A stretch of 64,000 nucleotides of DNA from Neisseriaceae bacterium. GTDB lineage: Bacteria; Pseudomonadota; Gammaproteobacteria; Burkholderiales; UBA11063. This document shows positions 1 to 64,000 of the stretch, piece after piece. Position 1 is the stretch's first letter. Each line of letters opens with the position of its first letter. The notes beneath the pieces are model-generated. The model was not told the origin of the DNA. It ran no database searches and saw only the letters and a list, made by a program, of their open reading frames with translations. The stretch lies in contig CANFGS010000008.1 of NCBI GenBank assembly GCA_947446595.1, forward strand, positions 1 to 64,000, read 5' to 3'. Made by a program: the position numbers and the translations under genes.

Positions 1-2
1 TC

Positions 3-134
3 AAAGATCAATCTTTGGTCAACATTAATTTTGATGGTGAAATTCTGATTCCAAACACAGTATTAGCAGATAATATTATAAACCCTATTAGCCATGACCA
101 TTTTTTAGTATCGATAATTAACGCTCTCAAATAA
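3..134 (+). CDS. C-terminal end of a membrane protein, possibly MscS-type mechanosensitive channel (partial)
   Basis: The frame is open from the left edge of the window to TAA at 132-134 and encodes the last 43 residues of a protein that starts outside. The visible part contains FDGEILIPN followed by NIIN. This resembles the beta-domain stretch of small-conductance mechanosensitive channels, where a DG-x-I-x-IPN segment is followed by NIIN. If that is right, the protein stops soon after this strand and lacks the usual alpha/beta C-terminal domain. With so few residues the family call is only a suggestion. A hairpin follows 27 bases after the stop. Confidence 0.4.
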   Translation, partial: KDQSLVNINFDGEILIPNTVLADNIINPISHDHFLVSIINALK

Positions 135-160
135 ACTATCATTAATATATTTATTTTTCT

Positions 161-184
161 AAATCCCAGCATTCGCCGGGATTT
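161..184 (+). terminator. Hairpin after the left-edge gene
   Basis: AAATCCCAGC (161-170) pairs with GCCGGGATTT (175-184) except for one A/G mismatch, with a 4-base loop and a T-rich stretch after it. The position just downstream of the plus-strand stop at 134 fits an intrinsic terminator. The sequence also resembles half of the dispersed ATCCCAGC repeat family found elsewhere in the window. Confidence 0.5.
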
Positions 185-250
185 ATTTTATAATATTCAC
201 CTTAAGATAGTTGTATATTTAACTCCCTACAGCAAAAGCCACAGGTATAT

Positions 251-448
251 CTAATTACTGGTTTTTGCATTAAATTGCGTTGTAATGTCTCTGGTAATTG
301 AATAGTTGCTCCTTGAGATGTAAACTGAGATATTTGTTTGATCTGCAGCTTTAGCTACAATACTATATAAAAATAATGCTAATAACACTCTACAATGACT
401 GGAATTTAATATTTTAGTTACATTTGTAATGGATTTGATTAAACTCAT
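251..448 (-). pseudogene. Secretory leader fused out of frame to a pilN secretin fragment
   Basis: The ATG at 448 has a good ribosome binding site (AGGGGA, 5 bases upstream). The first 34 or so residues look like a signal peptide (hydrophobic VLLALFLYSIVAKAA). The DNA at 251-339 then matches the pilN secretin gene at 15110-15198. By hand count there are 3 mismatches in the 78 bases of 262-339 and 3 more in the flanking 11. The reading frame here is shifted relative to pilN, so the tail is nonsense relative to the secretin and stops after 65 codons. The gene therefore looks like a chimera made by illegitimate recombination. A tiny secreted peptide could still be produced. Confidence 0.6.
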
Positions 449-657
449 AAATTTCCCCTATAAATTAATTATTCAGAGGATATTTTAACTAAATTAGCTA
501 TAGTACTTACCCCCTTATTGGGGGATTAATGGTTTTTTATTTAATAATTGAGGTATTTGCACAACTTAAAGAATTAATACAACAAGTATATGCGTTATCG
601 AATGCAAAAACAGAAAGATAATAATTTTTCTAATGTGAACTAGTATAGGATAGAATA
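449..657. other. Intergenic stretch with a hairpin and a very small reading frame
   Basis: This gap separates the pilV-type gene from the chimeric remnant. It contains a CCCCC/GGGGG hairpin at 510-524. There is also a 30-codon plus-strand frame from ATG 529 to TAA 621, ending YALSNAKTER, preceded by GGGGGA that could act as a ribosome binding site. The peptide was not recognised and may be the relic of a larger gene. Nothing else was seen. Confidence 0.3.
510..524 (-). terminator. Possible terminator of the pilus operon
   Basis: Five C's (510-514) and five G's (520-524) enclose a 5-base loop. It lies 130 bases beyond the stop of the last pilV-type gene on the minus strand. The following T-run on that strand is poor, and T's on the plus-strand side are stronger, so the direction is unsure. 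Confidence 0.3.
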
Positions 658-2379
658 TTAATTACTAGTATATATGGACGCATTTGTACATGTTACTGAT
701 GTAATTTTTGCAGTAAAATTACCAATTACTGCAGCAACACCATTGTAATTATCTGTATTCATACCTGCAAAGTCAGTTCTTTCACAGGCACATCCTAGGT
801 TTGGATTTTGGATAGGTAAATCCAATTTAGTTCGTATATATCTTTGAGTTCCTAAAGCTTGCCAATTGTGGCCGGCTATTCCAGAAATACCAGAACAAAT
901 ATTATCGCAGCTAGTTGGTCCAGTTTTTACTGAATACCCTCTAATCACTGAATATTGACCAATAGACCCATCTATAGTCCTAACACCTGATGTTGTAACT
1001 GTTGTCCCTACAGGGCTACCCGTAATACTCCCAAGGTCAACCTGTAATAACTCATTTCTATCTCGAGCATTTTTGAAGTCGGTCATAAAGTAGTCGCCAC
1101 ATCCTGGACATGACCATGATGTCCAATCAGATACATTTCCAGAAGGTGTTTGAGAAATAACATTAATAGAGTTGGGCACATTGTTACTATCTCTATTCAT
1201 AAATATATAGGTTTGACCACTAGTATTACTTAAAGTATAACTAGTGGCAAATGGTACATCTGCAGGACAATAAAAATTACCATTTGTATCCTGAATACCT
1301 TTAATTGTATTTTGAAATACAATGCTATTTGCAATTGATGGTAAATAACAATAGCGTCCATTACCACATAACATATTATTTTGTGTACATACCAAAGTAC
1401 CTCTTGCAAGATATGAACTAGCTGAATTATTGAGACCTTGATCTAATACAGCTTTACCTAATTCTTGTGAAGTACAATACTGCCCTGCCTGAAATTGTAG
1501 ACTTGGTTTAAAAGTATCACCTACTAATGATGCAATTTTTGTATTACCAACTCCAATAGTTGCGGCTCCTGTTCCTTGACCATCATATAAAACCGATAAT
1601 TTAGTTGGATTGGTTTGGTTTGAACTATCTAAAACCACCCCATTATTTTGGCCAAAGTATAAATTTGATTTTGCAGTATTTGCATTTTTAATATGCCCTG
1701 GAAGTGATTGCACTCCAGTTGTTCGGTCTAATCCTCTTAATATTGAATTATTTGGCTGTAAATTTTGATTCCAATCTAAAAATAGGTCTAAATTTACTGC
1801 AAGACTATTATCACTAAGTGCTCCACCACATTGTAAAGCTCCAGATAAAAAAGGTGATCCAGAGTTTATTTGCCATCCAGAATTTCCCAATATCGCTCCA
1901 TTAAGCAATATCCCGCCCTTACTTCCTAAAAATATTGATCCATCTCTAACGATTTGAAGATTTTTTGCAATAGTATTGCTATTCCCCCCAACATAATACA
2001 TAATTGCCTCTAGATTATTTGTATTAGGATTAGTTACAATGGCCAAACATGGGGTTTGATGAAAAAGGTTTTCTTTAGCCAAATCTACTGGCCAATTAAC
2101 CCCAATTGCATTTGGAGATAGTACCACTGGATTATTTATTGCTTGAGACTTCAATGTATCCTTATTATTATGCATATACCGTGCAAAAGCAACTGCATAA
2201 TTTAAAGTCTCATCACTTAATACTTTAGCATCTTTTTTTTGATTGTTTAGGGCTTTAAAATTAACCAAACTAATTGTAAACAAACCAAGTATGGCAATTG
2301 CTATCATAGACTCAATTATGCCAAAACCATCTTGGCGTTTAATTGGTCGTAAATTTCTCCTATTTATGCCTGTATTCAT
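658..2379 (-). CDS. PilV-like minor prepilin / putative pilus tip adhesin (573 aa)
   Basis: The N-terminus is a type IV prepilin leader: basic residues, then cleavage expected after Gly18 (DG^FGIIES), with Glu at mature position 5 and a hydrophobic helix (MIAIAILGLFTISLVNF). The remaining 530 residues are Gly/Ser/Asn-rich with paired cysteines, including a CYLP motif near residue 345 and several Cys pairs towards the end. This matches PilV of R64-type thin pili, whose variable C-terminus sits at the pilus tip and binds recipient cells. It is the last gene of the pilus locus. Its first 300 bases are about 95% identical to the start of the truncated copy at 3250-3738. The role as adhesin is inferred from family and position. 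Confidence 0.75.
   Translation of the reverse strand: MNTGINRRNLRPIKRQDGFGIIESMIAIAILGLFTISLVNFKALNNQKKDAKVLSDETLNYAVAFARYMHNNKDTLKSQAINNPVVLSPNAIGVNWPVDLAKENLFHQTPCLAIVTNPNTNNLEAIMYYVGGNSNTIAKNLQIVRDGSIFLGSKGGILLNGAILGNSGWQINSGSPFLSGALQCGGALSDNSLAVNLDLFLDWNQNLQPNNSILRGLDRTTGVQSLPGHIKNANTAKSNLYFGQNNGVVLDSSNQTNPTKLSVLYDGQGTGAATIGVGNTKIASLVGDTFKPSLQFQAGQYCTSQELGKAVLDQGLNNSASSYLARGTLVCTQNNMLCGNGRYCYLPSIANSIVFQNTIKGIQDTNGNFYCPADVPFATSYTLSNTSGQTYIFMNRDSNNVPNSINVISQTPSGNVSDWTSWSCPGCGDYFMTDFKNARDRNELLQVDLGSITGSPVGTTVTTSGVRTIDGSIGQYSVIRGYSVKTGPTSCDNICSGISGIAGHNWQALGTQRYIRTKLDLPIQNPNLGCACERTDFAGMNTDNYNGVAAVIGNFTAKITSVTCTNASIYTSN
2038..2340 (-). repeat. Copy 1 of a 300-bp direct repeat (pilV 5' region)
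   Basis: This segment encodes residues about 14-113 of the 573-aa PilV-like protein. It matches 3385-3687 base for base without gaps. By hand count there are about 13 differences in the 258 bases best aligned, with similarity falling off over the leader peptide. The two copies lie in the same orientation 1347 bases apart and are a substrate for homologous recombination or gene conversion. Confidence 0.85.
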
Positions 2380-2425
2380 TACTTTATAGCTCTGTTTAAT
2401 AATCTAGGTATGATATTGGGTATTT

Positions 2426-2824
2426 TTACCAACATGCTCCTGCCCAAACAGGACAAACTACGAATTCAGTATAATTATAGCCACTAGCGGATGCTGTTAT
2501 CACCACAGCACTTCCACTCGATGAACCAGTTACAGTACCAGTAACTGAACAACTAGTACCATTAGTAATCTGACAGCTAGTGCTATTTAAACTTATATTG
2601 CCTGTCTGTCCTCTAAGACCCAATGTCACAGTAACTGTAGCGCTCTCTTGTATTGATGCAGTTACTGTGATAGGTTGTCCAATATAAGTAGGTCTGGAAG
2701 GATTTGCAACAACGCTAAGTATTTTATCAGGCGTATAACCTCCGCCCCCTGAGTTACATGCAAATAATGATAATGCTACTACTCCAACAATTACTACTTT
2801 TAAACTTTTACTAATTTTTAACAT
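2426..2824 (-). CDS. Small lipoprotein with an Ig-like domain (132 aa)
   Basis: A lipoprotein signal ends at LFAC with the lipidated Cys at residue 23, followed by a Gly-rich linker. The rest is a Thr/Ser/Val-rich beta sandwich-type sequence with two internal cysteines (TSCQITNGTSC) and two more at the end. It is a paralogue of the lipoprotein at 3788-4210: both share G-x-x-I, VT, GNIS, GT(S/T)C and ITAS elements in the same order. Each lies directly upstream of a PilV-type gene, so lipoprotein plus pilV looks like a duplicated two-gene unit. A role at the outer membrane in pilus assembly or tip display is inference. Confidence 0.6.
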   Translation of the reverse strand: MLKISKSLKVVIVGVVALSLFACNSGGGGYTPDKILSVVANPSRPTYIGQPITVTASIQESATVTVTLGLRGQTGNISLNSTSCQITNGTSCSVTGTVTGSSSGSAVVITASASGYNYTEFVVCPVWAGACW

Positions 2825-2953
2825 GATTGACTCTCTTTCTGTAATTTATTTATTACTTATTTATGTATAACTATCTAGTACTAGGCCATTAATATTAGAT
2901 AGCTGTTTAGTTTTTTTATCTTATAATCGCTATAAATCCTTACATATACTCTT

Positions 2954-3253
2954 TCAGGCAAACATCTCCTTTAGAATTGATTTAAGCTTTTCTTGAGTGC
3001 TTTCATCAATAGTACTAAGCTCTTCCTTAATCATGGTTTTATCAATTGTCTGTAACTGTTCTAGTACGATATATTGTGTTTCAGCATTTAGCTTAATGGC
3101 TAATCTAGTTGGATACTGTCCAGAGAATTTAATAATCGGCGCTACAATAACCGTATTTATACTCTCATTCATCTCATTAGGCGATATTATTAATACTTTC
3201 TTAGTAGCTTCACCATCAACAATCTGTGCTAGATATATATTAAACTGTTTCAT
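2954..3253 (-). CDS. MazF/PemK-like protein, probably inactive toxin
   Basis: The 99-residue protein aligns with the MazF/PemK mRNA-interferase family through VLIISPNEMN (residues 20-29), a NTVIVAPI strand, YPTRL, and VLEQLQTIDK. Family members usually carry a G-x-x-R-P segment before the VLIISP strand and a Thr after the conserved Pro of the next strand. Here the N-terminal loop is short, the Arg-Pro pair reads Lys-Lys, and the Thr position reads Ile. Catalytic loss is therefore likely, though this rests on alignment by eye. The start codon overlaps the stop of the preceding pilin-antitoxin chimera by 4 bases (ATGA), the usual coupling in toxin-antitoxin operons. Confidence 0.65.
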   Translation of the reverse strand: MKQFNIYLAQIVDGEATKKVLIISPNEMNESINTVIVAPIIKFSGQYPTRLAIKLNAETQYIVLEQLQTIDKTMIKEELSTIDESTQEKLKSILKEMFA

Positions 3254-3738
3254 TTATTTATAACCTCACTCGTAAAAAGTAGTAACCTATCCTCTTTATT
3301 ATTTGCCATTTCTTTAAACTGTTCAGCCCAACCACCTCTGATATTACTAATCTTTTTAATCATAATTGAGCCAGATGCAGGTTCAATTGCCAAACATGGG
3401 GTTTGATGAAAAAGGTTTTCTTTAGCCAAATCTACTGGCCAATTAACCCCAAGTGCATTTGGAGATAGTACCACTGGATTATTTATCGCTTGAGATTTCA
3501 ATGTATCCTGATTATTATTCATATACCTTGCAAAAGCAACCGCATAATTTAAAGTTTCCTCACTTAATACTTTAGCATCTTTTTTTTGATTGTTTAGAGC
3601 TTTAAAATTAACAAAACTAATTGTAAACAAACCAAGTAAAGCAATTGCTATCATAGATTCTAATATACTAAAGCCTCTTTGCCTTTGGCCTAGAGAGCTA
3701 TAATTAAATAATCTATTTACTACAGAATTTGTTATCAT
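3250..3738 (-). CDS. Chimera: PilV-type prepilin N-terminus fused to a MazE-like antitoxin tail
   Basis: Residues 1-118 are a prepilin: cleavage expected after Gly22 (RG^FSILES), Glu at mature position 5, then a body nearly identical to the 573-aa PilV-like protein as far as the shared CLAI. From there the sequence changes to EPASGSIMIKKI and then GGWAEQFKEMANNKEDRLLL. This is the end of the AbrB/MazE fold (IIEP-like strand) and the GWAEQF toxin-binding tail of MazE-type antitoxins. The antitoxin's own DNA-binding N-terminus is missing. The MazF-like gene follows with a 4-base overlap. Either a recombination scar or a novel membrane-anchored antitoxin would explain this. The cut pilV copy lacks its whole tip domain. 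Confidence 0.7.
   Translation of the reverse strand: MITNSVVNRLFNYSSLGQRQRGFSILESMIAIALLGLFTISFVNFKALNNQKKDAKVLSEETLNYAVAFARYMNNNQDTLKSQAINNPVVLSPNALGVNWPVDLAKENLFHQTPCLAIEPASGSIMIKKISNIRGGWAEQFKEMANNKEDRLLLFTSEVINK
3385..3687 (-). repeat. Copy 2 of the 300-bp direct repeat (pilV 5' region)
   Basis: Same-orientation partner of 2038-2340. The match ends abruptly just upstream of 3385, at the codon where the pilin sequence gives way to the antitoxin tail, so the end of the repeat marks the recombination junction. Confidence 0.85.
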
Positions 3739-3787
3739 CTAAACAACCTAAAATCATTAATATAACTTTATCCTTGTAAAATTTATA

Positions 3788-4210
3788 TCATTTTGGTAAA
3801 ACATTAATATTAATACTACCTGGGTTAAACCCAAAAATTGAACTAGCAGTAATAGTTACAGGACCAGGAGTCACTCCAGTTACTCTAAGATAACAAGTTG
3901 TACCAGTGACAATACAAGGTTTATCTTCAAAACTAATATTACCATTCGAGCTAGCAAAACTGATTGTAACTTGTTGGCCACGCCCCGTGCTAGTCGTATT
4001 TACCCAAATTATTACAGATTCCCCAACATTAACTGTTGATGACTCTGTGTAGTTCGGATAAAGATCACTTAATGCTTCAAGCTTGATATCCCCGAAATCC
4101 CCTGCATTAACTGGATTACCGCCACCGCTACTTCCTCCACCAGCATTACACGCCGATACTAATACCCCGCCTACTAATAAGCTTAGTAATCCTATATTTT
4201 TTAATTTCAT
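3788..4210 (-). CDS. Small lipoprotein with an Ig-like domain (140 aa)
   Basis: The signal peptide ends at VSAC with the lipidated Cys at residue 21, followed by a Gly/Ser linker (GGGSSGGG). The C-terminal 100 residues look like a bacterial Ig-like beta sandwich with one Cys pair (KPCIVTGTTC). It is a paralogue of the lipoprotein at 2426-2824 and lies between two PilV-type genes, 22 bases after the stop of the 560-aa one. The function is unknown. Position suggests a pilus-linked outer-membrane lipoprotein. Confidence 0.6.
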   Translation of the reverse strand: MKLKNIGLLSLLVGGVLVSACNAGGGSSGGGNPVNAGDFGDIKLEALSDLYPNYTESSTVNVGESVIIWVNTTSTGRGQQVTISFASSNGNISFEDKPCIVTGTTCYLRVTGVTPGPVTITASSIFGFNPGSININVLPK

Positions 4211-4232
4211 CTTCTCTTCCTTCTTAAAATTA

Positions 4233-5915
4233 TTATTTAATTATTACCTGTATAGCAGCTTCCGATGGGTCATTAGTACAAGTCATTGAGGTTATATTCG
4301 GTTGCCATTCAGTCGCATAAGTTGGTGCACCAGGACATTGACAAATTGCATCACAAGTATAGCCATATTTAAGTTTTCCTAAACTAACCGCATTAGGTAA
4401 CATTATATTTTTAGATGTCACAGGCGGTAGTTCTAATGGATTAGCTGCAGCATTATTACCATCAATTAAATCACCATTTATAAAATGTTGTATAAATGTA
4501 GAATCCTTATAAACTGTATACCCATCCCAGTAATGATTATGAGCTGATGCATATCCATGACACCCAGAAATTGGATCAGAAAAACAACAGTGCCGTCCCC
4601 AATCTTCATATTCTTGAACATTAGACTGAACCTTAGTAATAAACATACCTGCTGGGCACTTATAACTTGGTTTATTGGGCTTGAAATTTATGGTAACATT
4701 TTGTACTGGTAAATAACAAAATCTACCAGTAGCCTCTGGGCAGGTTGGACTCTTCATACAAATTACTTGGCTCACATATATATTGTTTACATCATCTAGA
4801 TTGCTTGATGTTTGTTGCTGGGCTATTTTACCAATTTCAGCGGGTAAGCATCCTGTCCCAACCGCTACTTTAGTAGTTGGTTGTAGTGATGCTGCAGATA
4901 CCTGCCCAACATATGGAGCTGAAGGAGTTCCTACATTTACTCCACCTTGTACAAATCCTGTGACTGTCAGCCTTTCTCTTCCAAGAGTGTCAGTATCAAC
5001 TTGAAGACCAAGCTGTTTGTTTTTACACCCATTGGGATTAGTAATAGAATAATTCTCCATAGTTTCTGGTTTATTTGGATCCATTTCACAATTAGGATTA
5101 TTCTGAAATATGATATTACTCCTGGTTCTAACATTTGTATTAGGGTTGGTATAATCCATATTTAAATCAGTATTCATCTGATTATTATTCATCGGGTCAA
5201 CTATATCATGTAATTGATCAGAAAACTGATGTATTGTGTCATCATTAGGTAATTTATTGTTTAGGTTTAACATATGAGTAACATTTACTACATAGCTATT
5301 GTTAGCAATCTGGGAACCACTACAATAGTACAATGCTGTATCAGTACCTTCTGAAATATCAGCTGAGCCGTGAGCTACAAATAAAGCATTCACAGTAGCA
5401 GAATCTAGCGCCCAGTCTTTTGCGGCACCAGTAACTATTCCGTTTTGATACAATCCCATCATAGCTCCCATATGATTTAGTCCATCAGTTAATTGTCGTT
5501 GATCTAGTTGTTTTGAATTATTGTCATCGCGATAGTATACAATAGATTGCAACTGCTTGTTTTGATAAAATATCACTGTACAGGGTGTTTGTTTTAAAAT
5601 ATTATTGGTCGATACCAAATTGTCAATATAGCCTTCGTTAACTAAGACTTGTGGTGAGACAGTTGCAACTAAATCTGATGAATTACCATCTGGACTTAGT
5701 AAAGTAATTAATAAATTTTGATGCGTTGTGATATATCTTGCAACAGATTGTGAATAGCTATAAGCTTCTTTTGAGGCAGTTTGGGCAGGAACTAATCTTA
5801 ACCACGAATTTATCAAATTGCTACTTATATAAATTATTGAGGCTATTACTACTAATACCAATAATAACTCTACCGCAGTAAATCCTTTATTTAACTTAAC
5901 TGATTTTATTGTCAT
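4233..5915 (-). CDS. PilV-like minor prepilin / putative pilus tip adhesin (560 aa)
   Basis: The prepilin leader is short, with cleavage expected after Gly11 (NKG^FTAVELLLVLVVIAS) and Glu at mature position 5. The first 150 residues follow the same plan as the other PilV-like proteins here: SYSQSVARYITTHQ, then a Cys followed by VI and a strand of YY. The C-terminal half has about 20 cysteines, a FCYLP motif, and GCLPAEIG matching CTSQELG of the 573-aa protein. It is thus a divergent paralogue with a different tip domain. It lies in the pilus operon between two lipoprotein genes. Confidence 0.75.
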   Translation of the reverse strand: MTIKSVKLNKGFTAVELLLVLVVIASIIYISSNLINSWLRLVPAQTASKEAYSYSQSVARYITTHQNLLITLLSPDGNSSDLVATVSPQVLVNEGYIDNLVSTNNILKQTPCTVIFYQNKQLQSIVYYRDDNNSKQLDQRQLTDGLNHMGAMMGLYQNGIVTGAAKDWALDSATVNALFVAHGSADISEGTDTALYYCSGSQIANNSYVVNVTHMLNLNNKLPNDDTIHQFSDQLHDIVDPMNNNQMNTDLNMDYTNPNTNVRTRSNIIFQNNPNCEMDPNKPETMENYSITNPNGCKNKQLGLQVDTDTLGRERLTVTGFVQGGVNVGTPSAPYVGQVSAASLQPTTKVAVGTGCLPAEIGKIAQQQTSSNLDDVNNIYVSQVICMKSPTCPEATGRFCYLPVQNVTINFKPNKPSYKCPAGMFITKVQSNVQEYEDWGRHCCFSDPISGCHGYASAHNHYWDGYTVYKDSTFIQHFINGDLIDGNNAAANPLELPPVTSKNIMLPNAVSLGKLKYGYTCDAICQCPGAPTYATEWQPNITSMTCTNDPSEAAIQVIIK

Positions 5916-5926
5916 ATATATTAACC

Positions 5927-6307
5927 TTAAATACTATGATTACAAGTTATATACACGCGATTATGTGTCGTTTCATCATAACTATCTCTATAAAGCATAT
6001 ACTCATCAAAATTATCTTTTACCTTAAACTTATATGTTTTGTTATTAAAGCTATAATCAACCTTATATCTTTGATCAAATTCAGTATCTATGATTTCAAG
6101 GCTTGGAATATAATTAGCTGTCTTTGGAATTTCTATATATAACATGCTTTCCGACTGATAATACTCTATTGGAGCCCAAGACATGCTAGTGTCACCACTA
6201 GTAGTATAAGTTAGACATCTATTGGCTATTTGCTCAGTAGCACATCCACTGAATAATAATACTAAACCTATACTTGCTAATAGCTTAATTACCTGAGATT
6301 TCTTCAT
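5927..6307 (-). CDS. Lipoprotein resembling the TrbG/VirB9 C-terminal domain (126 aa)
   Basis: The signal ends at FSGC with the lipidated Cys at residue 22. The body (WAPIEYYQSESMLYIEIP, then SLEIID, a YKVDYSF strand, and a basic -YITC end) has the strand pattern of the VirB9/TrbG/CagX C-terminal domain. There W-P-x-x-x-Y-x-D-x-x-x-T-Y-I-x-F-P is followed by VNYR. VirB9 proteins belong to type IV secretion outer-membrane rings. A stand-alone lipidated copy in a type IVb pilus operon could help the secretin complex. The similarity is weak and judged by eye. Confidence 0.4.
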   Translation of the reverse strand: MKKSQVIKLLASIGLVLLFSGCATEQIANRCLTYTTSGDTSMSWAPIEYYQSESMLYIEIPKTANYIPSLEIIDTEFDQRYKVDYSFNNKTYKFKVKDNFDEYMLYRDSYDETTHNRVYITCNHSI

Positions 6308-6327
6308 CTTATTTCTTTCTAAAATAT

Positions 6328-7083
6328 TTATGGGGTATAGTTATCTACAATAAATGTAGTTGATGCATTGGTACATTGAAGAGCTGATAGTGCAGTAACT
6401 GCAACTTGCTGAGTTCTAGCATTAGTATCCGAATAATTACATACAGTTTCGTATCCAGTGCAGTACGACATACCAGTAGCTCCTCTATAACAGTTGACAT
6501 CTACTCCATGAGCCCCTTGGGTTAATCTCCATCCTGATATATTGGGACAGGCGGCTGTTGCTAAAACTCCGTACGATGGCTGATTGCTATCAACTATTGT
6601 GCCTGTTGCACATTGACCTTGAGTTCTTAAATATTCATATTTATATATAAACTTTGAGGTCTTTATCGGTAAATAGCAATAGCCTGGTGAACTACAAAAC
6701 GTAGGATTATACATACATTGTAATTGGCTGGTAATAATCACTCCATTAGTTAGTTGCTGAGAAATCATTCCCATTTGATCTGAGCTACAGCTAGATCCAG
6801 CTTCTATAAAGTGTGATGTCGGCTCAATAAACCCTGCTTGAACACCAGCATTATTTATATTCAACTGACTAGTATTAACAGCAGAACCAGCAGGAGCGTT
6901 TGAACGAATCTGAATTCTCTGTCCATTAATATTACTTGCTCCAAAATCAAGGCTTTTATAACCATGCTGTGCAGGAGCGCCAGATATTGACTCAATTGGT
7001 GGATAAACTGAAATAGCCATTGATTGTTTGGAAACTATAATCAACATCATAATAACTTTATTTATAAACTTCTGACTTTTCAC
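6328..7083 (-). CDS. Secreted protein resembling a PilV tip domain without the pilin part (251 aa)
   Basis: A Sec signal peptide (MMLIIVSKQSMA, residues 12-23) replaces the prepilin leader. From about residue 95 the sequence SSCSSDQMG, then SQLQCMYNPTFCSSPGYCYLP, repeats in order the C-terminal landmarks of the PilV-like proteins at 658 and 4233 (Cys-x-x-x-x-x-G, CxxxxxxC, CYLP). More Cys pairs follow. It lies 10 bases after the 487-aa prepilin. It may be a soluble partner of that prepilin, the two together equalling one full PilV, or a separately secreted adhesin. Confidence 0.55.
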   Translation of the reverse strand: MKSQKFINKVIMMLIIVSKQSMAISVYPPIESISGAPAQHGYKSLDFGASNINGQRIQIRSNAPAGSAVNTSQLNINNAGVQAGFIEPTSHFIEAGSSCSSDQMGMISQQLTNGVIITSQLQCMYNPTFCSSPGYCYLPIKTSKFIYKYEYLRTQGQCATGTIVDSNQPSYGVLATAACPNISGWRLTQGAHGVDVNCYRGATGMSYCTGYETVCNYSDTNARTQQVAVTALSALQCTNASTTFIVDNYTP

Positions 7084-7093
7084 TTTATCTCAC

Positions 7094-8557
7094 CTAACAA
7101 TTCTTGAAACCTAAATCATTTATTTGTGAAGTAGGCTTCGCGCGCATTGAACTTTGTCCGCATGACCTAGCTACTGGGCTACCATATACTATACCTTTAT
7201 TACTATTATCTGTCCATGCATCTGCTTGATTTCCACCAGCTCCACATTTAATTGTATAATCACATTTATTTGTTGAATAATTATATACCCCAGTTGCAGA
7301 CGACCCGCTTATATAACGACCATAACCACATTTATTGTAATAACCATTATCTCCAACTAGCTGGCCATTACTATATTTGGCATCAACCCTGAAAAAATTT
7401 AAACTAGTACTACTAATTGGCATGCAAATATTATTTTGATATTTCATCGTTGCTGTTGATGTACAATTTGCTCCACTTAATGTTCCAGGTAGTGGTGACC
7501 AATATCCAGTATTAGGAGCTTGTGGCTGACCATTATATTTTGCAGGACAAAATGAACTAACATTTGGAAAATTAACTCCAGTACAAGTATAACCAGAAGT
7601 AGTACTATAGAAATGTGCATTGGCAGTTGCGATACAACTCTGACTCGTGCTATCCATAATACTATTAACCCATGACGCTGTTCCTCCATACATATTTATT
7701 CCTTGAGCTATAGCGCTATTTAAACAAGTAGTATTTGCGTCAGTTGCTGGTAATTTTGTAGCATCACAATAATATACTGATTTAAAAGTTGATTCTTTAA
7801 CTATATTATCTAAATATATATTCGTTTGCATAGTATTTAACTTGTTATCACCAAGAGTAGTTGATTTTTTTAAAGATGGATCTGCCTCTAAAATTGTTGA
7901 TTGTTTATCAATATCACCTATAATTGGAGCAAGTAATCCTATATTCTTTGACAAATTAATAATCAAATTATCAGGATCTAATGGAGATACAAACCCACAT
8001 TGGTTGATGATATTATTTATCGTAGCTGGACTCAAACTTACTTCATTTTCAGTATAACCCGTAATTAAATAATTTCCATTGTTATTTGTTAAGTTACCAG
8101 CATTACCACCCAACCCATGAGCAATATCACCTATCATTTGTTTATTTAGTTTACGTGATTTATTACGATTTATCGATCCAAAAATAATATATGCCCTAAT
8201 TGTATTATTCACGCCTCGAGTAACATAAAGACACGGCACGTGAAAGTTGTTGGTGCGATTCATATTTCCTGTGCTAGCATAAGCTGCTAATGACGAATAC
8301 GGTATTACTACATCAGTTGCTGATTGCTGCAATAAATCTCTATAATTGTCTGTAACATATTTTATCGCTTGCTGGCTATAAGATTTACTCTGATCTACTA
8401 AATGATTGGTAATCCTAATTTGCCTTTGTTCCGATAAATAATTGTTGCCAAAAAGTATTAAAGATGAAAATACTATAAGCACTCCCATTAATTCGATAGC
8501 ACTGTATCCATATATCTTATTTATAGTTTGTTTATTAATTAAAATATTACTTTTCAT
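7094..8557 (-). CDS. PilV-like minor prepilin (487 aa)
   Basis: Cleavage is expected after Gly17 (IYG^YSAIELMGVLIVF), with Glu at mature position 5. The N-terminal region shares with its paralogues the SYSQQAIKYVTDNY segment and a Cys followed by a beta strand. The C-terminal 220 residues are rich in Cys, Asn and Tyr but lack the CYLP block, which is found instead in the secreted protein encoded next (6328-7083). The two genes may be a split tip adhesin. It follows the PilM-like gene by 9 bases. Confidence 0.7.
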   Translation of the reverse strand: MKSNILINKQTINKIYGYSAIELMGVLIVFSSLILFGNNYLSEQRQIRITNHLVDQSKSYSQQAIKYVTDNYRDLLQQSATDVVIPYSSLAAYASTGNMNRTNNFHVPCLYVTRGVNNTIRAYIIFGSINRNKSRKLNKQMIGDIAHGLGGNAGNLTNNNGNYLITGYTENEVSLSPATINNIINQCGFVSPLDPDNLIINLSKNIGLLAPIIGDIDKQSTILEADPSLKKSTTLGDNKLNTMQTNIYLDNIVKESTFKSVYYCDATKLPATDANTTCLNSAIAQGINMYGGTASWVNSIMDSTSQSCIATANAHFYSTTSGYTCTGVNFPNVSSFCPAKYNGQPQAPNTGYWSPLPGTLSGANCTSTATMKYQNNICMPISSTSLNFFRVDAKYSNGQLVGDNGYYNKCGYGRYISGSSATGVYNYSTNKCDYTIKCGAGGNQADAWTDNSNKGIVYGSPVARSCGQSSMRAKPTSQINDLGFKNC

Positions 8558-8566
8558 ATTAATGTC

Positions 8567-9265
8567 TTACATATCAGGATTATTAATAACTGGTTCAATA
8601 AATACATAAGTCAAAAACCTATAATCGCTATTATTTTGAATTTGCGTACAAAATAAATTAAATAATGTCTGTAACTTACTAACTGTATTTATACCATTAG
8701 TGTCATTTGGTAATTGAGAATAAACTTCAGTTATATTACAATTGCTTTGTCTAAAAACCCATGGTACCACCCAAAAAGTACTATTACCTTGATATAAACG
8801 TTTTGAGATATTATGAGCTAACCGTCCCATCGCTTCTGGAATCTGTATGTTTGAATACCCATGTATCTGAGCTAAATATCCATCCCATGAAATTGCCAGA
8901 TATAGTGACGGATATGGGTGACTCTCGCCTTCTACATCATTTGTATAATTAAAAACCGTGCTTGAATAATTCATAAATAATAGAAAATTCTTAAGCGTAT
9001 AATTGCCAATTTGATTGTCTAGGTAATCAAATAAATTTATTTGCTCAATCTCGCCTGGATTTAGCGATACCGTTAAATGTAAACTTTCATAATTTGCTAA
9101 GGTATATTGAACCATTTGATCATGGTATTGCAATATATTAGCAGCCACATTCTCAGCCTTAAATGGCTTATATACATGGGTATCAGCGCTACTATTTCGT
9201 AAGTATTCTGCACTTGCAAAAATTGACGCTAAAACCATAACTGCTAATATAATTGCTGATTGCAT
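8567..9265 (-). CDS. PilM-like type IVb pilus protein (232 aa)
   Basis: One N-terminal hydrophobic segment (IILAVMVLASIFASAEYL) is followed by NILQYHDQMVQYTLANY, the pattern of PilM from IncI-type thin pilus operons, where a membrane anchor precedes a short helix with A-N-I-L-x-Y. The protein is longer than R64 PilM (about 145 residues) and lies after the pilin gene instead of before the secretin. It has no prepilin cleavage site. The assignment rests on layout and a short match. Confidence 0.45.
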   Translation of the reverse strand: MQSAIILAVMVLASIFASAEYLRNSSADTHVYKPFKAENVAANILQYHDQMVQYTLANYESLHLTVSLNPGEIEQINLFDYLDNQIGNYTLKNFLLFMNYSSTVFNYTNDVEGESHPYPSLYLAISWDGYLAQIHGYSNIQIPEAMGRLAHNISKRLYQGNSTFWVVPWVFRQSNCNITEVYSQLPNDTNGINTVSKLQTLFNLFCTQIQNNSDYRFLTYVFIEPVINNPDM

Positions 9266-9293
9266 TATTCTTAGTTACTTCTTAAATAAACTA

Positions 9294-9923
9294 CTAACTT
9301 GCTACAAAAGCAATCGTATTAGTAGCATTATTACATGCTCCAGCTACAGTTGCTGCATCAATCGTTGGAGCATTTATAGCATCATAAATTGCCGTTCCAC
9401 CTACTGAGATTGTTACGAATGACGAACTTGCTAATGATGCAATTGCTTTATTACATATTGCTGATGGAACAGCTGTATAAGTAATAGAAAATGCTTCTCC
9501 ATTATTCTCAGAGGCAAGTGCCACAGTTCCTGACTGAAACTGATTTTGCACAGTTGTTCCATTTGTCTTCAAATCCGTTGGAATTAAAGCCCCCTGAATT
9601 GCCGTATCAGTAGTTAATGTGGTATATCCAGCAGTTGAACTCGTATAACTGCTTTTTATGTTACCAACTAAAGCCGTTACATCACTAACCATTTGATTGG
9701 TATTTTGTGAATTAGAATTCCCCGTCATAGTACGAATTGCAACACCAATACCAACGGCAATTACAGCTAATACTAGCATTAACTCTAGAGCATTAAAACC
9801 CGCATATTTAAGTGGCGGCTTTCTTCTAGATTTAATTTGAGTTGCTGAAATATCATTAGAGTTAATTGATGATATATTGATATCTTGCTCTAAACCATTA
9901 TTGATTATAGTGCTTTTTTTCAT
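9294..9923 (-). CDS. pilS: Major type IVb prepilin PilS
   Basis: The 209-residue protein has a long hydrophilic leader of 42 residues ending AG^FNALELMLVLAVIAVGIG, with Glu at mature position 5 and the N-terminal helix of the PilS family. The mature part (about 167 residues) is rich in Ala, Thr and Ser and has two cysteines near its end (SAICNKA and AGACNNA), matching the C-terminal disulfide loop of type IVb pilins. It follows the ATPase and inner-membrane protein genes, as pilS follows pilQ and pilR in R64. A prepilin peptidase must be encoded elsewhere. Confidence 0.85.
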   Translation of the reverse strand: MKKSTIINNGLEQDINISSINSNDISATQIKSRRKPPLKYAGFNALELMLVLAVIAVGIGVAIRTMTGNSNSQNTNQMVSDVTALVGNIKSSYTSSTAGYTTLTTDTAIQGALIPTDLKTNGTTVQNQFQSGTVALASENNGEAFSITYTAVPSAICNKAIASLASSSFVTISVGGTAIYDAINAPTIDAATVAGACNNATNTIAFVAS

Positions 9924-9971
9924 TATAAATACTCCTTAAAATAAATGAAAACTTTTTTAGAATAAATCCTA

Positions 9972-11063
9972 TCATTTTGTAGAACCTAAATCGATACCAA
10001 ACTGGTATACTGAAAAATATAATAACCCAATACTTCCATATACTATAAAATTGATCAATAACTTCATGGCTGATGCTTGTAGTTTGATTGCCTCAAGCCC
10101 ATCTTCAGCAAGTGTACTAGATAATGAATCTAATGAATCATCTTCACTATATTTAATAAAAACGGCTAACTCCCTAACCATCTGCTTATCAGGAAAATCT
10201 AATTTACTATGTATTAAAGCTTGTCCAATATCCAAACCGTCAGCCATTTGTTCCATAATTAACCTAATTCGATATTTTAAATATGGTTTAGCCAAAGCTC
10301 CCATTTGCTCCAATGCCTCTAACTGCATAAATCCAGAACGCCCTAAACTATTTAGTGCAAACAAAAATCCACAACCAACCATAATGCGATACATATTAAA
10401 TGGAGGAATATTCTCGAAATACTTGCGATATTTATTAGTAAAATTAGGCAATGCCCAATATATTGCTAAAGCTAGTAATACAATAAATATAATCAACATA
10501 GAAAACCATGAAGTAAAGTTATTGGATAACCTCATTAAAAACACAGACGATGGCGACAAAACTGTACCTGATTGAATACTTTCTACAAAAGCTGGTATCA
10601 CCTTCACACTAAAATAAAACAATAATGCTAAAAGCACACAAACTAATAGCACTGGGTAAGATAAAGCTGAAACAAAAGCTTTCTTCATTTCATTAGTTTT
10701 CTTGTTATTTTCAATAACAGTTGTAAACCCCATGGTAATATCATCTTGTTCACTTGCCGCTATTATCATAGTATCTTGCTGAGGTACATATTTTGATAAT
10801 GAATTTGCAAAATCCGCATCGGTATTTCGCATTTGTTCCATAATATCATCATAGACATACCAAAGCCTTGACCTTAAATCGTGTTCTACTTCCAAATTAC
10901 GAAGCTCTTCTACAGCCTCATTAATTTGTAATGAAGCAGGTTCGGCAGTCATCTTCTCAAACATGCGATACATCTTCATTCTTTCTTTATATCCCATAGC
11001 TGATTTTTTAGTTAGTTCACTAAGCCTGTTGTGGTAATAAGTATATATTTGCATTAAACTCAT
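9972..11063 (-). CDS. pilR: Inner-membrane pilus platform protein PilR (GspF family)
   Basis: The 363 residues fit the GspF/PilC/TadB family: two cytoplasmic helical domains, each followed by membrane segments. The hydrophobic stretches are near residues 135-158 (VSALSYPVLLVCVLLALLFY), 185-207, and the C-terminal LLINFIVYGSIGLLYFSVY. It forms the platform on which the PilQ ATPase acts. The start codon follows the stop of the ATPase gene directly, so the two are co-translated. Confidence 0.85.
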   Translation of the reverse strand: MSLMQIYTYYHNRLSELTKKSAMGYKERMKMYRMFEKMTAEPASLQINEAVEELRNLEVEHDLRSRLWYVYDDIMEQMRNTDADFANSLSKYVPQQDTMIIAASEQDDITMGFTTVIENNKKTNEMKKAFVSALSYPVLLVCVLLALLFYFSVKVIPAFVESIQSGTVLSPSSVFLMRLSNNFTSWFSMLIIFIVLLALAIYWALPNFTNKYRKYFENIPPFNMYRIMVGCGFLFALNSLGRSGFMQLEALEQMGALAKPYLKYRIRLIMEQMADGLDIGQALIHSKLDFPDKQMVRELAVFIKYSEDDSLDSLSSTLAEDGLEAIKLQASAMKLLINFIVYGSIGLLYFSVYQFGIDLGSTK

Positions 11064-12668
11064 TTAATAAACCTTGGGCAAGCTGTTAAAATATTCTTTA
11101 TTAAAAGCCTCAGGGAAACTAATATATTCAAGCTCATCTTCAAGATCATATGGATCAATTAATCCACGTTTAACTTTTATTAAGCCATGAGCCATCATTG
11201 GGATACCATTTAAAACTTTTAACCAATACTGCTCAGCCTCATAGTTGGATACCTTAATTAAATCCATAAATTTTTGATCAGTATTAATTATTTCTGCAAC
11301 AACTGTTCTACCGCTATTACCCTTAAAACAATGACTACACCCTATCTCATTTCTAAGGCGTATCCCCGACAAATCCTCTCCAAAAACATCAGTTAAGCGC
11401 TTAATTAGCTTTTGATCAAAATTTTTATGTTTAGTAAGTGCTACAGAACAATGAGCACATACTTTTTTAACCAATCTTTGTGCCATCAAGCTAGAAATAA
11501 TACTCGAATCACATATTAAATCTTTCTCAACGCTACCCTCATCCTCTCCACTTACAGTGATAAGGCGTTTTATAATACCAATAGCCGTTGTTGCATGTAC
11601 TGAAGTCCATACTTGATGCCCCGTCATCGCCGCATCAACTGAAGCTTTTAATGACCCACCATCACGCACCTCCCCAATCATAATAACATCAGGATCTAGT
11701 CGCATCATCGCAGTTATCGCTTCACTAAAAATCTCTTTCTTACGCTTAGTATTAGCCGCCATAACAGGTGTTTGGGTCGCAAAAGACATATATTTCTTAG
11801 TTACCACTAAACCATTGATCTCTTTTTGTGTAGTTATCTCACCACCAATCTCATACTCAACTGGATTTTCTGCAGTTATTACGTGCTTCGTTCCATTACT
11901 CTCTGAGATAATTTGCCCAATAATAAGTGACATAGTTGTTGATTTACCAGCTCCAGTTGGCCCCGCTGATATATTAATCCCACCTTTTTTACTTTTAGCT
12001 TTATTAATTTGATCTAGCTGAAATGGCTCATAACCCAGACTTTGTAAATTTAGTTTAGTCGGATCAGATTTCTTTAGTAAACGACATACCATTAAATATC
12101 CAGAATCTGTTGGGCTAGTACCAATACGTACCCCAGTAATCCCCTCCGGTAAATAACTTGCCTTCATACGTGCATCTTGTCGTGCCTTTGGCTGAAATGT
12201 CTTACCAGCTTGGTCACACATAGTCATAAAGATTGTCTTACATAATGAATGTCCATGAGCAGTTGTATACTCATGCTCTATATCCAAATCCCCAATTCTT
12301 CGAATCTTAATAACGCATTCATTTTTACGTACTATGATATGCACATCTGATGCTTCAGCATCGGCGGCTACTTTAAATATATCAGTCACCTCTCTTTGAA
12401 GTTGAGAGGCTTCATGAGTGTTTTTTACATTCTTATCATAAAAAGCACGCATCTCAGATGATGCAATCGGTATCGGTTTACCTTCAAATAATTTTGCCTC
12501 ATTAAAATAAGCAATCTTATTTAATACCTGAGGATGATTTGCATACTCTTGATTAAAATATAACTTCTTATCTGATGTAAGACATATATAATCATATAAC
12601 TGTGGCGATATTTGTTGTGGTCCACCCCTAGTTGTCAATATTTTTACATTAGCTTCAAGCATAGTCAT
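11064..12668 (-). CDS. pilQ: Type IVb pilus assembly ATPase PilQ (GspE/VirB11 family)
   Basis: The 534-residue protein has Walker A GPTGAGKS at 236-243, an Asp box, and Walker B LDPDVIMIGEVRD at 324-336. A His box (TGHQVWTSVHAT) follows, then a four-cysteine metal site made of CAHC (404-407) and GCSHC (444 and 447). It powers pilus extension at the cytoplasmic face with PilR. A second, PilT-like retraction ATPase is absent, as is usual for R64-type systems. It lies 7 bases after pilP and abuts pilR. Confidence 0.9.
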   Translation of the reverse strand: MTMLEANVKILTTRGGPQQISPQLYDYICLTSDKKLYFNQEYANHPQVLNKIAYFNEAKLFEGKPIPIASSEMRAFYDKNVKNTHEASQLQREVTDIFKVAADAEASDVHIIVRKNECVIKIRRIGDLDIEHEYTTAHGHSLCKTIFMTMCDQAGKTFQPKARQDARMKASYLPEGITGVRIGTSPTDSGYLMVCRLLKKSDPTKLNLQSLGYEPFQLDQINKAKSKKGGINISAGPTGAGKSTTMSLIIGQIISESNGTKHVITAENPVEYEIGGEITTQKEINGLVVTKKYMSFATQTPVMAANTKRKKEIFSEAITAMMRLDPDVIMIGEVRDGGSLKASVDAAMTGHQVWTSVHATTAIGIIKRLITVSGEDEGSVEKDLICDSSIISSLMAQRLVKKVCAHCSVALTKHKNFDQKLIKRLTDVFGEDLSGIRLRNEIGCSHCFKGNSGRTVVAEIINTDQKFMDLIKVSNYEAEQYWLKVLNGIPMMAHGLIKVKRGLIDPYDLEDELEYISFPEAFNKEYFNSLPKVY

Positions 12669-12675
12669 CCCCCAA

Positions 12676-13440
12676 TTATCTAACAGTAACTATTGGTGGT
12701 ACCATATCATTTTCATTTCCAGTATTAGCATTGGTAATAATTGGAGATGGTGCAAATAAGGAATTTCCGCGTTGATTATTTTGCTGAGATTTTTCCGGTG
12801 CATAATAAGCACGTTTTAGAAATATAGTATTGCCTTTAGCACGCTTTTTTGAAACAGTATGTAATGTAACACCTGTCATCGAAATATCTGATACAGTATA
12901 TTCCCCAACCTTAGAACCTATATTTACAGTTAATGAGCCACCATCAGCAAACTGCAACCAAGCAATTTTTTCTCCTTGTTGGTTAATCGCAACCCCAGTT
13001 ACCGTAGTTTGGGCATTATCCAAAGAACCATTTGATACCTTCCCATTTATAATAGGTGGACTTTGTAACTTCTTTAACTCAGCATTGGCTTTTTCTAGTT
13101 CTACCTTACGTTTTAATTTAAGTAGCTCATCAGCCGAACCATCAACATTATTTAAATTATTCATATTAATTTGCGTAATTTGTCTGTCTGGTGGAATAAC
13201 TGTAATGGTATTCATCTTTTTGGGCAACACAGAACTTGCATTAGCTTTTGCAACTAATTGAGTATTCGAATTAGTATTAATTGAATTAGGAGTTGATTCA
13301 CCTTGTGAAATGATATAATTATTTAGGTTTTGAGTTTTACTAGTTTGAGTAACCCCAAAAGCATTACTAAATAATGTCATCAGAAATACTCCTGATGTAA
13401 AAGATTTTATAGTTTTCATTCTTGAATGATTCATTTTCAA
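12676..13440 (-). CDS. pilP: Type IVb pilus protein PilP
   Basis: The 254 residues begin with a signal sequence (SGVFLMTLFSNAFG). A charged coiled segment follows (LLKLKRKVELEKANAELKKL, residues about 85-104), and then a periplasmic domain with NGKVSNGSLDN, a G-x-A-W-L-x-F strand and KVGEYTVSDISMTGVTL. This is the HR-like fold of PilP-type secretin partners, which link the inner-membrane platform to the secretin. The ATG overlaps the TGA of pilO by 4 bases. Confidence 0.75.
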   Translation of the reverse strand: MKMNHSRMKTIKSFTSGVFLMTLFSNAFGVTQTSKTQNLNNYIISQGESTPNSINTNSNTQLVAKANASSVLPKKMNTITVIPPDRQITQINMNNLNNVDGSADELLKLKRKVELEKANAELKKLQSPPIINGKVSNGSLDNAQTTVTGVAINQQGEKIAWLQFADGGSLTVNIGSKVGEYTVSDISMTGVTLHTVSKKRAKGNTIFLKRAYYAPEKSQQNNQRGNSLFAPSPIITNANTGNENDMVPPIVTVR

Positions 13441-14936
13441 AACTCTCCCTTAATAGTCCAATTATAAAATCCAGCCCTAGTATCTATGCTCATGCCAATT
13501 TCACTAATTTTCAAATTATCTAAAATATGATGTTTATAAAGAAATATTGGCGACTGCTTTGAAATAATAGTAAATTTAATTATTGGGTTTAACTTCTTTT
13601 GCCCACCTGATTGTGGGGTTGAAATTTTAATTCCATATTCAATAACTGCTTTTTGTAAATTATTGAGAATGGTCTCTTTAGGTACGATTAATTGTGATTT
13701 ACTTAAAGATGGTATATTAAATTTTTCTGTATAGGTACCAACTTTATTGGAAAATTTTATACTATTATCATTCTTACCAATTAAATTGGCGAAATCATTA
13801 ATAGTTGTATCAGTATTAGAATTAAATGTATATATGGCCCCAAGCGAATCACATTTAATTGATACCAAACTCCAATTACCTAAGTCATTAAAGTATTTAT
13901 CATTACCAGCAAGACATGCTACAATTAAATGCTCCGGATCACTTGGAACTGCATGCGGGATTATTGCCTTTTGAATCGGTTTATGAATTATAGCTTTATC
14001 CTCATCTAAATATGTTGTATATACAACATATCCTAAAGCACTTAAAATAATAGTAGCAACAACACGCTTAAAATTTTTAATCTTCCTAGCTGAAGTTGAT
14101 TCAATTAAACATTTATTAAAATATTTATTTAATTTATCTTGTTGCCAAAATATCTCATCCGATGTATATGACAATATTAAGATATTGGGAATTAAATACT
14201 TTAAATTCTTTTCTTTAGTAGATCTTAATTTATTCTCAAATAAAGGCATCTTTATTAACTGCCTTAAATGTGATATATTGATATCAATTCTATTATCAAT
14301 CAATGCCATAAATTCATTAGAGTGCACCTGTGCAGAATTTGGGACTGATTGCTTGATAAATTCACTTAGTTCAGTGTGCTGGATTTTTGTTAAATTAGAC
14401 ATTATATCGGTTAAGAGTTTTTCATTACTATAGGCATCATCTAATATCTCAAAAATATCAAAAAACTGACCGCTAACTTCAACAGGTAAATATAAGGTTT
14501 CAATATCATGCTTAGATGCTTTTTCATAAATAGATGTTCTTACCATATCTATCTTTGCAACATACTCACCTTCATCAGGACAGATTGTTCCATTTAGAAG
14601 AACAATATATCCATAAAGATCATATTCAAGAGGCTTACCATCTTCATCAAATTCACCAGCATTTTTAAATTTAAAACATATTATCGAGTTAGAATATTCA
14701 TTAGATAACCCTGAAGCCTCAATAATATATTTACCAAATGATGCAACTTTCTTTACTTTGTTTAATTCTTCCTTACGACAAAAACCCCAGGTATTAATAA
14801 CTTTAATATTACAAAACATGTTGTTTTTAGTATCTTTAGTTAATTTTGAAATATTTATAGAGCGCTTACCTTCATCTGGAATCTGCCAAAACATTCCAGT
14901 TGCAAAAATAAGCCCACTCTTTTTTACTAACTTCAT
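13437..14936 (-). CDS. pilO: Type IVb pilus protein PilO
   Basis: The 499 residues have a long N-terminal cytoplasmic part, one central membrane segment near residues 291-308 (VVATIILSALGYVVYTTY), and a periplasmic C-terminus. Size, single membrane span and position between the secretin and PilP match PilO2 of R64-type pili, an actin-like/PilL-fold inner-membrane partner. Sequence motifs are weak, so the call leans on context. It overlaps pilP by 4 bases. Confidence 0.7.
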   Translation of the reverse strand: MKLVKKSGLIFATGMFWQIPDEGKRSINISKLTKDTKNNMFCNIKVINTWGFCRKEELNKVKKVASFGKYIIEASGLSNEYSNSIICFKFKNAGEFDEDGKPLEYDLYGYIVLLNGTICPDEGEYVAKIDMVRTSIYEKASKHDIETLYLPVEVSGQFFDIFEILDDAYSNEKLLTDIMSNLTKIQHTELSEFIKQSVPNSAQVHSNEFMALIDNRIDINISHLRQLIKMPLFENKLRSTKEKNLKYLIPNILILSYTSDEIFWQQDKLNKYFNKCLIESTSARKIKNFKRVVATIILSALGYVVYTTYLDEDKAIIHKPIQKAIIPHAVPSDPEHLIVACLAGNDKYFNDLGNWSLVSIKCDSLGAIYTFNSNTDTTINDFANLIGKNDNSIKFSNKVGTYTEKFNIPSLSKSQLIVPKETILNNLQKAVIEYGIKISTPQSGGQKKLNPIIKFTIISKQSPIFLYKHHILDNLKISEIGMSIDTRAGFYNWTIKGEF

Positions 14937-14943
14937 CTTGTAT

Positions 14944-16575
14944 CTACATATTCACTACGCGAGGGGTCACTAATATAACCATTCTGGTTCTACTCTTATT
15001 AGCATTCACGCCCCCACCTAGGAGCCATGAATAAGGGCTACCAACTCCAGTATTAGTAATTGCTTGTGTATCTGAATCAAAACCTGTCACCACAAAACAA
15101 TCCCCCGAACGAATAACTGCTTTTTGCATTAGATTGCGTTGTAATGTCTCTGGTAATTGAATACTTGCTCCTTGAGACGTAAACTGAGATATTTGTTTCA
15201 AAGATGAAATATTAATTGATAATTGCATAAATACCGTACCATCAGTTTGTATCACTGGTAGTACATTTAAACTAATACCTGTAGTAATTTGCCCAGGCGT
15301 AAGTGCGGTTTGACTCCCCACTTGAGAAGTTTGAGTGGTTGTAGTTGATGCCAAATACCCCTGTTGATCTACAAACTGTACAGGAACTGGTTGGTTTGAT
15401 AAAGTAGTTACTGCAGTACTTGTTACTAAAGATGTTTTTGACAAAGTACTTAATGCATTAATAACTAAATTGCTACCTGATAAATCACCTGAATTAGCTG
15501 TTACAGTGAAAGCTTGGGTTGTAGCCGATGGCACAAAAACTGGAGAAGGTTTAAATGTAGTTGTACCTCCTGTAGATGAAATGGCTTGCCCATTTATACT
15601 AAAATTTGCATCAGTTCCTTTAAGTATTAACCCCCAATTAATCCCATAATTATCAGTTGCATTTACATCAACATTTAAGATTTGAATATCAACCTGCACT
15701 TGACGACTCATAATATCATTTTGATTTTTAATATATCTATCTACTCGCATTATTACTGAGGGTCTATCTGTTACCGTTATAGATGAAGTTGATGGGCTTA
15801 CATTAAATTTCCCACTTTTTGATAAGATATTTTTAACCCCGTCTTGTAGGTTAGTCCATAAACTATTTGTTAAATTGAATGCTATATTTTGCGTCGTAGA
15901 TTGTTGAGATTGTGCTTGTGATTGCCCTGTAGATCCCCCTCCACCTCCGCTGCCGCCTCCAGTAGAAGAACCACTAGCTCCGCTTTGAGATTGAATGCCA
16001 GTGTTATTATTTATCTGATTTTGTACCTGAATATCTCCAGGAATATTTTTAACGGGCCAAGTTTTAGTCTCTGTATCAGATAAAATTATTTTTCCATCCC
16101 GATAAGTCCAACTTAAATCACATCTTGCAGCAATAGAATTTAATAGATCAATTAAATTTCCATCCTGCTGAGTTATCCTAACTTCACTACAATTATCGCC
16201 TGAATTATACTGCGTACCAGATAAATCCAAAATGGTTGGAACTTTAGTTAATTCAGTTAATCCATTTGAAATTGATTTCATACCATAAAACTGTTTATCA
16301 ATCTGAATTTGATTATTAAAAACTGGTGGTAGAAAATCAGCATTAGTTTCCATGATTACCTGATTTCCAAAATAACCAGTTGAAGAATGATCAACAAAGT
16401 TATTTTTTTGAATTGATTTTGCTTCTGATAACTTATTAGTTGCAGAAATAATTCCTGATTCAGTTTGTCCAATCGAGTTTTTAACATCACCCGGCAAATG
16501 AGTAATTCCACACGATGCAGTTAAATTCACTAAGGTATAAATTGTTGAAAGTTTTAAGGTTTTTTTACTAATCAT
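14944..16575 (-). CDS. pilN: Type IVb pilus outer-membrane secretin lipoprotein PilN
   Basis: A lipoprotein signal ends at TASC with the lipidated Cys at residue 22. An N-terminal N0/STN-like domain follows (IVRITQQDG-type strand, then LLNSIAARCDLSW). Next comes a Ser/Gly/Gln-rich linker (about residues 195-232) and then the secretin C-terminus, with VQVDIQILNVDV, a QFVDQQGYLAS turn, and the VIRSGDCFVVTGFD and MVILVTPRVV strands. It forms the outer-membrane pore for the pilus. A 78-base fragment of this gene is repeated at 262-339. Confidence 0.85.
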   Translation of the reverse strand: MISKKTLKLSTIYTLVNLTASCGITHLPGDVKNSIGQTESGIISATNKLSEAKSIQKNNFVDHSSTGYFGNQVIMETNADFLPPVFNNQIQIDKQFYGMKSISNGLTELTKVPTILDLSGTQYNSGDNCSEVRITQQDGNLIDLLNSIAARCDLSWTYRDGKIILSDTETKTWPVKNIPGDIQVQNQINNNTGIQSQSGASGSSTGGGSGGGGGSTGQSQAQSQQSTTQNIAFNLTNSLWTNLQDGVKNILSKSGKFNVSPSTSSITVTDRPSVIMRVDRYIKNQNDIMSRQVQVDIQILNVDVNATDNYGINWGLILKGTDANFSINGQAISSTGGTTTFKPSPVFVPSATTQAFTVTANSGDLSGSNLVINALSTLSKTSLVTSTAVTTLSNQPVPVQFVDQQGYLASTTTTQTSQVGSQTALTPGQITTGISLNVLPVIQTDGTVFMQLSINISSLKQISQFTSQGASIQLPETLQRNLMQKAVIRSGDCFVVTGFDSDTQAITNTGVGSPYSWLLGGGVNANKSRTRMVILVTPRVVNM

Positions 16576-16584
16576 ATCATCTCT

Positions 16585-17259
16585 CTATTTACTTGTTACT
16601 GGTGAATAAACTTCTAACACGTGATTACTATCATGCATTACTGCCATCAATGGCATTTCTGAATGTTGCGTCGCCTTAAGAACTTGATTTACCGCACTTT
16701 CAAAGCTCCCACTTATTGCCCAAGCTGTATCTATTGGATAATCAGCTTTTACATTCCACACTAGTTGCCAACTCTGACTATTACACCACTTGGTAAACGC
16801 CCCACGAAGAGTTTTATCTTTAGGAGTCATAGACCATACGACATTATTACTAACAGTTATAGGTTTTGGGTTAATAGGAGAGATTGCATTAAATAATACT
16901 ACTTTATCTTGAAATTTCCATTTATAACCTAATTTTGGAGAGGCTTGATTTAATAAATCAGTAAGTGTACCGTTATCAAGATAAATATACACTGGTTCAG
17001 CTTTCAGCACTGATTGAGTAACTAATTTGGCGCTTAAATTATTAACACTACTTATTTCATTAATTAAGTCATTTATATTATTAAACTTGTGTTTAATAGT
17101 AATTTTGGTATCTAGAATATCAGGATTATCGAAGTCAGAATCACCCAAACTATATAACATATCTGGATTATCAATTATGTTACCTATTGCATTTGATACT
17201 GCCCCTAAAGATATTAGTATCGATATAAATATAATTCTAAACATCATTTTAACTACCAT
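16585..17259 (-). CDS. TcpQ/PilL-like pilus assembly protein (224 aa)
   Basis: A signal peptide (FISILISLGAVSNAIG) is followed by a secretin-N0-like segment at residues about 50-122 (INDLINEISSVNNLSAKLV, then LTDLLNQASPKLGYKW). The C-terminal domain opens WSMTPKDKTLRGAFTKWC and ends AVNQVLKA, the pattern of the TcpQ/PilL C-terminal domain, which stabilises secretins in the periplasm. Here it sits directly before the secretin gene, as pilL sits before pilN in R64. It overlaps the upstream gene by 11 bases. A start at the ATG at 17247 would remove the overlap. Confidence 0.7.
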   Translation of the reverse strand: MVVKMMFRIIFISILISLGAVSNAIGNIIDNPDMLYSLGDSDFDNPDILDTKITIKHKFNNINDLINEISSVNNLSAKLVTQSVLKAEPVYIYLDNGTLTDLLNQASPKLGYKWKFQDKVVLFNAISPINPKPITVSNNVVWSMTPKDKTLRGAFTKWCNSQSWQLVWNVKADYPIDTAWAISGSFESAVNQVLKATQHSEMPLMAVMHDSNHVLEVYSPVTSK

Positions 17260-17707
17260 TATCTAACAAAGTTTGTTTGATTTTATCAATTCCATATTGC
17301 GTCTCAGCACTAGTAATGCGTGATTTGATTACGTCACTAAATGCTTCTAGCGCCTTATTTATATTATTTGTAGTATCGTTCAAAAACTGTTGTAATTCAT
17401 TTTCTACAGATTTGTTTATTTGCTTACGCTCATTAAGATACTCATCCAGCTGATTTATATACATCTTTTTAGCTTCGATTTCTTGCTTATATTTTTCGCT
17501 AGGCTCAAAATTGTATTGCTTGACAAGAATATCTAAAATACTCCTACTAACTAAATTACTTATATTCTCTATAAACTCTGTATCTTTGATAATTCGCTTA
17601 GTAACTTCGTTTATTGAAACAGATGAATTATTTTCCACATTTTGAATAGGAAAGATAGCCTTATCTTCCTTTGAATTGAGTAATTTTTTTAACATAACAA
17701 ACTCCAT
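17249..17707 (-). CDS. Coiled-coil protein of unknown function in the pilus operon (152 aa)
   Basis: The protein was not recognised. It has no signal or membrane segment and is charged and mainly helical (KYKQEIEAKKMYINQLDEYL, then a stretch rich in Asn and Glu). It lies second in the pilus operon: its start overlaps the stop of the preceding gene by one base (TAATG). A cytoplasmic accessory or regulatory role in pilus assembly is only a guess from position. An internal ATG at codon 5 is an alternative start. Confidence 0.55.
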   Translation of the reverse strand: MEFVMLKKLLNSKEDKAIFPIQNVENNSSVSINEVTKRIIKDTEFIENISNLVSRSILDILVKQYNFEPSEKYKQEIEAKKMYINQLDEYLNERKQINKSVENELQQFLNDTTNNINKALEAFSDVIKSRITSAETQYGIDKIKQTLLDNGS

Positions 17708-18030
17708 TAATAATTAATCCATACTAAAACATATTTTGTATTTTGGAGATCAGTTCCAAGTTCAGGTTTGGATACCAATACTCCATGTGTATCTAATATG
17801 CCATAAATTTTATTAGCTACATTTTTTGCATTTTGATTAAAGTAGCTAATTTTGACCAAACTTTTTTTGTTACTACTATATATAATCGATTTAATCCGTG
17901 GGTCATCAATAGTAACTTCTTCATCAATTAATAAATCAAATTTCATAACTATCGATTGCTTTGGTTTATCTATAACTTCGGCAGCACTAACAAATGAAAT
18001 CCAACATAAAAAAATAATAATAAAACGCAT
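17707..18030 (-). CDS. Small exported protein, first gene of the pilus operon (107 aa)
   Basis: The start chosen is the ATG at 18030, because the upstream GTG at 18042 lies inside the AGGTGAGTGAG that would serve as ribosome binding site. Residues 1-17 form a signal peptide (MRFIIIFLCWISFVSAA). The mature part of about 90 residues is basic, with no cysteines and no motif I recognise. Its overlap with the next gene and its place ahead of the TcpQ-like gene suggest a periplasmic pilus accessory protein. Confidence 0.55.
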   Translation of the reverse strand: MRFIIIFLCWISFVSAAEVIDKPKQSIVMKFDLLIDEEVTIDDPRIKSIIYSSNKKSLVKISYFNQNAKNVANKIYGILDTHGVLVSKPELGTDLQNTKYVLVWINY

Positions 18031-18093
18031 CAAATTTCTCACTCACCTTGAATTTGTGTCTTCAGGAGCAATTGTATAATATGATTTTGAGAT

Positions 18094-18118
18094 TTTTTTG
18101 CGTAATGTACGCAAAAAA
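18094..18118 (-). terminator. Perfect 11-bp hairpin between smc and the pilus operon
   Basis: TTTTTTGCGTA at 18094-18104 pairs fully with TACGCAAAAAA at 18108-18118 around a 3-base loop. With A's on one side and T's on the other it can act in either direction. On the minus strand it would stop transcription coming from smc before the pilus operon begins. Confidence 0.6.
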
Positions 18119-18250
18119 TGGGGTAAATTGCCGTCTAGGCATTGGTAGGGTTAGCGTAAAATAATTTAATTAAACACCTTAAATAAATACATAATAGTTA
18201 TAGTGGAGAGCATGGATCCCAAATTCTTTTTGAAACAGCATCTTGTTATT

Positions 18251-18379
18251 GTTTGGGATGACGAACAAACAGTAAAGTAACATCTGGTTTATTGTTTGGG
18301 ATGACGAACAAACAGTAAAGCAGCATCTGGTTTATTGTTTGGGATGACGAATAGACAGTAAAGCAGCATTAAGTTTTGG
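18251..18379. repeat. Three tandem copies of a 43-base unit
   Basis: Units start at 18251, 18294 and 18337, each with GTTTGGGATGACGAA near its start followed by ACAGTAAAG and a CATCTGG or CATTAAG end. Differences are few (AACAAAC/ATAGAC, TAA/CAG). The TGGGATGACG core is the 3' part of the dispersed palindromic repeat, so this appears to be a local expansion of that element. No spacers are present. Confidence 0.85.
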
Positions 18380-18389
18380 TTTGTGATTA

Positions 18390-18414
18390 AGGTGCAGATT
18401 GAGAAACTGCACCT
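18390..18414 (-). terminator. Hairpin overlapping the smc stop codon
   Basis: AGGTGCAG (18390-18397) pairs with CTGCACCT (18407-18414) around a 9-base loop. The minus-strand smc stop (TAG at 18413-18415) overlaps the first arm. There is no strong T-run after it on the minus strand, so termination is uncertain. The pairing itself is perfect over 8 bases. Confidence 0.4.
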
Positions 18415-21400
18415 AGTTTTTGCTTGCATCAACTAGGTTGACACTAACTGTAGTTGAGATACCTTTTTCTTGCATGGTAACGCCAACTAGTTGATTTGCA
18501 ATCTCCATAGTTAGGCGATTGTGTGAAATATATACAAACTGAGTATTGGCTGATAACTCCTGTACCAAACGACAAAAACGAACTGTATTAGCATCGTCAA
18601 GTGGAGCATCAACCTCATCAAGTAAACAAAATGGCGCAGGGTTTAGACTAAAGAGTGCAAAAATTAGACTCATTGCAGTAAGCGCTTTTTCACCACCAGA
18701 TAATAAATGTAGCGAAGTGTTTTTCTTACCTAGTGGTTCGGCATAAATTTGTAACCCAGCAAGCAATATATCAGTTTCGGTTAATTCTAATCTAGCATTC
18801 CCGCCACCAAATAAAATCTTAAAATAATGGTTAAAACTTTGACTAACCAGAGTGTAAGTATCATTTAGTAATCTACGGCTCTCACTATCAATTTGCCCTA
18901 TTGCTGATTCTAGTACCACACCAGCATCTCTAAGGTCATTTAACTGCATAACTAAATTATTATATTTTTGTTGTGACTCATCAAGATCCTCAATAGCCTT
19001 TAAATTTACTAAGCCCAAAGCTTCAATTTGGAGACGTAGTTTTTTTATGCCATCTTCTATTTGATTAAGAGTTAATTTATTAGAGTCTAATATTTCACTA
19101 ACATTATAATCAGCAACTTCTAATTCAGTTATATTCGCTTCTAGATTTTGAATCGACAATCTATACTCTTGTTCTTTTAAAATTAAAGCATTTAGTTTTT
19201 CTTCAAGAGCTGTTTTTTCAGAATTATGTTTATTTTGACTTTGCCTCATCTGGTTTTGTTTATCTAGTATTGCTTCACATACTGTTTTTTGATGTTGAAT
19301 ATTTTCTAAAACTAAATTTATTTTTTGTTGGAGAGAATTAATTTCATTGGTCTCGTCATTTTGTTTTAAAGACTCAATTTCACTATCAAGGCCTTCCATA
19401 CGACTATGAACCCTAGATACACTAGACTCTTTTTCAACTATTAATAGTGTTGATGATTTTAGTCTTTGTTCAAGTAATAGTCTATCTGAATTTAACTGTT
19501 TAATTAATAAATTTATATCATCTATCCTAGTCTTTATCTCTTGATAACTATTTTGAAGTTCCTGATGTGCTAGTTTAGCCAAATCATATTCATCTGCTAT
19601 TGATTTACAAAATTTAGTATCACTAATCGTCTTTGACTCAAGAATGCTTATCTCTTCATTTAATATAGCTATCTCTTTTTGTAACTGCTCTTTTTCTTGG
19701 TTCATCTTACTTATTTGTAATTCATTATTTAAATGAATTTGCTCTTGGCGAGTATATTCTAGCTGTAGGTTATGCACCTTGGTATTTAGGTTTGATAATA
19801 GATCCGCGTTTTCTTTTATTTCTAATTCTACAGCTACTATATTATTTAATAGTTTTTCATACCCAGTAATAATTTTATCGAGATGTTTTGATAATTTTGC
19901 TAGCTCTTCATTTAAACTCTTTAACTCATGCTGTTGTTCTAATACCTGAGAATTGCCAAAATCTGCATTAAATATTACGTATTTATCGGTTAATAAATGC
20001 CCATCAAGGGTTACAATCTTAGTATGACCATCTTTGAGAAATTCTCTAGCCTCTTTGTAATCCATGGCTACTATATATTCATTTAAAATCTCTATTAAAT
20101 CTGTACATTCATCACTCTTCACTACAAAAGCTAATGATTTTGGATCAATTTTAATTTTATCTTTACCATTACCAAACCATAGTGCAAGCTTATTCTCTGG
20201 TAATTTAAGTAAATCATCCAAATTATCCAATTTTGTAGCTGATAAAATATTACCAATTGCTACTTGGGTAGCAACTTCATAGCCTTTATTAACTGTAATC
20301 AAAGACCATAACAAACTACCTGGTGACTTCAAAATCTCATCTAACTTCTCTATCTTACCTGATTGTTTAATTAATTCATCAATGGTTACTATCTTGGAAG
20401 TAAGAGCTGAAATTTGACGTTTTAATTCATTAATGGTATTTTGCTCAGATGTTTTTTGCAACTCTAAATTTTGCCTTAAATCTTTTTTAGCAGCCAAATT
20501 AGTATTCAACTCTTTAATATCTTCGTTTAATTTACTAATCTCATCCTTAATTACTATACAACTATTATCAAGGGTAACTACCTTGGTGTCAAATCCATCT
20601 AATCGTTTAAGCAGATTTTGTAATTGATTTTGTTTATGGGAAAGAGTATTATTTTGTAAGTCTATTGAATGTTTTGTTGATTGTAATTTATTTGCTAAAT
20701 CTATTACTTTGGTATTTGATACCTTATAATCACTATCAATATTTGCAAAGTTTTTTGTAATTATCTCTAGCTCCGACTCCTTATCAATAAGAGTCTTTTG
20801 ATTATCAGCTAGCATTGTTTTCGTCTCATTAACTGCACCATTTAAAACCTCAATCTGAGATTTTATTTCAGGAACCGAAATTTTCAACTGCTCTTTTTCA
20901 TTAAGTAATTTTTGTATAGTCTGTTGATTATTTTTTGTACGTTCATCTAGTCTAGTTATATTCAAGCGTAATTCATTAAACTCTTCATCTAATAACTGTA
21001 ACTGCCTTTCTTCTATAGCTTTTTTTTGATATAAATCATTAAATTCATTCTGACTTAGCTGCGATAGATTGGAAATATTGGCTAATTTCTTTTGTAAATC
21101 ACTCATATTTCTATTTACTTCAAATAAAGATACACGTGCTGTATCTATCTTAACGATCAATTGCGTTAGCTGTAAATGTAGAAGTGTTGCTTTTAAATCC
21201 TGATATTCTTTTGCTGACTTAGCTTGACTTGTTAAATGACTAATACTATCTTCTAACTGCGATTTGATATCATCAAGCCTTACTAAGTTTTCTTTGGTAT
21301 ATTGAAGCCTTGATAATGTTTCTTTTCTCTTTTCTCTGTACTTAGATACCCCTGCAGCTTCTTCTAAGTACATCCGCAAATCTTCAGGTTTCGCATCAAT

Positions 21401-21856
21401 AATCCGCGAAATCATTCCTTGTTCGATTACTGCATAGCCCTTACTACCAACACCAGTACCTAAGAATAGCTCAGTAATATCTTTTTTTCTTACACTTTGA
21501 TTATTAATAAAATAACTAGATTCGCCATTTCTTGTTAGAACTCTTTTAATTGATATTTCAGAGTAGGTGTTCCAAGCACTTGATAATAATTTCTGGCTAT
21601 TATCAAAGATTAATTCCACACTTGCTCGAGATACTGCATGTCGATTGATAGAACCATTAAAGATAATATCTTGCATTGATTCACCGCGAAGCTGTTTGGC
21701 TGAAGATTCTCCAAGTACCCAACGCACCGAATCAATTACATTAGATTTACCACAGCCATTTGGCCCAACAATACCAACTAATTGGCCTTTGATATTAATT
21801 GTGGTTGGATCCACAAATGACTTAAATCCGGCCAATTTAATCTGTGATAATTTCAT
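18413..21856 (-). CDS. smc: Chromosome partition protein SMC
   Basis: The 1147-residue protein has the full SMC layout: Walker A GPNGCGKS at 31-38, long coiled-coil arms rich in Lys, Glu, Gln and Leu (about 165-1000), and a hinge near residues 500-640 (SPGSLLWSLITV, then AMDYKEAREFL). The C-terminal head carries the signature LSGGEK at 1052-1057 and Walker B LLDEVD at 1078-1083. It compacts and separates sister chromosomes together with ScpA and ScpB, which are not in the window. It starts 6 bases after ggt and probably shares its transcript. Confidence 0.95.
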   Translation of the reverse strand: MKLSQIKLAGFKSFVDPTTINIKGQLVGIVGPNGCGKSNVIDSVRWVLGESSAKQLRGESMQDIIFNGSINRHAVSRASVELIFDNSQKLLSSAWNTYSEISIKRVLTRNGESSYFINNQSVRKKDITELFLGTGVGSKGYAVIEQGMISRIIDAKPEDLRMYLEEAAGVSKYREKRKETLSRLQYTKENLVRLDDIKSQLEDSISHLTSQAKSAKEYQDLKATLLHLQLTQLIVKIDTARVSLFEVNRNMSDLQKKLANISNLSQLSQNEFNDLYQKKAIEERQLQLLDEEFNELRLNITRLDERTKNNQQTIQKLLNEKEQLKISVPEIKSQIEVLNGAVNETKTMLADNQKTLIDKESELEIITKNFANIDSDYKVSNTKVIDLANKLQSTKHSIDLQNNTLSHKQNQLQNLLKRLDGFDTKVVTLDNSCIVIKDEISKLNEDIKELNTNLAAKKDLRQNLELQKTSEQNTINELKRQISALTSKIVTIDELIKQSGKIEKLDEILKSPGSLLWSLITVNKGYEVATQVAIGNILSATKLDNLDDLLKLPENKLALWFGNGKDKIKIDPKSLAFVVKSDECTDLIEILNEYIVAMDYKEAREFLKDGHTKIVTLDGHLLTDKYVIFNADFGNSQVLEQQHELKSLNEELAKLSKHLDKIITGYEKLLNNIVAVELEIKENADLLSNLNTKVHNLQLEYTRQEQIHLNNELQISKMNQEKEQLQKEIAILNEEISILESKTISDTKFCKSIADEYDLAKLAHQELQNSYQEIKTRIDDINLLIKQLNSDRLLLEQRLKSSTLLIVEKESSVSRVHSRMEGLDSEIESLKQNDETNEINSLQQKINLVLENIQHQKTVCEAILDKQNQMRQSQNKHNSEKTALEEKLNALILKEQEYRLSIQNLEANITELEVADYNVSEILDSNKLTLNQIEDGIKKLRLQIEALGLVNLKAIEDLDESQQKYNNLVMQLNDLRDAGVVLESAIGQIDSESRRLLNDTYTLVSQSFNHYFKILFGGGNARLELTETDILLAGLQIYAEPLGKKNTSLHLLSGGEKALTAMSLIFALFSLNPAPFCLLDEVDAPLDDANTVRFCRLVQELSANTQFVYISHNRLTMEIANQLVGVTMQEKGISTTVSVNLVDASKN

Positions 21857-21862
21857 TAGAAA

Positions 21863-23578
21863 TCACTTTCCAATTGCGACACCCTCACGTCTTTTATCAG
21901 CAGCACCAATCCATCCAGTCTTAGTACGAAGGATATTTACTTCGCCACTTACTAGATCCCGCTCTTTAATTTCTTCCCCACGTTTATTCATATCTGGAGC
22001 TAATTTTAGCAAATCAGTACCTGATTCAAAAGTAGGTAGCGCATTAGTAGCACATAGATTTCCATAGTTTGAAGCCTGTAGTGGATTTTGCCCCATATCT
22101 AGCATCTGAATTAGACTTTTAGCTACATAACAAATGATTTGACTACCACCTGGAGAACCAGCTACAGCAGTTAAATTATTGTTCTTATCAAATACCAAAA
22201 CAGGTGCAATTGATGAACGTGGACGTTTTTTAGCTTCAACTCGATTAGCAATTGGTTTACCATCTTTCATTGATTCAAAAGAAAAATCAGTTAACTCATT
22301 ATTTAATAAAAATCCATCTACAAAGGCATGGCTACCAAATTGATTTTCTATCGTCACCGTCATTGATACTGCATTATTATCTTTATCGACAATCGCAATA
22401 GAAGTTGTCCCCGGTTTTTTATTATTTTGATCTGGTGCATAAGTTTTATCAATACCTTCAGGCACTCCAGGAGCTGTTGGAACACTCAGAGCCTTACTAG
22501 TAATTAATTTACTTCTCTTACTAATGTAGTTTTTATCAAGAAGACCACTAACCGGCTGTTTCACAAAACCTGGATCAGCAAGATATTGATTACGATCACT
22601 AAAAGCTAACTTACTAGCTTCTAAAAAATAATATACCCAATCCGGATTTTGTACATCACTAACATGTGACACATTACCATAAATTAATAATAATTCTTCA
22701 AGCGTAACCCCACCACTACTTGATGGAGGTACCGAACAAATTTTGTATTTATCACGATACCAACTACACACAGGTCTGTATGTAATTACTTTATACTTAG
22801 CTAAATCATCTAAATCATATAGTTTGGTATTAGCTTTTTTATTTATAGCTTCAACAATATCACGAGCTAACTCTCCATGATAGAAATCATCAGGATTATT
22901 AGCGATTCTTTTAAGACTTTTGGCATAAGATGGGTTTTTTATTATCGTACCGATTGGTTTTGGTCGATTTTTACTAGTATAGTATAATTCGCGAGCACCA
23001 TCTAGATTGGGTAATGAGTTTTTCTCAGACTCAAGTAGGCCATAAAGACGGGGGCTCAATGGATAGCCTTGTATTGCAAGTTGTATTGCTGGGTCAAATA
23101 GTTTTGACCAAGGAAGCCTACCTTGACGTTTATGCATTTCATAAAACAGTGCAACTTCCCCAGGAACTCCAATAGCATGTGCTGTCTTATATGCTATATC
23201 AAAAGGAAGTGCTTTACCGTCTTTATCCAAAAGCCAACTCGGATTTGCTGATTTTGGAGCTATTTCACGACCATCAAAAGCAAGTGTATGATGATTTTGA
23301 TAAGTAATAGCATACCCACCACCACCAAGCCCTGAACTTTGAGGTTCAGTTAGCCCAAGAACCAGCCCTGCTGCAATTGATGCATCAATTGCATTACCGC
23401 CTTCATCTAAAATAGTTTGGGCTGCTTTACTTGCCCATGGGTTATTGGTAACCACCATACTATTTTTGCCGGCTACTAGCTTTTTTTGCTCATAGACGGT
23501 TTTTACTTCAGGGGCAATGCTACTATCAACTGCATAAACTTTAGCTATAATAGTCAGTAAAATTAAGGCTTTTTTAAT
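21863..23578 (-). CDS. ggt: Gamma-glutamyltransferase with probable ATT start codon
   Basis: The periplasmic enzyme hydrolyses glutathione and transfers gamma-glutamyl groups. It is made as a precursor that cleaves itself before a Thr. The first ATG of the frame is at 23458, but the frame continues upstream to a stop and encodes a perfect signal peptide (KKALILLTIIAKVYA) plus the usual VAGKN lead-in. No ATG, GTG or TTG exists in that extension. ATT at 23578 lies 6 bases after AGGTGG. From this start the protein is 571 residues and the cleavage Thr of PG^TTS falls at 391, as in E. coli Ggt. The ribosome site overlaps the nemA stop, so the two are coupled. Confidence 0.85.
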   Translation of the reverse strand: MKKALILLTIIAKVYAVDSSIAPEVKTVYEQKKLVAGKNSMVVTNNPWASKAAQTILDEGGNAIDASIAAGLVLGLTEPQSSGLGGGGYAITYQNHHTLAFDGREIAPKSANPSWLLDKDGKALPFDIAYKTAHAIGVPGEVALFYEMHKRQGRLPWSKLFDPAIQLAIQGYPLSPRLYGLLESEKNSLPNLDGARELYYTSKNRPKPIGTIIKNPSYAKSLKRIANNPDDFYHGELARDIVEAINKKANTKLYDLDDLAKYKVITYRPVCSWYRDKYKICSVPPSSSGGVTLEELLLIYGNVSHVSDVQNPDWVYYFLEASKLAFSDRNQYLADPGFVKQPVSGLLDKNYISKRSKLITSKALSVPTAPGVPEGIDKTYAPDQNNKKPGTTSIAIVDKDNNAVSMTVTIENQFGSHAFVDGFLLNNELTDFSFESMKDGKPIANRVEAKKRPRSSIAPVLVFDKNNNLTAVAGSPGGSQIICYVAKSLIQMLDMGQNPLQASNYGNLCATNALPTFESGTDLLKLAPDMNKRGEEIKERDLVSGEVNILRTKTGWIGAADKRREGVAIGK

Positions 23579-23588
23579 TTCTCACCAC

Positions 23589-24647
23589 CTAATTTAATGT
23601 GGGGTAGTCAGTATATCCTATAGCTCCATCGCCATAAAAAGTTTCAGGTTTTGGCGTATTTAAATCACTATTTAATAACAACCTCTTTGTTAAATCAGGA
23701 TTTGAAATAAATAACTTCCCAAATGCTACCGCATCAGCATCTCCAGCATTAATCAATGACTCTGATGTAGCTTTTGTCAACATCTGGTTCATTATATAAA
23801 CCCCACCAAATTCTTTTTTTAGTTTTGCACCGATTGATTTGTCATCTTGTTTTTCCCGCGCGCAAATAAAAGCAATCTTACGTTTGCCAAGCTCACGTGC
23901 AACATAAGAAAACGTAGCTAACGGGTCAGAATCTCCCATTTTATGTTCATCACATCTTGGCGCTAAATGCATCCCTACACGATCAGGCCCCCATACAGAA
24001 ATAACTGCATCAGTTACCTCTAGTATAAGTCGCGCCCGATTTTCTAAACTACCACCATAAATGTCAGTACGTTTATTTGTAATATCTTGTAAAAACTGAT
24101 CTAATAAATAACCATTGGCACCATGAATTTCAACGCCATCAAACCCAGCTTTTTTAGCATTAGCCGCACCAAGACGATATGCTTCAACTATACCTGGTAT
24201 TTCATCAATTTCAAGTGCTCTTGGAACGACATAATCCTTCATCGGACGCACCAAACTTACATGTCCGCTAGGGGCTATAGCACTTGGTGCAACAGGTAGT
24301 TTACCATCTAAATAAATAGGATCTGAAATACGTCCAACATGCCATAATTGTAAAAATATCTTACCACCTTTTTTATGCACTGCTTCAGTTACTAGTTTCC
24401 ATCCCTCAACTTGTGCATCAGACCAAATACCCGGAGTATTTGGATAACCAACACCCATAGGGGTAACTGATGTTGCTTCAGCAAGTATTAAGCCCGCATC
24501 AGCTCTTTGGGCATAATACTCTGCCATTAAGGCATTAGGTACTCTATCCTTAATTGCGCGACACCTTGTAAGTGGTGCCATAATTATACGATTAGTTAAT
24601 TCTAAATCACCAACTTTGAGTGGCTTAAATAATATTGAATCTTGCAT
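23589..24647 (-). CDS. nemA: Old yellow enzyme family alkene reductase (NemA-like)
   Basis: The 352-residue FMN enzyme has the family landmarks in order: LTNRIIMAPLTRCRA near the start, AGLILAEATSV, PGIWSDAQVEGWK, LQLWHVGR, the HGANGYLLDQFL active-site segment, and R-T-D-x-Y-G-G-S-x-x-NR. It closely follows N-ethylmaleimide reductase, which reduces activated alkenes and electrophiles with NADPH in the cytoplasm. It is followed directly by ggt. The pairing with a glutathione enzyme suggests a shared role in handling electrophiles. Confidence 0.85.
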   Translation of the reverse strand: MQDSILFKPLKVGDLELTNRIIMAPLTRCRAIKDRVPNALMAEYYAQRADAGLILAEATSVTPMGVGYPNTPGIWSDAQVEGWKLVTEAVHKKGGKIFLQLWHVGRISDPIYLDGKLPVAPSAIAPSGHVSLVRPMKDYVVPRALEIDEIPGIVEAYRLGAANAKKAGFDGVEIHGANGYLLDQFLQDITNKRTDIYGGSLENRARLILEVTDAVISVWGPDRVGMHLAPRCDEHKMGDSDPLATFSYVARELGKRKIAFICAREKQDDKSIGAKLKKEFGGVYIMNQMLTKATSESLINAGDADAVAFGKLFISNPDLTKRLLLNSDLNTPKPETFYGDGAIGYTDYPTLN

Positions 24648-24698
24648 ATTTTAGTAATTCCTTTATTAGAATGCGGTTAAATTTAAGTTAATTTTAGG

Positions 24699-24821
24699 GC
24701 ATGGATCCCAAACTCTATACGAGCAGCATTAAGTTTTTGTTTGGGATGACGTAGATAACAAAACAGCATCATATTTCAAATGACGCTATTTCTTCATTTC
24801 CGCGAAGGCGGGAATCCATGC
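24699..24821. repeat. MITE-like element with inverted ends
   Basis: The segment begins GCATGGATCCC and ends GGGAATCCATGC, so its two ends are imperfect inverted repeats of about 11 bases. Inside are TTTGGGATGACG and AACAGCATCA, shared with the 43-base tandem array at 18251, and a CCGCGAAGGCGGG hairpin near the right end. It fills the gap between hpf and nemA. No coding potential was seen. Confidence 0.6.
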
Positions 24822-24840
24822 TCTTGCACTAAGTGCCTGA

Positions 24841-25203
24841 CTACTCAGTTGTTCTTATGTCTTCTTTAAACTTCTGTGCTTCTTTTCTGTCTAAGTCACG
24901 AGATTTACTCTTATAATGAGTAATTTCACGAGCTAGTTCGTCTTTTAATACATCAATAGCCTCATATAGCTCTTCCGCCTCTTCACGCGCACCAAAGTTT
25001 TTTTCAGGAGTATGAATACTTACTTCAGCATAAAAGATTTTACCATGATTATGGTGATTAGAAACTTTACCTAAACGAGCATTAAATGTAACTTCATCAG
25101 GGTTTGTCAAATATTTCTCTAGTGACATCATCTTGTCTGCTAAATATGTTTTTATTGCATCTGTTAACTCAAAATCTTTACAAAAAATTGATAAATTTTT
25201 CAT
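24841..25203 (-). CDS. hpf: Ribosome hibernation promoting factor
   Basis: The 120-residue protein belongs to the HPF/YfiA family that parks 70S ribosomes during slow growth. It starts MKNLSIFCKDFELTDAIKTY, followed by K-x-x-x-LEKYL and the basic E-x-x-F strand. The C-terminus is a charged tail of about 25 residues, making it slightly longer than E. coli HPF (95). The ATG at 25203 was chosen because GAAGGAAG lies just upstream. The further ATG at 25221 would cover that site. Confidence 0.85.
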   Translation of the reverse strand: MKNLSIFCKDFELTDAIKTYLADKMMSLEKYLTNPDEVTFNARLGKVSNHHNHGKIFYAEVSIHTPEKNFGAREEAEELYEAIDVLKDELAREITHYKSKSRDLDRKEAQKFKEDIRTTE

Positions 25204-25447
25204 GATGTACTTCCTTCTCAAATTACATATTTCTATCCAAACTTTAATATTTGAACAAATTGGTCATATTTTTAAACCGTATATAAGTATTATATCGCAA
25301 ATTCATTTAGATTACTAGTGCCTTTCATATAATTTTTATGAATTTTTAATTTATTTTTTCCTTAAAAAAGTAGTTTGGTTGATAATAATACGTATTATAA
25401 TACATTACTAGAATAAAGTCTAATTTTGTGAAGTTAATTAGGATAAT

Positions 25448-27055
25448 ATGTTAAAGCTTGAAATTGTAATTACTTTATTAGCTCTTTTGGTAGGTTTATA
25501 CTCAATTGCTACCAAATTTAAGCTCCCATATCCAATACTATTGGTTATTGCGGGACTAGCAATAAGCATTATCCCAAAATTACCCACTATCCAATTAAAC
25601 CCTAATATGGTGTTTTTAATTTTTCTACCGCCTTTACTATATGAGGCAGCTTACAATATTTCATGGCACAATTTCAAACGTTTAAAACGCCCGATATTAC
25701 TCTTAGCAGTAGGACTTGTAGTATTTACAACTGTCGGGGTTGCTACTATCGCTCACTACATAATTCCTGGTTTTACTTGGCCGCTTAGTTTTTTACTCGG
25801 AGCTCTTGTATCTCCCCCCGATGCTATTGCCGCTATCAGCATAACCAAATATCTAAAGCTACCTAAACATATCGTGACTCTATTAGAGGGTGAGAGCTTA
25901 ATTAATGATGCATCAGCATTAATTATTTATCGCTATGCTCTTCTTTCTATAACCGGTAGCCAAGTATTTAATCTAAATGATGCTTCTTTAGCATTTATGA
26001 TTGTTTCTGGTAGTGGGGTCTTTATTGGAATCGCGGTTGCTTATGCTATAGGCCATATTCACCGCGGCATAGAAAACCCAACAGCCGAGACTATAATTTC
26101 ACTAATTACACCATTTGTGGCTTATTTAATAGCCGAACTACTTGATGTATCTGGTGTTCTAGCTGTTGTATCTTCAGGGATATTTCTTGCTTGGCAATCT
26201 CCTGAAATTTTATCTTTTGAAACACGATTTAAAATTAAAGGATTTTGGGATATCGTAGTATTCTTATTAACTGGTATCGTATTTATTATGATAGGACTTC
26301 AACTCCCAACCATCTTAGAAGATGTAAATGACTTCACTATACTTTCTCTTATTAGATATGGTTTATTAATTAGTCTTGTTGCAATAATAGCTCGTATTGC
26401 TTGGGTATTTACCCTATACACTCTCTCCATGGTAATCAGAAAAAATCGCCATACCAGGTGGCGTGAGTTATTTATAATCTCTTGGGCTGGGATGCGTGGA
26501 GTGGTATCTCTAGCAGGAGCAATGGCAATTCCATTAACAATAAACCATGACTCTCCATTTCCGATGCGAAAAGAAATATTATTTATAACTTTTATTGTAA
26601 TCTTAATAACACTAGTGTTTCAAGGGCTAACCTTGCCATTTTTAATACGGAGATTGAAATTAGAAGAATTATCTATTAATGACACCGATAAAATAAATGA
26701 AAATAATCTAAGATATACTATACTTCAAAACAGCCTAAATTATATAGATAATAAATTATCACAAAAGTTTCCACCACATGTTATTCTTAAAATACGTACT
26801 TTAGTATGCCAAAGAGCTGAGGATACAAAAAACAAAATCGATAATAATAATATGGGCGAACATGATTTATATCGTTTACAATTTTATGAATGTGAAATGG
26901 AAATGTGGATGCACCAAAGACAATCTTTGATTCAACTACACAAAGAAGATATTTATAGTGATGAGATTATCAGAAAAGTAGAACAAGATCTAGATATCTA
27001 TAGTATGCGAACTCATGCAACCATTAAACTACTAAGAAGCCGTAAACAGAAATAG
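25448..27055 (+). CDS. CPA1 family Na+/H+ antiporter
   Basis: The 535-residue inner-membrane protein has about 12 hydrophobic segments up to residue 405, then a cytoplasmic tail of 130 charged residues. Transport-core motifs are present: FLPPLLYEAAYN, GALVSPPDAIA, EGESLINDASALI (with the ion-binding ND) and SWAGMRGVVSLAGA. These place it in the CPA1/NhaP/YjcE group, exchanging Na+ (or K+) for protons. It is a single gene divergent from hpf. Its stop lies 2 bases from the stop of adk on the other strand. Confidence 0.9.
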   Translation: MLKLEIVITLLALLVGLYSIATKFKLPYPILLVIAGLAISIIPKLPTIQLNPNMVFLIFLPPLLYEAAYNISWHNFKRLKRPILLLAVGLVVFTTVGVATIAHYIIPGFTWPLSFLLGALVSPPDAIAAISITKYLKLPKHIVTLLEGESLINDASALIIYRYALLSITGSQVFNLNDASLAFMIVSGSGVFIGIAVAYAIGHIHRGIENPTAETIISLITPFVAYLIAELLDVSGVLAVVSSGIFLAWQSPEILSFETRFKIKGFWDIVVFLLTGIVFIMIGLQLPTILEDVNDFTILSLIRYGLLISLVAIIARIAWVFTLYTLSMVIRKNRHTRWRELFIISWAGMRGVVSLAGAMAIPLTINHDSPFPMRKEILFITFIVILITLVFQGLTLPFLIRRLKLEELSINDTDKINENNLRYTILQNSLNYIDNKLSQKFPPHVILKIRTLVCQRAEDTKNKIDNNNMGEHDLYRLQFYECEMEMWMHQRQSLIQLHKEDIYSDEIIRKVEQDLDIYSMRTHATIKLLRSRKQK

Positions 27056-27057
27056 TG

Positions 27058-27699
<642 letters not shown>

Positions 27700-27732
27700 T
27701 TATTCAATTCTCATAAATACATAATTTTTAGC

Positions 27733-27780
27733 GCATGGATCCCAACCTAGGCTGGGATAACCTATAAATTCTGGGATGAC
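27733..27780. repeat. Dispersed palindromic repeat between adk and the NodT-type gene
   Basis: GCATGGATCCCAACC...GGCTGGGAT forms a near-perfect hairpin and is followed by CTGGGATGACG. It belongs to the same family as the copies near 24699, 47342, 47444 and 56181. The hairpin may also end transcription from the upstream outer-membrane lipoprotein gene. Confidence 0.7.
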
Positions 27781-27785
27781 GTAGT

Positions 27786-29255
27786 TTAATACCAGTCGCC
27801 AGCGTCTCTTGCATCACCAAACTTATACGGTGTTTCAGTATTATTAACATTATACCCACCAGCTAAATACTGATACAAGTTAACAATAGTTTGTAATTGT
27901 TGTAATTTTAGTGAAGCTAGAGTAATAGCCGCACTATCCATAGTAACCTTAGAATTTAGCTCATCAAGCTTACTATAAAGACCTTTGTTAAAATTATCAA
28001 CACTTAAACCATAAGCAACCTTGGCGCTATCATATACTTTTGCCTGTTCATTATAACTTGCGGTGATTCTTTCATGTGCTGATAAGCCGCTATCAACTTG
28101 TGAGAACGCATTTCTTATAGTATATATGTAGTTATAGTATGCTGTATAGTACGCACCCTTGGCACTTTTAATTGCTCCAAACGCAGCTAAATTAACAAGA
28201 GGGAATGTTGCTGTACTACTAAATTTCCAAAAATCATTAGTATCATTAAATAACCCATCTAACGATGAAGTTGCAGTTCCTAATCCTCCAGTTAAAGAGA
28301 TTGTTGGGAAAAATACCGATGTTGCAATACCAATATCAGCATTCGCGGCAATTAACTGCTGTTCTGAGGATACCACATCTGGACGCTGTTTTAGTACTGT
28401 TGATGGAATATTTGCTGGAATAATACCATCCATCGCTATATTATTAAAATTCGAACCAAGCATAATTGGACCAGGGTTTCTATTAATTAATACCTGCAGG
28501 GCATTTTGGGTAGAAACTATATTATTTTTAATAACTGGAATCTGTGCTTTTGCTGTTTGATAGTTTTGTTGATATGTTTGAAGCGACAATAAAGATATAT
28601 AACCTTCTTTATATTGGCTCCCTGCTAATTCATAAAGTTTACCAGTATCGGCAACTAATGATTCTTGTAATTCGAGTTGATAGTTTAGTTCTGACAAAGT
28701 AAAATAGCTACCTGATACTTGAGATAATATAGTTAAACGCATAGCATCTTTGGTTGCTTGTGCTGCATATAATTGAGCTTTAGCTGCTTCTTGAGTTCTT
28801 AACTGTTGAAAAATATTCAAAGTGTATGTCGGAACTAAACCAACATTATAGCCAACATTATTACCCACAGTAGCACTACTAGCACCACCAGATAAACCTC
28901 CATTACCAAAGGTACCTGAGGTACTATACCCTGGAGATAACCCAAGAGTTGGCACCCAACCCATTTGGATTTGTTCCAAATACCCTTGAGCTTGAATAAT
29001 ACTACCAATTGACTGTTGCACACTCAGATTATTTTTAAGAGCTTGAGCCATTAGGCTATTGAGTGATTTGTCATTAAATTTTTCCCACCATGCAGTATCT
29101 GGAAGACTAGCGTTCATTTCTGATGCAGATAAATTATCTGCGCTACTCCAAGATTCTGGTGTATCTACAGTGGGCTTTGCATAATTGGGGCCCCATAGCC
29201 CACAACCAGACAACATAACACCAAGGGTTAAAGTACAAATATATTTAATTTGCAT
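27786..29255 (-). CDS. NodT-family outer-membrane efflux lipoprotein
   Basis: The 489-residue protein begins with a lipoprotein signal (LSGC, Cys18) and GLWGPNYAKP, typical of the OprM/NodT branch of TolC-like channels. Internal features are the two repeated TolC halves, with SLNSLMAQALKNNLSVQQS, YAAQATKDAMR, the VLKQRPDVVSSEQQLIAAN segment, and a final FNKGLYSKLDELN-type repeat. It would form the outer-membrane exit duct of a tripartite efflux pump. No adaptor or RND/MFS pump gene is beside it, so the partner must be elsewhere. Confidence 0.88.
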   Translation of the reverse strand: MQIKYICTLTLGVMLSGCGLWGPNYAKPTVDTPESWSSADNLSASEMNASLPDTAWWEKFNDKSLNSLMAQALKNNLSVQQSIGSIIQAQGYLEQIQMGWVPTLGLSPGYSTSGTFGNGGLSGGASSATVGNNVGYNVGLVPTYTLNIFQQLRTQEAAKAQLYAAQATKDAMRLTILSQVSGSYFTLSELNYQLELQESLVADTGKLYELAGSQYKEGYISLLSLQTYQQNYQTAKAQIPVIKNNIVSTQNALQVLINRNPGPIMLGSNFNNIAMDGIIPANIPSTVLKQRPDVVSSEQQLIAANADIGIATSVFFPTISLTGGLGTATSSLDGLFNDTNDFWKFSSTATFPLVNLAAFGAIKSAKGAYYTAYYNYIYTIRNAFSQVDSGLSAHERITASYNEQAKVYDSAKVAYGLSVDNFNKGLYSKLDELNSKVTMDSAAITLASLKLQQLQTIVNLYQYLAGGYNVNNTETPYKFGDARDAGDWY

Positions 29256-29324
29256 AACTCACCAAAACCTTATTAATCAATATAACTAGCGTATTTTAAC
29301 ATTTTTTTATATTCATGTATTTAA

Positions 29325-30698
29325 TTATTTACGCATTCGTTTTAACCAACCCAAAACCGTAGTTTGTTTTGCTCTAGAAATAGTTAGTTCATGGGCTGGG
29401 GTATCTTTGGTAATGGTAGAACCTGCACCAATAACGCCACCCTCCCCAAGGGTAACTGGCGCTACCATCATAGTGCCTGAACCAACAAATACATTATCCT
29501 CAATTTTTGTTTTAAATTTATTTTTGCCATCGTAATTACAAGTAACACTACCAGCTCCAACATTAACTTTAGAACCGATCTCTGAGTCCCCAATATAAGT
29601 CAAATGATTAACCTTTGATGCTACTCCAATAGTTGAATTTTTTACTTCAACAAAATTACCGATATGTACATCATTTTGTAGTTTAGTACCTGGCCTGACC
29701 CTTGAAAATGGCCCAATCTTACAACCAACCCCAATAACCGCATCTTCAATAACACTATAAGGTTTAATTTCCACATCATTATTAACGGCAACATTCTTCA
29801 AAAATGATCCCGCACCAATTCTAACATTGTCACCTAATGCTACTATACCTTCAAATATACAATTAATATCAATAATACAATCTTTACCAACACTCACCTG
29901 ACCTCGTATATCAATTCTTGATTTATCAAGAATTGTAGCTCCAGCTTCAAGTAATTTCTCAGCTTTTTTGGTTTGGAATATACGCTCCAAAAATTCCAAT
30001 TGTAGTTTATTATTAACACCCATTATAGTATAGGTATGACGTGCATCAACATATGATATATCTACTGATTCATCATACGCCATAGCAACTATATCAGTTA
30101 CATAATACTCACCTTGGCTATTTTGATTCGACAAATTATTTAACCACCCACCCAAGTATTTATTGGGTAATAAATAAAATCCTGTATTTATTTCACGAAT
30201 ACGCCGTTCACTTTGAGAGGCGTCTTTCTCTTCTACTATACTAATAATTTGCGATTGATCATTTCTTATAATTCGCCCGTATCCAGTCGGATTATCAAGA
30301 TTAGCAGTTAGCATCACTACATTATCATCATATTTATTATGCATCTCTTTAAGTGTTAGTGCATCTATTAATGGTACATCACCATATAACAGTAATGTAG
30401 CTCCAGAAGATGATAAGTGCGGCAAAGCAGTTTTTAGGGCATGTCCAGTACCTAATTGTTTATCTTGGTGTGCCCAGATAAAATCATTGTTAGGTAACCT
30501 TTTATCAACTTCAGCTTTTACTATTTCTCCACCATGCCCATAGACAATTATAAGATTCGTTGGATTTAGCTCTTGCGCTGATTTGATTACATGAATTAGC
30601 ATAGGAGTATCACCCACACTATGCAAAACTTTAGGTAGGCCAGAATTCATTCGTTTACCCTCTCCAGCAGCGAGGATTACCACATTTAAATCTTGCAT
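29325..30698 (-). CDS. glmU: Bifunctional UDP-GlcNAc pyrophosphorylase / GlcN-1-P acetyltransferase
   Basis: The 457 residues hold the uridyltransferase half, with LAAGEGKRMNSGLPKVLH at the start, GTGHALK and LYGDVPL. The left-handed beta-helix acetyltransferase half follows from about residue 250, with hexapeptide repeats and the GAGSVTCNYDGKNKF segment. It makes UDP-GlcNAc for peptidoglycan and lipid A. It lies 10 bases after dnaE on the same strand. Confidence 0.97.
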   Translation of the reverse strand: MQDLNVVILAAGEGKRMNSGLPKVLHSVGDTPMLIHVIKSAQELNPTNLIIVYGHGGEIVKAEVDKRLPNNDFIWAHQDKQLGTGHALKTALPHLSSSGATLLLYGDVPLIDALTLKEMHNKYDDNVVMLTANLDNPTGYGRIIRNDQSQIISIVEEKDASQSERRIREINTGFYLLPNKYLGGWLNNLSNQNSQGEYYVTDIVAMAYDESVDISYVDARHTYTIMGVNNKLQLEFLERIFQTKKAEKLLEAGATILDKSRIDIRGQVSVGKDCIIDINCIFEGIVALGDNVRIGAGSFLKNVAVNNDVEIKPYSVIEDAVIGVGCKIGPFSRVRPGTKLQNDVHIGNFVEVKNSTIGVASKVNHLTYIGDSEIGSKVNVGAGSVTCNYDGKNKFKTKIEDNVFVGSGTMMVAPVTLGEGGVIGAGSTITKDTPAHELTISRAKQTTVLGWLKRMRK

Positions 30699-30708
30699 AT
30701 TCGTATCC

Positions 30709-33700
30709 TTAATTTATAGACCAGTGCTTATTATTGAGTAAACTACCTAAGCTCTTAATATTATCATAATTATTAATAAATTTCTTATCAACACTTAATT
30801 TACATTGTGATACACCGTTATTATAGTATAAATTTAATTTCACACCATTATCACTCAACATCGGAGTTAGTTTATCTATAGCAAAATCTTTTTCAATATG
30901 TAGGGTTAAATTCATCACATATTGTTGTAAAAAACTATCTAAACTATGTATTTTTTTTGCAGTGATTTTTATTTCATTTCTAAACTGATCATAAGTCAAT
31001 TCACCCTCAATAAAAACAAACTCATCTTCTTTGATTAATGCTTTATACTCTTCATAAACATCATTAAACATTATAAATTCAATTTCCCCAGCATCATCTT
31101 CTATTTTTACAAAGTACATTTTACCGCCTTTTTTAAGCGGTCTAGCACCAATATAATTAATAACCCCACATACATCAACTTTTTCTTTAGCACGAGAATT
31201 AACAAATTCCTGCATTTCAGGATTATCTAGAGAATATTTACTAAGTGGCGTAATATCCAATTTTCTAACCAAATCATGGTACTCTTCAAATAAACTACCA
31301 CTAAAATAGTAGCCAAGAGCTTGCTTTTCCATACTCAATTTTTCGCGAATGTTCCACTCTTCAAAAGGCTCTAGTTCAATATAATCATCACTAACTCCAG
31401 CATCAAAACCATCAAATAATGATGCTTGATTTTCATTAGCACGACTATTTTCAATATACTCTAATACTTTATTAATATTTTTAAATAATTTGGCACGATT
31501 TTTATTAAGCTCATCAAAAGCACCAGCTTTAACTAAATTCTCAATAGTACGCTTATTAACAATTGTCTTATAACACCGTTTACAAAAATCAACAAAGTCT
31601 ATAAATTCACCATTTTGATTACGTTCTGATACAATCGTTTCAACCGCATATTGCCCAGCACCCTTAACCGCTCCCATAGCATAACGAATTTTAGATGCAT
31701 CAATTGGCATAAAACGATACACTGATTTATTAATATCAGGTGGTAATAACTCTATCTCATTTTCAACTAAGTCTTGATAAAGCTCATACAGTTTGTCGGT
31801 ATTATCAAGCTCTGACGATAGCGTTGCTGCCATAAAACAACTTATATAATGGGTTTTTAGATAAGCGGTATGATAAGATATTACGGCATAAGCAGCACTA
31901 TGCGATTTGTTAAATCCATAATCGGCAAATTTTGCCATTAGTTCAAATAGATTATCTGCAAGCTCTGGAGCATAACCTTTCTTAAGAGCACCTTCAACAA
32001 AGATAGTCTTGTGTTTAGCCATTTCCTCAGCTTTTTTCTTACCCATGGCACGTCTAAGTAAATCAGCACCACCTAAAGTATATCCACCTATTATCTGAGA
32101 GATTTGCATTACCTGTTCTTGATAAACAATAACTCCGTATGTTGGCTCTAAGCAAACCTTGAGATCATCATGAAAATAATCTGCTACCTGTTCACCTTTT
32201 TTACGTTTGATGAAATCATCCACCATCCCCGAACCTAGCGGTCCTGGTCGATATAGGGCAATTAAAGCAATAATATCTTCAAAACAATCAGGCTCAAGCT
32301 TAGTAAGCACTCGGCGCATACCCTTAGACTCTAGCTGAAAAATAGCAGCTGCGTTACCACTTTGAAGTAATTTATAAGTATCAGGATCATTAAAATCATA
32401 ATTGGATAGTTTAAGATCAACATTAAGTAATGCTTTGATATTAAGAACTGCCTCTTGAATAATAGTTAGATTTCGTAACCCCAAGAAGTCAAATTTAACT
32501 AATCCTACAGACTCAACATCATCTTTATCTAATTGTGAAGTTTGCATTCCATCTGCTAAATATAGTGGGCAGAAATCAGTTAATCTTGATGGAGCTATTA
32601 ATACTCCAGCCGCATGCTTACCAACACTCCTAGTTAGATCCTCAAGCTGTAACGATAAGTCCCATAAACGCTGTACTTCATCATCAGCGTTATCAATCTT
32701 GGCTTTTAGATCATCAAACTTGCTATAAGCATCTTGAAGTGCAAAACTCTTTGCTGGGGTATTCATAATTAATTTTGATATTGAATCACATAAACCATAT
32801 GGTAGTCCAAGAACCCGCCCAACGTCTTTAATAACAGCTTTTGATGACATAGTACCAAAAGTTGCAATTTGGGCAACTGCATCAGCACCATACTTCTCTT
32901 TTACATATTCAATAACTAGCTCACGTCTATCTTGACAAAAATCAATATCAAAGTCAGGCATCGATACCCGTTCTGGGTTTAGAAACCGCTCAAATAGTAA
33001 GCCATAACGAAGCGGTTCTACATCTGTTATCCCAAGAACGAATGCAACTAATGACCCAGCGCCTGATCCGCGTCCCGGACCAACTGGTACATTATTTTGT
33101 TTGGCCCAATTGATAAAATCTGCCACTATCAAAAAGTAACCTGGGAATCCCATTTGAATAATCGTTTTAATTTCCGTCTCAAGACGCGAACGATAAGTCG
33201 CTTCATGTTCTGCTCTAATCGCTTCTTCAGGATACATTTCAATTAGACGTTTATCTAAGCCATCATTAGCTAAAGCCCCTAAATATTCATTAAGCTCTAG
33301 ACCATTTGGTGCTATAAAATTAGGTAAGAAATATGTGCCCAAAGTAATTTCAAAATTACATCTTTTGGCAATTGCAATAGTATTTTCAATACTACTAGGA
33401 ATATCAGAGAAACGTTCAATCATCTCTAATTGACTCATAAAATACTGTTCATTGGTAAATTTGGAAACTCGTTTTTCATCATCGAGCTGACAACTATCAG
33501 CAACACAAACCCTTACTTCATGGGCTTCAAAATCATTAGCAATACCAAACTGAACTGGATGAGTTGCAACAACTGGCAATTTAAGCTGATGAGCAATATG
33601 TAATGACTCTTCTATCACCAAATTGGTATGTGGATTGTTTACTCTTTGTAGCTCAATATAATAACTATCAGGAAATGCTAATGCCCAACTTTTTGCTTTA

Positions 33701-34149
33701 TTAACTGCTAAAGTTGATTTGTTTTGAATAATTAATTGCCCAATATCACCGTATAACCCACCTGATAATACTATCAAATTTTGCCAAACATTGGCAAATA
33801 GCCATTCTTCTTTAATATAAGGAATATCAGCAATTTTATTAATGACAAAAGAACGAGTAATTAATTCACATAAATCTTTATAACCAGCATTGCTTTTAGC
33901 TAATATCAACACCTTATAGAAGGTATTGTCGCCTGACTCAATATTTACTTCTGCTCCAACAATAGGTTTAACGCCACTATCTCTAGAGGTCTTATAAAAC
34001 TTAATAAGAGCAAACATATTATGTAAATCAGTAATAGCAACAGCACCCATATTATCAGTATGCGCCAAATTAACTATATCATTAACTTTAAGAATACTAT
34101 CAGTTATAGAGTACTCTGAATGAACCCGAAGATGAACAAAATTTTGCAT
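30709..34149 (-). CDS. dnaE: DNA polymerase III alpha subunit
   Basis: The replicative polymerase is 1146 residues from the ATG at 34149. A TTG at 34170 would add 7 residues and overlap the upstream gene, but the ATG gives MQNFVHLRVHSEYS, the usual beginning. It shows the N-terminal PHP domain (HLRVHSEYS, ITDLHNM), the catalytic palm with PDFDIDFCQDRR, GRGSGAGSLVAF, YQEQVMQIS, and the fingers with FNKSHSAAYA. A C-terminal OB domain follows (VDVCGVINYIG). No strong ribosome site precedes the ATG, and translation may be coupled to the upstream HIT gene. Confidence 0.96.
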   Translation of the reverse strand: MQNFVHLRVHSEYSITDSILKVNDIVNLAHTDNMGAVAITDLHNMFALIKFYKTSRDSGVKPIVGAEVNIESGDNTFYKVLILAKSNAGYKDLCELITRSFVINKIADIPYIKEEWLFANVWQNLIVLSGGLYGDIGQLIIQNKSTLAVNKAKSWALAFPDSYYIELQRVNNPHTNLVIEESLHIAHQLKLPVVATHPVQFGIANDFEAHEVRVCVADSCQLDDEKRVSKFTNEQYFMSQLEMIERFSDIPSSIENTIAIAKRCNFEITLGTYFLPNFIAPNGLELNEYLGALANDGLDKRLIEMYPEEAIRAEHEATYRSRLETEIKTIIQMGFPGYFLIVADFINWAKQNNVPVGPGRGSGAGSLVAFVLGITDVEPLRYGLLFERFLNPERVSMPDFDIDFCQDRRELVIEYVKEKYGADAVAQIATFGTMSSKAVIKDVGRVLGLPYGLCDSISKLIMNTPAKSFALQDAYSKFDDLKAKIDNADDEVQRLWDLSLQLEDLTRSVGKHAAGVLIAPSRLTDFCPLYLADGMQTSQLDKDDVESVGLVKFDFLGLRNLTIIQEAVLNIKALLNVDLKLSNYDFNDPDTYKLLQSGNAAAIFQLESKGMRRVLTKLEPDCFEDIIALIALYRPGPLGSGMVDDFIKRKKGEQVADYFHDDLKVCLEPTYGVIVYQEQVMQISQIIGGYTLGGADLLRRAMGKKKAEEMAKHKTIFVEGALKKGYAPELADNLFELMAKFADYGFNKSHSAAYAVISYHTAYLKTHYISCFMAATLSSELDNTDKLYELYQDLVENEIELLPPDINKSVYRFMPIDASKIRYAMGAVKGAGQYAVETIVSERNQNGEFIDFVDFCKRCYKTIVNKRTIENLVKAGAFDELNKNRAKLFKNINKVLEYIENSRANENQASLFDGFDAGVSDDYIELEPFEEWNIREKLSMEKQALGYYFSGSLFEEYHDLVRKLDITPLSKYSLDNPEMQEFVNSRAKEKVDVCGVINYIGARPLKKGGKMYFVKIEDDAGEIEFIMFNDVYEEYKALIKEDEFVFIEGELTYDQFRNEIKITAKKIHSLDSFLQQYVMNLTLHIEKDFAIDKLTPMLSDNGVKLNLYYNNGVSQCKLSVDKKFINNYDNIKSLGSLLNNKHWSIN

Positions 34150-34159
34150 ATTATTGGTA

Positions 34160-34579
34160 TTAACTTTCAAATGCTGTAGCTAAAGCTAGTGCTAACCTGG
34201 GTACTTGATTATAAAGTATTTCTGGAGGTTTATATTGCGGATTGGTTTTCTCACCCCAAATTGGATTTGGATAATGTGCGTCATTATAAAATCTTGGGAT
34301 TATATGCCAATGTAAATGGGGGACAACATTACCTAGACTCGCTACATTAACTTTATTTGGGTTTAGGTATTGGCGAACTAATTTTTCTATGGTAAGTAAG
34401 GCACTAAATACCTTATTAGCATCAGAAAGACTTAAATCTGTCATTTCTTTATAGTGTGTGTTTAGGATAAGACGTACAAAGCCTGGGTATAAGCTTTCGT
34501 TAGGTAGAATAATCCGAAATAATTGATTTTTATAAACTACCTGAGCTACATCTTCATTACATAAAACGCATGTACTCAA
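34160..34579 (-). CDS. HIT family protein
   Basis: The 139-residue protein has the histidine triad H88-L-H90-W-H92 within VVPHLHWHIIPR, and a Cys-x-x-Cys pair at the start (CVLCNE). HIT proteins hydrolyse nucleotide phosphoramidates or dinucleoside polyphosphates. The branch with CVLC and a WGEK tail is common in proteobacteria, but its substrate is unknown. It lies 22 bases after lpxC and directly before dnaE. Confidence 0.88.
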   Translation of the reverse strand: MSTCVLCNEDVAQVVYKNQLFRIILPNESLYPGFVRLILNTHYKEMTDLSLSDANKVFSALLTIEKLVRQYLNPNKVNVASLGNVVPHLHWHIIPRFYNDAHYPNPIWGEKTNPQYKPPEILYNQVPRLALALATAFES

Positions 34580-34601
34580 TTATAAACCCTCAAGAGTATT
34601 T

Positions 34602-35507
34602 TTAGGCAACGTAGTGGAAACTAGGTGGTACCTGTTCTTCATTTTCAAAAACCACATATTCCCAGGCTTCCGGTGTATTTAGTAGTTTTCTTAATAATTT
34701 ATTATTAATAGCATGACCAGATTTGAAGCCCTCAAAGTAACCAATAATTGGATGACCACAAATATATAAATCACCAATTGCATCAAGAATCTTATGGCGT
34801 ACAAATTCATCTTTAAACCTAAGTCCACCTTGGTTTAACACATTATCATCATCGATCACTACCGCGTTGTTTAGATTACCACCCAAACCTAAGCCATTTT
34901 TACGAATATTTTCTACTTCATACATAAAAGCAAATGTACGAGCACGAGAGATTTCACTAACGTATGATTGTTTTGCAAAATCAACTTCAAACTCGCTATT
35001 TTCATCTTTAAATAATGGGTGATCCCAGCGAATTGATAGTTTTACTTTATAACCATCAAAAGGCTCCATTCGTACCCAACGATCATCTTCTACTACATCG
35101 ATCATTTGCTTAATTTTTATATATTTCTTTTTGGCACTTTGATCAACCACACCGGCTTGACTAAGTAGATATAGAAATGAATTTGATGATCCATCCATTA
35201 TTGGAATTTCTGGAGCGGATAATTCAACAACTACATTATCAATACCATAACAAGCAAATGCAGATAATATGTGTTCAATTGTACCAACACGTACATTATC
35301 AGCATCAACTAGAGTTGAAGATAATCTTGTATCATTGATTAGAAATGGATGACATTTAATATGCGGTCTATCTGGTAAGTCAGTACGCACAAAAACTATA
35401 CCTTTATCAACAGGAGCCGGTTTTAGGGTCAAATGAACCCTACAGCCCGAATGTAACCCAACCCCTGTTGCCGTAATTTCGTCTTTAATAGTTCTTTGAT
35501 AAATCAA
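34602..35507 (-). CDS. lpxC: UDP-3-O-acyl-N-acetylglucosamine deacetylase
   Basis: The 301-residue zinc enzyme carries out the first committed step of lipid A synthesis. Zinc ligands are visible as His79 (TIEHILSAF), His238 and Asp242 (HKILDAIGD), with the catalytic base His265 in SGHAINN. The start overlaps the ftsZ stop by 4 bases (ATGA), the ftsZ-lpxC arrangement common in beta- and gammaproteobacteria. Confidence 0.97.
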   Translation of the reverse strand: MIYQRTIKDEITATGVGLHSGCRVHLTLKPAPVDKGIVFVRTDLPDRPHIKCHPFLINDTRLSSTLVDADNVRVGTIEHILSAFACYGIDNVVVELSAPEIPIMDGSSNSFLYLLSQAGVVDQSAKKKYIKIKQMIDVVEDDRWVRMEPFDGYKVKLSIRWDHPLFKDENSEFEVDFAKQSYVSEISRARTFAFMYEVENIRKNGLGLGGNLNNAVVIDDDNVLNQGGLRFKDEFVRHKILDAIGDLYICGHPIIGYFEGFKSGHAINNKLLRKLLNTPEAWEYVVFENEEQVPPSFHYVA

Positions 35508-36670
35508 GAACGATTTCTCCGGAAAAATGATGGCGTAGAAAAAGCATTTTTATTGAAGTTATTACTAAATGGGTCATTAACACTCTCACTAACAACTTCT
35601 TCAGAAGATACTTCATCACTAACTGCATCTTCACGGCTGAATAAACCCTCAATATTATTATTTCTAATATCACTAAGACCTGTAGCTATTACTGTAACAC
35701 GTATTTCGTCTTCAGGCATATCTTCAATCTCCGCCATTCCAGCTTTGAAATCTGCTTCAGGACTAACATGGTTTTGAATTAAACCCATAATTTCGTGATA
35801 TTCTTTCATTCTAAGAGCACCTGGAGCTGATGAAACATTTACTAAAACACCCTTAGCACCATCTAATGATACATCATCAAGTAGCGGGCTAAATATTGCT
35901 TTTTCTGCAGCTTCAGTTGCACGATTTGGACCATTAGTAGACGAAGAAGACCCCATCATTGCTAAACCACGACCTGACATTACAGTTTTAACGTCAGCAA
36001 AGTCAAGACTAATTACTCCTGGAGTTTTAATAACTTCCGTAATACCTAAAACCGCACCTTTAAGAACATCATCTGCCGCCGCAAAAGCCGAACGCATTGA
36101 CACATCTTCGTCAAGCTCAGATAATAGTTTTTCATTTGGTAATACAATCAGTGAATCAACGTATTTTTTTAGCTCTGCAATACCATTTTCTGCAGTCTTT
36201 TTACGTTTGTCACCCTCATAAGAGAATGGCTTGGTAACCACTCCTACTGTTAGGATATTAAGGCTACGAGCTATATCAGCAATCACTGGTGCAGCACCAG
36301 TACCAGTACCACCACCCATACCGGAGGCAATAAATAACATATCAGTACCTTTTAGTAGGGCTGCTATTTTTTCTCTATCTTCCATAGCGGCTTTTTTACC
36401 AACTTCAGGTTGACTACCAGCACCAAGACCACGAGTTAAACCATGACCTAACTGCAATAAGTGATGGGCTTTATTACGACTAAGAGCTTTAGCATCAGTA
36501 TTAGCACAAATAAATTCAACATTTTTGACACCACCTCTAACCATATTATCAATAGCATTGCAGCCACCACCACCAACACCAATTACCTTGATAACTTCCC
36601 CAACATGAGTCATTATTTCTTGCAAGTCATAATTGTTGTCTAGTGTAGTTAAGTCAAATAATTTATCCAT
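35504..36670 (-). CDS. ftsZ: Cell division protein FtsZ
   Basis: The tubulin-like GTPase of 388 residues has the GTP-binding GGGTGTG at 119-125, an N-terminal VGGGGCNAIDNM strand, and the T7 loop (ISLDFADVKTV) that completes the neighbouring active site. The C-terminus ends STPSFFRRNR, a variant of the conserved peptide that binds FtsA and other partners. A linker of about 50 acidic residues precedes it. It follows ftsA by 47 bases. Confidence 0.97.
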   Translation of the reverse strand: MDKLFDLTTLDNNYDLQEIMTHVGEVIKVIGVGGGGCNAIDNMVRGGVKNVEFICANTDAKALSRNKAHHLLQLGHGLTRGLGAGSQPEVGKKAAMEDREKIAALLKGTDMLFIASGMGGGTGTGAAPVIADIARSLNILTVGVVTKPFSYEGDKRKKTAENGIAELKKYVDSLIVLPNEKLLSELDEDVSMRSAFAAADDVLKGAVLGITEVIKTPGVISLDFADVKTVMSGRGLAMMGSSSSTNGPNRATEAAEKAIFSPLLDDVSLDGAKGVLVNVSSAPGALRMKEYHEIMGLIQNHVSPEADFKAGMAEIEDMPEDEIRVTVIATGLSDIRNNNIEGLFSREDAVSDEVSSEEVVSESVNDPFSNNFNKNAFSTPSFFRRNRS

Positions 36671-36717
36671 TTTTTACCCCTGTAGCCAAATCGGTCGTTA
36701 TTTATTTTTTAATTAAT

Positions 36718-37962
36718 TCACAATTTTGGTGAAAACATGCTTTTAATTTTATTAAAAAAAGTATTAGTTCCAACTTTATTGTCAGTAATTTCATGCAACA
36801 TATATTCTTGTGCAAAATACAATGCCCCCAAACTAGTCGCATATTTGGGAGTTGCAATTAAATCAGCGAAATCTCCATTATAATTGGGAACCCCTATTCT
36901 AACAGGCAAATCAAAATATTGCTTCGCAAATTCTTCAATGTTTGGCAACAAGCTTGTGCCACCAGTTATAACAATTCCAGAGTTTATTATATCATATATT
37001 TTTTGTTTACTTAAGTTAGATTTAGTAACTTCAAAAATATCTTTTAAGCGCTCTTTAATGACATCAATCAATAATTTACGCGAAATCGTAGTATTAACTC
37101 CACGATGATCAGTTATTAAAATACCTTCGCCAATTTTTGATGTACTATTGCTTGTATAAGACGTTCCACCATAATTTAATTTGATATCTTCAGCAAGATT
37201 ACGTGATATTTTAAGGACATTAGTTATATCGCGGGTTATATTCTCGCCACCCATAGGAATAGAACATAAAAATCTAATAAATCCATTTTCATATACAACA
37301 ATATCTGTTGTCCCAGCACCAATATCAATTAAACAGCAGCCTAATTCTTTTTCTTCACGGTTTAAAACTGCCATACCTGACAATATCCCTGATGGTACAA
37401 GTTTTGCTAAACCATAACCACTATGGCGAATTATTTTTTTCATATTATCAACTTGGGTAATATTTGTCAAAAACATATTTATATTTGACTCAATAACATT
37501 AGCACTTAAATGAATAGGATTTATAGCATAATTTTCATTGTCAAGCAAATACTCCTGAACCTCATAATCTAAAACCTCAAGCTGTGGTGGAATGGTTGTT
37601 TGGTACACACCATCAATTAATTGCTGCATTATTTCTGGGGTAATACTTTGATTTTTTAATTCAATCTTACTCTTAGTATAACGGTTATACATAGAGCTGC
37701 CAGAAGCATTTAGAATAATACTTCCCATCGAGCAATCTGCATTAATTCTAGCTTCATTAATGACCTGCGTTGCCTTAATCGAAACATCTTCCAGATTACA
37801 TACTACACCATTACTAACGCTTAAGAAATCATTGGCTTTACTATTATTGGTAAAGTAATAGTTACCTATTCCACACACTTCAACCTGTTCGCCAATAGAG
37901 CCTGCTAAAGATACAATTTTGGAGCTACCAATATCCAAACTAAAGATAATGCGATTTTGCAT
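36718..37962 (-). CDS. ftsA: Cell division protein FtsA
   Basis: The actin-like membrane tether for FtsZ is 414 residues from the ATG at 37962, which follows AGGAAAGG by 9 bases. A TTG 24 bases earlier would overlap ftsQ and add MNQERLSN, so the ATG is preferred. Visible are SLDIGSSKIVSL (phosphate 1), the 1C domain, LIDIGAGTTDIVVYE (phosphate 2), GIVITGGTSLLPN, and a C-terminal amphipathic helix TFFNKIKSMFSP for membrane binding. Confidence 0.95.
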   Translation of the reverse strand: MQNRIIFSLDIGSSKIVSLAGSIGEQVEVCGIGNYYFTNNSKANDFLSVSNGVVCNLEDVSIKATQVINEARINADCSMGSIILNASGSSMYNRYTKSKIELKNQSITPEIMQQLIDGVYQTTIPPQLEVLDYEVQEYLLDNENYAINPIHLSANVIESNINMFLTNITQVDNMKKIIRHSGYGLAKLVPSGILSGMAVLNREEKELGCCLIDIGAGTTDIVVYENGFIRFLCSIPMGGENITRDITNVLKISRNLAEDIKLNYGGTSYTSNSTSKIGEGILITDHRGVNTTISRKLLIDVIKERLKDIFEVTKSNLSKQKIYDIINSGIVITGGTSLLPNIEEFAKQYFDLPVRIGVPNYNGDFADLIATPKYATSLGALYFAQEYMLHEITDNKVGTNTFFNKIKSMFSPKL

Positions 37963-37963
37963 A

Positions 37964-38710
37964 TTACTTAACCTTTCCTGATTCAACCGACTTTACCGCT
38001 ACTGCTGATGACTTATTAATCGCATTAATTGCCATCGCATTTTTATAACACATATTTACATAATTTAAACCTGGATTTATCGTATATAATTTATCCCAAT
38101 AACTATCCAATAATTTTAACTCAGCTTCTATTTCAGAACCACATATAACTACTTGTAAATCATTAGAAAAATATAATTTTGTTATTCCCATTCCATTAAT
38201 ACTGATTCGCTTTATTGATAAATTTCTATTTGGTAATACACGTCCGATTAGATGATAATCACTAAGAGCTTCACTTACATTATCAACAGAAGTATCAAAA
38301 ACTGGCAAGCTCTCAGTTGCAGTACCATTAAATACTTTTCCATCATCTGAAATAAGCTGAAAATCACCCAAATAAGCAATTGCCTTATACTCAGAGATAT
38401 TTACCATCACATCATTAGGAAAGCTTCTAGAAACTGCAATATGTTTTACCCAAGGAATTTCAAGAAAGTTGGCTTGCATTTCATGAATATCAAAGGTAAA
38501 TAAATTACCTTCTACCGTATTTATCGCAACACTCTTTAAGTCATTTTGATCAACATGCTCCATGTCACCAGTAACAATAACTTTATTAACAGTAAACCAA
38601 TTATTGACACCATACTCCACAAAAGAAAATATCAGTATAAATACAGCTAAGCCTCCAATTAGAAAGGCTAAACGATTGATAAATTTTAAATTATCAAAAA
38701 CATTGAACAT
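37964..38710 (-). CDS. ftsQ: Cell division protein FtsQ
   Basis: The start chosen is the ATG at 38710, with AGGGAA upstream, just past the ddl stop. An earlier ATG would overlap ddl by 40 bases. The protein is 248 residues: a short cytoplasmic tail, one membrane segment (LAFLIGGLAVFILIFSFV), the POTRA domain (FTVNKVIVTGDMEHVDQNDL) and the beta domain. It links FtsB/FtsL to the divisome in the periplasm. Confidence 0.93.
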   Translation of the reverse strand: MFNVFDNLKFINRLAFLIGGLAVFILIFSFVEYGVNNWFTVNKVIVTGDMEHVDQNDLKSVAINTVEGNLFTFDIHEMQANFLEIPWVKHIAVSRSFPNDVMVNISEYKAIAYLGDFQLISDDGKVFNGTATESLPVFDTSVDNVSEALSDYHLIGRVLPNRNLSIKRISINGMGITKLYFSNDLQVVICGSEIEAELKLLDSYWDKLYTINPGLNYVNMCYKNAMAINAINKSSAVAVKSVESGKVK

Positions 38711-38715
38711 ACAAA

Positions 38716-39633
38716 TTAATTCCCTAAACGAGCACCATTCAAAATCTCTAAACATAATGCATCAAAACTAATGCCTTTGTCATTATATGCCATAGGCGCC
38801 AAACTATGACTAGTCATCCCAGGTAGTGTATTAATTTCTAAAAAGAATACTTCATTTTTTTCATTAATCATAAAATCTAGGCGAGCAACCCCTCTAGCAC
38901 CAATAGCATCATAAGCTTTAATCGCATAATCTTCAACCACTGCCTGTAATTCACCCAAATCAATAGGGCATATGTATTTTGTTACATCAGTAAAATATTT
39001 ATTTTGATAATCATAATTCCCTTGAGGTGCAACAATTTGTATAATTGGATAAACCACCCCATCACTAATGGTAATAGTATACTCTGGACCAATAATCATT
39101 TTTTCAACTAATACGGCTTCAGAATAAGTAAAAGCTAAATTTATTGCATCCGACAATTGCTCCATTTTAGTCACAAAAGTCAGCCCTATAGTAGATCCAC
39201 CATTAACAGGCTTTACTACAACTGGTAAACTAAGCTCTAACTTAAAACTCGTCCGTGCTTTTTTGTTTATATACTGTGATCTTGCAACAGGTATACCAAG
39301 ACCTTGCCAAATAAGTTTGGTTCTATATTTATCCATAGCTATGGCACTAGCCATAACCCCAGATCCAGAATATGGAATTTTGAGATATTCAAGGGCACCT
39401 TGAAGCGTCCCATCCTCACCACGAGGACCATGGGTCATTAGGACAACTCTCACAAAACCATTGGCACACAAATCTTGTAGTGGTCTTGTTGATGGGTCAA
39501 AAGCATGAGCATCAACACCACTTTTTATTAGAGATGCTAAAACTGCATTACCACTAATTAAAGATATTTCACGCTCTGATGAATCGCCACCCATTAGAAC
39601 AGCTACTTTACCATATTTTTGTTTTAGGTCCAT
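38716..39633 (-). CDS. ddl: D-alanine--D-alanine ligase
   Basis: The 305-residue ATP-grasp enzyme joins two D-Ala for peptidoglycan. It shows the N-terminal VLMGGDSSEREISLISG, the ATP-binding VVKPVNGGSTIG, MIIGPEYTITI, and the metal site VARLDFMIN with FLEINTLPGMT near the end. It follows murC by 19 bases, and no murB lies between them. Confidence 0.96.
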   Translation of the reverse strand: MDLKQKYGKVAVLMGGDSSEREISLISGNAVLASLIKSGVDAHAFDPSTRPLQDLCANGFVRVVLMTHGPRGEDGTLQGALEYLKIPYSGSGVMASAIAMDKYRTKLIWQGLGIPVARSQYINKKARTSFKLELSLPVVVKPVNGGSTIGLTFVTKMEQLSDAINLAFTYSEAVLVEKMIIGPEYTITISDGVVYPIIQIVAPQGNYDYQNKYFTDVTKYICPIDLGELQAVVEDYAIKAYDAIGARGVARLDFMINEKNEVFFLEINTLPGMTSHSLAPMAYNDKGISFDALCLEILNGARLGN

Positions 39634-39652
39634 ACCTACAATTCCTTTTGAT

Positions 39653-41035
39653 TTATTGAAGGAGTAGCTGTGGTAATTTACCGATACTACCAGCCCCCAT
39701 TGTAACTACCAAATCACCATCTTGCAAGATATTAAATAATTTTGCTTTGGCATCTTCCAAATCTTTGGCAAAAATCGCATTTTGATTACCATTCATGCGT
39801 ATTGCTCGTGCTAATGAGCGGCCATCCGCTAACGGAATTGGCTTTTCTCCCGCAGAATATACTTCAAGAATAATTATTTGGTCAACTCCAGATAACACAT
39901 TAATAAAATCATCAAATAGGTCTCGAGTGCGGGTATACCTGTGCGGCTGAAATATTAAAACCATTCTCTTATCTGGATATGCACCTTTTAGTGCACTAAG
40001 CGTTGCTTTTAATTCATTTGGATGATGCCCGTAGTCATCAATAAGCAATGCTTCATTACCTGAGCTAAAATGTATATTTGGATAATGCTGACATCTACGC
40101 CCAACTCCGTGGAACTCAGATAAACCACTAGCTATGTCATTTATATTACCCTCACACTCTAAAGCTACAGCAATAACTGATAAAGCATTTAATACATTAT
40201 GTATTCCTGGTAGATTAAGTTTAATTTGGTGATCTAAATTATAATTAGGCGCAACTACTCTAAATTCCATAGTCTTACCAACAGCTTTGATATCTTTAGC
40301 ATAAATAGTAGAATTATCATTTAGGCCATAAGTAATAATAGTTCTCTTAACTAGAGGAATGATAGACCTAACCCGCTCATCTTCATTACACAAAATAGCC
40401 CGCCCATAAAAAGGCATACGATGTAAAAAGTCCACAAAGGTTTGCTTTAATTTTTCTTCATCATGATCATAAGTATCCATATGATCTAGATCTATATTAG
40501 TTACAACAGCAATCATAGGATTAAGATATAAGAATGAAGCATCCGACTCATCAGCCTCAGCAACCAAATAATCCCCAGCTCCAAGCGTCGCATTTGACTC
40601 AGTAACAGCTAGTTTACCACCAATAATAAAAGTCGGATCAAGATTACATTGACGAAGCACCTCAGCACAAAGGCTAGTTGTTGTGGTTTTTCCATGAGTT
40701 CCCGCAATTGCAATACCATATTTAAAACGCATTAATTCGGCAAGCATCATAGCTCGTGGAACAATAGGAATCCCATTCTCTTTTGCAGCAATTAACTCAG
40801 GATTATCTTCCGCTATTGCAGTTGAAGTAACAATCACATCACTATTACCAATATTACTACTGTCATGTCCAATAAATACTTTGATCCCAAGCTTCACTAA
40901 GCGTTCGGTATTATAACTAACTGATGCATCAGTACCTGATACTATATAACCTAAATTGGATAATAGCTCGGCAATACCAGACATGCCAACGCCACCAATA
41001 CCGATAAAATGTATGCGTTTAATTTTATGTTTCAT
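39653..41035 (-). CDS. murC: UDP-N-acetylmuramate--L-alanine ligase
   Basis: The 460-residue Mur ligase has FIGIGGVGMSGIAELL at its start, the P-loop GTHGKTTTT at 112-120, the NIDLDHMDTY segment, and DDYGHHPNE in the C-terminal half. It adds L-Ala to UDP-MurNAc in the cytoplasm. The start ATG overlaps the lolA stop by one base (TAATG), so translation of the two is coupled. Confidence 0.97.
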   Translation of the reverse strand: MKHKIKRIHFIGIGGVGMSGIAELLSNLGYIVSGTDASVSYNTERLVKLGIKVFIGHDSSNIGNSDVIVTSTAIAEDNPELIAAKENGIPIVPRAMMLAELMRFKYGIAIAGTHGKTTTTSLCAEVLRQCNLDPTFIIGGKLAVTESNATLGAGDYLVAEADESDASFLYLNPMIAVVTNIDLDHMDTYDHDEEKLKQTFVDFLHRMPFYGRAILCNEDERVRSIIPLVKRTIITYGLNDNSTIYAKDIKAVGKTMEFRVVAPNYNLDHQIKLNLPGIHNVLNALSVIAVALECEGNINDIASGLSEFHGVGRRCQHYPNIHFSSGNEALLIDDYGHHPNELKATLSALKGAYPDKRMVLIFQPHRYTRTRDLFDDFINVLSGVDQIIILEVYSAGEKPIPLADGRSLARAIRMNGNQNAIFAKDLEDAKAKLFNILQDGDLVVTMGAGSIGKLPQLLLQ

Positions 41036-41643
41036 TAGTTTGCCTTAATCACATCTACCCCAGATTTAGGAGTAAAAATAAAATCAGCTGCTGGGATTTG
41101 TATTCCAGATTTTACATTAGTAAAAGTAATCATACTTTTATTATTAAAACTATCGACAAATTTCATTTCTGCTAGAGTATTTTGTTTAAATCCAATTTGA
41201 ACTAACTTAAAGCCATTATTATCACTAGCTTTCTTAGCTACCAAATTTACCCAAGATAATCCATCATCACTTTCTTTTATATTTGATACAATATAATCAT
41301 TTTTGATATTAGAGCCACCGGCTAAAAGAAGAGCTGGAGATTTACCAAGTGAACTATCTAGTTTTTTCTCGGTAACTTGAGCTAATGGTTTATCATAAAT
41401 ATAAATCATCTTTCCATCGCTAACTATTAACTGCCCATCTTCTACATATTCCCAACGAAACTTATTGGGGCGAGAGATTTCAAGAACCCCAGTACTTACA
41501 CGATTTTTTTTATTTCCAAATACTGTTTGGCTAAAATTAGCACTCGTCATTTGGTTTTTTAAAAAAGCATCAAGTGCAGTAATTCCATCCGCAAAAACTT
41601 TTACACTGGTAGCTAACATTAAAATAATCAATAATTTTTTCAT
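41035..41643 (-). CDS. lolA: Outer-membrane lipoprotein carrier protein LolA
   Basis: The 202-residue periplasmic chaperone carries lipoproteins from LolCDE to the outer membrane. A signal peptide (LLIILMLATSVKVFA) is followed by LDAFLKNQMTSANFSQTV, G-V-L-E-I-S-RPNKFRWEY, and DGKMIYIYDKPLAQVT, the LolA strand order. It lies between gpsA and murC on the same strand. The presence of several lipoproteins in the pilus locus gives it direct clients in this window. Confidence 0.92.
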   Translation of the reverse strand: MKKLLIILMLATSVKVFADGITALDAFLKNQMTSANFSQTVFGNKKNRVSTGVLEISRPNKFRWEYVEDGQLIVSDGKMIYIYDKPLAQVTEKKLDSSLGKSPALLLAGGSNIKNDYIVSNIKESDDGLSWVNLVAKKASDNNGFKLVQIGFKQNTLAEMKFVDSFNNKSMITFTNVKSGIQIPAADFIFTPKSGVDVIKAN

Positions 41644-41652
41644 ATATTTTTC

Positions 41653-42645
41653 CTAATTAAATTCAATTTTTGGTTCTCTATTAAGTAAGTTGGTTACACT
41701 GTTTATAATATCAGATTCTTCAAACAAAATCTTATAAACCGTATCTACTATTGGCATATCAAGATTTAAGCGTACACTAAGTGCATATACTTCTTTTGCA
41801 GCATTAATACCTTCGGCAACATGTCCCAAATCATCTAATATAGCATTAATTTTCGCTCCAGTAGCTAATTTTAACCCAACTTGCCTATTTCTTGAAAGCT
41901 CTCCAGTACAAGTTAAAATTAAATCTCCAACTCCTGTAAGACCATAAATAGTCTCGGGAACGCCTCCTAATGAAATTACTAGTTCTTTTAACTCATTAAG
42001 ACTTCTAGTAATAAGTGCCGCACGAGCATTATAGCCTAAATTTAGACCATCACAAATACCAACAGCAATTGCAATTATATTTTTTACCGCTGCAGCAATT
42101 TCAGCACCCATAACATCAGTATTGGCATAAACCCTAAAATTAGGTATTGCTTTTAATTTACCAATCCACCCAAGTGCAAATTGAAGATTTTCACTAGCAA
42201 GAGTTATTGCTGTAGGCTTAGATTCTGCAACTTCTTTTGCAAATGATGGCCCTATTAAAGCACCAATATTTTTAAAACCCGGTAAAACCTCAGACACAAC
42301 TTGATGCGGTAACAAACCAGTGCCTATTTCAAACCCCTTACATACCCATATAATATCAGGGATTTTAGACTCTTGTTTTAATATATTTAAAATACTTCGT
42401 AGGACAGAACTTGGAACAGCTATGATTACTAAATCAGCCGTCAACGCATCCGAAAAATCACTTGTTGCTTTTATATCATGTGGAAATTTAATAGTTTCAG
42501 GTAAGTAGTCTTTATTAGTACGGTGTAGATTGATTTGTTCCACATGATTACTACTTCTACTCCATAGTTTTACAGATGCAACATTACTCATGGCAATTGC
42601 AAGAGCAGATCCCCATGATCCAGCGCCTAAAATACTAATAACCAC
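41653..42645 (-). CDS. gpsA: Glycerol-3-phosphate dehydrogenase [NAD(P)+]
   Basis: The 330-residue enzyme makes sn-glycerol 3-phosphate for phospholipids. The Rossmann motif ILGAGSWGSALA opens the protein. IGPSFAKEVAE, AAVKNIIAIAVGICDGLNLGYNARAALITR (in parts) and GLTGVGDLILTCTGELSRN follow. It lies 10 bases after secB and 9 before lolA. Confidence 0.96.
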   Translation of the reverse strand: MVISILGAGSWGSALAIAMSNVASVKLWSRSSNHVEQINLHRTNKDYLPETIKFPHDIKATSDFSDALTADLVIIAVPSSVLRSILNILKQESKIPDIIWVCKGFEIGTGLLPHQVVSEVLPGFKNIGALIGPSFAKEVAESKPTAITLASENLQFALGWIGKLKAIPNFRVYANTDVMGAEIAAAVKNIIAIAVGICDGLNLGYNARAALITRSLNELKELVISLGGVPETIYGLTGVGDLILTCTGELSRNRQVGLKLATGAKINAILDDLGHVAEGINAAKEVYALSVRLNLDMPIVDTVYKILFEESDIINSVTNLLNREPKIEFN

Positions 42646-42655
42646 AACTTATCAA

Positions 42656-43111
42656 CTAATTAATAGTATTGCTTGTTGCATTAGCTTCTGCCTGCTGTTT
42701 TTGTTGATACAAATATGCAAAATTTACAGGAGCAAGCACTACTGGTAAAAATCCAGCACGGGTAGTTAAATCACTGACTAATTCACGAAGATACGGAAAT
42801 AAAATATTAGGACATTCTATATTGTGTAATAACTGCAGTTGATCAGATGGAATATTTTGCATTTGAAAAATACCGGCTTGATCAATCTCAATCAAAAACA
42901 TTTGCTCCACGCCAATTTTAGCATTAACAACAGCATGTAAAGTAGTTTGATAAACCCCAGGATCCAACTCTGTAGAATTAAAACTAATATTTAATTCAAT
43001 ATTTGGTTGTTCACGATTAAGGAAAATTTTAGGAGCGTTAGGGATTTCAAGGGAGATATCTTTTATATAAATCTTATCTAAACTAAATACGGACTGCGTT
43101 TGCTCTGACAT
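42656..43111 (-). CDS. secB: Protein-export chaperone SecB
   Basis: The 151-residue protein has the SecB pattern: F-x-L-x-KIYIKDISLEIPNAPKIF near the start, the VYQTTLHAVVNA strand, FLIEIDQAGIF, and the conserved CPNILFPYLRELVSDLTTRAGF segment. It holds preproteins unfolded for SecA. The pairing secB-gpsA is common in proteobacteria. Confidence 0.96.
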   Translation of the reverse strand: MSEQTQSVFSLDKIYIKDISLEIPNAPKIFLNREQPNIELNISFNSTELDPGVYQTTLHAVVNAKIGVEQMFLIEIDQAGIFQMQNIPSDQLQLLHNIECPNILFPYLRELVSDLTTRAGFLPVVLAPVNFAYLYQQKQQAEANATSNTIN

Positions 43112-43195
43112 TATAATACACCTTTACTAAAAAATAATAACATTAGCAAAGATTTTATCACATCTTGACACCAGAGATTAAGTAGTTTGAGTAGT

Positions 43196-43819
43196 TCAAA
43201 TATAATATGTAGTTTTTGTCATGATTTTGGAACCAAACCGCATTATATTCTTAACTAAATCAGGTAATTCTACCGCACCTGATTGACTAGCTAACATCGC
43301 ATGACCCTCTTCATCTTCCTTCATTTGTTTGATAATAGCTATACTTTTAGTGTCATGTTTTGATATTTCTTCTAAATTTTCACTTAAATGCTTAGAAACC
43401 TGCAACTCAGTTTCCTCTAAAAAACCCATATTCCATTTATCTCCAATAACTCCAGCAGTTACACCCATGGTAAGACTAGCAAAATAAAACAAAGGATTTA
43501 AGACACTCGTTCTACCACCTAACTCATGGATTCTAGATGATGTCCAAGCAAGATGCTCTATTTCTTCAAATGCAGAATTCTCAAATAGCTCACGTGTATC
43601 TTGATTTCTACTAGTTAAGGCCTGACCTTGATATAGAGCTTGGGCACATATTTCTCCGCAGTGATTTATCCGCATTAAGGAAATCGAATGCTTTTTTTGT
43701 GACTCAGACATTTCTTCTTCATTTATATTAGCATCAGGATGTTCTCTTATTGATACTGCTTTTACACTCAAGGTTTTTACAACCTTATCTATTTCAATTA
43801 TTATTTTATCTATTAGCAT
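43196..43819 (-). CDS. coq7: Ubiquinone biosynthesis hydroxylase Coq7
   Basis: The 207-residue di-iron monooxygenase carries out a late ring hydroxylation of ubiquinone synthesis. Iron ligands are seen in RINHCGEICAQALY, EEIEHLAW, and EDEEGHAMLA, the E...ExxH...ExxH layout. It stands alone, divergent from ppa. Confidence 0.93.
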   Translation of the reverse strand: MLIDKIIIEIDKVVKTLSVKAVSIREHPDANINEEEMSESQKKHSISLMRINHCGEICAQALYQGQALTSRNQDTRELFENSAFEEIEHLAWTSSRIHELGGRTSVLNPLFYFASLTMGVTAGVIGDKWNMGFLEETELQVSKHLSENLEEISKHDTKSIAIIKQMKEDEEGHAMLASQSGAVELPDLVKNIMRFGSKIMTKTTYYI

Positions 43820-43928
43820 ATTTTATCATCAACATAAATTTTTAAACTTGCAAATTGGTCTTGTTACGAGTTACAATTATACCGTTTTAAATAAATTTAG
43901 ATTAATATTTTTTGCAAAGGAACAACTC

Positions 43929-44456
43929 ATGAATATGGATAAAATCAGTGCTGGCAGTAACTTACCTGAAGAATTTAACGTAATCATTGAAATCCCGGCT
44001 AACTCTTCTCCAATTAAATATGAGATGGATAAAGATTCAGGAGCATTATTTGTTGATAGATTTGTAGGTACTGGAATGTCATACCCTGCAAATTATGGTT
44101 TTATCCCTCATACACTATCAGAAGATGGCGATCCTGCTGACGTTGTAGTAATTACACCTTTTCCTGTAGTTCATGGTGCAGTTGTTAAATGTAGGGCTCT
44201 AGGAGTGCTGCGCATGGAAGATGAAAGTGGAATTGACGCTAAACTTCTTGCTGTTCCAACAGTGAAATCATGTGCCTTATATGCTAATATTAAATCAATT
44301 GAAGATATTCAACCTTTATTAGTTGAACAAATTAAATACTTTTTTGAACACTACAAAGGATTAGAAAAAGGTAAATGGGTAAAAATAACCGGCTGGGAAG
44401 GCATTGAAGCTGCCAAGAAAGAAATTTTGGATTCAGTTGCTCGTTATAATAAATAA
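43929..44456 (+). CDS. ppa: Inorganic pyrophosphatase
   Basis: The family I enzyme splits pyrophosphate in the cytoplasm. The frame is open from 43848, but the ATG at 43929 is the right start: AAAGGA lies just upstream and the protein then begins MNMDKISAGSNLPEEF, lining up with E. coli Ppa, at 175 residues. Active-site segments are IEIPANSSPIKYE, GMSYPANYGFIPHTL and EDGDPADVVV, plus K-x-x-K-W near the end. The usual DGDPLD reads DGDPAD here. Confidence 0.95.
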   Translation: MNMDKISAGSNLPEEFNVIIEIPANSSPIKYEMDKDSGALFVDRFVGTGMSYPANYGFIPHTLSEDGDPADVVVITPFPVVHGAVVKCRALGVLRMEDESGIDAKLLAVPTVKSCALYANIKSIEDIQPLLVEQIKYFFEHYKGLEKGKWVKITGWEGIEAAKKEILDSVARYNK

Positions 44457-44499
44457 ACCAAGTCACCATACAAACATCTTACAAAAAGGTTATAATTAA

Positions 44500-45018
44500 A
44501 TGGTTCAAGTGCGTAAAAAGACTTCTAAAGTAGCGGCTAAAACCGCTACCAAATCGTCAGTTCAGAAGCGTGAGATTATAAGTATTCATCAATTTAGTAA
44601 AATTGCAATGACTTTTTGGCTAGGTGGTACATGGATGGCTGGAATAGTAATTTTTCCAGTGTTATTTAAAACACTGGATCAAATTACAGCTTCAGAATTG
44701 GTATCTCAAATACTAAACATCCAATCCTATATTGGGATAATATGTTTAATAATTGCTTTTATCGAAGTTATTGTAAACCATAGACTTGCATTACTTGCTA
44801 CCAAACGTTTTTGGTACATATTATGCATGTTTTCAATACTAGTAGTTGAATACTTTGCTATTTTCCCGATGATTTATGCTCTAAGAGAAAAAATTTCATT
44901 ATTTGCACAGCAATTAGTGTCTTTACAAAATAATGCTTTTGATTTCTGGCATTCATTTTCTGCGATATTATTTATCTTAACATGCTTTCTTGGTATGTTA
45001 TATCTTATAGAAATGTAA
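44500..45018 (+). CDS. DUF4149 membrane protein
   Basis: The 172 residues have a basic, Lys/Thr/Ala-rich N-terminus of about 25 residues, then four hydrophobic segments with FWLGGTWMAGIVIFPVLF at the first. The WxGG...PVLF pattern fits the DUF4149 (TMEM205-like) family of small four-helix membrane proteins, whose function is unknown. It lies between ppa and hslU on the same strand and may share their transcription. Confidence 0.65.
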   Translation: MVQVRKKTSKVAAKTATKSSVQKREIISIHQFSKIAMTFWLGGTWMAGIVIFPVLFKTLDQITASELVSQILNIQSYIGIICLIIAFIEVIVNHRLALLATKRFWYILCMFSILVVEYFAIFPMIYALREKISLFAQQLVSLQNNAFDFWHSFSAILFILTCFLGMLYLIEM

Positions 45019-45027
45019 AATAAAATA

Positions 45028-45055
45028 CTTGATATTTCCACATATGCCCCCACAT
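45028..45055 (+). promoter_or_regulatory. Candidate sigma-32 promoter of hslU
   Basis: CTTGATA at 45028-45034 and CCCCACAT at 45048-45055 are 13 bases apart. They resemble the heat-shock consensus CTTGAAA and CCCCATNT, with one mismatch in the first box and an extra C in the second. It lies 34 bases before the hslU start. The placement suits a gene of the heat-shock regulon, but it has not been tested. Confidence 0.5.
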
Positions 45056-45088
45056 CTAAATATATGTTAATCAAATGAAGGGTAATTA

Positions 45089-46408
45089 ATGCAACTTACA
45101 CCAAGTCAAATCGTCAATGAACTCGACAAATACATAATAGGCCAAGATGCAGCTAAAAAAGCTGTCGCAATTGCCATTAGAAACAGGATTAGACGCCAAA
45201 AAGTGGAACAGCCACTACAAAGTGAAATAACTCCAAAAAACATACTAATGATTGGCCCAACAGGGGTTGGTAAAACTGAAATTGCTAGACGCCTTGCTAA
45301 ACTTGCTGATGCGCCTTTTATTAAAGTTGAAGCGACCAAGTTTACTGAAGTTGGCTATGTCGGTCGTGATGTTGATTCTATTATTAGAGATCTTGTCGAG
45401 ATTGCTGTAAAAGACTTTCGCCAAAGAGCTCAAAAAAACAATCTTGAACAAGGTAAAAAACTTGCTGAAGAAAGAATATTAGATATATTATTACCCCCAG
45501 CTCGCTTAAACGATGAAGAAATAAAAAATAACTCTGATAATAGCACTCGTGAAAAATTTAGGGAGCTACTTCATCAAGGTAAATTTGATGATAGAGAAGT
45601 TGATATTGAGATTGAAACTCCTAGGGCTACAATAGGTCTTATGGGGCCTCCAGGGCTTGAAGATTTGACTAGTCAGATTCAAAATATGTTTGACAGTAAT
45701 ATTGCGGGTAAGAAAAAGAAGCGTAAACTCAAGTTATCTGAAGCATTTAAAGCATTTACTGAAGAAGAAGCAAATAACCTAGTAAATGAAGACGAAATTC
45801 GTACGCAAAGTATAAGTAGTGTTGAACAAAATGGTATAGTATTTATCGATGAAATTGATAAAGTAGCCATAAAAAGTGGTAATAGTGGAGCTGATGTATC
45901 GCGTTCAGGCGTGCAACGTGACTTACTACCATTAGTTGAAGGAACTACTGTTAGTACCAAATATGGGACGTTAAAAACTGACCATATATTATTTATAGCT
46001 TCAGGTGCATTTCATTTGGCAAAGCCATCTGATTTATTACCAGAACTTCAAGGGCGTTTTCCAATTCGGGTTGAATTACAATCTTTAACGATTGATGATT
46101 TTGCCAAGATTCTAACAGCAACCGATGCTTGTTTGACACAGCAGTATAAAGCACTACTTGCTACTGAAAATAGTAAAATCACTTTCACCAATGATGGAAT
46201 AAAGCAAATAGCAGAAATCGCCTTTAATGTAAACGAAAAAACTGAAAACATTGGAGCTAGAAGATTATACACTATCATGGAGCGACTACTTGAAGATGCA
46301 AGTTTTGCACCTGAGGACCATCCAAAAGTGATAATTAATAAAGCCTTTGTAAACAAGAAGCTTGGAGAAATTTCTCAATCTGAAGATTTATCACGTTATG
46401 TTTTATAA
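45089..46408 (+). CDS. hslU: ATP-dependent protease ATPase subunit HslU
   Basis: The 439-residue AAA+ unfoldase shows Walker A GPTGVGKT at 56-63, Walker B FIDEIDK, the [14 protein letters not shown] pore region, and sensor 2 [14 protein letters not shown]. It ends SRYVL, the C-terminal tail that docks into and activates the HslV peptidase. The I-domain (about 110-240) is present. hslV, normally just upstream, is absent, and a DUF4149 gene lies there instead. The intact tail implies an HslV encoded elsewhere. Confidence 0.95.
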
Positions 46409-46527
46409 CTAGGTTTGACTTCAGTAATTTTTCGGAAAATTAACCAACACTACCAATATTTAGATATGTTAGAATTAAGCACTCGTTTTTGAGATATGTT
46501 TTTTGTAAATAAAAGAAAGGAAATCTT

Positions 46528-47328
46528 ATGAAGAAACTTAATCTAGTGATTCTTGCTGCAGCTTTTGCTACAAGCAGTTTTGCTGAAACTTTATACGTAA
46601 ATGGTAAACCAGTTGATCAAAAAGTAATTGATCAAGCGATGGCGCAATTCAAAAAGTCATCTCCAATGGCTGCTGGGCAAATGAATAACCCACAATTTAA
46701 AACACAACTTTTACAATCTGTAGGAATGCAACAAGCAATTCTAGCAGAAGGTAATAGTCAAGGTCTAGATAAATCTCCAGCTTATCAAGAAAAACTACAA
46801 GAAGTTAAGCCTATGATTTATGCTCAAATTCTTCAAGAAAAAGCTAACAATACTGCTGTAAGCGATGCTGATGCAAAAGCTAAATATGAAGAAATGAAAA
46901 AACAAGCTAGTAGCCAAAAACAGTATGATGTGTCACATATTTTAGTTAAAGATAAAAAAACTGCTGATGATATCGAAGCGCAACTTAAAAAAGGTGCTAA
47001 CTTTGCTGATTTAGCTAGAAAATACTCAACTGACCCTGGTTCTAAAACTAAAGGTGGTGAATTAGGTTGGTCTGATGGTTCTAACTACGTACCAGAATTT
47101 ACTGCTGCGATTAAAACTTTACAAAAAGGTAAATATACAACTACTCCAGTTAAATCTCAATTTGGTTTCCATATAATCAAATTAAACGATGTTAAAACTG
47201 GTGCAGCAAACAATAATATGCCTGCATTTGATAAAGTTAAAGACCAAATCAAACAACAATTGCAATCTGAAAAAACTCGCGCTTTCTTTGATGGCTTAAA
47301 AGCTAAATATAAAGTGGAAGTTAAGTAA
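46528..47328 (+). CDS. Periplasmic PpiC-type peptidyl-prolyl isomerase
   Basis: The 266 residues begin with a signal peptide (LVILAAAFATSSFA) and a SurA-N-like helical region. A parvulin domain follows at about 130-228, with YDVSHILVKDK, FADLARKYSTDPGSKTKGGELGW, FGFHIIKL. It folds or helps fold exported proteins, in the manner of PrsA or PpiD-like enzymes. It has its own strong terminator and is the last plus-strand gene before rpoC. Confidence 0.9.
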   Translation: MKKLNLVILAAAFATSSFAETLYVNGKPVDQKVIDQAMAQFKKSSPMAAGQMNNPQFKTQLLQSVGMQQAILAEGNSQGLDKSPAYQEKLQEVKPMIYAQILQEKANNTAVSDADAKAKYEEMKKQASSQKQYDVSHILVKDKKTADDIEAQLKKGANFADLARKYSTDPGSKTKGGELGWSDGSNYVPEFTAAIKTLQKGKYTTTPVKSQFGFHIIKLNDVKTGAANNNMPAFDKVKDQIKQQLQSEKTRAFFDGLKAKYKVEVK

Positions 47329-47341
47329 TTGCTAATATAAA

Positions 47342-47363
47342 TGTCATCCCAGCTTAGGCTGGG
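47342..47363. repeat. Dispersed palindromic repeat after the PpiC-type gene
   Basis: TCATCCCAGC, then TTA, then GGCTGGGG, a near-perfect hairpin of the dispersed ATCCCAGC family, here without the flanking GCATGGATCC. It lies 13 bases beyond the gene's stop and 20 before the intrinsic terminator. Confidence 0.6.
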
Positions 47364-47382
47364 GCACATTTTATTTGATTAC

Positions 47383-47416
47383 AAAAACCCCCCGATTAGT
47401 ATAATCGGGGGTTTTT
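47383..47416 (+). terminator. Strong intrinsic terminator after the PpiC-type gene
   Basis: AAAAACCCCC...GATTA pairs with TAATCGGGGGTTTTT around a 3-base loop, with one extra C in the first arm. A T-run follows on the plus strand and another is formed on the minus strand, so it could serve rpoC, which ends on the other side, as well. Confidence 0.9.
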
Positions 47417-47443
47417 ATATTTCTACATCATTACAAACTTTTA

Positions 47444-47516
47444 GGGCATGGATCCCAGCCTGCTGCTTTGATGACTGACCTGCATGGACCCCAGCTTGCT
47501 TGCTGCTTTGATGACG
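47444..47516. repeat. Two tandem dispersed-repeat units
   Basis: GCATGGATCCCAGCC, then TGCTGCTTTGATGAC, is followed directly by a second unit GCATGGACCCCAGCTTGC, then TTGCTGCTTTGATGACG. The units differ by a few bases and one small insertion. They lie between the terminator and the end of rpoC. Confidence 0.65.
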
Positions 47517-47542
47517 ATTTATAATGAAAGACGTAGAGATAA

Positions 47543-50500
47543 TTACTCTGCTTTGGCTATATCATCTTCTGCATACTCAGCCATTAAAGCATTATGCCGA
47601 GCTTTATGGAAAGCAAGACCAGTACCAGCAGGGATCAAACGACCCATGATAACGTTTTCTTTAAGTCCACGTAGATAATCTACACGTCCAGCAACAGCAG
47701 ACTCAGTTAAGACTCTAGTTGTTTCTTGGAACGATGCTGCAGATATAAACGAATCAGTTGATAATGATGCCTTAGTAATACCAAGTAATATATTAGTAAA
47801 TTCAACTGGTTGCAACCCTTGATTAACTAAATTATCATTTTCATCCATAATTGCTGCACGTTCAGCTTGTTCACCTTCAAGATAGATATTACTATCAGCA
47901 GGATTCACAATAACTACACGACGTAACATTTGACGGACAACTACTTCAATATGTTTATCATTGATTTTAACACCTTGTAAACGATATACTTCTTGAATTT
48001 CTGAAGCGATATATTTGGATAATTCCTCGATACCCTTCATGGCTAATAATTCATGAGGATCAACAGGACCATCAACAATCATTTGACCTAATTCAACAAA
48101 CTCACCATCATTTACCAAGATATTTTTATCTTTTGGAATTGAAAGCTCAACAAAATCGCCACTACTAGCAGCAATCTTAACTTTATGCTTACCTTTAGTT
48201 TCTTTTTGGAAAGAAATGATGCCTGACATTGGAGCTAACATACCAGCATCTTTAGGTATACGAGCTTCAAATAATTCAGCAACACGTGGTAATCCACCTG
48301 TAATATCACGCGTTTTAAGCGATTCTTGTGGTTTCTTAGCAATAACATCACCAGCATGTACAGTCTCTGCATCACGCACAGTAATAATATCCCCAATTTG
48401 GAAGCTAATGATAACTGGCGTATCAGTTCCAGTAATCTTAACCTCTTTACCACTTGTATCATACAAACGTGCTATTGGGCGAACATTTTTATCTTTATTT
48501 CTCGCACCCTTAACTTTGGATGAATCAATAACTTTAAGTGTAGTAAGACCCGTTACTTCATCAGCTTCTTTTACAACTGTAACACCTTCTTCTACATTCT
48601 CAAGAACAATAGTACCTGAGTACTCAGCTACTACTGGACGAGCATGTGGATCCCAAGATGCTAGTTTACCACCAGCAGTTATATTGTGACCATCTTCAAC
48701 ATATATTGTAGAACCATATGGAATCTTATGTTGTTCACGTTCACGACCATGCTGATCTAAAATAATTACTTCAACAGATCTAGAAATAACAACCATTTCA
48801 CCATTTTGTCTAGTTACATAACGTAAATCACGATATTGAACTACACCTGAAGATTTAGCCTCAACCTTACTAACAGCAGCCGAACGCGATGCCGCACCAC
48901 CAATATGGAATGTACGCATCGTTAACTGTGTTCCTGGCTCTCCAATTGACTGAGCAGCTATAATACCAACTGCTTCACCAATATTAACTAAATATCCACG
49001 AGCTAAATCACGTCCATAACATTTAGCACATAATCCATAACGAGTATCACAAGTAAGAGCTGTTCTTACCTTAACTTCATCAATATTGCTTTCATCAATT
49101 TTACTAACGATATGTTCGTCAATAAGCGTCCCAGCTAATGCTAAAATCGCTCCAGTATCAGGCTCAATAACATCACTAGCACATACACGACCTAAAACAC
49201 GGTCACGTAATGACTCAATAACGTCCCCTCCTTGAATTACAGATTTCATCACAACACCATCAGTAGTACCACAATCAACTTGAGTAATTACCAAGTCTTG
49301 GGTCACATCTACCAAACGACGTGTTAGATATCCTGAATTCGCTGTTTTTAGTGCAGTATCAGACAACCCTTTACGCGCTCCATGAGTCGAAATAAAGTAT
49401 TGTGATACATTTAGACCCTCACGGAAATTCGCTGTAATCGGAGTTTCCATAATAGAACCATCTGGTTTAGCCATCAATCCACGCATACCTGATAACTGTT
49501 TAATCTGAGCAATAGAACCCCTTGCACCAGAGTCAGCCATCATATAAATTGAATTAAATGAATCTTGATCAACTGTCGCACCATCAGCGGCAACAACCTG
49601 CTCTTTTGATAATTCACTCATAAGCGTCTTCGCGATTTCGTCCCCACAACGACCCCAGATATCAATAATCTTGTTATAACGTTCACCTTGAGTTACCAAA
49701 CCATCTTGGTATTGACGGGTGATTACTGCAACTTCTTTTTGTGATTCATTAATTCTATTTTCTTTAGTAGTTGGAATATGCATATCATTAATACATACAG
49801 AAATTCCACCACGTGTAGAATACGTAAATCCGGTGTACATCAAATGATCAGCTAAAATTACTGACTCTCTAACACCACATTTTCTAAAGGCGATATTGAT
49901 CAATTTAGCCACATCTTTTTTCTTCATTGGGCGATCAATTAAACTAAACTCTAAACCTTTAGGCAGGATTTGCGATAATATAGCACGACCAACAGTAGTT
50001 TTATGGCGAATAATATTCTCTTCAAATACCCCATTAGGATTCTTATTCCATTCTGGAATCCGAACTGTTACTATTGCATGTAACCCAACTTGTTCCGCTT
50101 GATATGCACGCTCTAATTCTTTGATACTAGAGAAGATACTACCTTCACCTTTATCATTAATTTTTTCACGAGTCATATAATAAAGACCCAAAATAATATC
50201 TTGTGATGGAACAATAATCGGCTCTCCATTGGCAGGAGATAATACATTATTTGATGCAAGCATCAAAGTACGTGCTTCCATCTGAGCTTCGATACTAAGA
50301 GGAACGTGTACCGCCATTTGGTCACCATCAAAATCGGCATTAAATGCAGAACATACTAAAGGATGCAATTGAATTGCTTTACCTTCAATTAAAATTGGTT
50401 CAAATGCTTGAATACCAAGTCTATGCAGTGTTGGTGCACGATTAAGTAGTATTGGATGCTCACGAATTACTTCTTCAAGAACGTCCCATACAATAGGATT

Positions 50501-51754
50501 TTCGCTTTCAACCATACGTTTAGCGTATTTAATTGAAGCTGCAGCACCTATTGCTTGAAGTTTATGATATACAAATGGTTTAAATAGCTCTAACGCCATA
50601 ACTTTTGGTAATCCACATTGATATAAACGTAGAGTTGGGCCAACTGTAATAACCGAACGACCTGAATAATCCACACGTTTACCCAATAGATTTTGACGGA
50701 AGCGACCAGATTTACCTTTGATCATTTCAGCTAAAGATTTTAATGGACGTTTATTCGCACCAGTAATCACTTTACCACGTTTACCATTATCAAATAATGA
50801 GTCAACTGCTTCTTGTAACATACGGCGCTCATTACGTAGAATAATTTCAGGAGCACGAAGTTGAATTAGTTTACGTAAACGATTATTACGGTTAATCACA
50901 CGGCGATATAAGTCATTCAAATCACTAGTTGCAAAACGACCACCATCAAGTGCAACCAAAGGACGTAAATCAGGTGGTAATACTGGAATAACATCCATAA
51001 TCATCCAGTCGGGTTTCATTTCTGAACGTTTGAAACCTTCTAGTACTTTTAGACGTTTAGCTAATTTTTTAAGATTAGTATCACTCTTAGTATTAGACAT
51101 TTCTTGCTTGATACTAACAATCTCATTATCTACTTCAATTGCTTGTAGCATTTCACGTACAGCTTCGGCACCAATACCAACACGAATCTTGTCAGCATCT
51201 TCGCTTTCAACAAGAGCATTATATTGTTCAGGAGATAAAATATCACCTTTTTTCAATAGTGTTTTATTATCTTTAGGGTGAGTTGGCGGATCCATGCGAT
51301 CAATAATTTCAATTATCGCGTATGCTTCAAAATATAGTACATGCTCTATGTCCCGTAATGGCATATCAAGAACCATACCCATACGAGATGGTAATGATTT
51401 TAAAAACCAAATATGAGCTACAGGCGAAGCTAATTCAATATGCCCCATACGCTCACGACGCACTTTAGATAGTGTAACTTCAACACCGCACTTCTCACAC
51501 ACTACACCACGATGCTTAATTCGTTTATATTTACCACATAAGCACTCGTAATCCTTAACCGGGCCAAAAATACGCGCACAAAATAGGCCATCACGCTCAG
51601 GACGTAGTGTACGGTAATTAATAGTCTCTGGTTTTTTTATTTCGCCATATGACCATGAACGGATTTTATCCGGTGAAGCTAAGCCAATACGAATACGACC
51701 ATAACTTTCGTTAGAATCTTTTTTATTTATTAATAAGTTACCTAGATCTAGCAT
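47543..51754 (-). CDS. rpoC: DNA-directed RNA polymerase subunit beta'
   Basis: At 1403 residues it is close to E. coli RpoC. Visible are the N-terminal zinc site ([20 protein letters not shown]), the switch and clamp regions, the active-site [12 protein letters not shown] near residue 460 that binds the catalytic magnesium, and [19 protein letters not shown] second Cys cluster ([13 protein letters not shown]) also binds zinc. It lies 61 bases after rpoB. The str operon (rpsL, rpsG) that often follows is not here, and convergent repeats and a terminator end the unit. Confidence 0.98.
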
Positions 51755-51815
51755 CTATTTTTCTCCTACGAGGATTATCAAAACTTGTTTCTGTTCTTGT
51801 GCATTTACAAATATA

Positions 51816-54800
51816 TTACTCTTCTAGTTCCATATCAAGAGCTAGAGCACGTACTTCACGTGTTAATACTTTAAATGCTTCAGGAATATCCGCTGAAATC
51901 TTATGTTTACCCTCAAGTAAGTTTTCATACATTTCAGTTCTACCCTCAATATCATCTGACTTAACTGTCAACATTTCTTGTAGTGTATAAGCAGCTCCAT
52001 ATGCTTCAAGTGCCCACACCTCCATCTCACCAAAACGTTGTCCACCAAACTGAGCTTTACCTCCGAGTGGCTGTTGTGTTACTAATGAGTATGGACCTGT
52101 TGAACGAGCATGTACTTTCTCATCAACCAAATGATGTAGTCGTAATACATACATATACCCAACTGTAACCGGACGGTCAAAAGGCGTACCAGTTCTTCCA
52201 TCAAATAACTGCAATTGTCCTGATTCAGGCAAATCTGCTAGTTTAAGCATAGTCTTAATCTCTGACTCTTTAGCACCATCAAAAACTGGAGTTGCAAATG
52301 GCACACCATGAGATAAATTACCAGCTAATTCAAGTAATTCATCATCAGTAAAGTCTTTAATATCTTCTTGCTTACCTGACACGTTATATACTTTATCAAT
52401 AAAGCTTCTAACTTCCTTAAGGTTGTTATGTTGCCTTGCCATATTTTCAATTTTGGCACCCAAGGCTTTGGCAGCTAAGCCAAGATGCACTTCTAGTACC
52501 TGACCAATATTCATACGCGATGGAACCCCAATAGGGTTTAGAACTACATCAACAGTTCTACCATCAGCCATATATGGCATATCTTCAACAGGTAATACTT
52601 TAGAGATAACACCCTTATTACCATGACGACCAGCCATCTTGTCCCCAGGTTGTAACCTACGTTTTACAGCTACAAAAACTTTTACCATTTTTATAACGCC
52701 ATTAGGTAAATCAACACCTTGATACAGCTTTTCTTTTTGAATTTTAAATTTAGCTTCTAAATCAGCACGTTTTTCTTCAACTGCTTTTTGGATTGTAGCT
52801 ACAGTTGCTGCAACTTCTTCATCTTTTACTTTGATGTCAAACCAATCACGCTTGTGTTTAGCTTCATCAAGTAATTCTTGAGTAACTTTACCATTTTTAC
52901 GTCCATCTAACTCATGACCTAAAATCAAATTAGAAACACGATTTAGTGCATCAGCCTCAATAATATTGATTTGATCAGTTAAATCCTGACGGTATTTCTT
53001 AAGGTCGCTTTCGATAATCTCAAGACTTCTAGCATCTTGTTTAGTACCATCGCGATTAAATACCTGCACATCAATAACTGTACCTTGCATTCCAACTGGA
53101 ACACGCAGTGAAGTATCTTTAACATCAGATGCTTTTTCACCAAAAATAGCACGTAATAATTTTTCTTCAGGAGTTAATTGAATCTCCCCCTTAGGAGTTA
53201 CTTTACCAACTAATACGTCACCCGCTTCAACAACCGCTCCAATATGCACCACTCCAGTTTCGTCTAAACGAGCTAACTGAGTTTGCGATAAATTTGGAAT
53301 ATCACGAGTTATTTCTTCGTCCCCTTGCTTAGTTTCACGAGCTAGAACCGATAATTCTTCTATATGAATTGAAGTGTATTTATCCGACGCTACTAATTTC
53401 TCAGATACTAAAATCGAATCCTCAAAATTATATCCGTTCCATGGCATAAAGGCTACTAATACGTTTTGACCAACAGCTAATTCACCTAAGTCAGTAGCTG
53501 AGCCATCGGCAATTACATCACCAACATTAATTTTGTCACCAATTTTAACAATTGGTTTTTGATTTAAACAGGTATTTTGGTTACTTCTGATATATTTAAT
53601 CAAATTATAAATATCAACACCCAAATCTTTACCTTTGATTTCATTATCATTAACTCTAACGATAATGCGATTACCATCAACATAATCAACTACACCGCCA
53701 CGTTTTGCAATAACAACAGTTCCTGAGTCAATCGCAGCTACTCGTTCCATACCTGTACCAACTAATGGACGATCAGCACGTAAACAAGGCACACCTTGAC
53801 GTTGCATGTTTGATCCCATCAATGCACGGTTGGCATCATCGTGTTCCAAAAATGGAATTAATGAAGCAGCAACAGATACTACTTGATTGGTTGCCACATC
53901 CATGTAATCAACTGTACTTGAATTAACTAATGTGGTCTCACTTTTTTGACGTGCGGTAATAATATCATCAGCAAAGCCATTTTTATCGTTAAGTTTAGCA
54001 TTCGCTTGAGCAATAACAAATTTTGCTTCATCAATAGCTGATAAATATTCAATATCTTTTGTTACAACACCTTTTACAACTTTTCTATATGGAGTTTCTA
54101 AAAATCCATGTTTATTAGGACGAGCATATACAGATAATGAATTAATCAGTCCAATATTTTGTCCTTCAGGTGTTTCAATCGGACACACACGACCATAATG
54201 GGTAACATGTACGTCACGAACTTCAAAACCAGCACGATCACGTGTCAATCCACCAGGCCCAAGAGCTGAAATACGGCGTTTATGCGTAATTTCAGACAAT
54301 GGATTAGTATGATCCATAAATTGTGATAACTGACTAGTTGAGAAGAAATCTTTTAGGCTAGAGGTAATTGGTTTAGCACTAATTAATTTATTTGGTAATA
54401 AATCTTTTTCTTCTAAAGTTTGTGATAATTTATCTTTAACCGCTTTATCAATTCTAGATAATCCAACACGAAATTGATTTTCTACTAATTCACCAACACC
54501 ACGAATACGACGATTACCTAAATGATCGATATCATCAATAACCCCACGACCGTTTCTAAGTTCAATTAATATAGCTAATGCAATAATAATATCTTCTTTA
54601 CTCATTAGGATATTATCATCTGACTTGAGACTTACACCATGAGCTAACATTCTATTGTACCAATCAGGAGTTTTTGCATCAAGCTCATTTTGGTAAGTAC
54701 GTGAATTGAATTTAAATCTACCTACTTGTGATAAATCATAAGTCTCTGGATTAAAGAATGTACGAGTAAATACTGTATTTGCTATCTCTTCTGAGTAAGG

Positions 54801-55958
54801 CTCACCAGGTCGCATCATTTTATAAATTTGATGAATAGCTTCTATCGTATTTTGAGCGGTTTCTTTACTACCTTCTTCATCTCTAAGTGTATCAGCTAGG
54901 TAAGAACCATGCTCAAGATCATTCACATATAAAGTATCAATTGATTTTATACCAGCTTCTAATACTTGTTTGATTAGTTCTTCATTAATAATGGTATTTG
55001 ATTTACCAATAACTTCACCAGTATCTAGATCAACTACATCACTGCCTAATATACGACCAATTAGATCATCAGCAGGAACCTCAATTTCTTTTAAGCCAGT
55101 TTTTTCTAAATCGCGGATATTTTTTGTAGTAATTTTTTTATCTTTAACAATAATCAAATTACCATCTTTATCAGCAATATCAAATTTGGCAACTTCACCC
55201 TTTAGGCGAGCAGCAATAACTTTTTTGTACATTTTACCTTTTTTAATTTGGTAATTGTCTTTATCGTAAAATATGTCCAAAATATCATCATGCGTATAAC
55301 CAATAGCTTTTAATAGCAATGTTATATTCATTTTTCTACGTTTATCGATACGGAAATAAATCAAGTCTTTTGCATCAAACTCCAAATCTAACCAACTACC
55401 ACGATATGGAATAATACGTGCTGAGTAAAGTAGTTTATTTGATGAATGATTTTTTCCACTATCATGTTCAAAGTAAACACCAGGAGAACGATGTAATTGA
55501 GATACTACAACTCTTTCATTACCATTGATAATAAAAGAACAGCTATCAGTCATAAATGGAATTTCACCCATATATACATTTTCGTCCACGCTATGTACGA
55601 TATTCTTATAATCGCTCTCACGATCAAATACAGTTAGGCGAACTTTAGCATGTAATTTACCTGAATAAGATACACCACGAAGTAAACATTCGCGAACGTC
55701 AAATACAGGGTCAGTTATTGAATAACTGACAAAATCTAAACGAATTCCACCATTATTAGATACTATTGGGAAAACATCGTTAAAAGCCTTTTGCAATCCA
55801 GTATTTTTCCGTTTTAATGGTAACGTTTGATTTTGCAAAAATTCTTCATATGAATTTTGCTGCATTGCCAACAGATATGGAACATGTAAGGCTGCAGGTT
55901 GTTTCGCAAAGCTCTTGCGAATGCGTTTTTTTTCTGTAAAAGAATAGCTCATAGACAT
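51816..55958 (-). CDS. rpoB: DNA-directed RNA polymerase subunit beta
   Basis: The 1380-residue subunit contains the rifampicin region [20 protein letters not shown] followed by [10 protein letters not shown]. It keeps the Asp, His and Ser residues whose loss gives resistance in E. coli (D516, H526, S531), so sensitivity would be expected. The C-terminal [13 protein letters not shown] and the [20 protein letters not shown] end are typical. The Asp-His-Thr-Asn run differs from E. coli Asp-Gln-Asn-Asn. It follows rplL after a 267-base gap with hairpins. Confidence 0.98.
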
Positions 55959-56046
55959 AAAAGCTCCAAAGACTAGTAAAATTTGAAAAAGAAAACCGTA
56001 ATAATCACTTTAATTAAATGACCATTACTCTTTGCTTTTCGTTAAA

Positions 56047-56065
56047 CTACGACACTATGTCGTAG
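56047..56065 (-). promoter_or_regulatory. Perfect 8-bp hairpin between rplL and rpoB
   Basis: CTACGACA (56047-56054) and TGTCGTAG (56058-56065) pair fully around a 3-base loop. A second imperfect hairpin (GATGACGAAA with TTTTCGCCATC) follows at 56071-56095. In E. coli the same gap carries an attenuator and an RNase III site that set the rpoBC level. A similar role here is inference. Confidence 0.5.
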
Positions 56066-56120
56066 CAGAAGATGACGAAAGTGTTTTTCGCCATCTCAGC
56101 ATTTTTTCGATATCTTAGCT

Positions 56121-56216
56121 TGGGTTTTGTCACTCCAGTAGGGTTATCGTCACCACAGCAAGTTTATCGTTATCCCAGCAAGTTTATCGTCATCCCAGCG
56201 TAGGCTGGGATCCATT
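56121..56216. repeat. 20-base tandem array joined to a dispersed palindromic repeat
   Basis: Units of the form AGTTTATCGTCATCCCAGCA run head to tail at 56141-56160, 56161-56180 and 56181-56200. A more degenerate one lies before them (56121-56140). The last unit continues into TAGGCTGGGATCCAT, completing the ATCCCAGC/GCTGGGAT palindrome of the dispersed family. The array ends 10 bases from the rplL stop and lies inside the rplL-rpoB spacer. Confidence 0.75.
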
Positions 56217-56225
56217 AATTCTAAA

Positions 56226-56600
56226 CTACTTAATCTCTGCTTTCGCACCAGCTTCAGTAATTTTCTTAACGATAGCTTCTGCATCAGCTTTTGAAATACC
56301 TTCTTTAAGTACTTTTGGAGCCGCTTCAACAGCAGATTTAGCATCAGCTAAACCTAAACCAGTAATTTCACGAACTACTTTAATCGCAGCTACTTTGTTA
56401 GCACCAGCTTCAGTTAAAACTACATCAAATTCAGTTTTTTCTTCGGCAGCAGCAGCACCAGCACCAGCAGCAGGACCAGCAGCAACAGCAGCGGCAGCAG
56501 AAACACCAAATTTAGTTTCCATTTCTTTAACTAATTCAGATAAATCTAAAACTGACATCTGAGAAATTGCATCAATAATATCTTGTTTGGCAACAGCCAT
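56226..56600 (-). CDS. rplL: 50S ribosomal protein L7/L12
   Basis: The 124-residue stalk protein has its N-terminal dimerisation helices ([20 protein letters not shown]), an Ala/Gly-rich hinge (residues 36-52), and the C-terminal factor-binding domain with [25 protein letters not shown] and a final KAEIK. It recruits translation GTPases. It lies 35 bases after rplJ. Confidence 0.97.
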
Positions 56601-56635
56601 AATCGGACTCCTAATAAATTTATAAAATAACTGCT

Positions 56636-57130
56636 TTAAGCAGCCTGTTCTTTTTGATCTCTGATTGCAGCAACAACGCGTACGAAGCTTGCAGGAACTT
56701 GCAACATAACACCCATAACCATAGATAATAATTCATCTTTGCTTGGTGTGCTAGCTAATTGTTGAACTTCAGCTACACTTAGTAACTTATCATTAAACAT
56801 CCCAGCGACGATTTTTACAGCCTCGTTTTCTTTAGCAAAATCATTGATGATTTTGGCAGCAGCTACAGGGTCTTTCGACACGCTATAAATCAACTGACCA
56901 CTCATCTTTTGGGCTAAAGGCTCGAATACCGTTCCGGTAACTGCTTTTCTTGCTAATGTATTCTTTAATACATGAAGATAAACATCGGAGTTACGCGCGT
57001 TTTTACGTACCGTAGTCATTTTGTCAACTGTTACACCCTGATATTGAGCAATAACAACTGTCTGTGCACCTTCTAGTGCTTCAACTACACCCGCTACAAC
57101 AGCTTGCTTGATTTCTAGATTTAAGCCCAA
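56636..57130 (-). CDS. rplJ: 50S ribosomal protein L10 (TTG start)
   Basis: TTG at 57130, 8 bases after AGGAG, is the probable start and gives a protein of 164 residues beginning [15 protein letters not shown] (TTG read as Met), lining up with E. coli MALNLQDKQAIVAEV. Another TTG at 57148 would overlap the ribosome site. The protein anchors the L7/L12 dimers on the ribosome stalk. It also normally represses its own operon by binding the leader RNA just upstream. Confidence 0.95.
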
Positions 57131-57285
57131 GGGCAAAACTCCTATCAAAATTTATTCAACCAGATATGTAAACACATCTGATTTAGTGGTATCCGTTTGG
57201 AAGTCCACTATCTGCGTAGGATCCATAAGTGATTTAACTCACTTTAGATTTAAGCTGTAAAACAACTCCCACGGTCTTAGATAAT
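57131..57285 (-). promoter_or_regulatory. L10 leader RNA region of rplJL
   Basis: The 155 bases before rplJ contain hairpins on the minus strand such as CAGATGTGTTTACATATCTG (57160s) and TAGTGG...CCACTA. These are the kind of structures bound by the L10-L12 complex to control rplJL in proteobacteria. The region ends in the AGGAG ribosome site. Assignment is by position and folding by eye. Confidence 0.55.
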
Positions 57286-57313
57286 GGCAAGGTGTAATTA
57301 ATTACGCCCTGCC
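57286..57313 (-). terminator. Hairpin between rplA and rplJ (possible attenuator)
   Basis: GGCAAGGTGTAATT and AATTACGCCCTGCC form a 14-base stem with two mismatches or wobble pairs and almost no loop. It lies 16 bases past the rplA stop on the minus strand. It lacks a T-run, so partial termination or RNA processing between rplKA and rplJL is more likely than full stop. Confidence 0.4.
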
Positions 57314-57328
57314 CCCATACCAAACAAA

Positions 57329-58015
57329 CTATTTAGAAATAGTTGCTTGATCAATCTTTAAGCCAATACCCATAGTACTAGATAAACTAATACGTTTTAC
57401 GTATTGACCTTTACTACTTGCTGGTTTTGCTTTGATGATAACATCCAAAAGCGCAGCTAAATTTTGTGATAGTTTGTCTTCTGCGAATGACGCACGACCA
57501 ACTGTAGAATGAATAATACCATTCTTGTCTGTACGATATTGAACTTGACCTGCTTTAGCGTTTTTAACCGCTGTAGCAACATCTGCCGTAACAGTACCAA
57601 CCTTAGGATTTGGCATTAAACCACGAGGCCCTAACACTTGGCCTAAAGTACCAACGATACGCATAGTATCTGGAGCAGCAATAACGATATCAAAATCCAT
57701 ATTACCTTTTTTAACTTCTTCAGCCAAATCTTCCAAACCTACGATATCAGCACCAGCAGCTTTAGCCGCTTCAGCTTGAGGACCTTGAGCAAATACTGCA
57801 ACGCGCAACGTTTTACCAGTTCCGTTAGGTAGCACTAGTGCACCACGAATCATTTGATCAGATTTACGTGGATCAACACCTAGATTAATAGCTACATCGA
57901 TAGACTCGTCAAATTTTGCAGTTGCTGCACCTTTAACCAGACTAACTGCATCAGCTAATGGATATAATTTATTTCTATCAATTGAAGGAAATGCTTTTGT
58001 TCTTTTAGTTGCCAT
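57329..58015 (-). CDS. rplA: 50S ribosomal protein L1
   Basis: The 228-residue protein shows the L1 pattern: [47 protein letters not shown], and the [14 protein letters not shown] and FAEDKL segments. It binds 23S rRNA at the L1 stalk and, in many bacteria, its own mRNA to repress rplKA. It starts one base after rplK. Confidence 0.98.
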
Positions 58016-58016
58016 C

Positions 58017-58451
58017 TTAGTTAACTCCTTCTACTTCAAGACCCATACTTCTTGCTGAACCAGCAATAGTTCTAACCGCAGCATCCATGTCAGCAGCTGT
58101 TAAATCAGGTTCTTTGGTTTTAGCAATTTCTTCAAGTTGAGCACGAGTAACTTTACCAACTTTATCTGAATTTGGTTTTGAACTTCCCTTTTGCAATTTA
58201 ACCGCTTTCTTAAGCAAGATGCTTGCAGGAGGAGTTTTCATTACGAATGTAAAACTCTTATCTGAAAACGCAGTAATAATTACTGGAATAGGTAACCCAG
58301 GTTCCATACTTTGCGTTTTAGCATTAAATTGTTTACAAAATTCCATAATGTTAAGTCCACGCTGACCAAGAGCAGGACCTACAGGAGGTGATGGGTTGGC
58401 TTTTCCGGCCGGGATTTGTAGCTTAATAAAGCCAATGATTTTCTTTGCCAT
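58017..58451 (-). CDS. rplK: 50S ribosomal protein L11
   Basis: The 144-residue protein begins with the [20 protein letters not shown] motif that is methylated and faces the GTPase centre, and has [17 protein letters not shown] and the C-terminal rRNA-binding [12 protein letters not shown]. It is the first gene of the unit. nusG and secE, usually just upstream, are missing, and the divergent htpG lies there instead. Confidence 0.98.
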
Positions 58452-58542
58452 GAATATTTGACACCTTTAAAATGGGTTAAACGTATTTTAAATCAATAAC
58501 TTAAATTACTCCCCAGTTAAGTTTACGTAATTAGAGCTTAGT

Positions 58543-58571
58543 ATTATATCAGATAGAATTCAAATTTGCAA
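58543..58571 (-). promoter_or_regulatory. Sigma-70 promoter of the rplK operon
   Basis: On the minus strand TTGCAA (58571-58566) and TATAAT (58548-58543) are exactly 17 bases apart. The -10 box is consensus and the -35 box has two mismatches (consensus TTGACA). It gives a leader of roughly 85 bases before rplK. Confidence 0.65.
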
Positions 58572-58828
58572 CTACTATTTAGAAAAAAATCAAATAAAAC
58601 AGCCTGACACTTTATAAGTAAGGTTATTTCAAATGGTACAGTTAAGTACCAGTTGTTAGTCTAATTTTTGAAATAAATTAAAATTATTTGGCTTTGCAAA
58701 ATTTGGTTGATAATATTTGTATGGAACACTATTGATATTAGTAATTAGCAGAGTTTGCTATATCAAGTTGGCTAGCATTACTTATATCATTACTCGGATA
58801 TTAATTTTATTAATTATAGCCCCCTCCT

Positions 58829-58856
58829 CTTGAAAAAATAGAAATTGCCCATATTT
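58829..58856 (+). promoter_or_regulatory. Sigma-32 (heat-shock) promoter of htpG
   Basis: CTTGAAA at 58829-58835 matches the -35 consensus fully. GCCCATAT at 58847-58854 matches the -10 consensus CCCCATNT in 7 of 8 bases. The spacer is 11 bases. It lies about 35 bases before the htpG start, where a classic heat-shock gene should have it. Confidence 0.75.
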
Positions 58857-58889
58857 ATACTCTAGTTAAATAATTTTTAGGGGTAAACT

Positions 58890-60773
58890 ATGAGCAATAA
58901 ACAAACAATGAGTTTTCAAACAGAAGTTAAACAACTTCTACAACTAATGATACATTCTTTGTACTCAAACAAAGAAATTTTCCTACGTGAGTTAGTATCT
59001 AACGCATCAGATGCGATTGATAAACTTCGTTTTGAACAAATTAAAGATCCAAAACTAAATCACGGTCAAGAGTTATTTATAGAACTATCATTTGATAAAG
59101 ATAAAAAAACTATTACCCTATCTGATAATGGTATTGGGATGACTTATGATGAAGTAATCGAAAATATTGGTACTATTGCCAAATCTGGAACCAAGAAATT
59201 CATCGAACAGTTATCTGGAGACGAAAAGAAAGACGCTAACCTAATCGGACAATTCGGGGTTGGATTTTACTCAGCATTTATCGTTGCTAAAGAAGTTGAA
59301 TTAATCACACTAAAAGCTGGGCTTAAAAATGATGAAGCTGTATGCTGGATATCTGATGGAAGCGGCGAATTTTCTATCGAAACTGTAAATAAAGAGATTA
59401 GCGGAACTACAATTATCCTTCACCTAAAAGACGATAATGATGATCTTTTATCTGATTGGCAACTTAGATCTCTAATTCGTAAATATTCAGACCATATTAA
59501 TTACCCAATTAAAATGCTAAAAACACCTGAACTAGATAAAGATGGTAAAGAAGTAGAAGCGGCTCCAGAATTGGAAACCGTAAATAAAGCTAACGCTCTT
59601 TGGGTTCGAAACAAAAATGATATTACTGATGAAGAATACAAAGAATTTTATAAACATATCGCTCATGATTTTCATGATCCATTAGTATGGACTCATTCAC
59701 GTGTAGAAGGCACTCAAGAATATACTCAACTACTATATATACCAAGTCAAGCACCATTTGATTTATATGATAATAAACGTCGTTATGGAATCAAATTATA
59801 TATCAAGCGTGTATTTATTATGGATGATGCTGAGAAATTATTGCCAAATTACCTACGTTTTGTTCGCGGTATAATTGACAGCCAAAACCTTCCACTTAAT
59901 GTATCTCGTGAGATTCTACAGTCATCAAAGGATATTGATGCAATCAGATCTGGAGCAACCAAAAAAATACTATCTTTACTTGAAGATATGGCAAAAAATG
60001 AACCAGAAAATTATACTAAATTCTATAAAGAGTTTGGTAATGTACTAAAAGAAGGTATTATCGAAGATTTCGCTAATAAAGATAGAATCGCTAAACTATT
60101 ACGCTTTGCAACTACTACCTCAAACTCAACAGAACCTACGGTTAGCCTTGAAGAATACGTAGCTCGCGCTAGTTCAGAACAAGATAAAATTTATTATATA
60201 ACTGCTGAATCTTATAATGCTGCTAAAAATAGCCCACACTTAGAAATATTTAAACAAAAAAATATTGAAGTATTATTATTAACTGACAGAATTGATGAAT
60301 GGGTAAGCTCTCATTTATCTGACTTTGATAAGAAACAACTAGTATCTGTTGCAAGTGCCAATCTTGATCTGGGTAAGGCTGATGAAAAAACTGAAGAAGA
60401 GCAAAAAGCAAAAGCTGAAGCTGCAAAACCAGTTTTAGAAAAAATCAAAACCGCACTTGGGGATAAAATCAAAGACGTTAACGTAACTACTCGTCTAGTT
60501 AACTCTCCTAGCTGTCTAGTAGTTGATAATCATGGAATGAGTATCCATATGGAGCGCTTACTAAAACAAGCAGGTCAAGCAGTACCTGAATCTAAGCCTA
60601 CTCTTGAAGTAAATCTAGATCACGTATTACTTAAGAAAATAGATGGTACCGTTGATGCTGATCAAACACGTGATTTAGCTCTAATTATCTACGACCAAGC
60701 AGCACTTGCTGAAGGGCTTCAACTAGACGACCCAACAGCTTTTGTAACTCGGATGAATAGCCTAATTAGCTAA
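58890..60773 (+). CDS. htpG: Chaperone HtpG (bacterial Hsp90)
   Basis: The 627-residue chaperone begins with the GHKL ATPase domain: NASDAIDKLRFEQ (binding the metal), DNGIGMTYDEV, IGQFGVGFYSAF with the ATP lid. A middle domain with the catalytic Arg loop (SREILQSSKDI) and a C-terminal dimerisation domain follow. It lies behind a sigma-32 type promoter, has AGGGG as ribosome site and is followed by a terminator. Confidence 0.97.
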   Translation: MSNKQTMSFQTEVKQLLQLMIHSLYSNKEIFLRELVSNASDAIDKLRFEQIKDPKLNHGQELFIELSFDKDKKTITLSDNGIGMTYDEVIENIGTIAKSGTKKFIEQLSGDEKKDANLIGQFGVGFYSAFIVAKEVELITLKAGLKNDEAVCWISDGSGEFSIETVNKEISGTTIILHLKDDNDDLLSDWQLRSLIRKYSDHINYPIKMLKTPELDKDGKEVEAAPELETVNKANALWVRNKNDITDEEYKEFYKHIAHDFHDPLVWTHSRVEGTQEYTQLLYIPSQAPFDLYDNKRRYGIKLYIKRVFIMDDAEKLLPNYLRFVRGIIDSQNLPLNVSREILQSSKDIDAIRSGATKKILSLLEDMAKNEPENYTKFYKEFGNVLKEGIIEDFANKDRIAKLLRFATTTSNSTEPTVSLEEYVARASSEQDKIYYITAESYNAAKNSPHLEIFKQKNIEVLLLTDRIDEWVSSHLSDFDKKQLVSVASANLDLGKADEKTEEEQKAKAEAAKPVLEKIKTALGDKIKDVNVTTRLVNSPSCLVVDNHGMSIHMERLLKQAGQAVPESKPTLEVNLDHVLLKKIDGTVDADQTRDLALIIYDQAALAEGLQLDDPTAFVTRMNSLIS

Positions 60774-60795
60774 TAGTCACGCTATATATAACAAT

Positions 60796-60826
60796 GCCAC
60801 AGCTTTATATCTGTGGCTTTTTTATT
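60796..60826 (+). terminator. Intrinsic terminator after htpG
   Basis: GCCACAG (60796-60802) and CTGTGGC (60811-60817) form a 7-base stem with an 8-base loop, followed by a run of seven T's. It lies 22 bases past the htpG stop. Confidence 0.88.
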
Positions 60827-60827
60827 T

Positions 60828-60885
60828 TTGACAACTGGCACGAGAATAGGTTAAAATTGTGACATAATGTTAGGAAATTATTATG
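60828..60885 (+). promoter_or_regulatory. Promoter and possible operator of the AbiE operon
   Basis: TTGACA at 60828-60833 is a perfect -35 box. After 17 bases TTAAAA (60851-60856) may serve as a weak -10 box. CATAAT (60863-60868) and ATTATG (60880-60885) are inverted repeats that include the start codon of the antitoxin gene. AbiEi-type antitoxins are known to bind inverted repeats in their own promoter, so this may be an operator. Confidence 0.4.
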
Positions 60886-61488
60886 AATACTGCAAAATTA
60901 ATAAATCAGAAAATAGCTAAAATACCCAATGGTGAGCCATTTACATCGGAACGTTTTAAAACCCTAGGCAATTGGAATACGGTTAGAAAGAATTTGTCAC
61001 GTTTAACTGAAAATGGACAAATAATTAGAATTGAAAATGGTTTATATGCTAAATATAAGATATATAATGGTATAAAATACATTCAAACCCATGAACCATT
61101 AATAAAATGCATAGAAGAAATAAATCATGAAACAGTAGTCACTGCAGGAACTATGGCCGTTAATCAACTTGGGTTATCAACTCAATGCCAAATGAAAGAA
61201 GCATATTATTGGACTGGTAGAAAAAAAACACTTCAAGTTGGAAATCGTAAAATCACATTTCACCATATTAATAAAAAATTTGCAAATAAATCGCACCCTA
61301 TTTTGGAGCTATTATTAAGTGCGGCTTACAATTTAGGCAAAGAGTATTTTACTGTTGAATCTCTGAGACTAATTGAGAAAAAACTGGGAAAGACAGTATT
61401 AATTGAAATGAAACCATATTTACCTCAAATGCCAACTTGGGTAATGCTCGTATTTAATACATACTTAAAGGAATTCAATAATGAATAA
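60883..61488 (+). CDS. AbiEi-like antitoxin (DUF6088 family, type IV toxin-antitoxin)
   Basis: The 201-residue protein has an N-terminal winged-helix region (residues 1-60) with RKNLSRLTENGQIIRIENGLY, the pattern of AbiEi-type and DUF6088 regulators. The middle part contains H-x-x-x-VVTAGTMAVNQLGLS, also typical. In the AbiE system this protein represses the operon and neutralises the AbiEii nucleotidyltransferase without binding it directly. It overlaps the toxin gene by 8 bases. Confidence 0.8.
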   Translation: MNTAKLINQKIAKIPNGEPFTSERFKTLGNWNTVRKNLSRLTENGQIIRIENGLYAKYKIYNGIKYIQTHEPLIKCIEEINHETVVTAGTMAVNQLGLSTQCQMKEAYYWTGRKKTLQVGNRKITFHHINKKFANKSHPILELLLSAAYNLGKEYFTVESLRLIEKKLGKTVLIEMKPYLPQMPTWVMLVFNTYLKEFNNE

Positions 61489-62482
61489 GAAGTTTTTTGA
61501 AGCTTCAGAACAAACTTGGCTAGATACACTTGAAGCTGCACAGGAAATATTAGGAATTGACCGTATCAATATCGAAAAGGATTTTTGGATGTGTTTTGCA
61601 TTGGAAAAATTATTTCAAATGCCAGATCATCAATTTGTTTTTAAAGGTGGCACAACATTATCTAAGGTTTATGAAATCATTGAAAGATATTCTGAAGATA
61701 TTGATATTACAGTTAATTATGGGAAATTTATTCCTCAAATTGATTTTACTAAAATTTCTAATTCTCAATTATCAAAATTATCTGATACTCTTAAAGCAAA
61801 CTTAGAAAAATATTTACAAGATATAGTTATGCCATATCTAAATGCTCAATATTTAAAAGAATTTAATAATTATAGTGGTGGGTTTACATTACATGATAGG
61901 GAAAATATATACTTTAATTATCCATCATTTTTGGACAAAACAGACTATAAACGTGGTTTTATTAAAATTGAATTTGGAGCTCGTAATACTATAGAACCTA
62001 ACCAAATTTATAACATAGATACTTATATTGATAAAATTAATCAAACTAAATCTAATATTAAGGTTAATGTATTATCAGCTGAACGAACTTTTTGGGAAAA
62101 AGCAACCCTAATTCACGTTGAATGCCATAGAGGACGATTAGCAAATACCCCTGATAGATTATCAAGGCATTGGTATGACTTATATAAACTGGTAAACACA
62201 GACTTTATTTCTGCAATTTTCTCAAAAGAAATATTAAACGAAGTACTTACTATTAAAAAAGCATTTTATAAAAATAGTAGCTCAAATTATGATAAATGCA
62301 ATACTGGTGAACTAAGACTAATCCCTGATAACGCTGATATATCAGGACTAAAAAAAGACTATCAAAAAATGATAGATGAAGATTATTTTTTTCGTGACCC
62401 TCCCAGCTTTGATGAAATAATATCAAGTTTAAAAATCATTGAAGAGAAAATTAACGTCCAATATCGTAATAATTTATTTTAA
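61481..62482 (+). CDS. AbiEii-like nucleotidyltransferase toxin
   Basis: The 333-residue protein has the nucleotidyltransferase motif GGTTLSK at 56-62 followed by RYSEDIDI at 69-76 with both catalytic Asp residues. A C-terminal basic segment with RTFWEKATLIHVECHRG and SRHWYDLYKL follows. This is the AbiEii/AbiGii group, whose members add nucleotides to tRNA or other RNA and abort phage infection. All the key residues visible are intact, so it is probably active. It overlaps the antitoxin gene by 8 bases. Confidence 0.88.
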   Translation: MNKKFFEASEQTWLDTLEAAQEILGIDRINIEKDFWMCFALEKLFQMPDHQFVFKGGTTLSKVYEIIERYSEDIDITVNYGKFIPQIDFTKISNSQLSKLSDTLKANLEKYLQDIVMPYLNAQYLKEFNNYSGGFTLHDRENIYFNYPSFLDKTDYKRGFIKIEFGARNTIEPNQIYNIDTYIDKINQTKSNIKVNVLSAERTFWEKATLIHVECHRGRLANTPDRLSRHWYDLYKLVNTDFISAIFSKEILNEVLTIKKAFYKNSSSNYDKCNTGELRLIPDNADISGLKKDYQKMIDEDYFFRDPPSFDEIISSLKIIEEKINVQYRNNLF

Positions 62483-62499
62483 TAAGCTAGGAAAAACAA

Positions 62500-62877
62500 A
62501 TGAATAACAATAAATCACAAATTAATCATATCGTAGTTTTTAAATATAAACCTAATGTGACTATAAATCAGCAAGCTGAGATTCTAAATAAGTTTTTAGA
62601 TCTAAAAAACGAGTGTAAAAAAGACGGTAAAACTTATATAAATTCAATCATTGGCGGTAATTGCAGCAATAGTATAGAAGGTTTAGACCAATGCTTTCAT
62701 CAAGCATTTATTGTTACTTTTGGTAATCAATCTGATTTTGAATATTATATTGGACGTCCATTTTACAAATCATTTGATCCAAAACATGATGAATTTAAGG
62801 AGTTTGTTACCCCATACTTAGCCGTTGGCGAAAATGATAAAACCATTGGGGCAATGGTATTTGATTTTAAAATTTAG
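62500..62877 (+). CDS. Dabb (stress-response A/B barrel) domain protein
   Basis: The 125-residue protein begins INHIVVFKYKPNVT and continues with an H-x-A-F-I-V-T-F-G strand, Y-I-G-R-P-F-Y, H-D-E-F, the sequence of the Dabb fold, a small dimeric ferredoxin-like barrel. Members range from plant stress proteins to bacterial enzymes, and this one has no assigned substrate. It lies 17 bases after the toxin gene and probably belongs to the same transcript, which is unusual for an AbiE pair. Confidence 0.7.
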   Translation: MNNNKSQINHIVVFKYKPNVTINQQAEILNKFLDLKNECKKDGKTYINSIIGGNCSNSIEGLDQCFHQAFIVTFGNQSDFEYYIGRPFYKSFDPKHDEFKEFVTPYLAVGENDKTIGAMVFDFKI

Positions 62878-62944
62878 CGCATCTTTAACAAGAAAAGTTC
62901 CTTGAGAATAGCAAATTCGAGACCTTTATAATAAATTTCATACT

Positions 62945-63177
62945 AACCCGCGATAAATTATTATTTATGTGATAAAATATTTCGTGGGATAGATCGTGCT
63001 GAAGTTCTAGGCTCTGGGATTCGGAATTTATTTAAATACTATAAAGCTTATTTGACCGGATTAGACCTGCAGCTATTAGGAGCTGACATCTTTAAAATAA
63101 TTGTGCCACTTGATATACAACTAACCCATGAAGGTTTTGTTGATTCTATCCCGCAAGTCCGGGGAAGTTCCACATAA
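62945..63177 (+). pseudogene. Relic of an AlbA/schlafen-type ATP-binding regulator
   Basis: In one frame the DNA reads INYYLCDKIFRGIDRAEVLG then SGIRNLFKYYKAY, ending LLGADIFKIIVPLD and a tail before TAA at 63175-63177. This matches the C-terminal part of the AlbA_2/schlafen-like (RecG-related) regulators, where R-A-E-x-LGSG-I-RN is followed by a D-I-F-x-x-x-VPL strand. There is no start codon in frame, and a shifted frame upstream reads NPR where NPR-like residues are expected. So the gene has lost its front and suffered a frameshift. Confidence 0.6.
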
Positions 63178-63201
63178 AAAACAAAGGTATTATACTTAAA
63201 A

Positions 63202-64000
63202 ATGATTTTAGAAACATGTGCAAATACATACCACAAGAGTGCAAATAATTTCCTACATAAACTAGTTAATATTTTACTTATAAAACCATTCTTACGATTA
63301 CTATTCAACACCACCTTGAATCAGTCTGAACAGTTGTCCCATAATAATAAAACACGGTGGCATAAACTTGGTAGTTATTTACTAATAGCATTTAATTTTG
63401 AAGATAAAGATACACAGAATATTATAAAGCCTACCATGTACATAGAATATCTTGATAAGGAAATTAGCCTTGTTAAAATGAGATTTAATGGAAAAGATAG
63501 TTTAAAAATAGCTTCTCAAGAAAAAATATCACTCAAAGGCCAAGATGAAAAACAATACAGTCAACACCCATTAAACTCAGTAGTACCAATTTCTATTTCA
63601 TTATATAATAACAGAATATATGAATCTCTTAGCGAATATTATTTGAGTGATGTAGTCGTTAAAAAAAATGGCCAGATGGTTGAGTATATAGCTAAATCTC
63701 GAACATATAGGATAATCCATGACTTAAATGAAAAAATTTCATTCAAAAAATTTAATGGAAAAGTATATAATATTGAAGAAATAAATCGGGCAAAACTTGA
63801 ACTTACAATAAAATTATCGAACTTCATAGAGGGATATATTGGTAGCGTACTATATAAAACCATAATAAGCCATAAACTGGTGGAATGTCCAAAACATTTT
63901 ACAAGATTTTATCGAACAATAATATATATTCGTCATTTTACTTGGTATTTACTTTGTTTTGAAGTATTTGAGATGCAACCGATAGTAAATTGTATTTACT
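63202..64000 (+). CDS. Unknown protein, 266 codons visible, runs off the right edge
   Basis: The frame is open from the ATG at 63202 to the end of the window without any stop, so the protein has at least 266 residues. It was not recognised. The sequence is rich in Lys, Asn, Ile and Tyr, has a hydrophobic patch near residues 22-36 (LVNILLIKPFLRLLF), and alternates charged and beta-like segments. Its base use is as AT-rich as the neighbouring AbiE genes. No clear ribosome site precedes the ATG, and the decayed regulator lies just upstream. Confidence 0.5.
   Translation, partial: MILETCANTYHKSANNFLHKLVNILLIKPFLRLLFNTTLNQSEQLSHNNKTRWHKLGSYLLIAFNFEDKDTQNIIKPTMYIEYLDKEISLVKMRFNGKDSLKIASQEKISLKGQDEKQYSQHPLNSVVPISISLYNNRIYESLSEYYLSDVVVKKNGQMVEYIAKSRTYRIIHDLNEKISFKKFNGKVYNIEEINRAKLELTIKLSNFIEGYIGSVLYKTIISHKLVECPKHFTRFYRTIIYIRHFTWYLLCFEVFEMQPIVNCIY

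Follow-up and report, generated by a model that had tools for sequence, protein, structure and literature searches.

Probable AUU start codon of a gamma-glutamyltransferase gene, and candidate AUH starts, in Aquella-like Neisseriaceae

The gamma-glutamyltransferase gene (ggt) of a Neisseriaceae bacterium of the genus Aquella is very probably translated from an AUU codon at position 23578 of the window analysed here, that is, the whole stretch of 64,000 nucleotides. A preliminary description of this DNA had already read the ATT as the start codon, and that reading is now supported by the conservation of the codon in two sister genomes and by the synonymous character of the differences in the leader that it opens. 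We document the sequence, its conservation, purifying selection on the leader, the strength of the Shine-Dalgarno (SD) sequence, and aligned replacements of AUG by AUH (AUU, AUA, or AUC) in other genes. AUU and AUA starts are already known as such; the novelty lies in the genes reported here and in the fact that one small clade has accumulated several of them.

The ggt gene and its leader peptide

Counted from the ATT, ggt occupies 21863..23578 on the minus strand and comprises 571 codons and a TGA stop. Downstream lies smc (18413..21856, minus strand; 1147 aa, identified from its own sequence), and upstream lies a NemA-like, or old-yellow-enzyme, gene (23589..24647, minus strand; NF007899, E=3.8e-107), whose TAG ends 10 nt ahead of the ATT and which is kept upstream of ggt in both sister genomes. 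The product matches PF01019 over profile positions 2-512 of 512 (E=4.6e-126) and TIGR00066 with E=3.6e-104 and 349 bits, slightly below the cut-off of 357.85; the nearest solved chain is 4y23_A. The motifs RPRSS and SPGGS are present, together with PGTTSIAIVD, in which the autoprocessing Thr (codon 22406..22408, minus strand) falls on residue 391, exactly where the earlier count from the ATT had placed the self-cleavage Thr. The Thr in its (T)T[SH] context and the SPGG motif, by which membership in the family was judged, are both present, and autoprocessing of the product is predicted.

In the ggt frame on the minus strand, a TGA (23584-23582) is followed by GAA, by the proposed ATT start codon (23578-23576), and by AAA AAA GCC TTA ATT TTA CTG ACT ATT ATA GCT AAA, and the frame continues through AGT to the first in-frame ATG (23458-23456). 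The 41 codons between the TGA and this ATG include no ATG, GTG, or TTG, as had been claimed, and a program limited to those three codons would choose the ATG, which has a poor SD. The 40-codon leader, running from the ATT to the last codon before the ATG (23459..23578, minus strand), has a hexamer coding score of +13.3 and encodes a signal peptide, IKKALILLTIIAKVYA, and a lead-in, VDSSIAPEVKTVYEQKKLVAGKNS. Judged by eye and by hydropathy, the signal peptide has the features of Sec export: a positive n-region (KK), a hydrophobic core of nine residues (ALILLTIIA, mean hydropathy 3.1), and small residues at -3/-1 (VYA before the likely cut). The preliminary description had called this signal peptide textbook; being short, it is acceptable rather than textbook. 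The product is probably exported. Gene finders limited to ATG, GTG, and TTG would trim this signal peptide and so misplace the enzyme in the cytoplasm. None of the other genes among the roughly 50 likely ones in the window has a long stretch resembling coding sequence before its first canonical start; an Rfam scan of the whole window returned no matches.

Proposed initiation at the ATT codon and its alternatives

The genus Aquella was represented by 23 genomes, including our own (G000) and two independently assembled sisters, the MAGs ZE-Oct18-46 (G001) and CE-Jul18-66 (G010). Read from the upstream stop codon, the junction is TAG-GTGGTGAGAA-ATT-AAA-AAA in our genome, TAG-GGATGAGAA-ATT-AAA-AAA in G001, and TAG-GTGGTAAGAA-ATT-AAA-AAA in G010; ATT-AAA-AAA itself does not vary among the three genomes, in contrast to the bases just before it, which differ through an indel and substitutions. 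Within the leader, our genome and G001 differ by five synonymous changes and one nonsynonymous change over 40 codons (nominal P=0.003), and our genome and G010 by four and one (nominal P=0.012) over the 25 codons that could be compared, the G010 gene being split over two contigs; both comparisons share our own sequence. The other two frames show 0-1 synonymous differences. Since ATT-AAA-AAA and the leader peptide are kept in two sisters and the leader differences are nearly all synonymous, we conclude that the leader is translated.

This pattern bears on two possibilities that the preliminary description had named as refuting its reading. The first, a sequencing error that hides an ATG, is ruled out by the presence of the ATT at the same place in G001 and G010. 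Together with its companion, a recent pseudogene whose true ATG has been lost or misread, it makes an extremely unlikely explanation: a single substitution would restore a canonical start, and both sisters are fragmented MAGs, but the same ATT recurs in three independent assemblies and nothing interrupts the frame of 571 codons, whose mature part shows 32 synonymous and 6 nonsynonymous differences. The second, initiation at ATG 23458, would leave the upstream stretch untranslated and the enzyme in the cytoplasm. That ATG is the first canonical start, and its Met, residue 41, is also where the TIGR00066 match sets in. We nevertheless consider it very unlikely, since synonymous differences in the leader frame only point to purifying selection upstream of it, its SD reaches no more than -1.7 kcal/mol, and relatives have an ATG-initiated leader there. 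In the remoter ggt copies of the genus (about 50-61% identity), the readable leaders have a canonical start, which is usually ATG and precedes the same point by about 37-47 codons, at a similar distance from TNNPW. The comparison of ggt starts among relatives that had been proposed as a check thus gives ATT in both sisters and canonical codons in the remoter copies. We also considered whether ribosomes might reach ggt from the NemA-like gene by readthrough or by a fixed frameshift; this is excluded by the frame relation, which differs between the sisters: the ggt frame is the upstream frame in G001 and lies one base off it in our genome and in G010.

The extended SD AGGTGGTGA (23582..23590, minus strand) matches AGGAGGTGA at 8 of 9 positions and shares bases with the upstream gene's stop codon; it includes the AGGTGG (23590-23585) that had been noticed 6 nt ahead of the ATT. 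SD energies were calculated with RNAduplex against the 16S tail GGATCACCTCCTT as read in Aquella oligotrophica, a search for the tail in our own MAG having found none. The predicted duplex amounts to -1.7 kcal/mol at ATG 23458 but to -11.7 at the ATT, and of 926 first-ATG sites in the genome no more than 3 do as well as the ATT. The SDs of the sister genes are weaker, at -8.7 kcal/mol in G010 and an ordinary -5.0 in G001, the latter a point against the AUU reading. Other near-cognate codons do occur in the leader frame (ATT at codon 6, CTG at codon 8, ATT at codon 10, and ATA at codon 11), and each is very unlikely as the start: none has a spaced SD, the CTG is CTA in G010, and the product would lose the KK n-region together with much the greater part of its hydrophobic core, the ATT at 23578 being the sole AUH codon that retains the KK. 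Taken together, the routes of initiation other than the AUU and the mini-ORF described below carry a small joint probability.

An out-of-frame mini-ORF, GTG GTG AGA AAT TAA (23574..23588, minus strand), spans the ATT, and the sisters have the variants ATG AGA AAT TAA and GTG GTA AGA AAT TAA. Ribosomes might therefore initiate at the GTG or ATG of this mini-ORF (GTGGTGAGAAATTAA here) and then either undergo +1 frameshifting or terminate at UAA and reinitiate one base back at the AUU, which would make the ATT a restart site or a passenger. All three genomes do have an NTG one or two codons before AGA-AAT-TAA, with a stop that overlaps the ATT. The start of the mini-ORF, however, is not fixed (GTG GTG, ATG, or GTG GTA) and lacks a suitably spaced SD of its own, AAU-UAA is not among the known sites of +1 slippage, the spacing of the SD is ideal for the ATT, and the AUH starts of murB, miaA, and the DUF1841 gene need no such device; we regard this route as unlikely. 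The mini-ORF is possibly a coupling element, or a chance occurrence.

For direct initiation at the AUU, we propose that the unusually strong and correctly spaced SD would hold the 30S subunit at the codon, where fMet-tRNA would be accepted although the codon matches at two positions only, and the overlap of the SD with the stop of the nemA-like gene may help through translational coupling. The product would begin fMet-KKALILLTIIAKVYA, be exported, and cleave itself before Thr391. We infer that output is low and IF3-sensitive. Pairing of AUU with the CAU anticodon is disfavoured by IF3 in vitro (PMC10158994), which counts against an AUU start in ggt. The gene would be one of several in the clade in which AUG has been replaced by AUH and which may still function thanks to a strong SD.

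Candidate AUH starts elsewhere in the genome

A survey of starts covered 1.54 of the 1.74 Mb of our genome, with 1347 non-overlapping ORFs of at least 90 aa, and 0.66 Mb of G010; coding sequence before the first canonical start was recognized by conservation in G010, hexamer usage, and SD position. At least 35 codons precede the first canonical start in 14 of the 1347 ORFs, several of which resemble broken genes. By this survey, ggt appears to be one of about nine AUH starts, a count for this genome alone rather than a measured enrichment over other genomes. The preliminary description had missed the others, the ATA of infC among them.

In some of these genes, AUH aligns with the AUG of relatives. 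In the DUF1841 gene (L112:1906-2337, contig C15; L258 in G001, L259 in G010), the start is ATA in our genome and in G010, with the SD AGGAG, whereas ATG stands at the same position in the sister G001, with the SD AGGAA, and in 18 of 18 other relatives examined; the apparent switch from ATG to ATA thus goes with an SD change from AGGAA to AGGAG, which is the expected direction. For murB (L137:16465-17454, contig C4; L224 and L225), our genome has ATA and the two sisters ATC, preceded in every case by AGGAG-N6; the start is ATG or GTG in 17 further members of the genus and not clear-cut in one. The start of miaA (L144:18962-19900, contig C7; L279 and L280) is ATA in our genome and both sisters, with the SD GGTGA, and the aligned codon in relatives is mostly ATG. 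infC begins with ATA in our genome (C20:26657, minus strand; L117:11131-11658) and in most genus genomes read (loci L061-L082), and with ATT in two, so that the gene for IF3 itself has a conserved AUH start. A Tet-like MFS transporter gene has ATT in our genome and in G010. In hflX and scpA, no canonical start precedes the conserved sequence, and the exact start codon is uncertain; these two genes and that for a class II aldolase probably have no usable canonical start, and murB, miaA, the DUF1841 gene, and the MFS gene have none. The aldolase gene (L143:18191-18973, contig C6; contig C6 and L188 in G010) has ATT, with a weak SD, where G010 has ATG, and its next canonical start lies 84 codons downstream; it may be decaying. 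An ArnT-like transferase gene is a weaker candidate. Family profiles reach upstream of the first canonical start in murB, hflX, miaA, infC, and the MFS gene.

Strong SDs are common among these genes. Seven of the eight AUH cases not found via their SD have an SD of -6.8 kcal/mol or lower, versus 138 of 926 ATG genes (P=1.3e-5), a P value that is optimistic because the start codons of hflX, scpA, and the MFS gene were partly picked with the SD in view. A tally of ATA, ATT, and ATC codons at AGGAG-N5-7 was discarded, as most of them are just the codon preceding an ATG.

Several long extensions (C20:7382, C27:10492, C18:2295, C15:40114, and C22:9479) look broken or repetitive and were not counted. 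The first four (L167, L174, L115, and L161) have 90-150 upstream codons without a canonical start and resemble interrupted surface-protein or acyltransferase genes. Separately, a threonine-synthase-like ORF of 106 aa (L112:1357-1675, contig C15, minus strand) has conserved upstream coding sequence that is cut by an in-frame stop and differs from G010 by a 3-base indel; it is perhaps a broken thrC.

An altered translation machinery was considered as a cause and set aside: the initiator tRNA looks normal, with a GGG/CCC anticodon stem, the uS9 tail (QFSKR) is ordinary, A. oligotrophica has a standard anti-SD, and IF3, checked for a striking clade-specific change, showed none. These comparisons revealed no cause of relaxed start selection, which might come from a low IF3 level, compensation by strong SDs, or drift in a genome of small size.

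Implications and comparison with known systems

That AUH starts cluster in one clade may amount to more than new members of a known phenomenon. We tentatively suggest, as a reading that is plausible but rather doubtful, that small-genome freshwater Aquella-like Neisseriaceae have relaxed start discrimination, with AUU, AUA, and AUC as regular minor starts (in at least about 0.6% of genes, murB and miaA being two of them); that switches from AUG to AUH, buffered by the SD, are tolerated far more than elsewhere; and that the genes concerned form a set under common control by the level of IF3. If the accumulation is real, the clade would offer a natural test of start-selection loosening, SD compensation, and shared IF3 control. 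The trimming described for ggt would likewise affect murB, miaA, hflX, infC, and others in the clade.

As an enzyme, the ggt product resembles E. coli GGT and B. licheniformis GGT (4y23) in its full-length match, Thr391, SPGGS, and N-terminal leader; Glu stands where E. coli GGT has Asn411, as it does by alignment in 4y23. The ATT start codon sets the present gene apart from these two. Among known AUU starts are those of E. coli infC and pcnB, examples of near-cognate initiation discriminated by IF3. ggt shares with them the AUU start, a canonical initiator tRNA, a low expected efficiency, and presumably IF3 sensitivity, but differs in that its product is probably exported and that a feedback logic is not evident. 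infC has an AUH start here as well (ATA), like the AUU of E. coli infC, whereas pcnB, AUU in E. coli, begins with ATG in the three relatives in which it is readable (G016, G021, and G015).

In S. aureus, AUU and AUA starts with extended SDs were demonstrated for infC, cvfC1, ccpN, and citZ by Ribo-Ret and reporters, and the reporters for the last three reached, in poor medium, about 10% of the output obtained with AUG (PMC13009471). The present genes are similar in their strong extended SDs, their conservation among relatives, and the shortness of the list; unlike the S. aureus cases, which are proven by Ribo-Ret and reporters, they are drawn from comparison alone, number about nine in a 1.7 Mb genome, and include two house-keeping genes, murB and miaA. 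Among 61,358 ancestral AUG starts of annotated genes, a single switch from AUG to AUU was counted in an earlier survey (PMC5622118). The combination of a weaker start codon with a stronger SD described in that study recurs in the DUF1841 gene. Against its single AUU switch stand several AUH starts in one clade, although annotation bias depresses the published count. If real, the accumulation would also suggest that AUG-to-AUH switching has been underestimated in the literature as a result of how genes are annotated.
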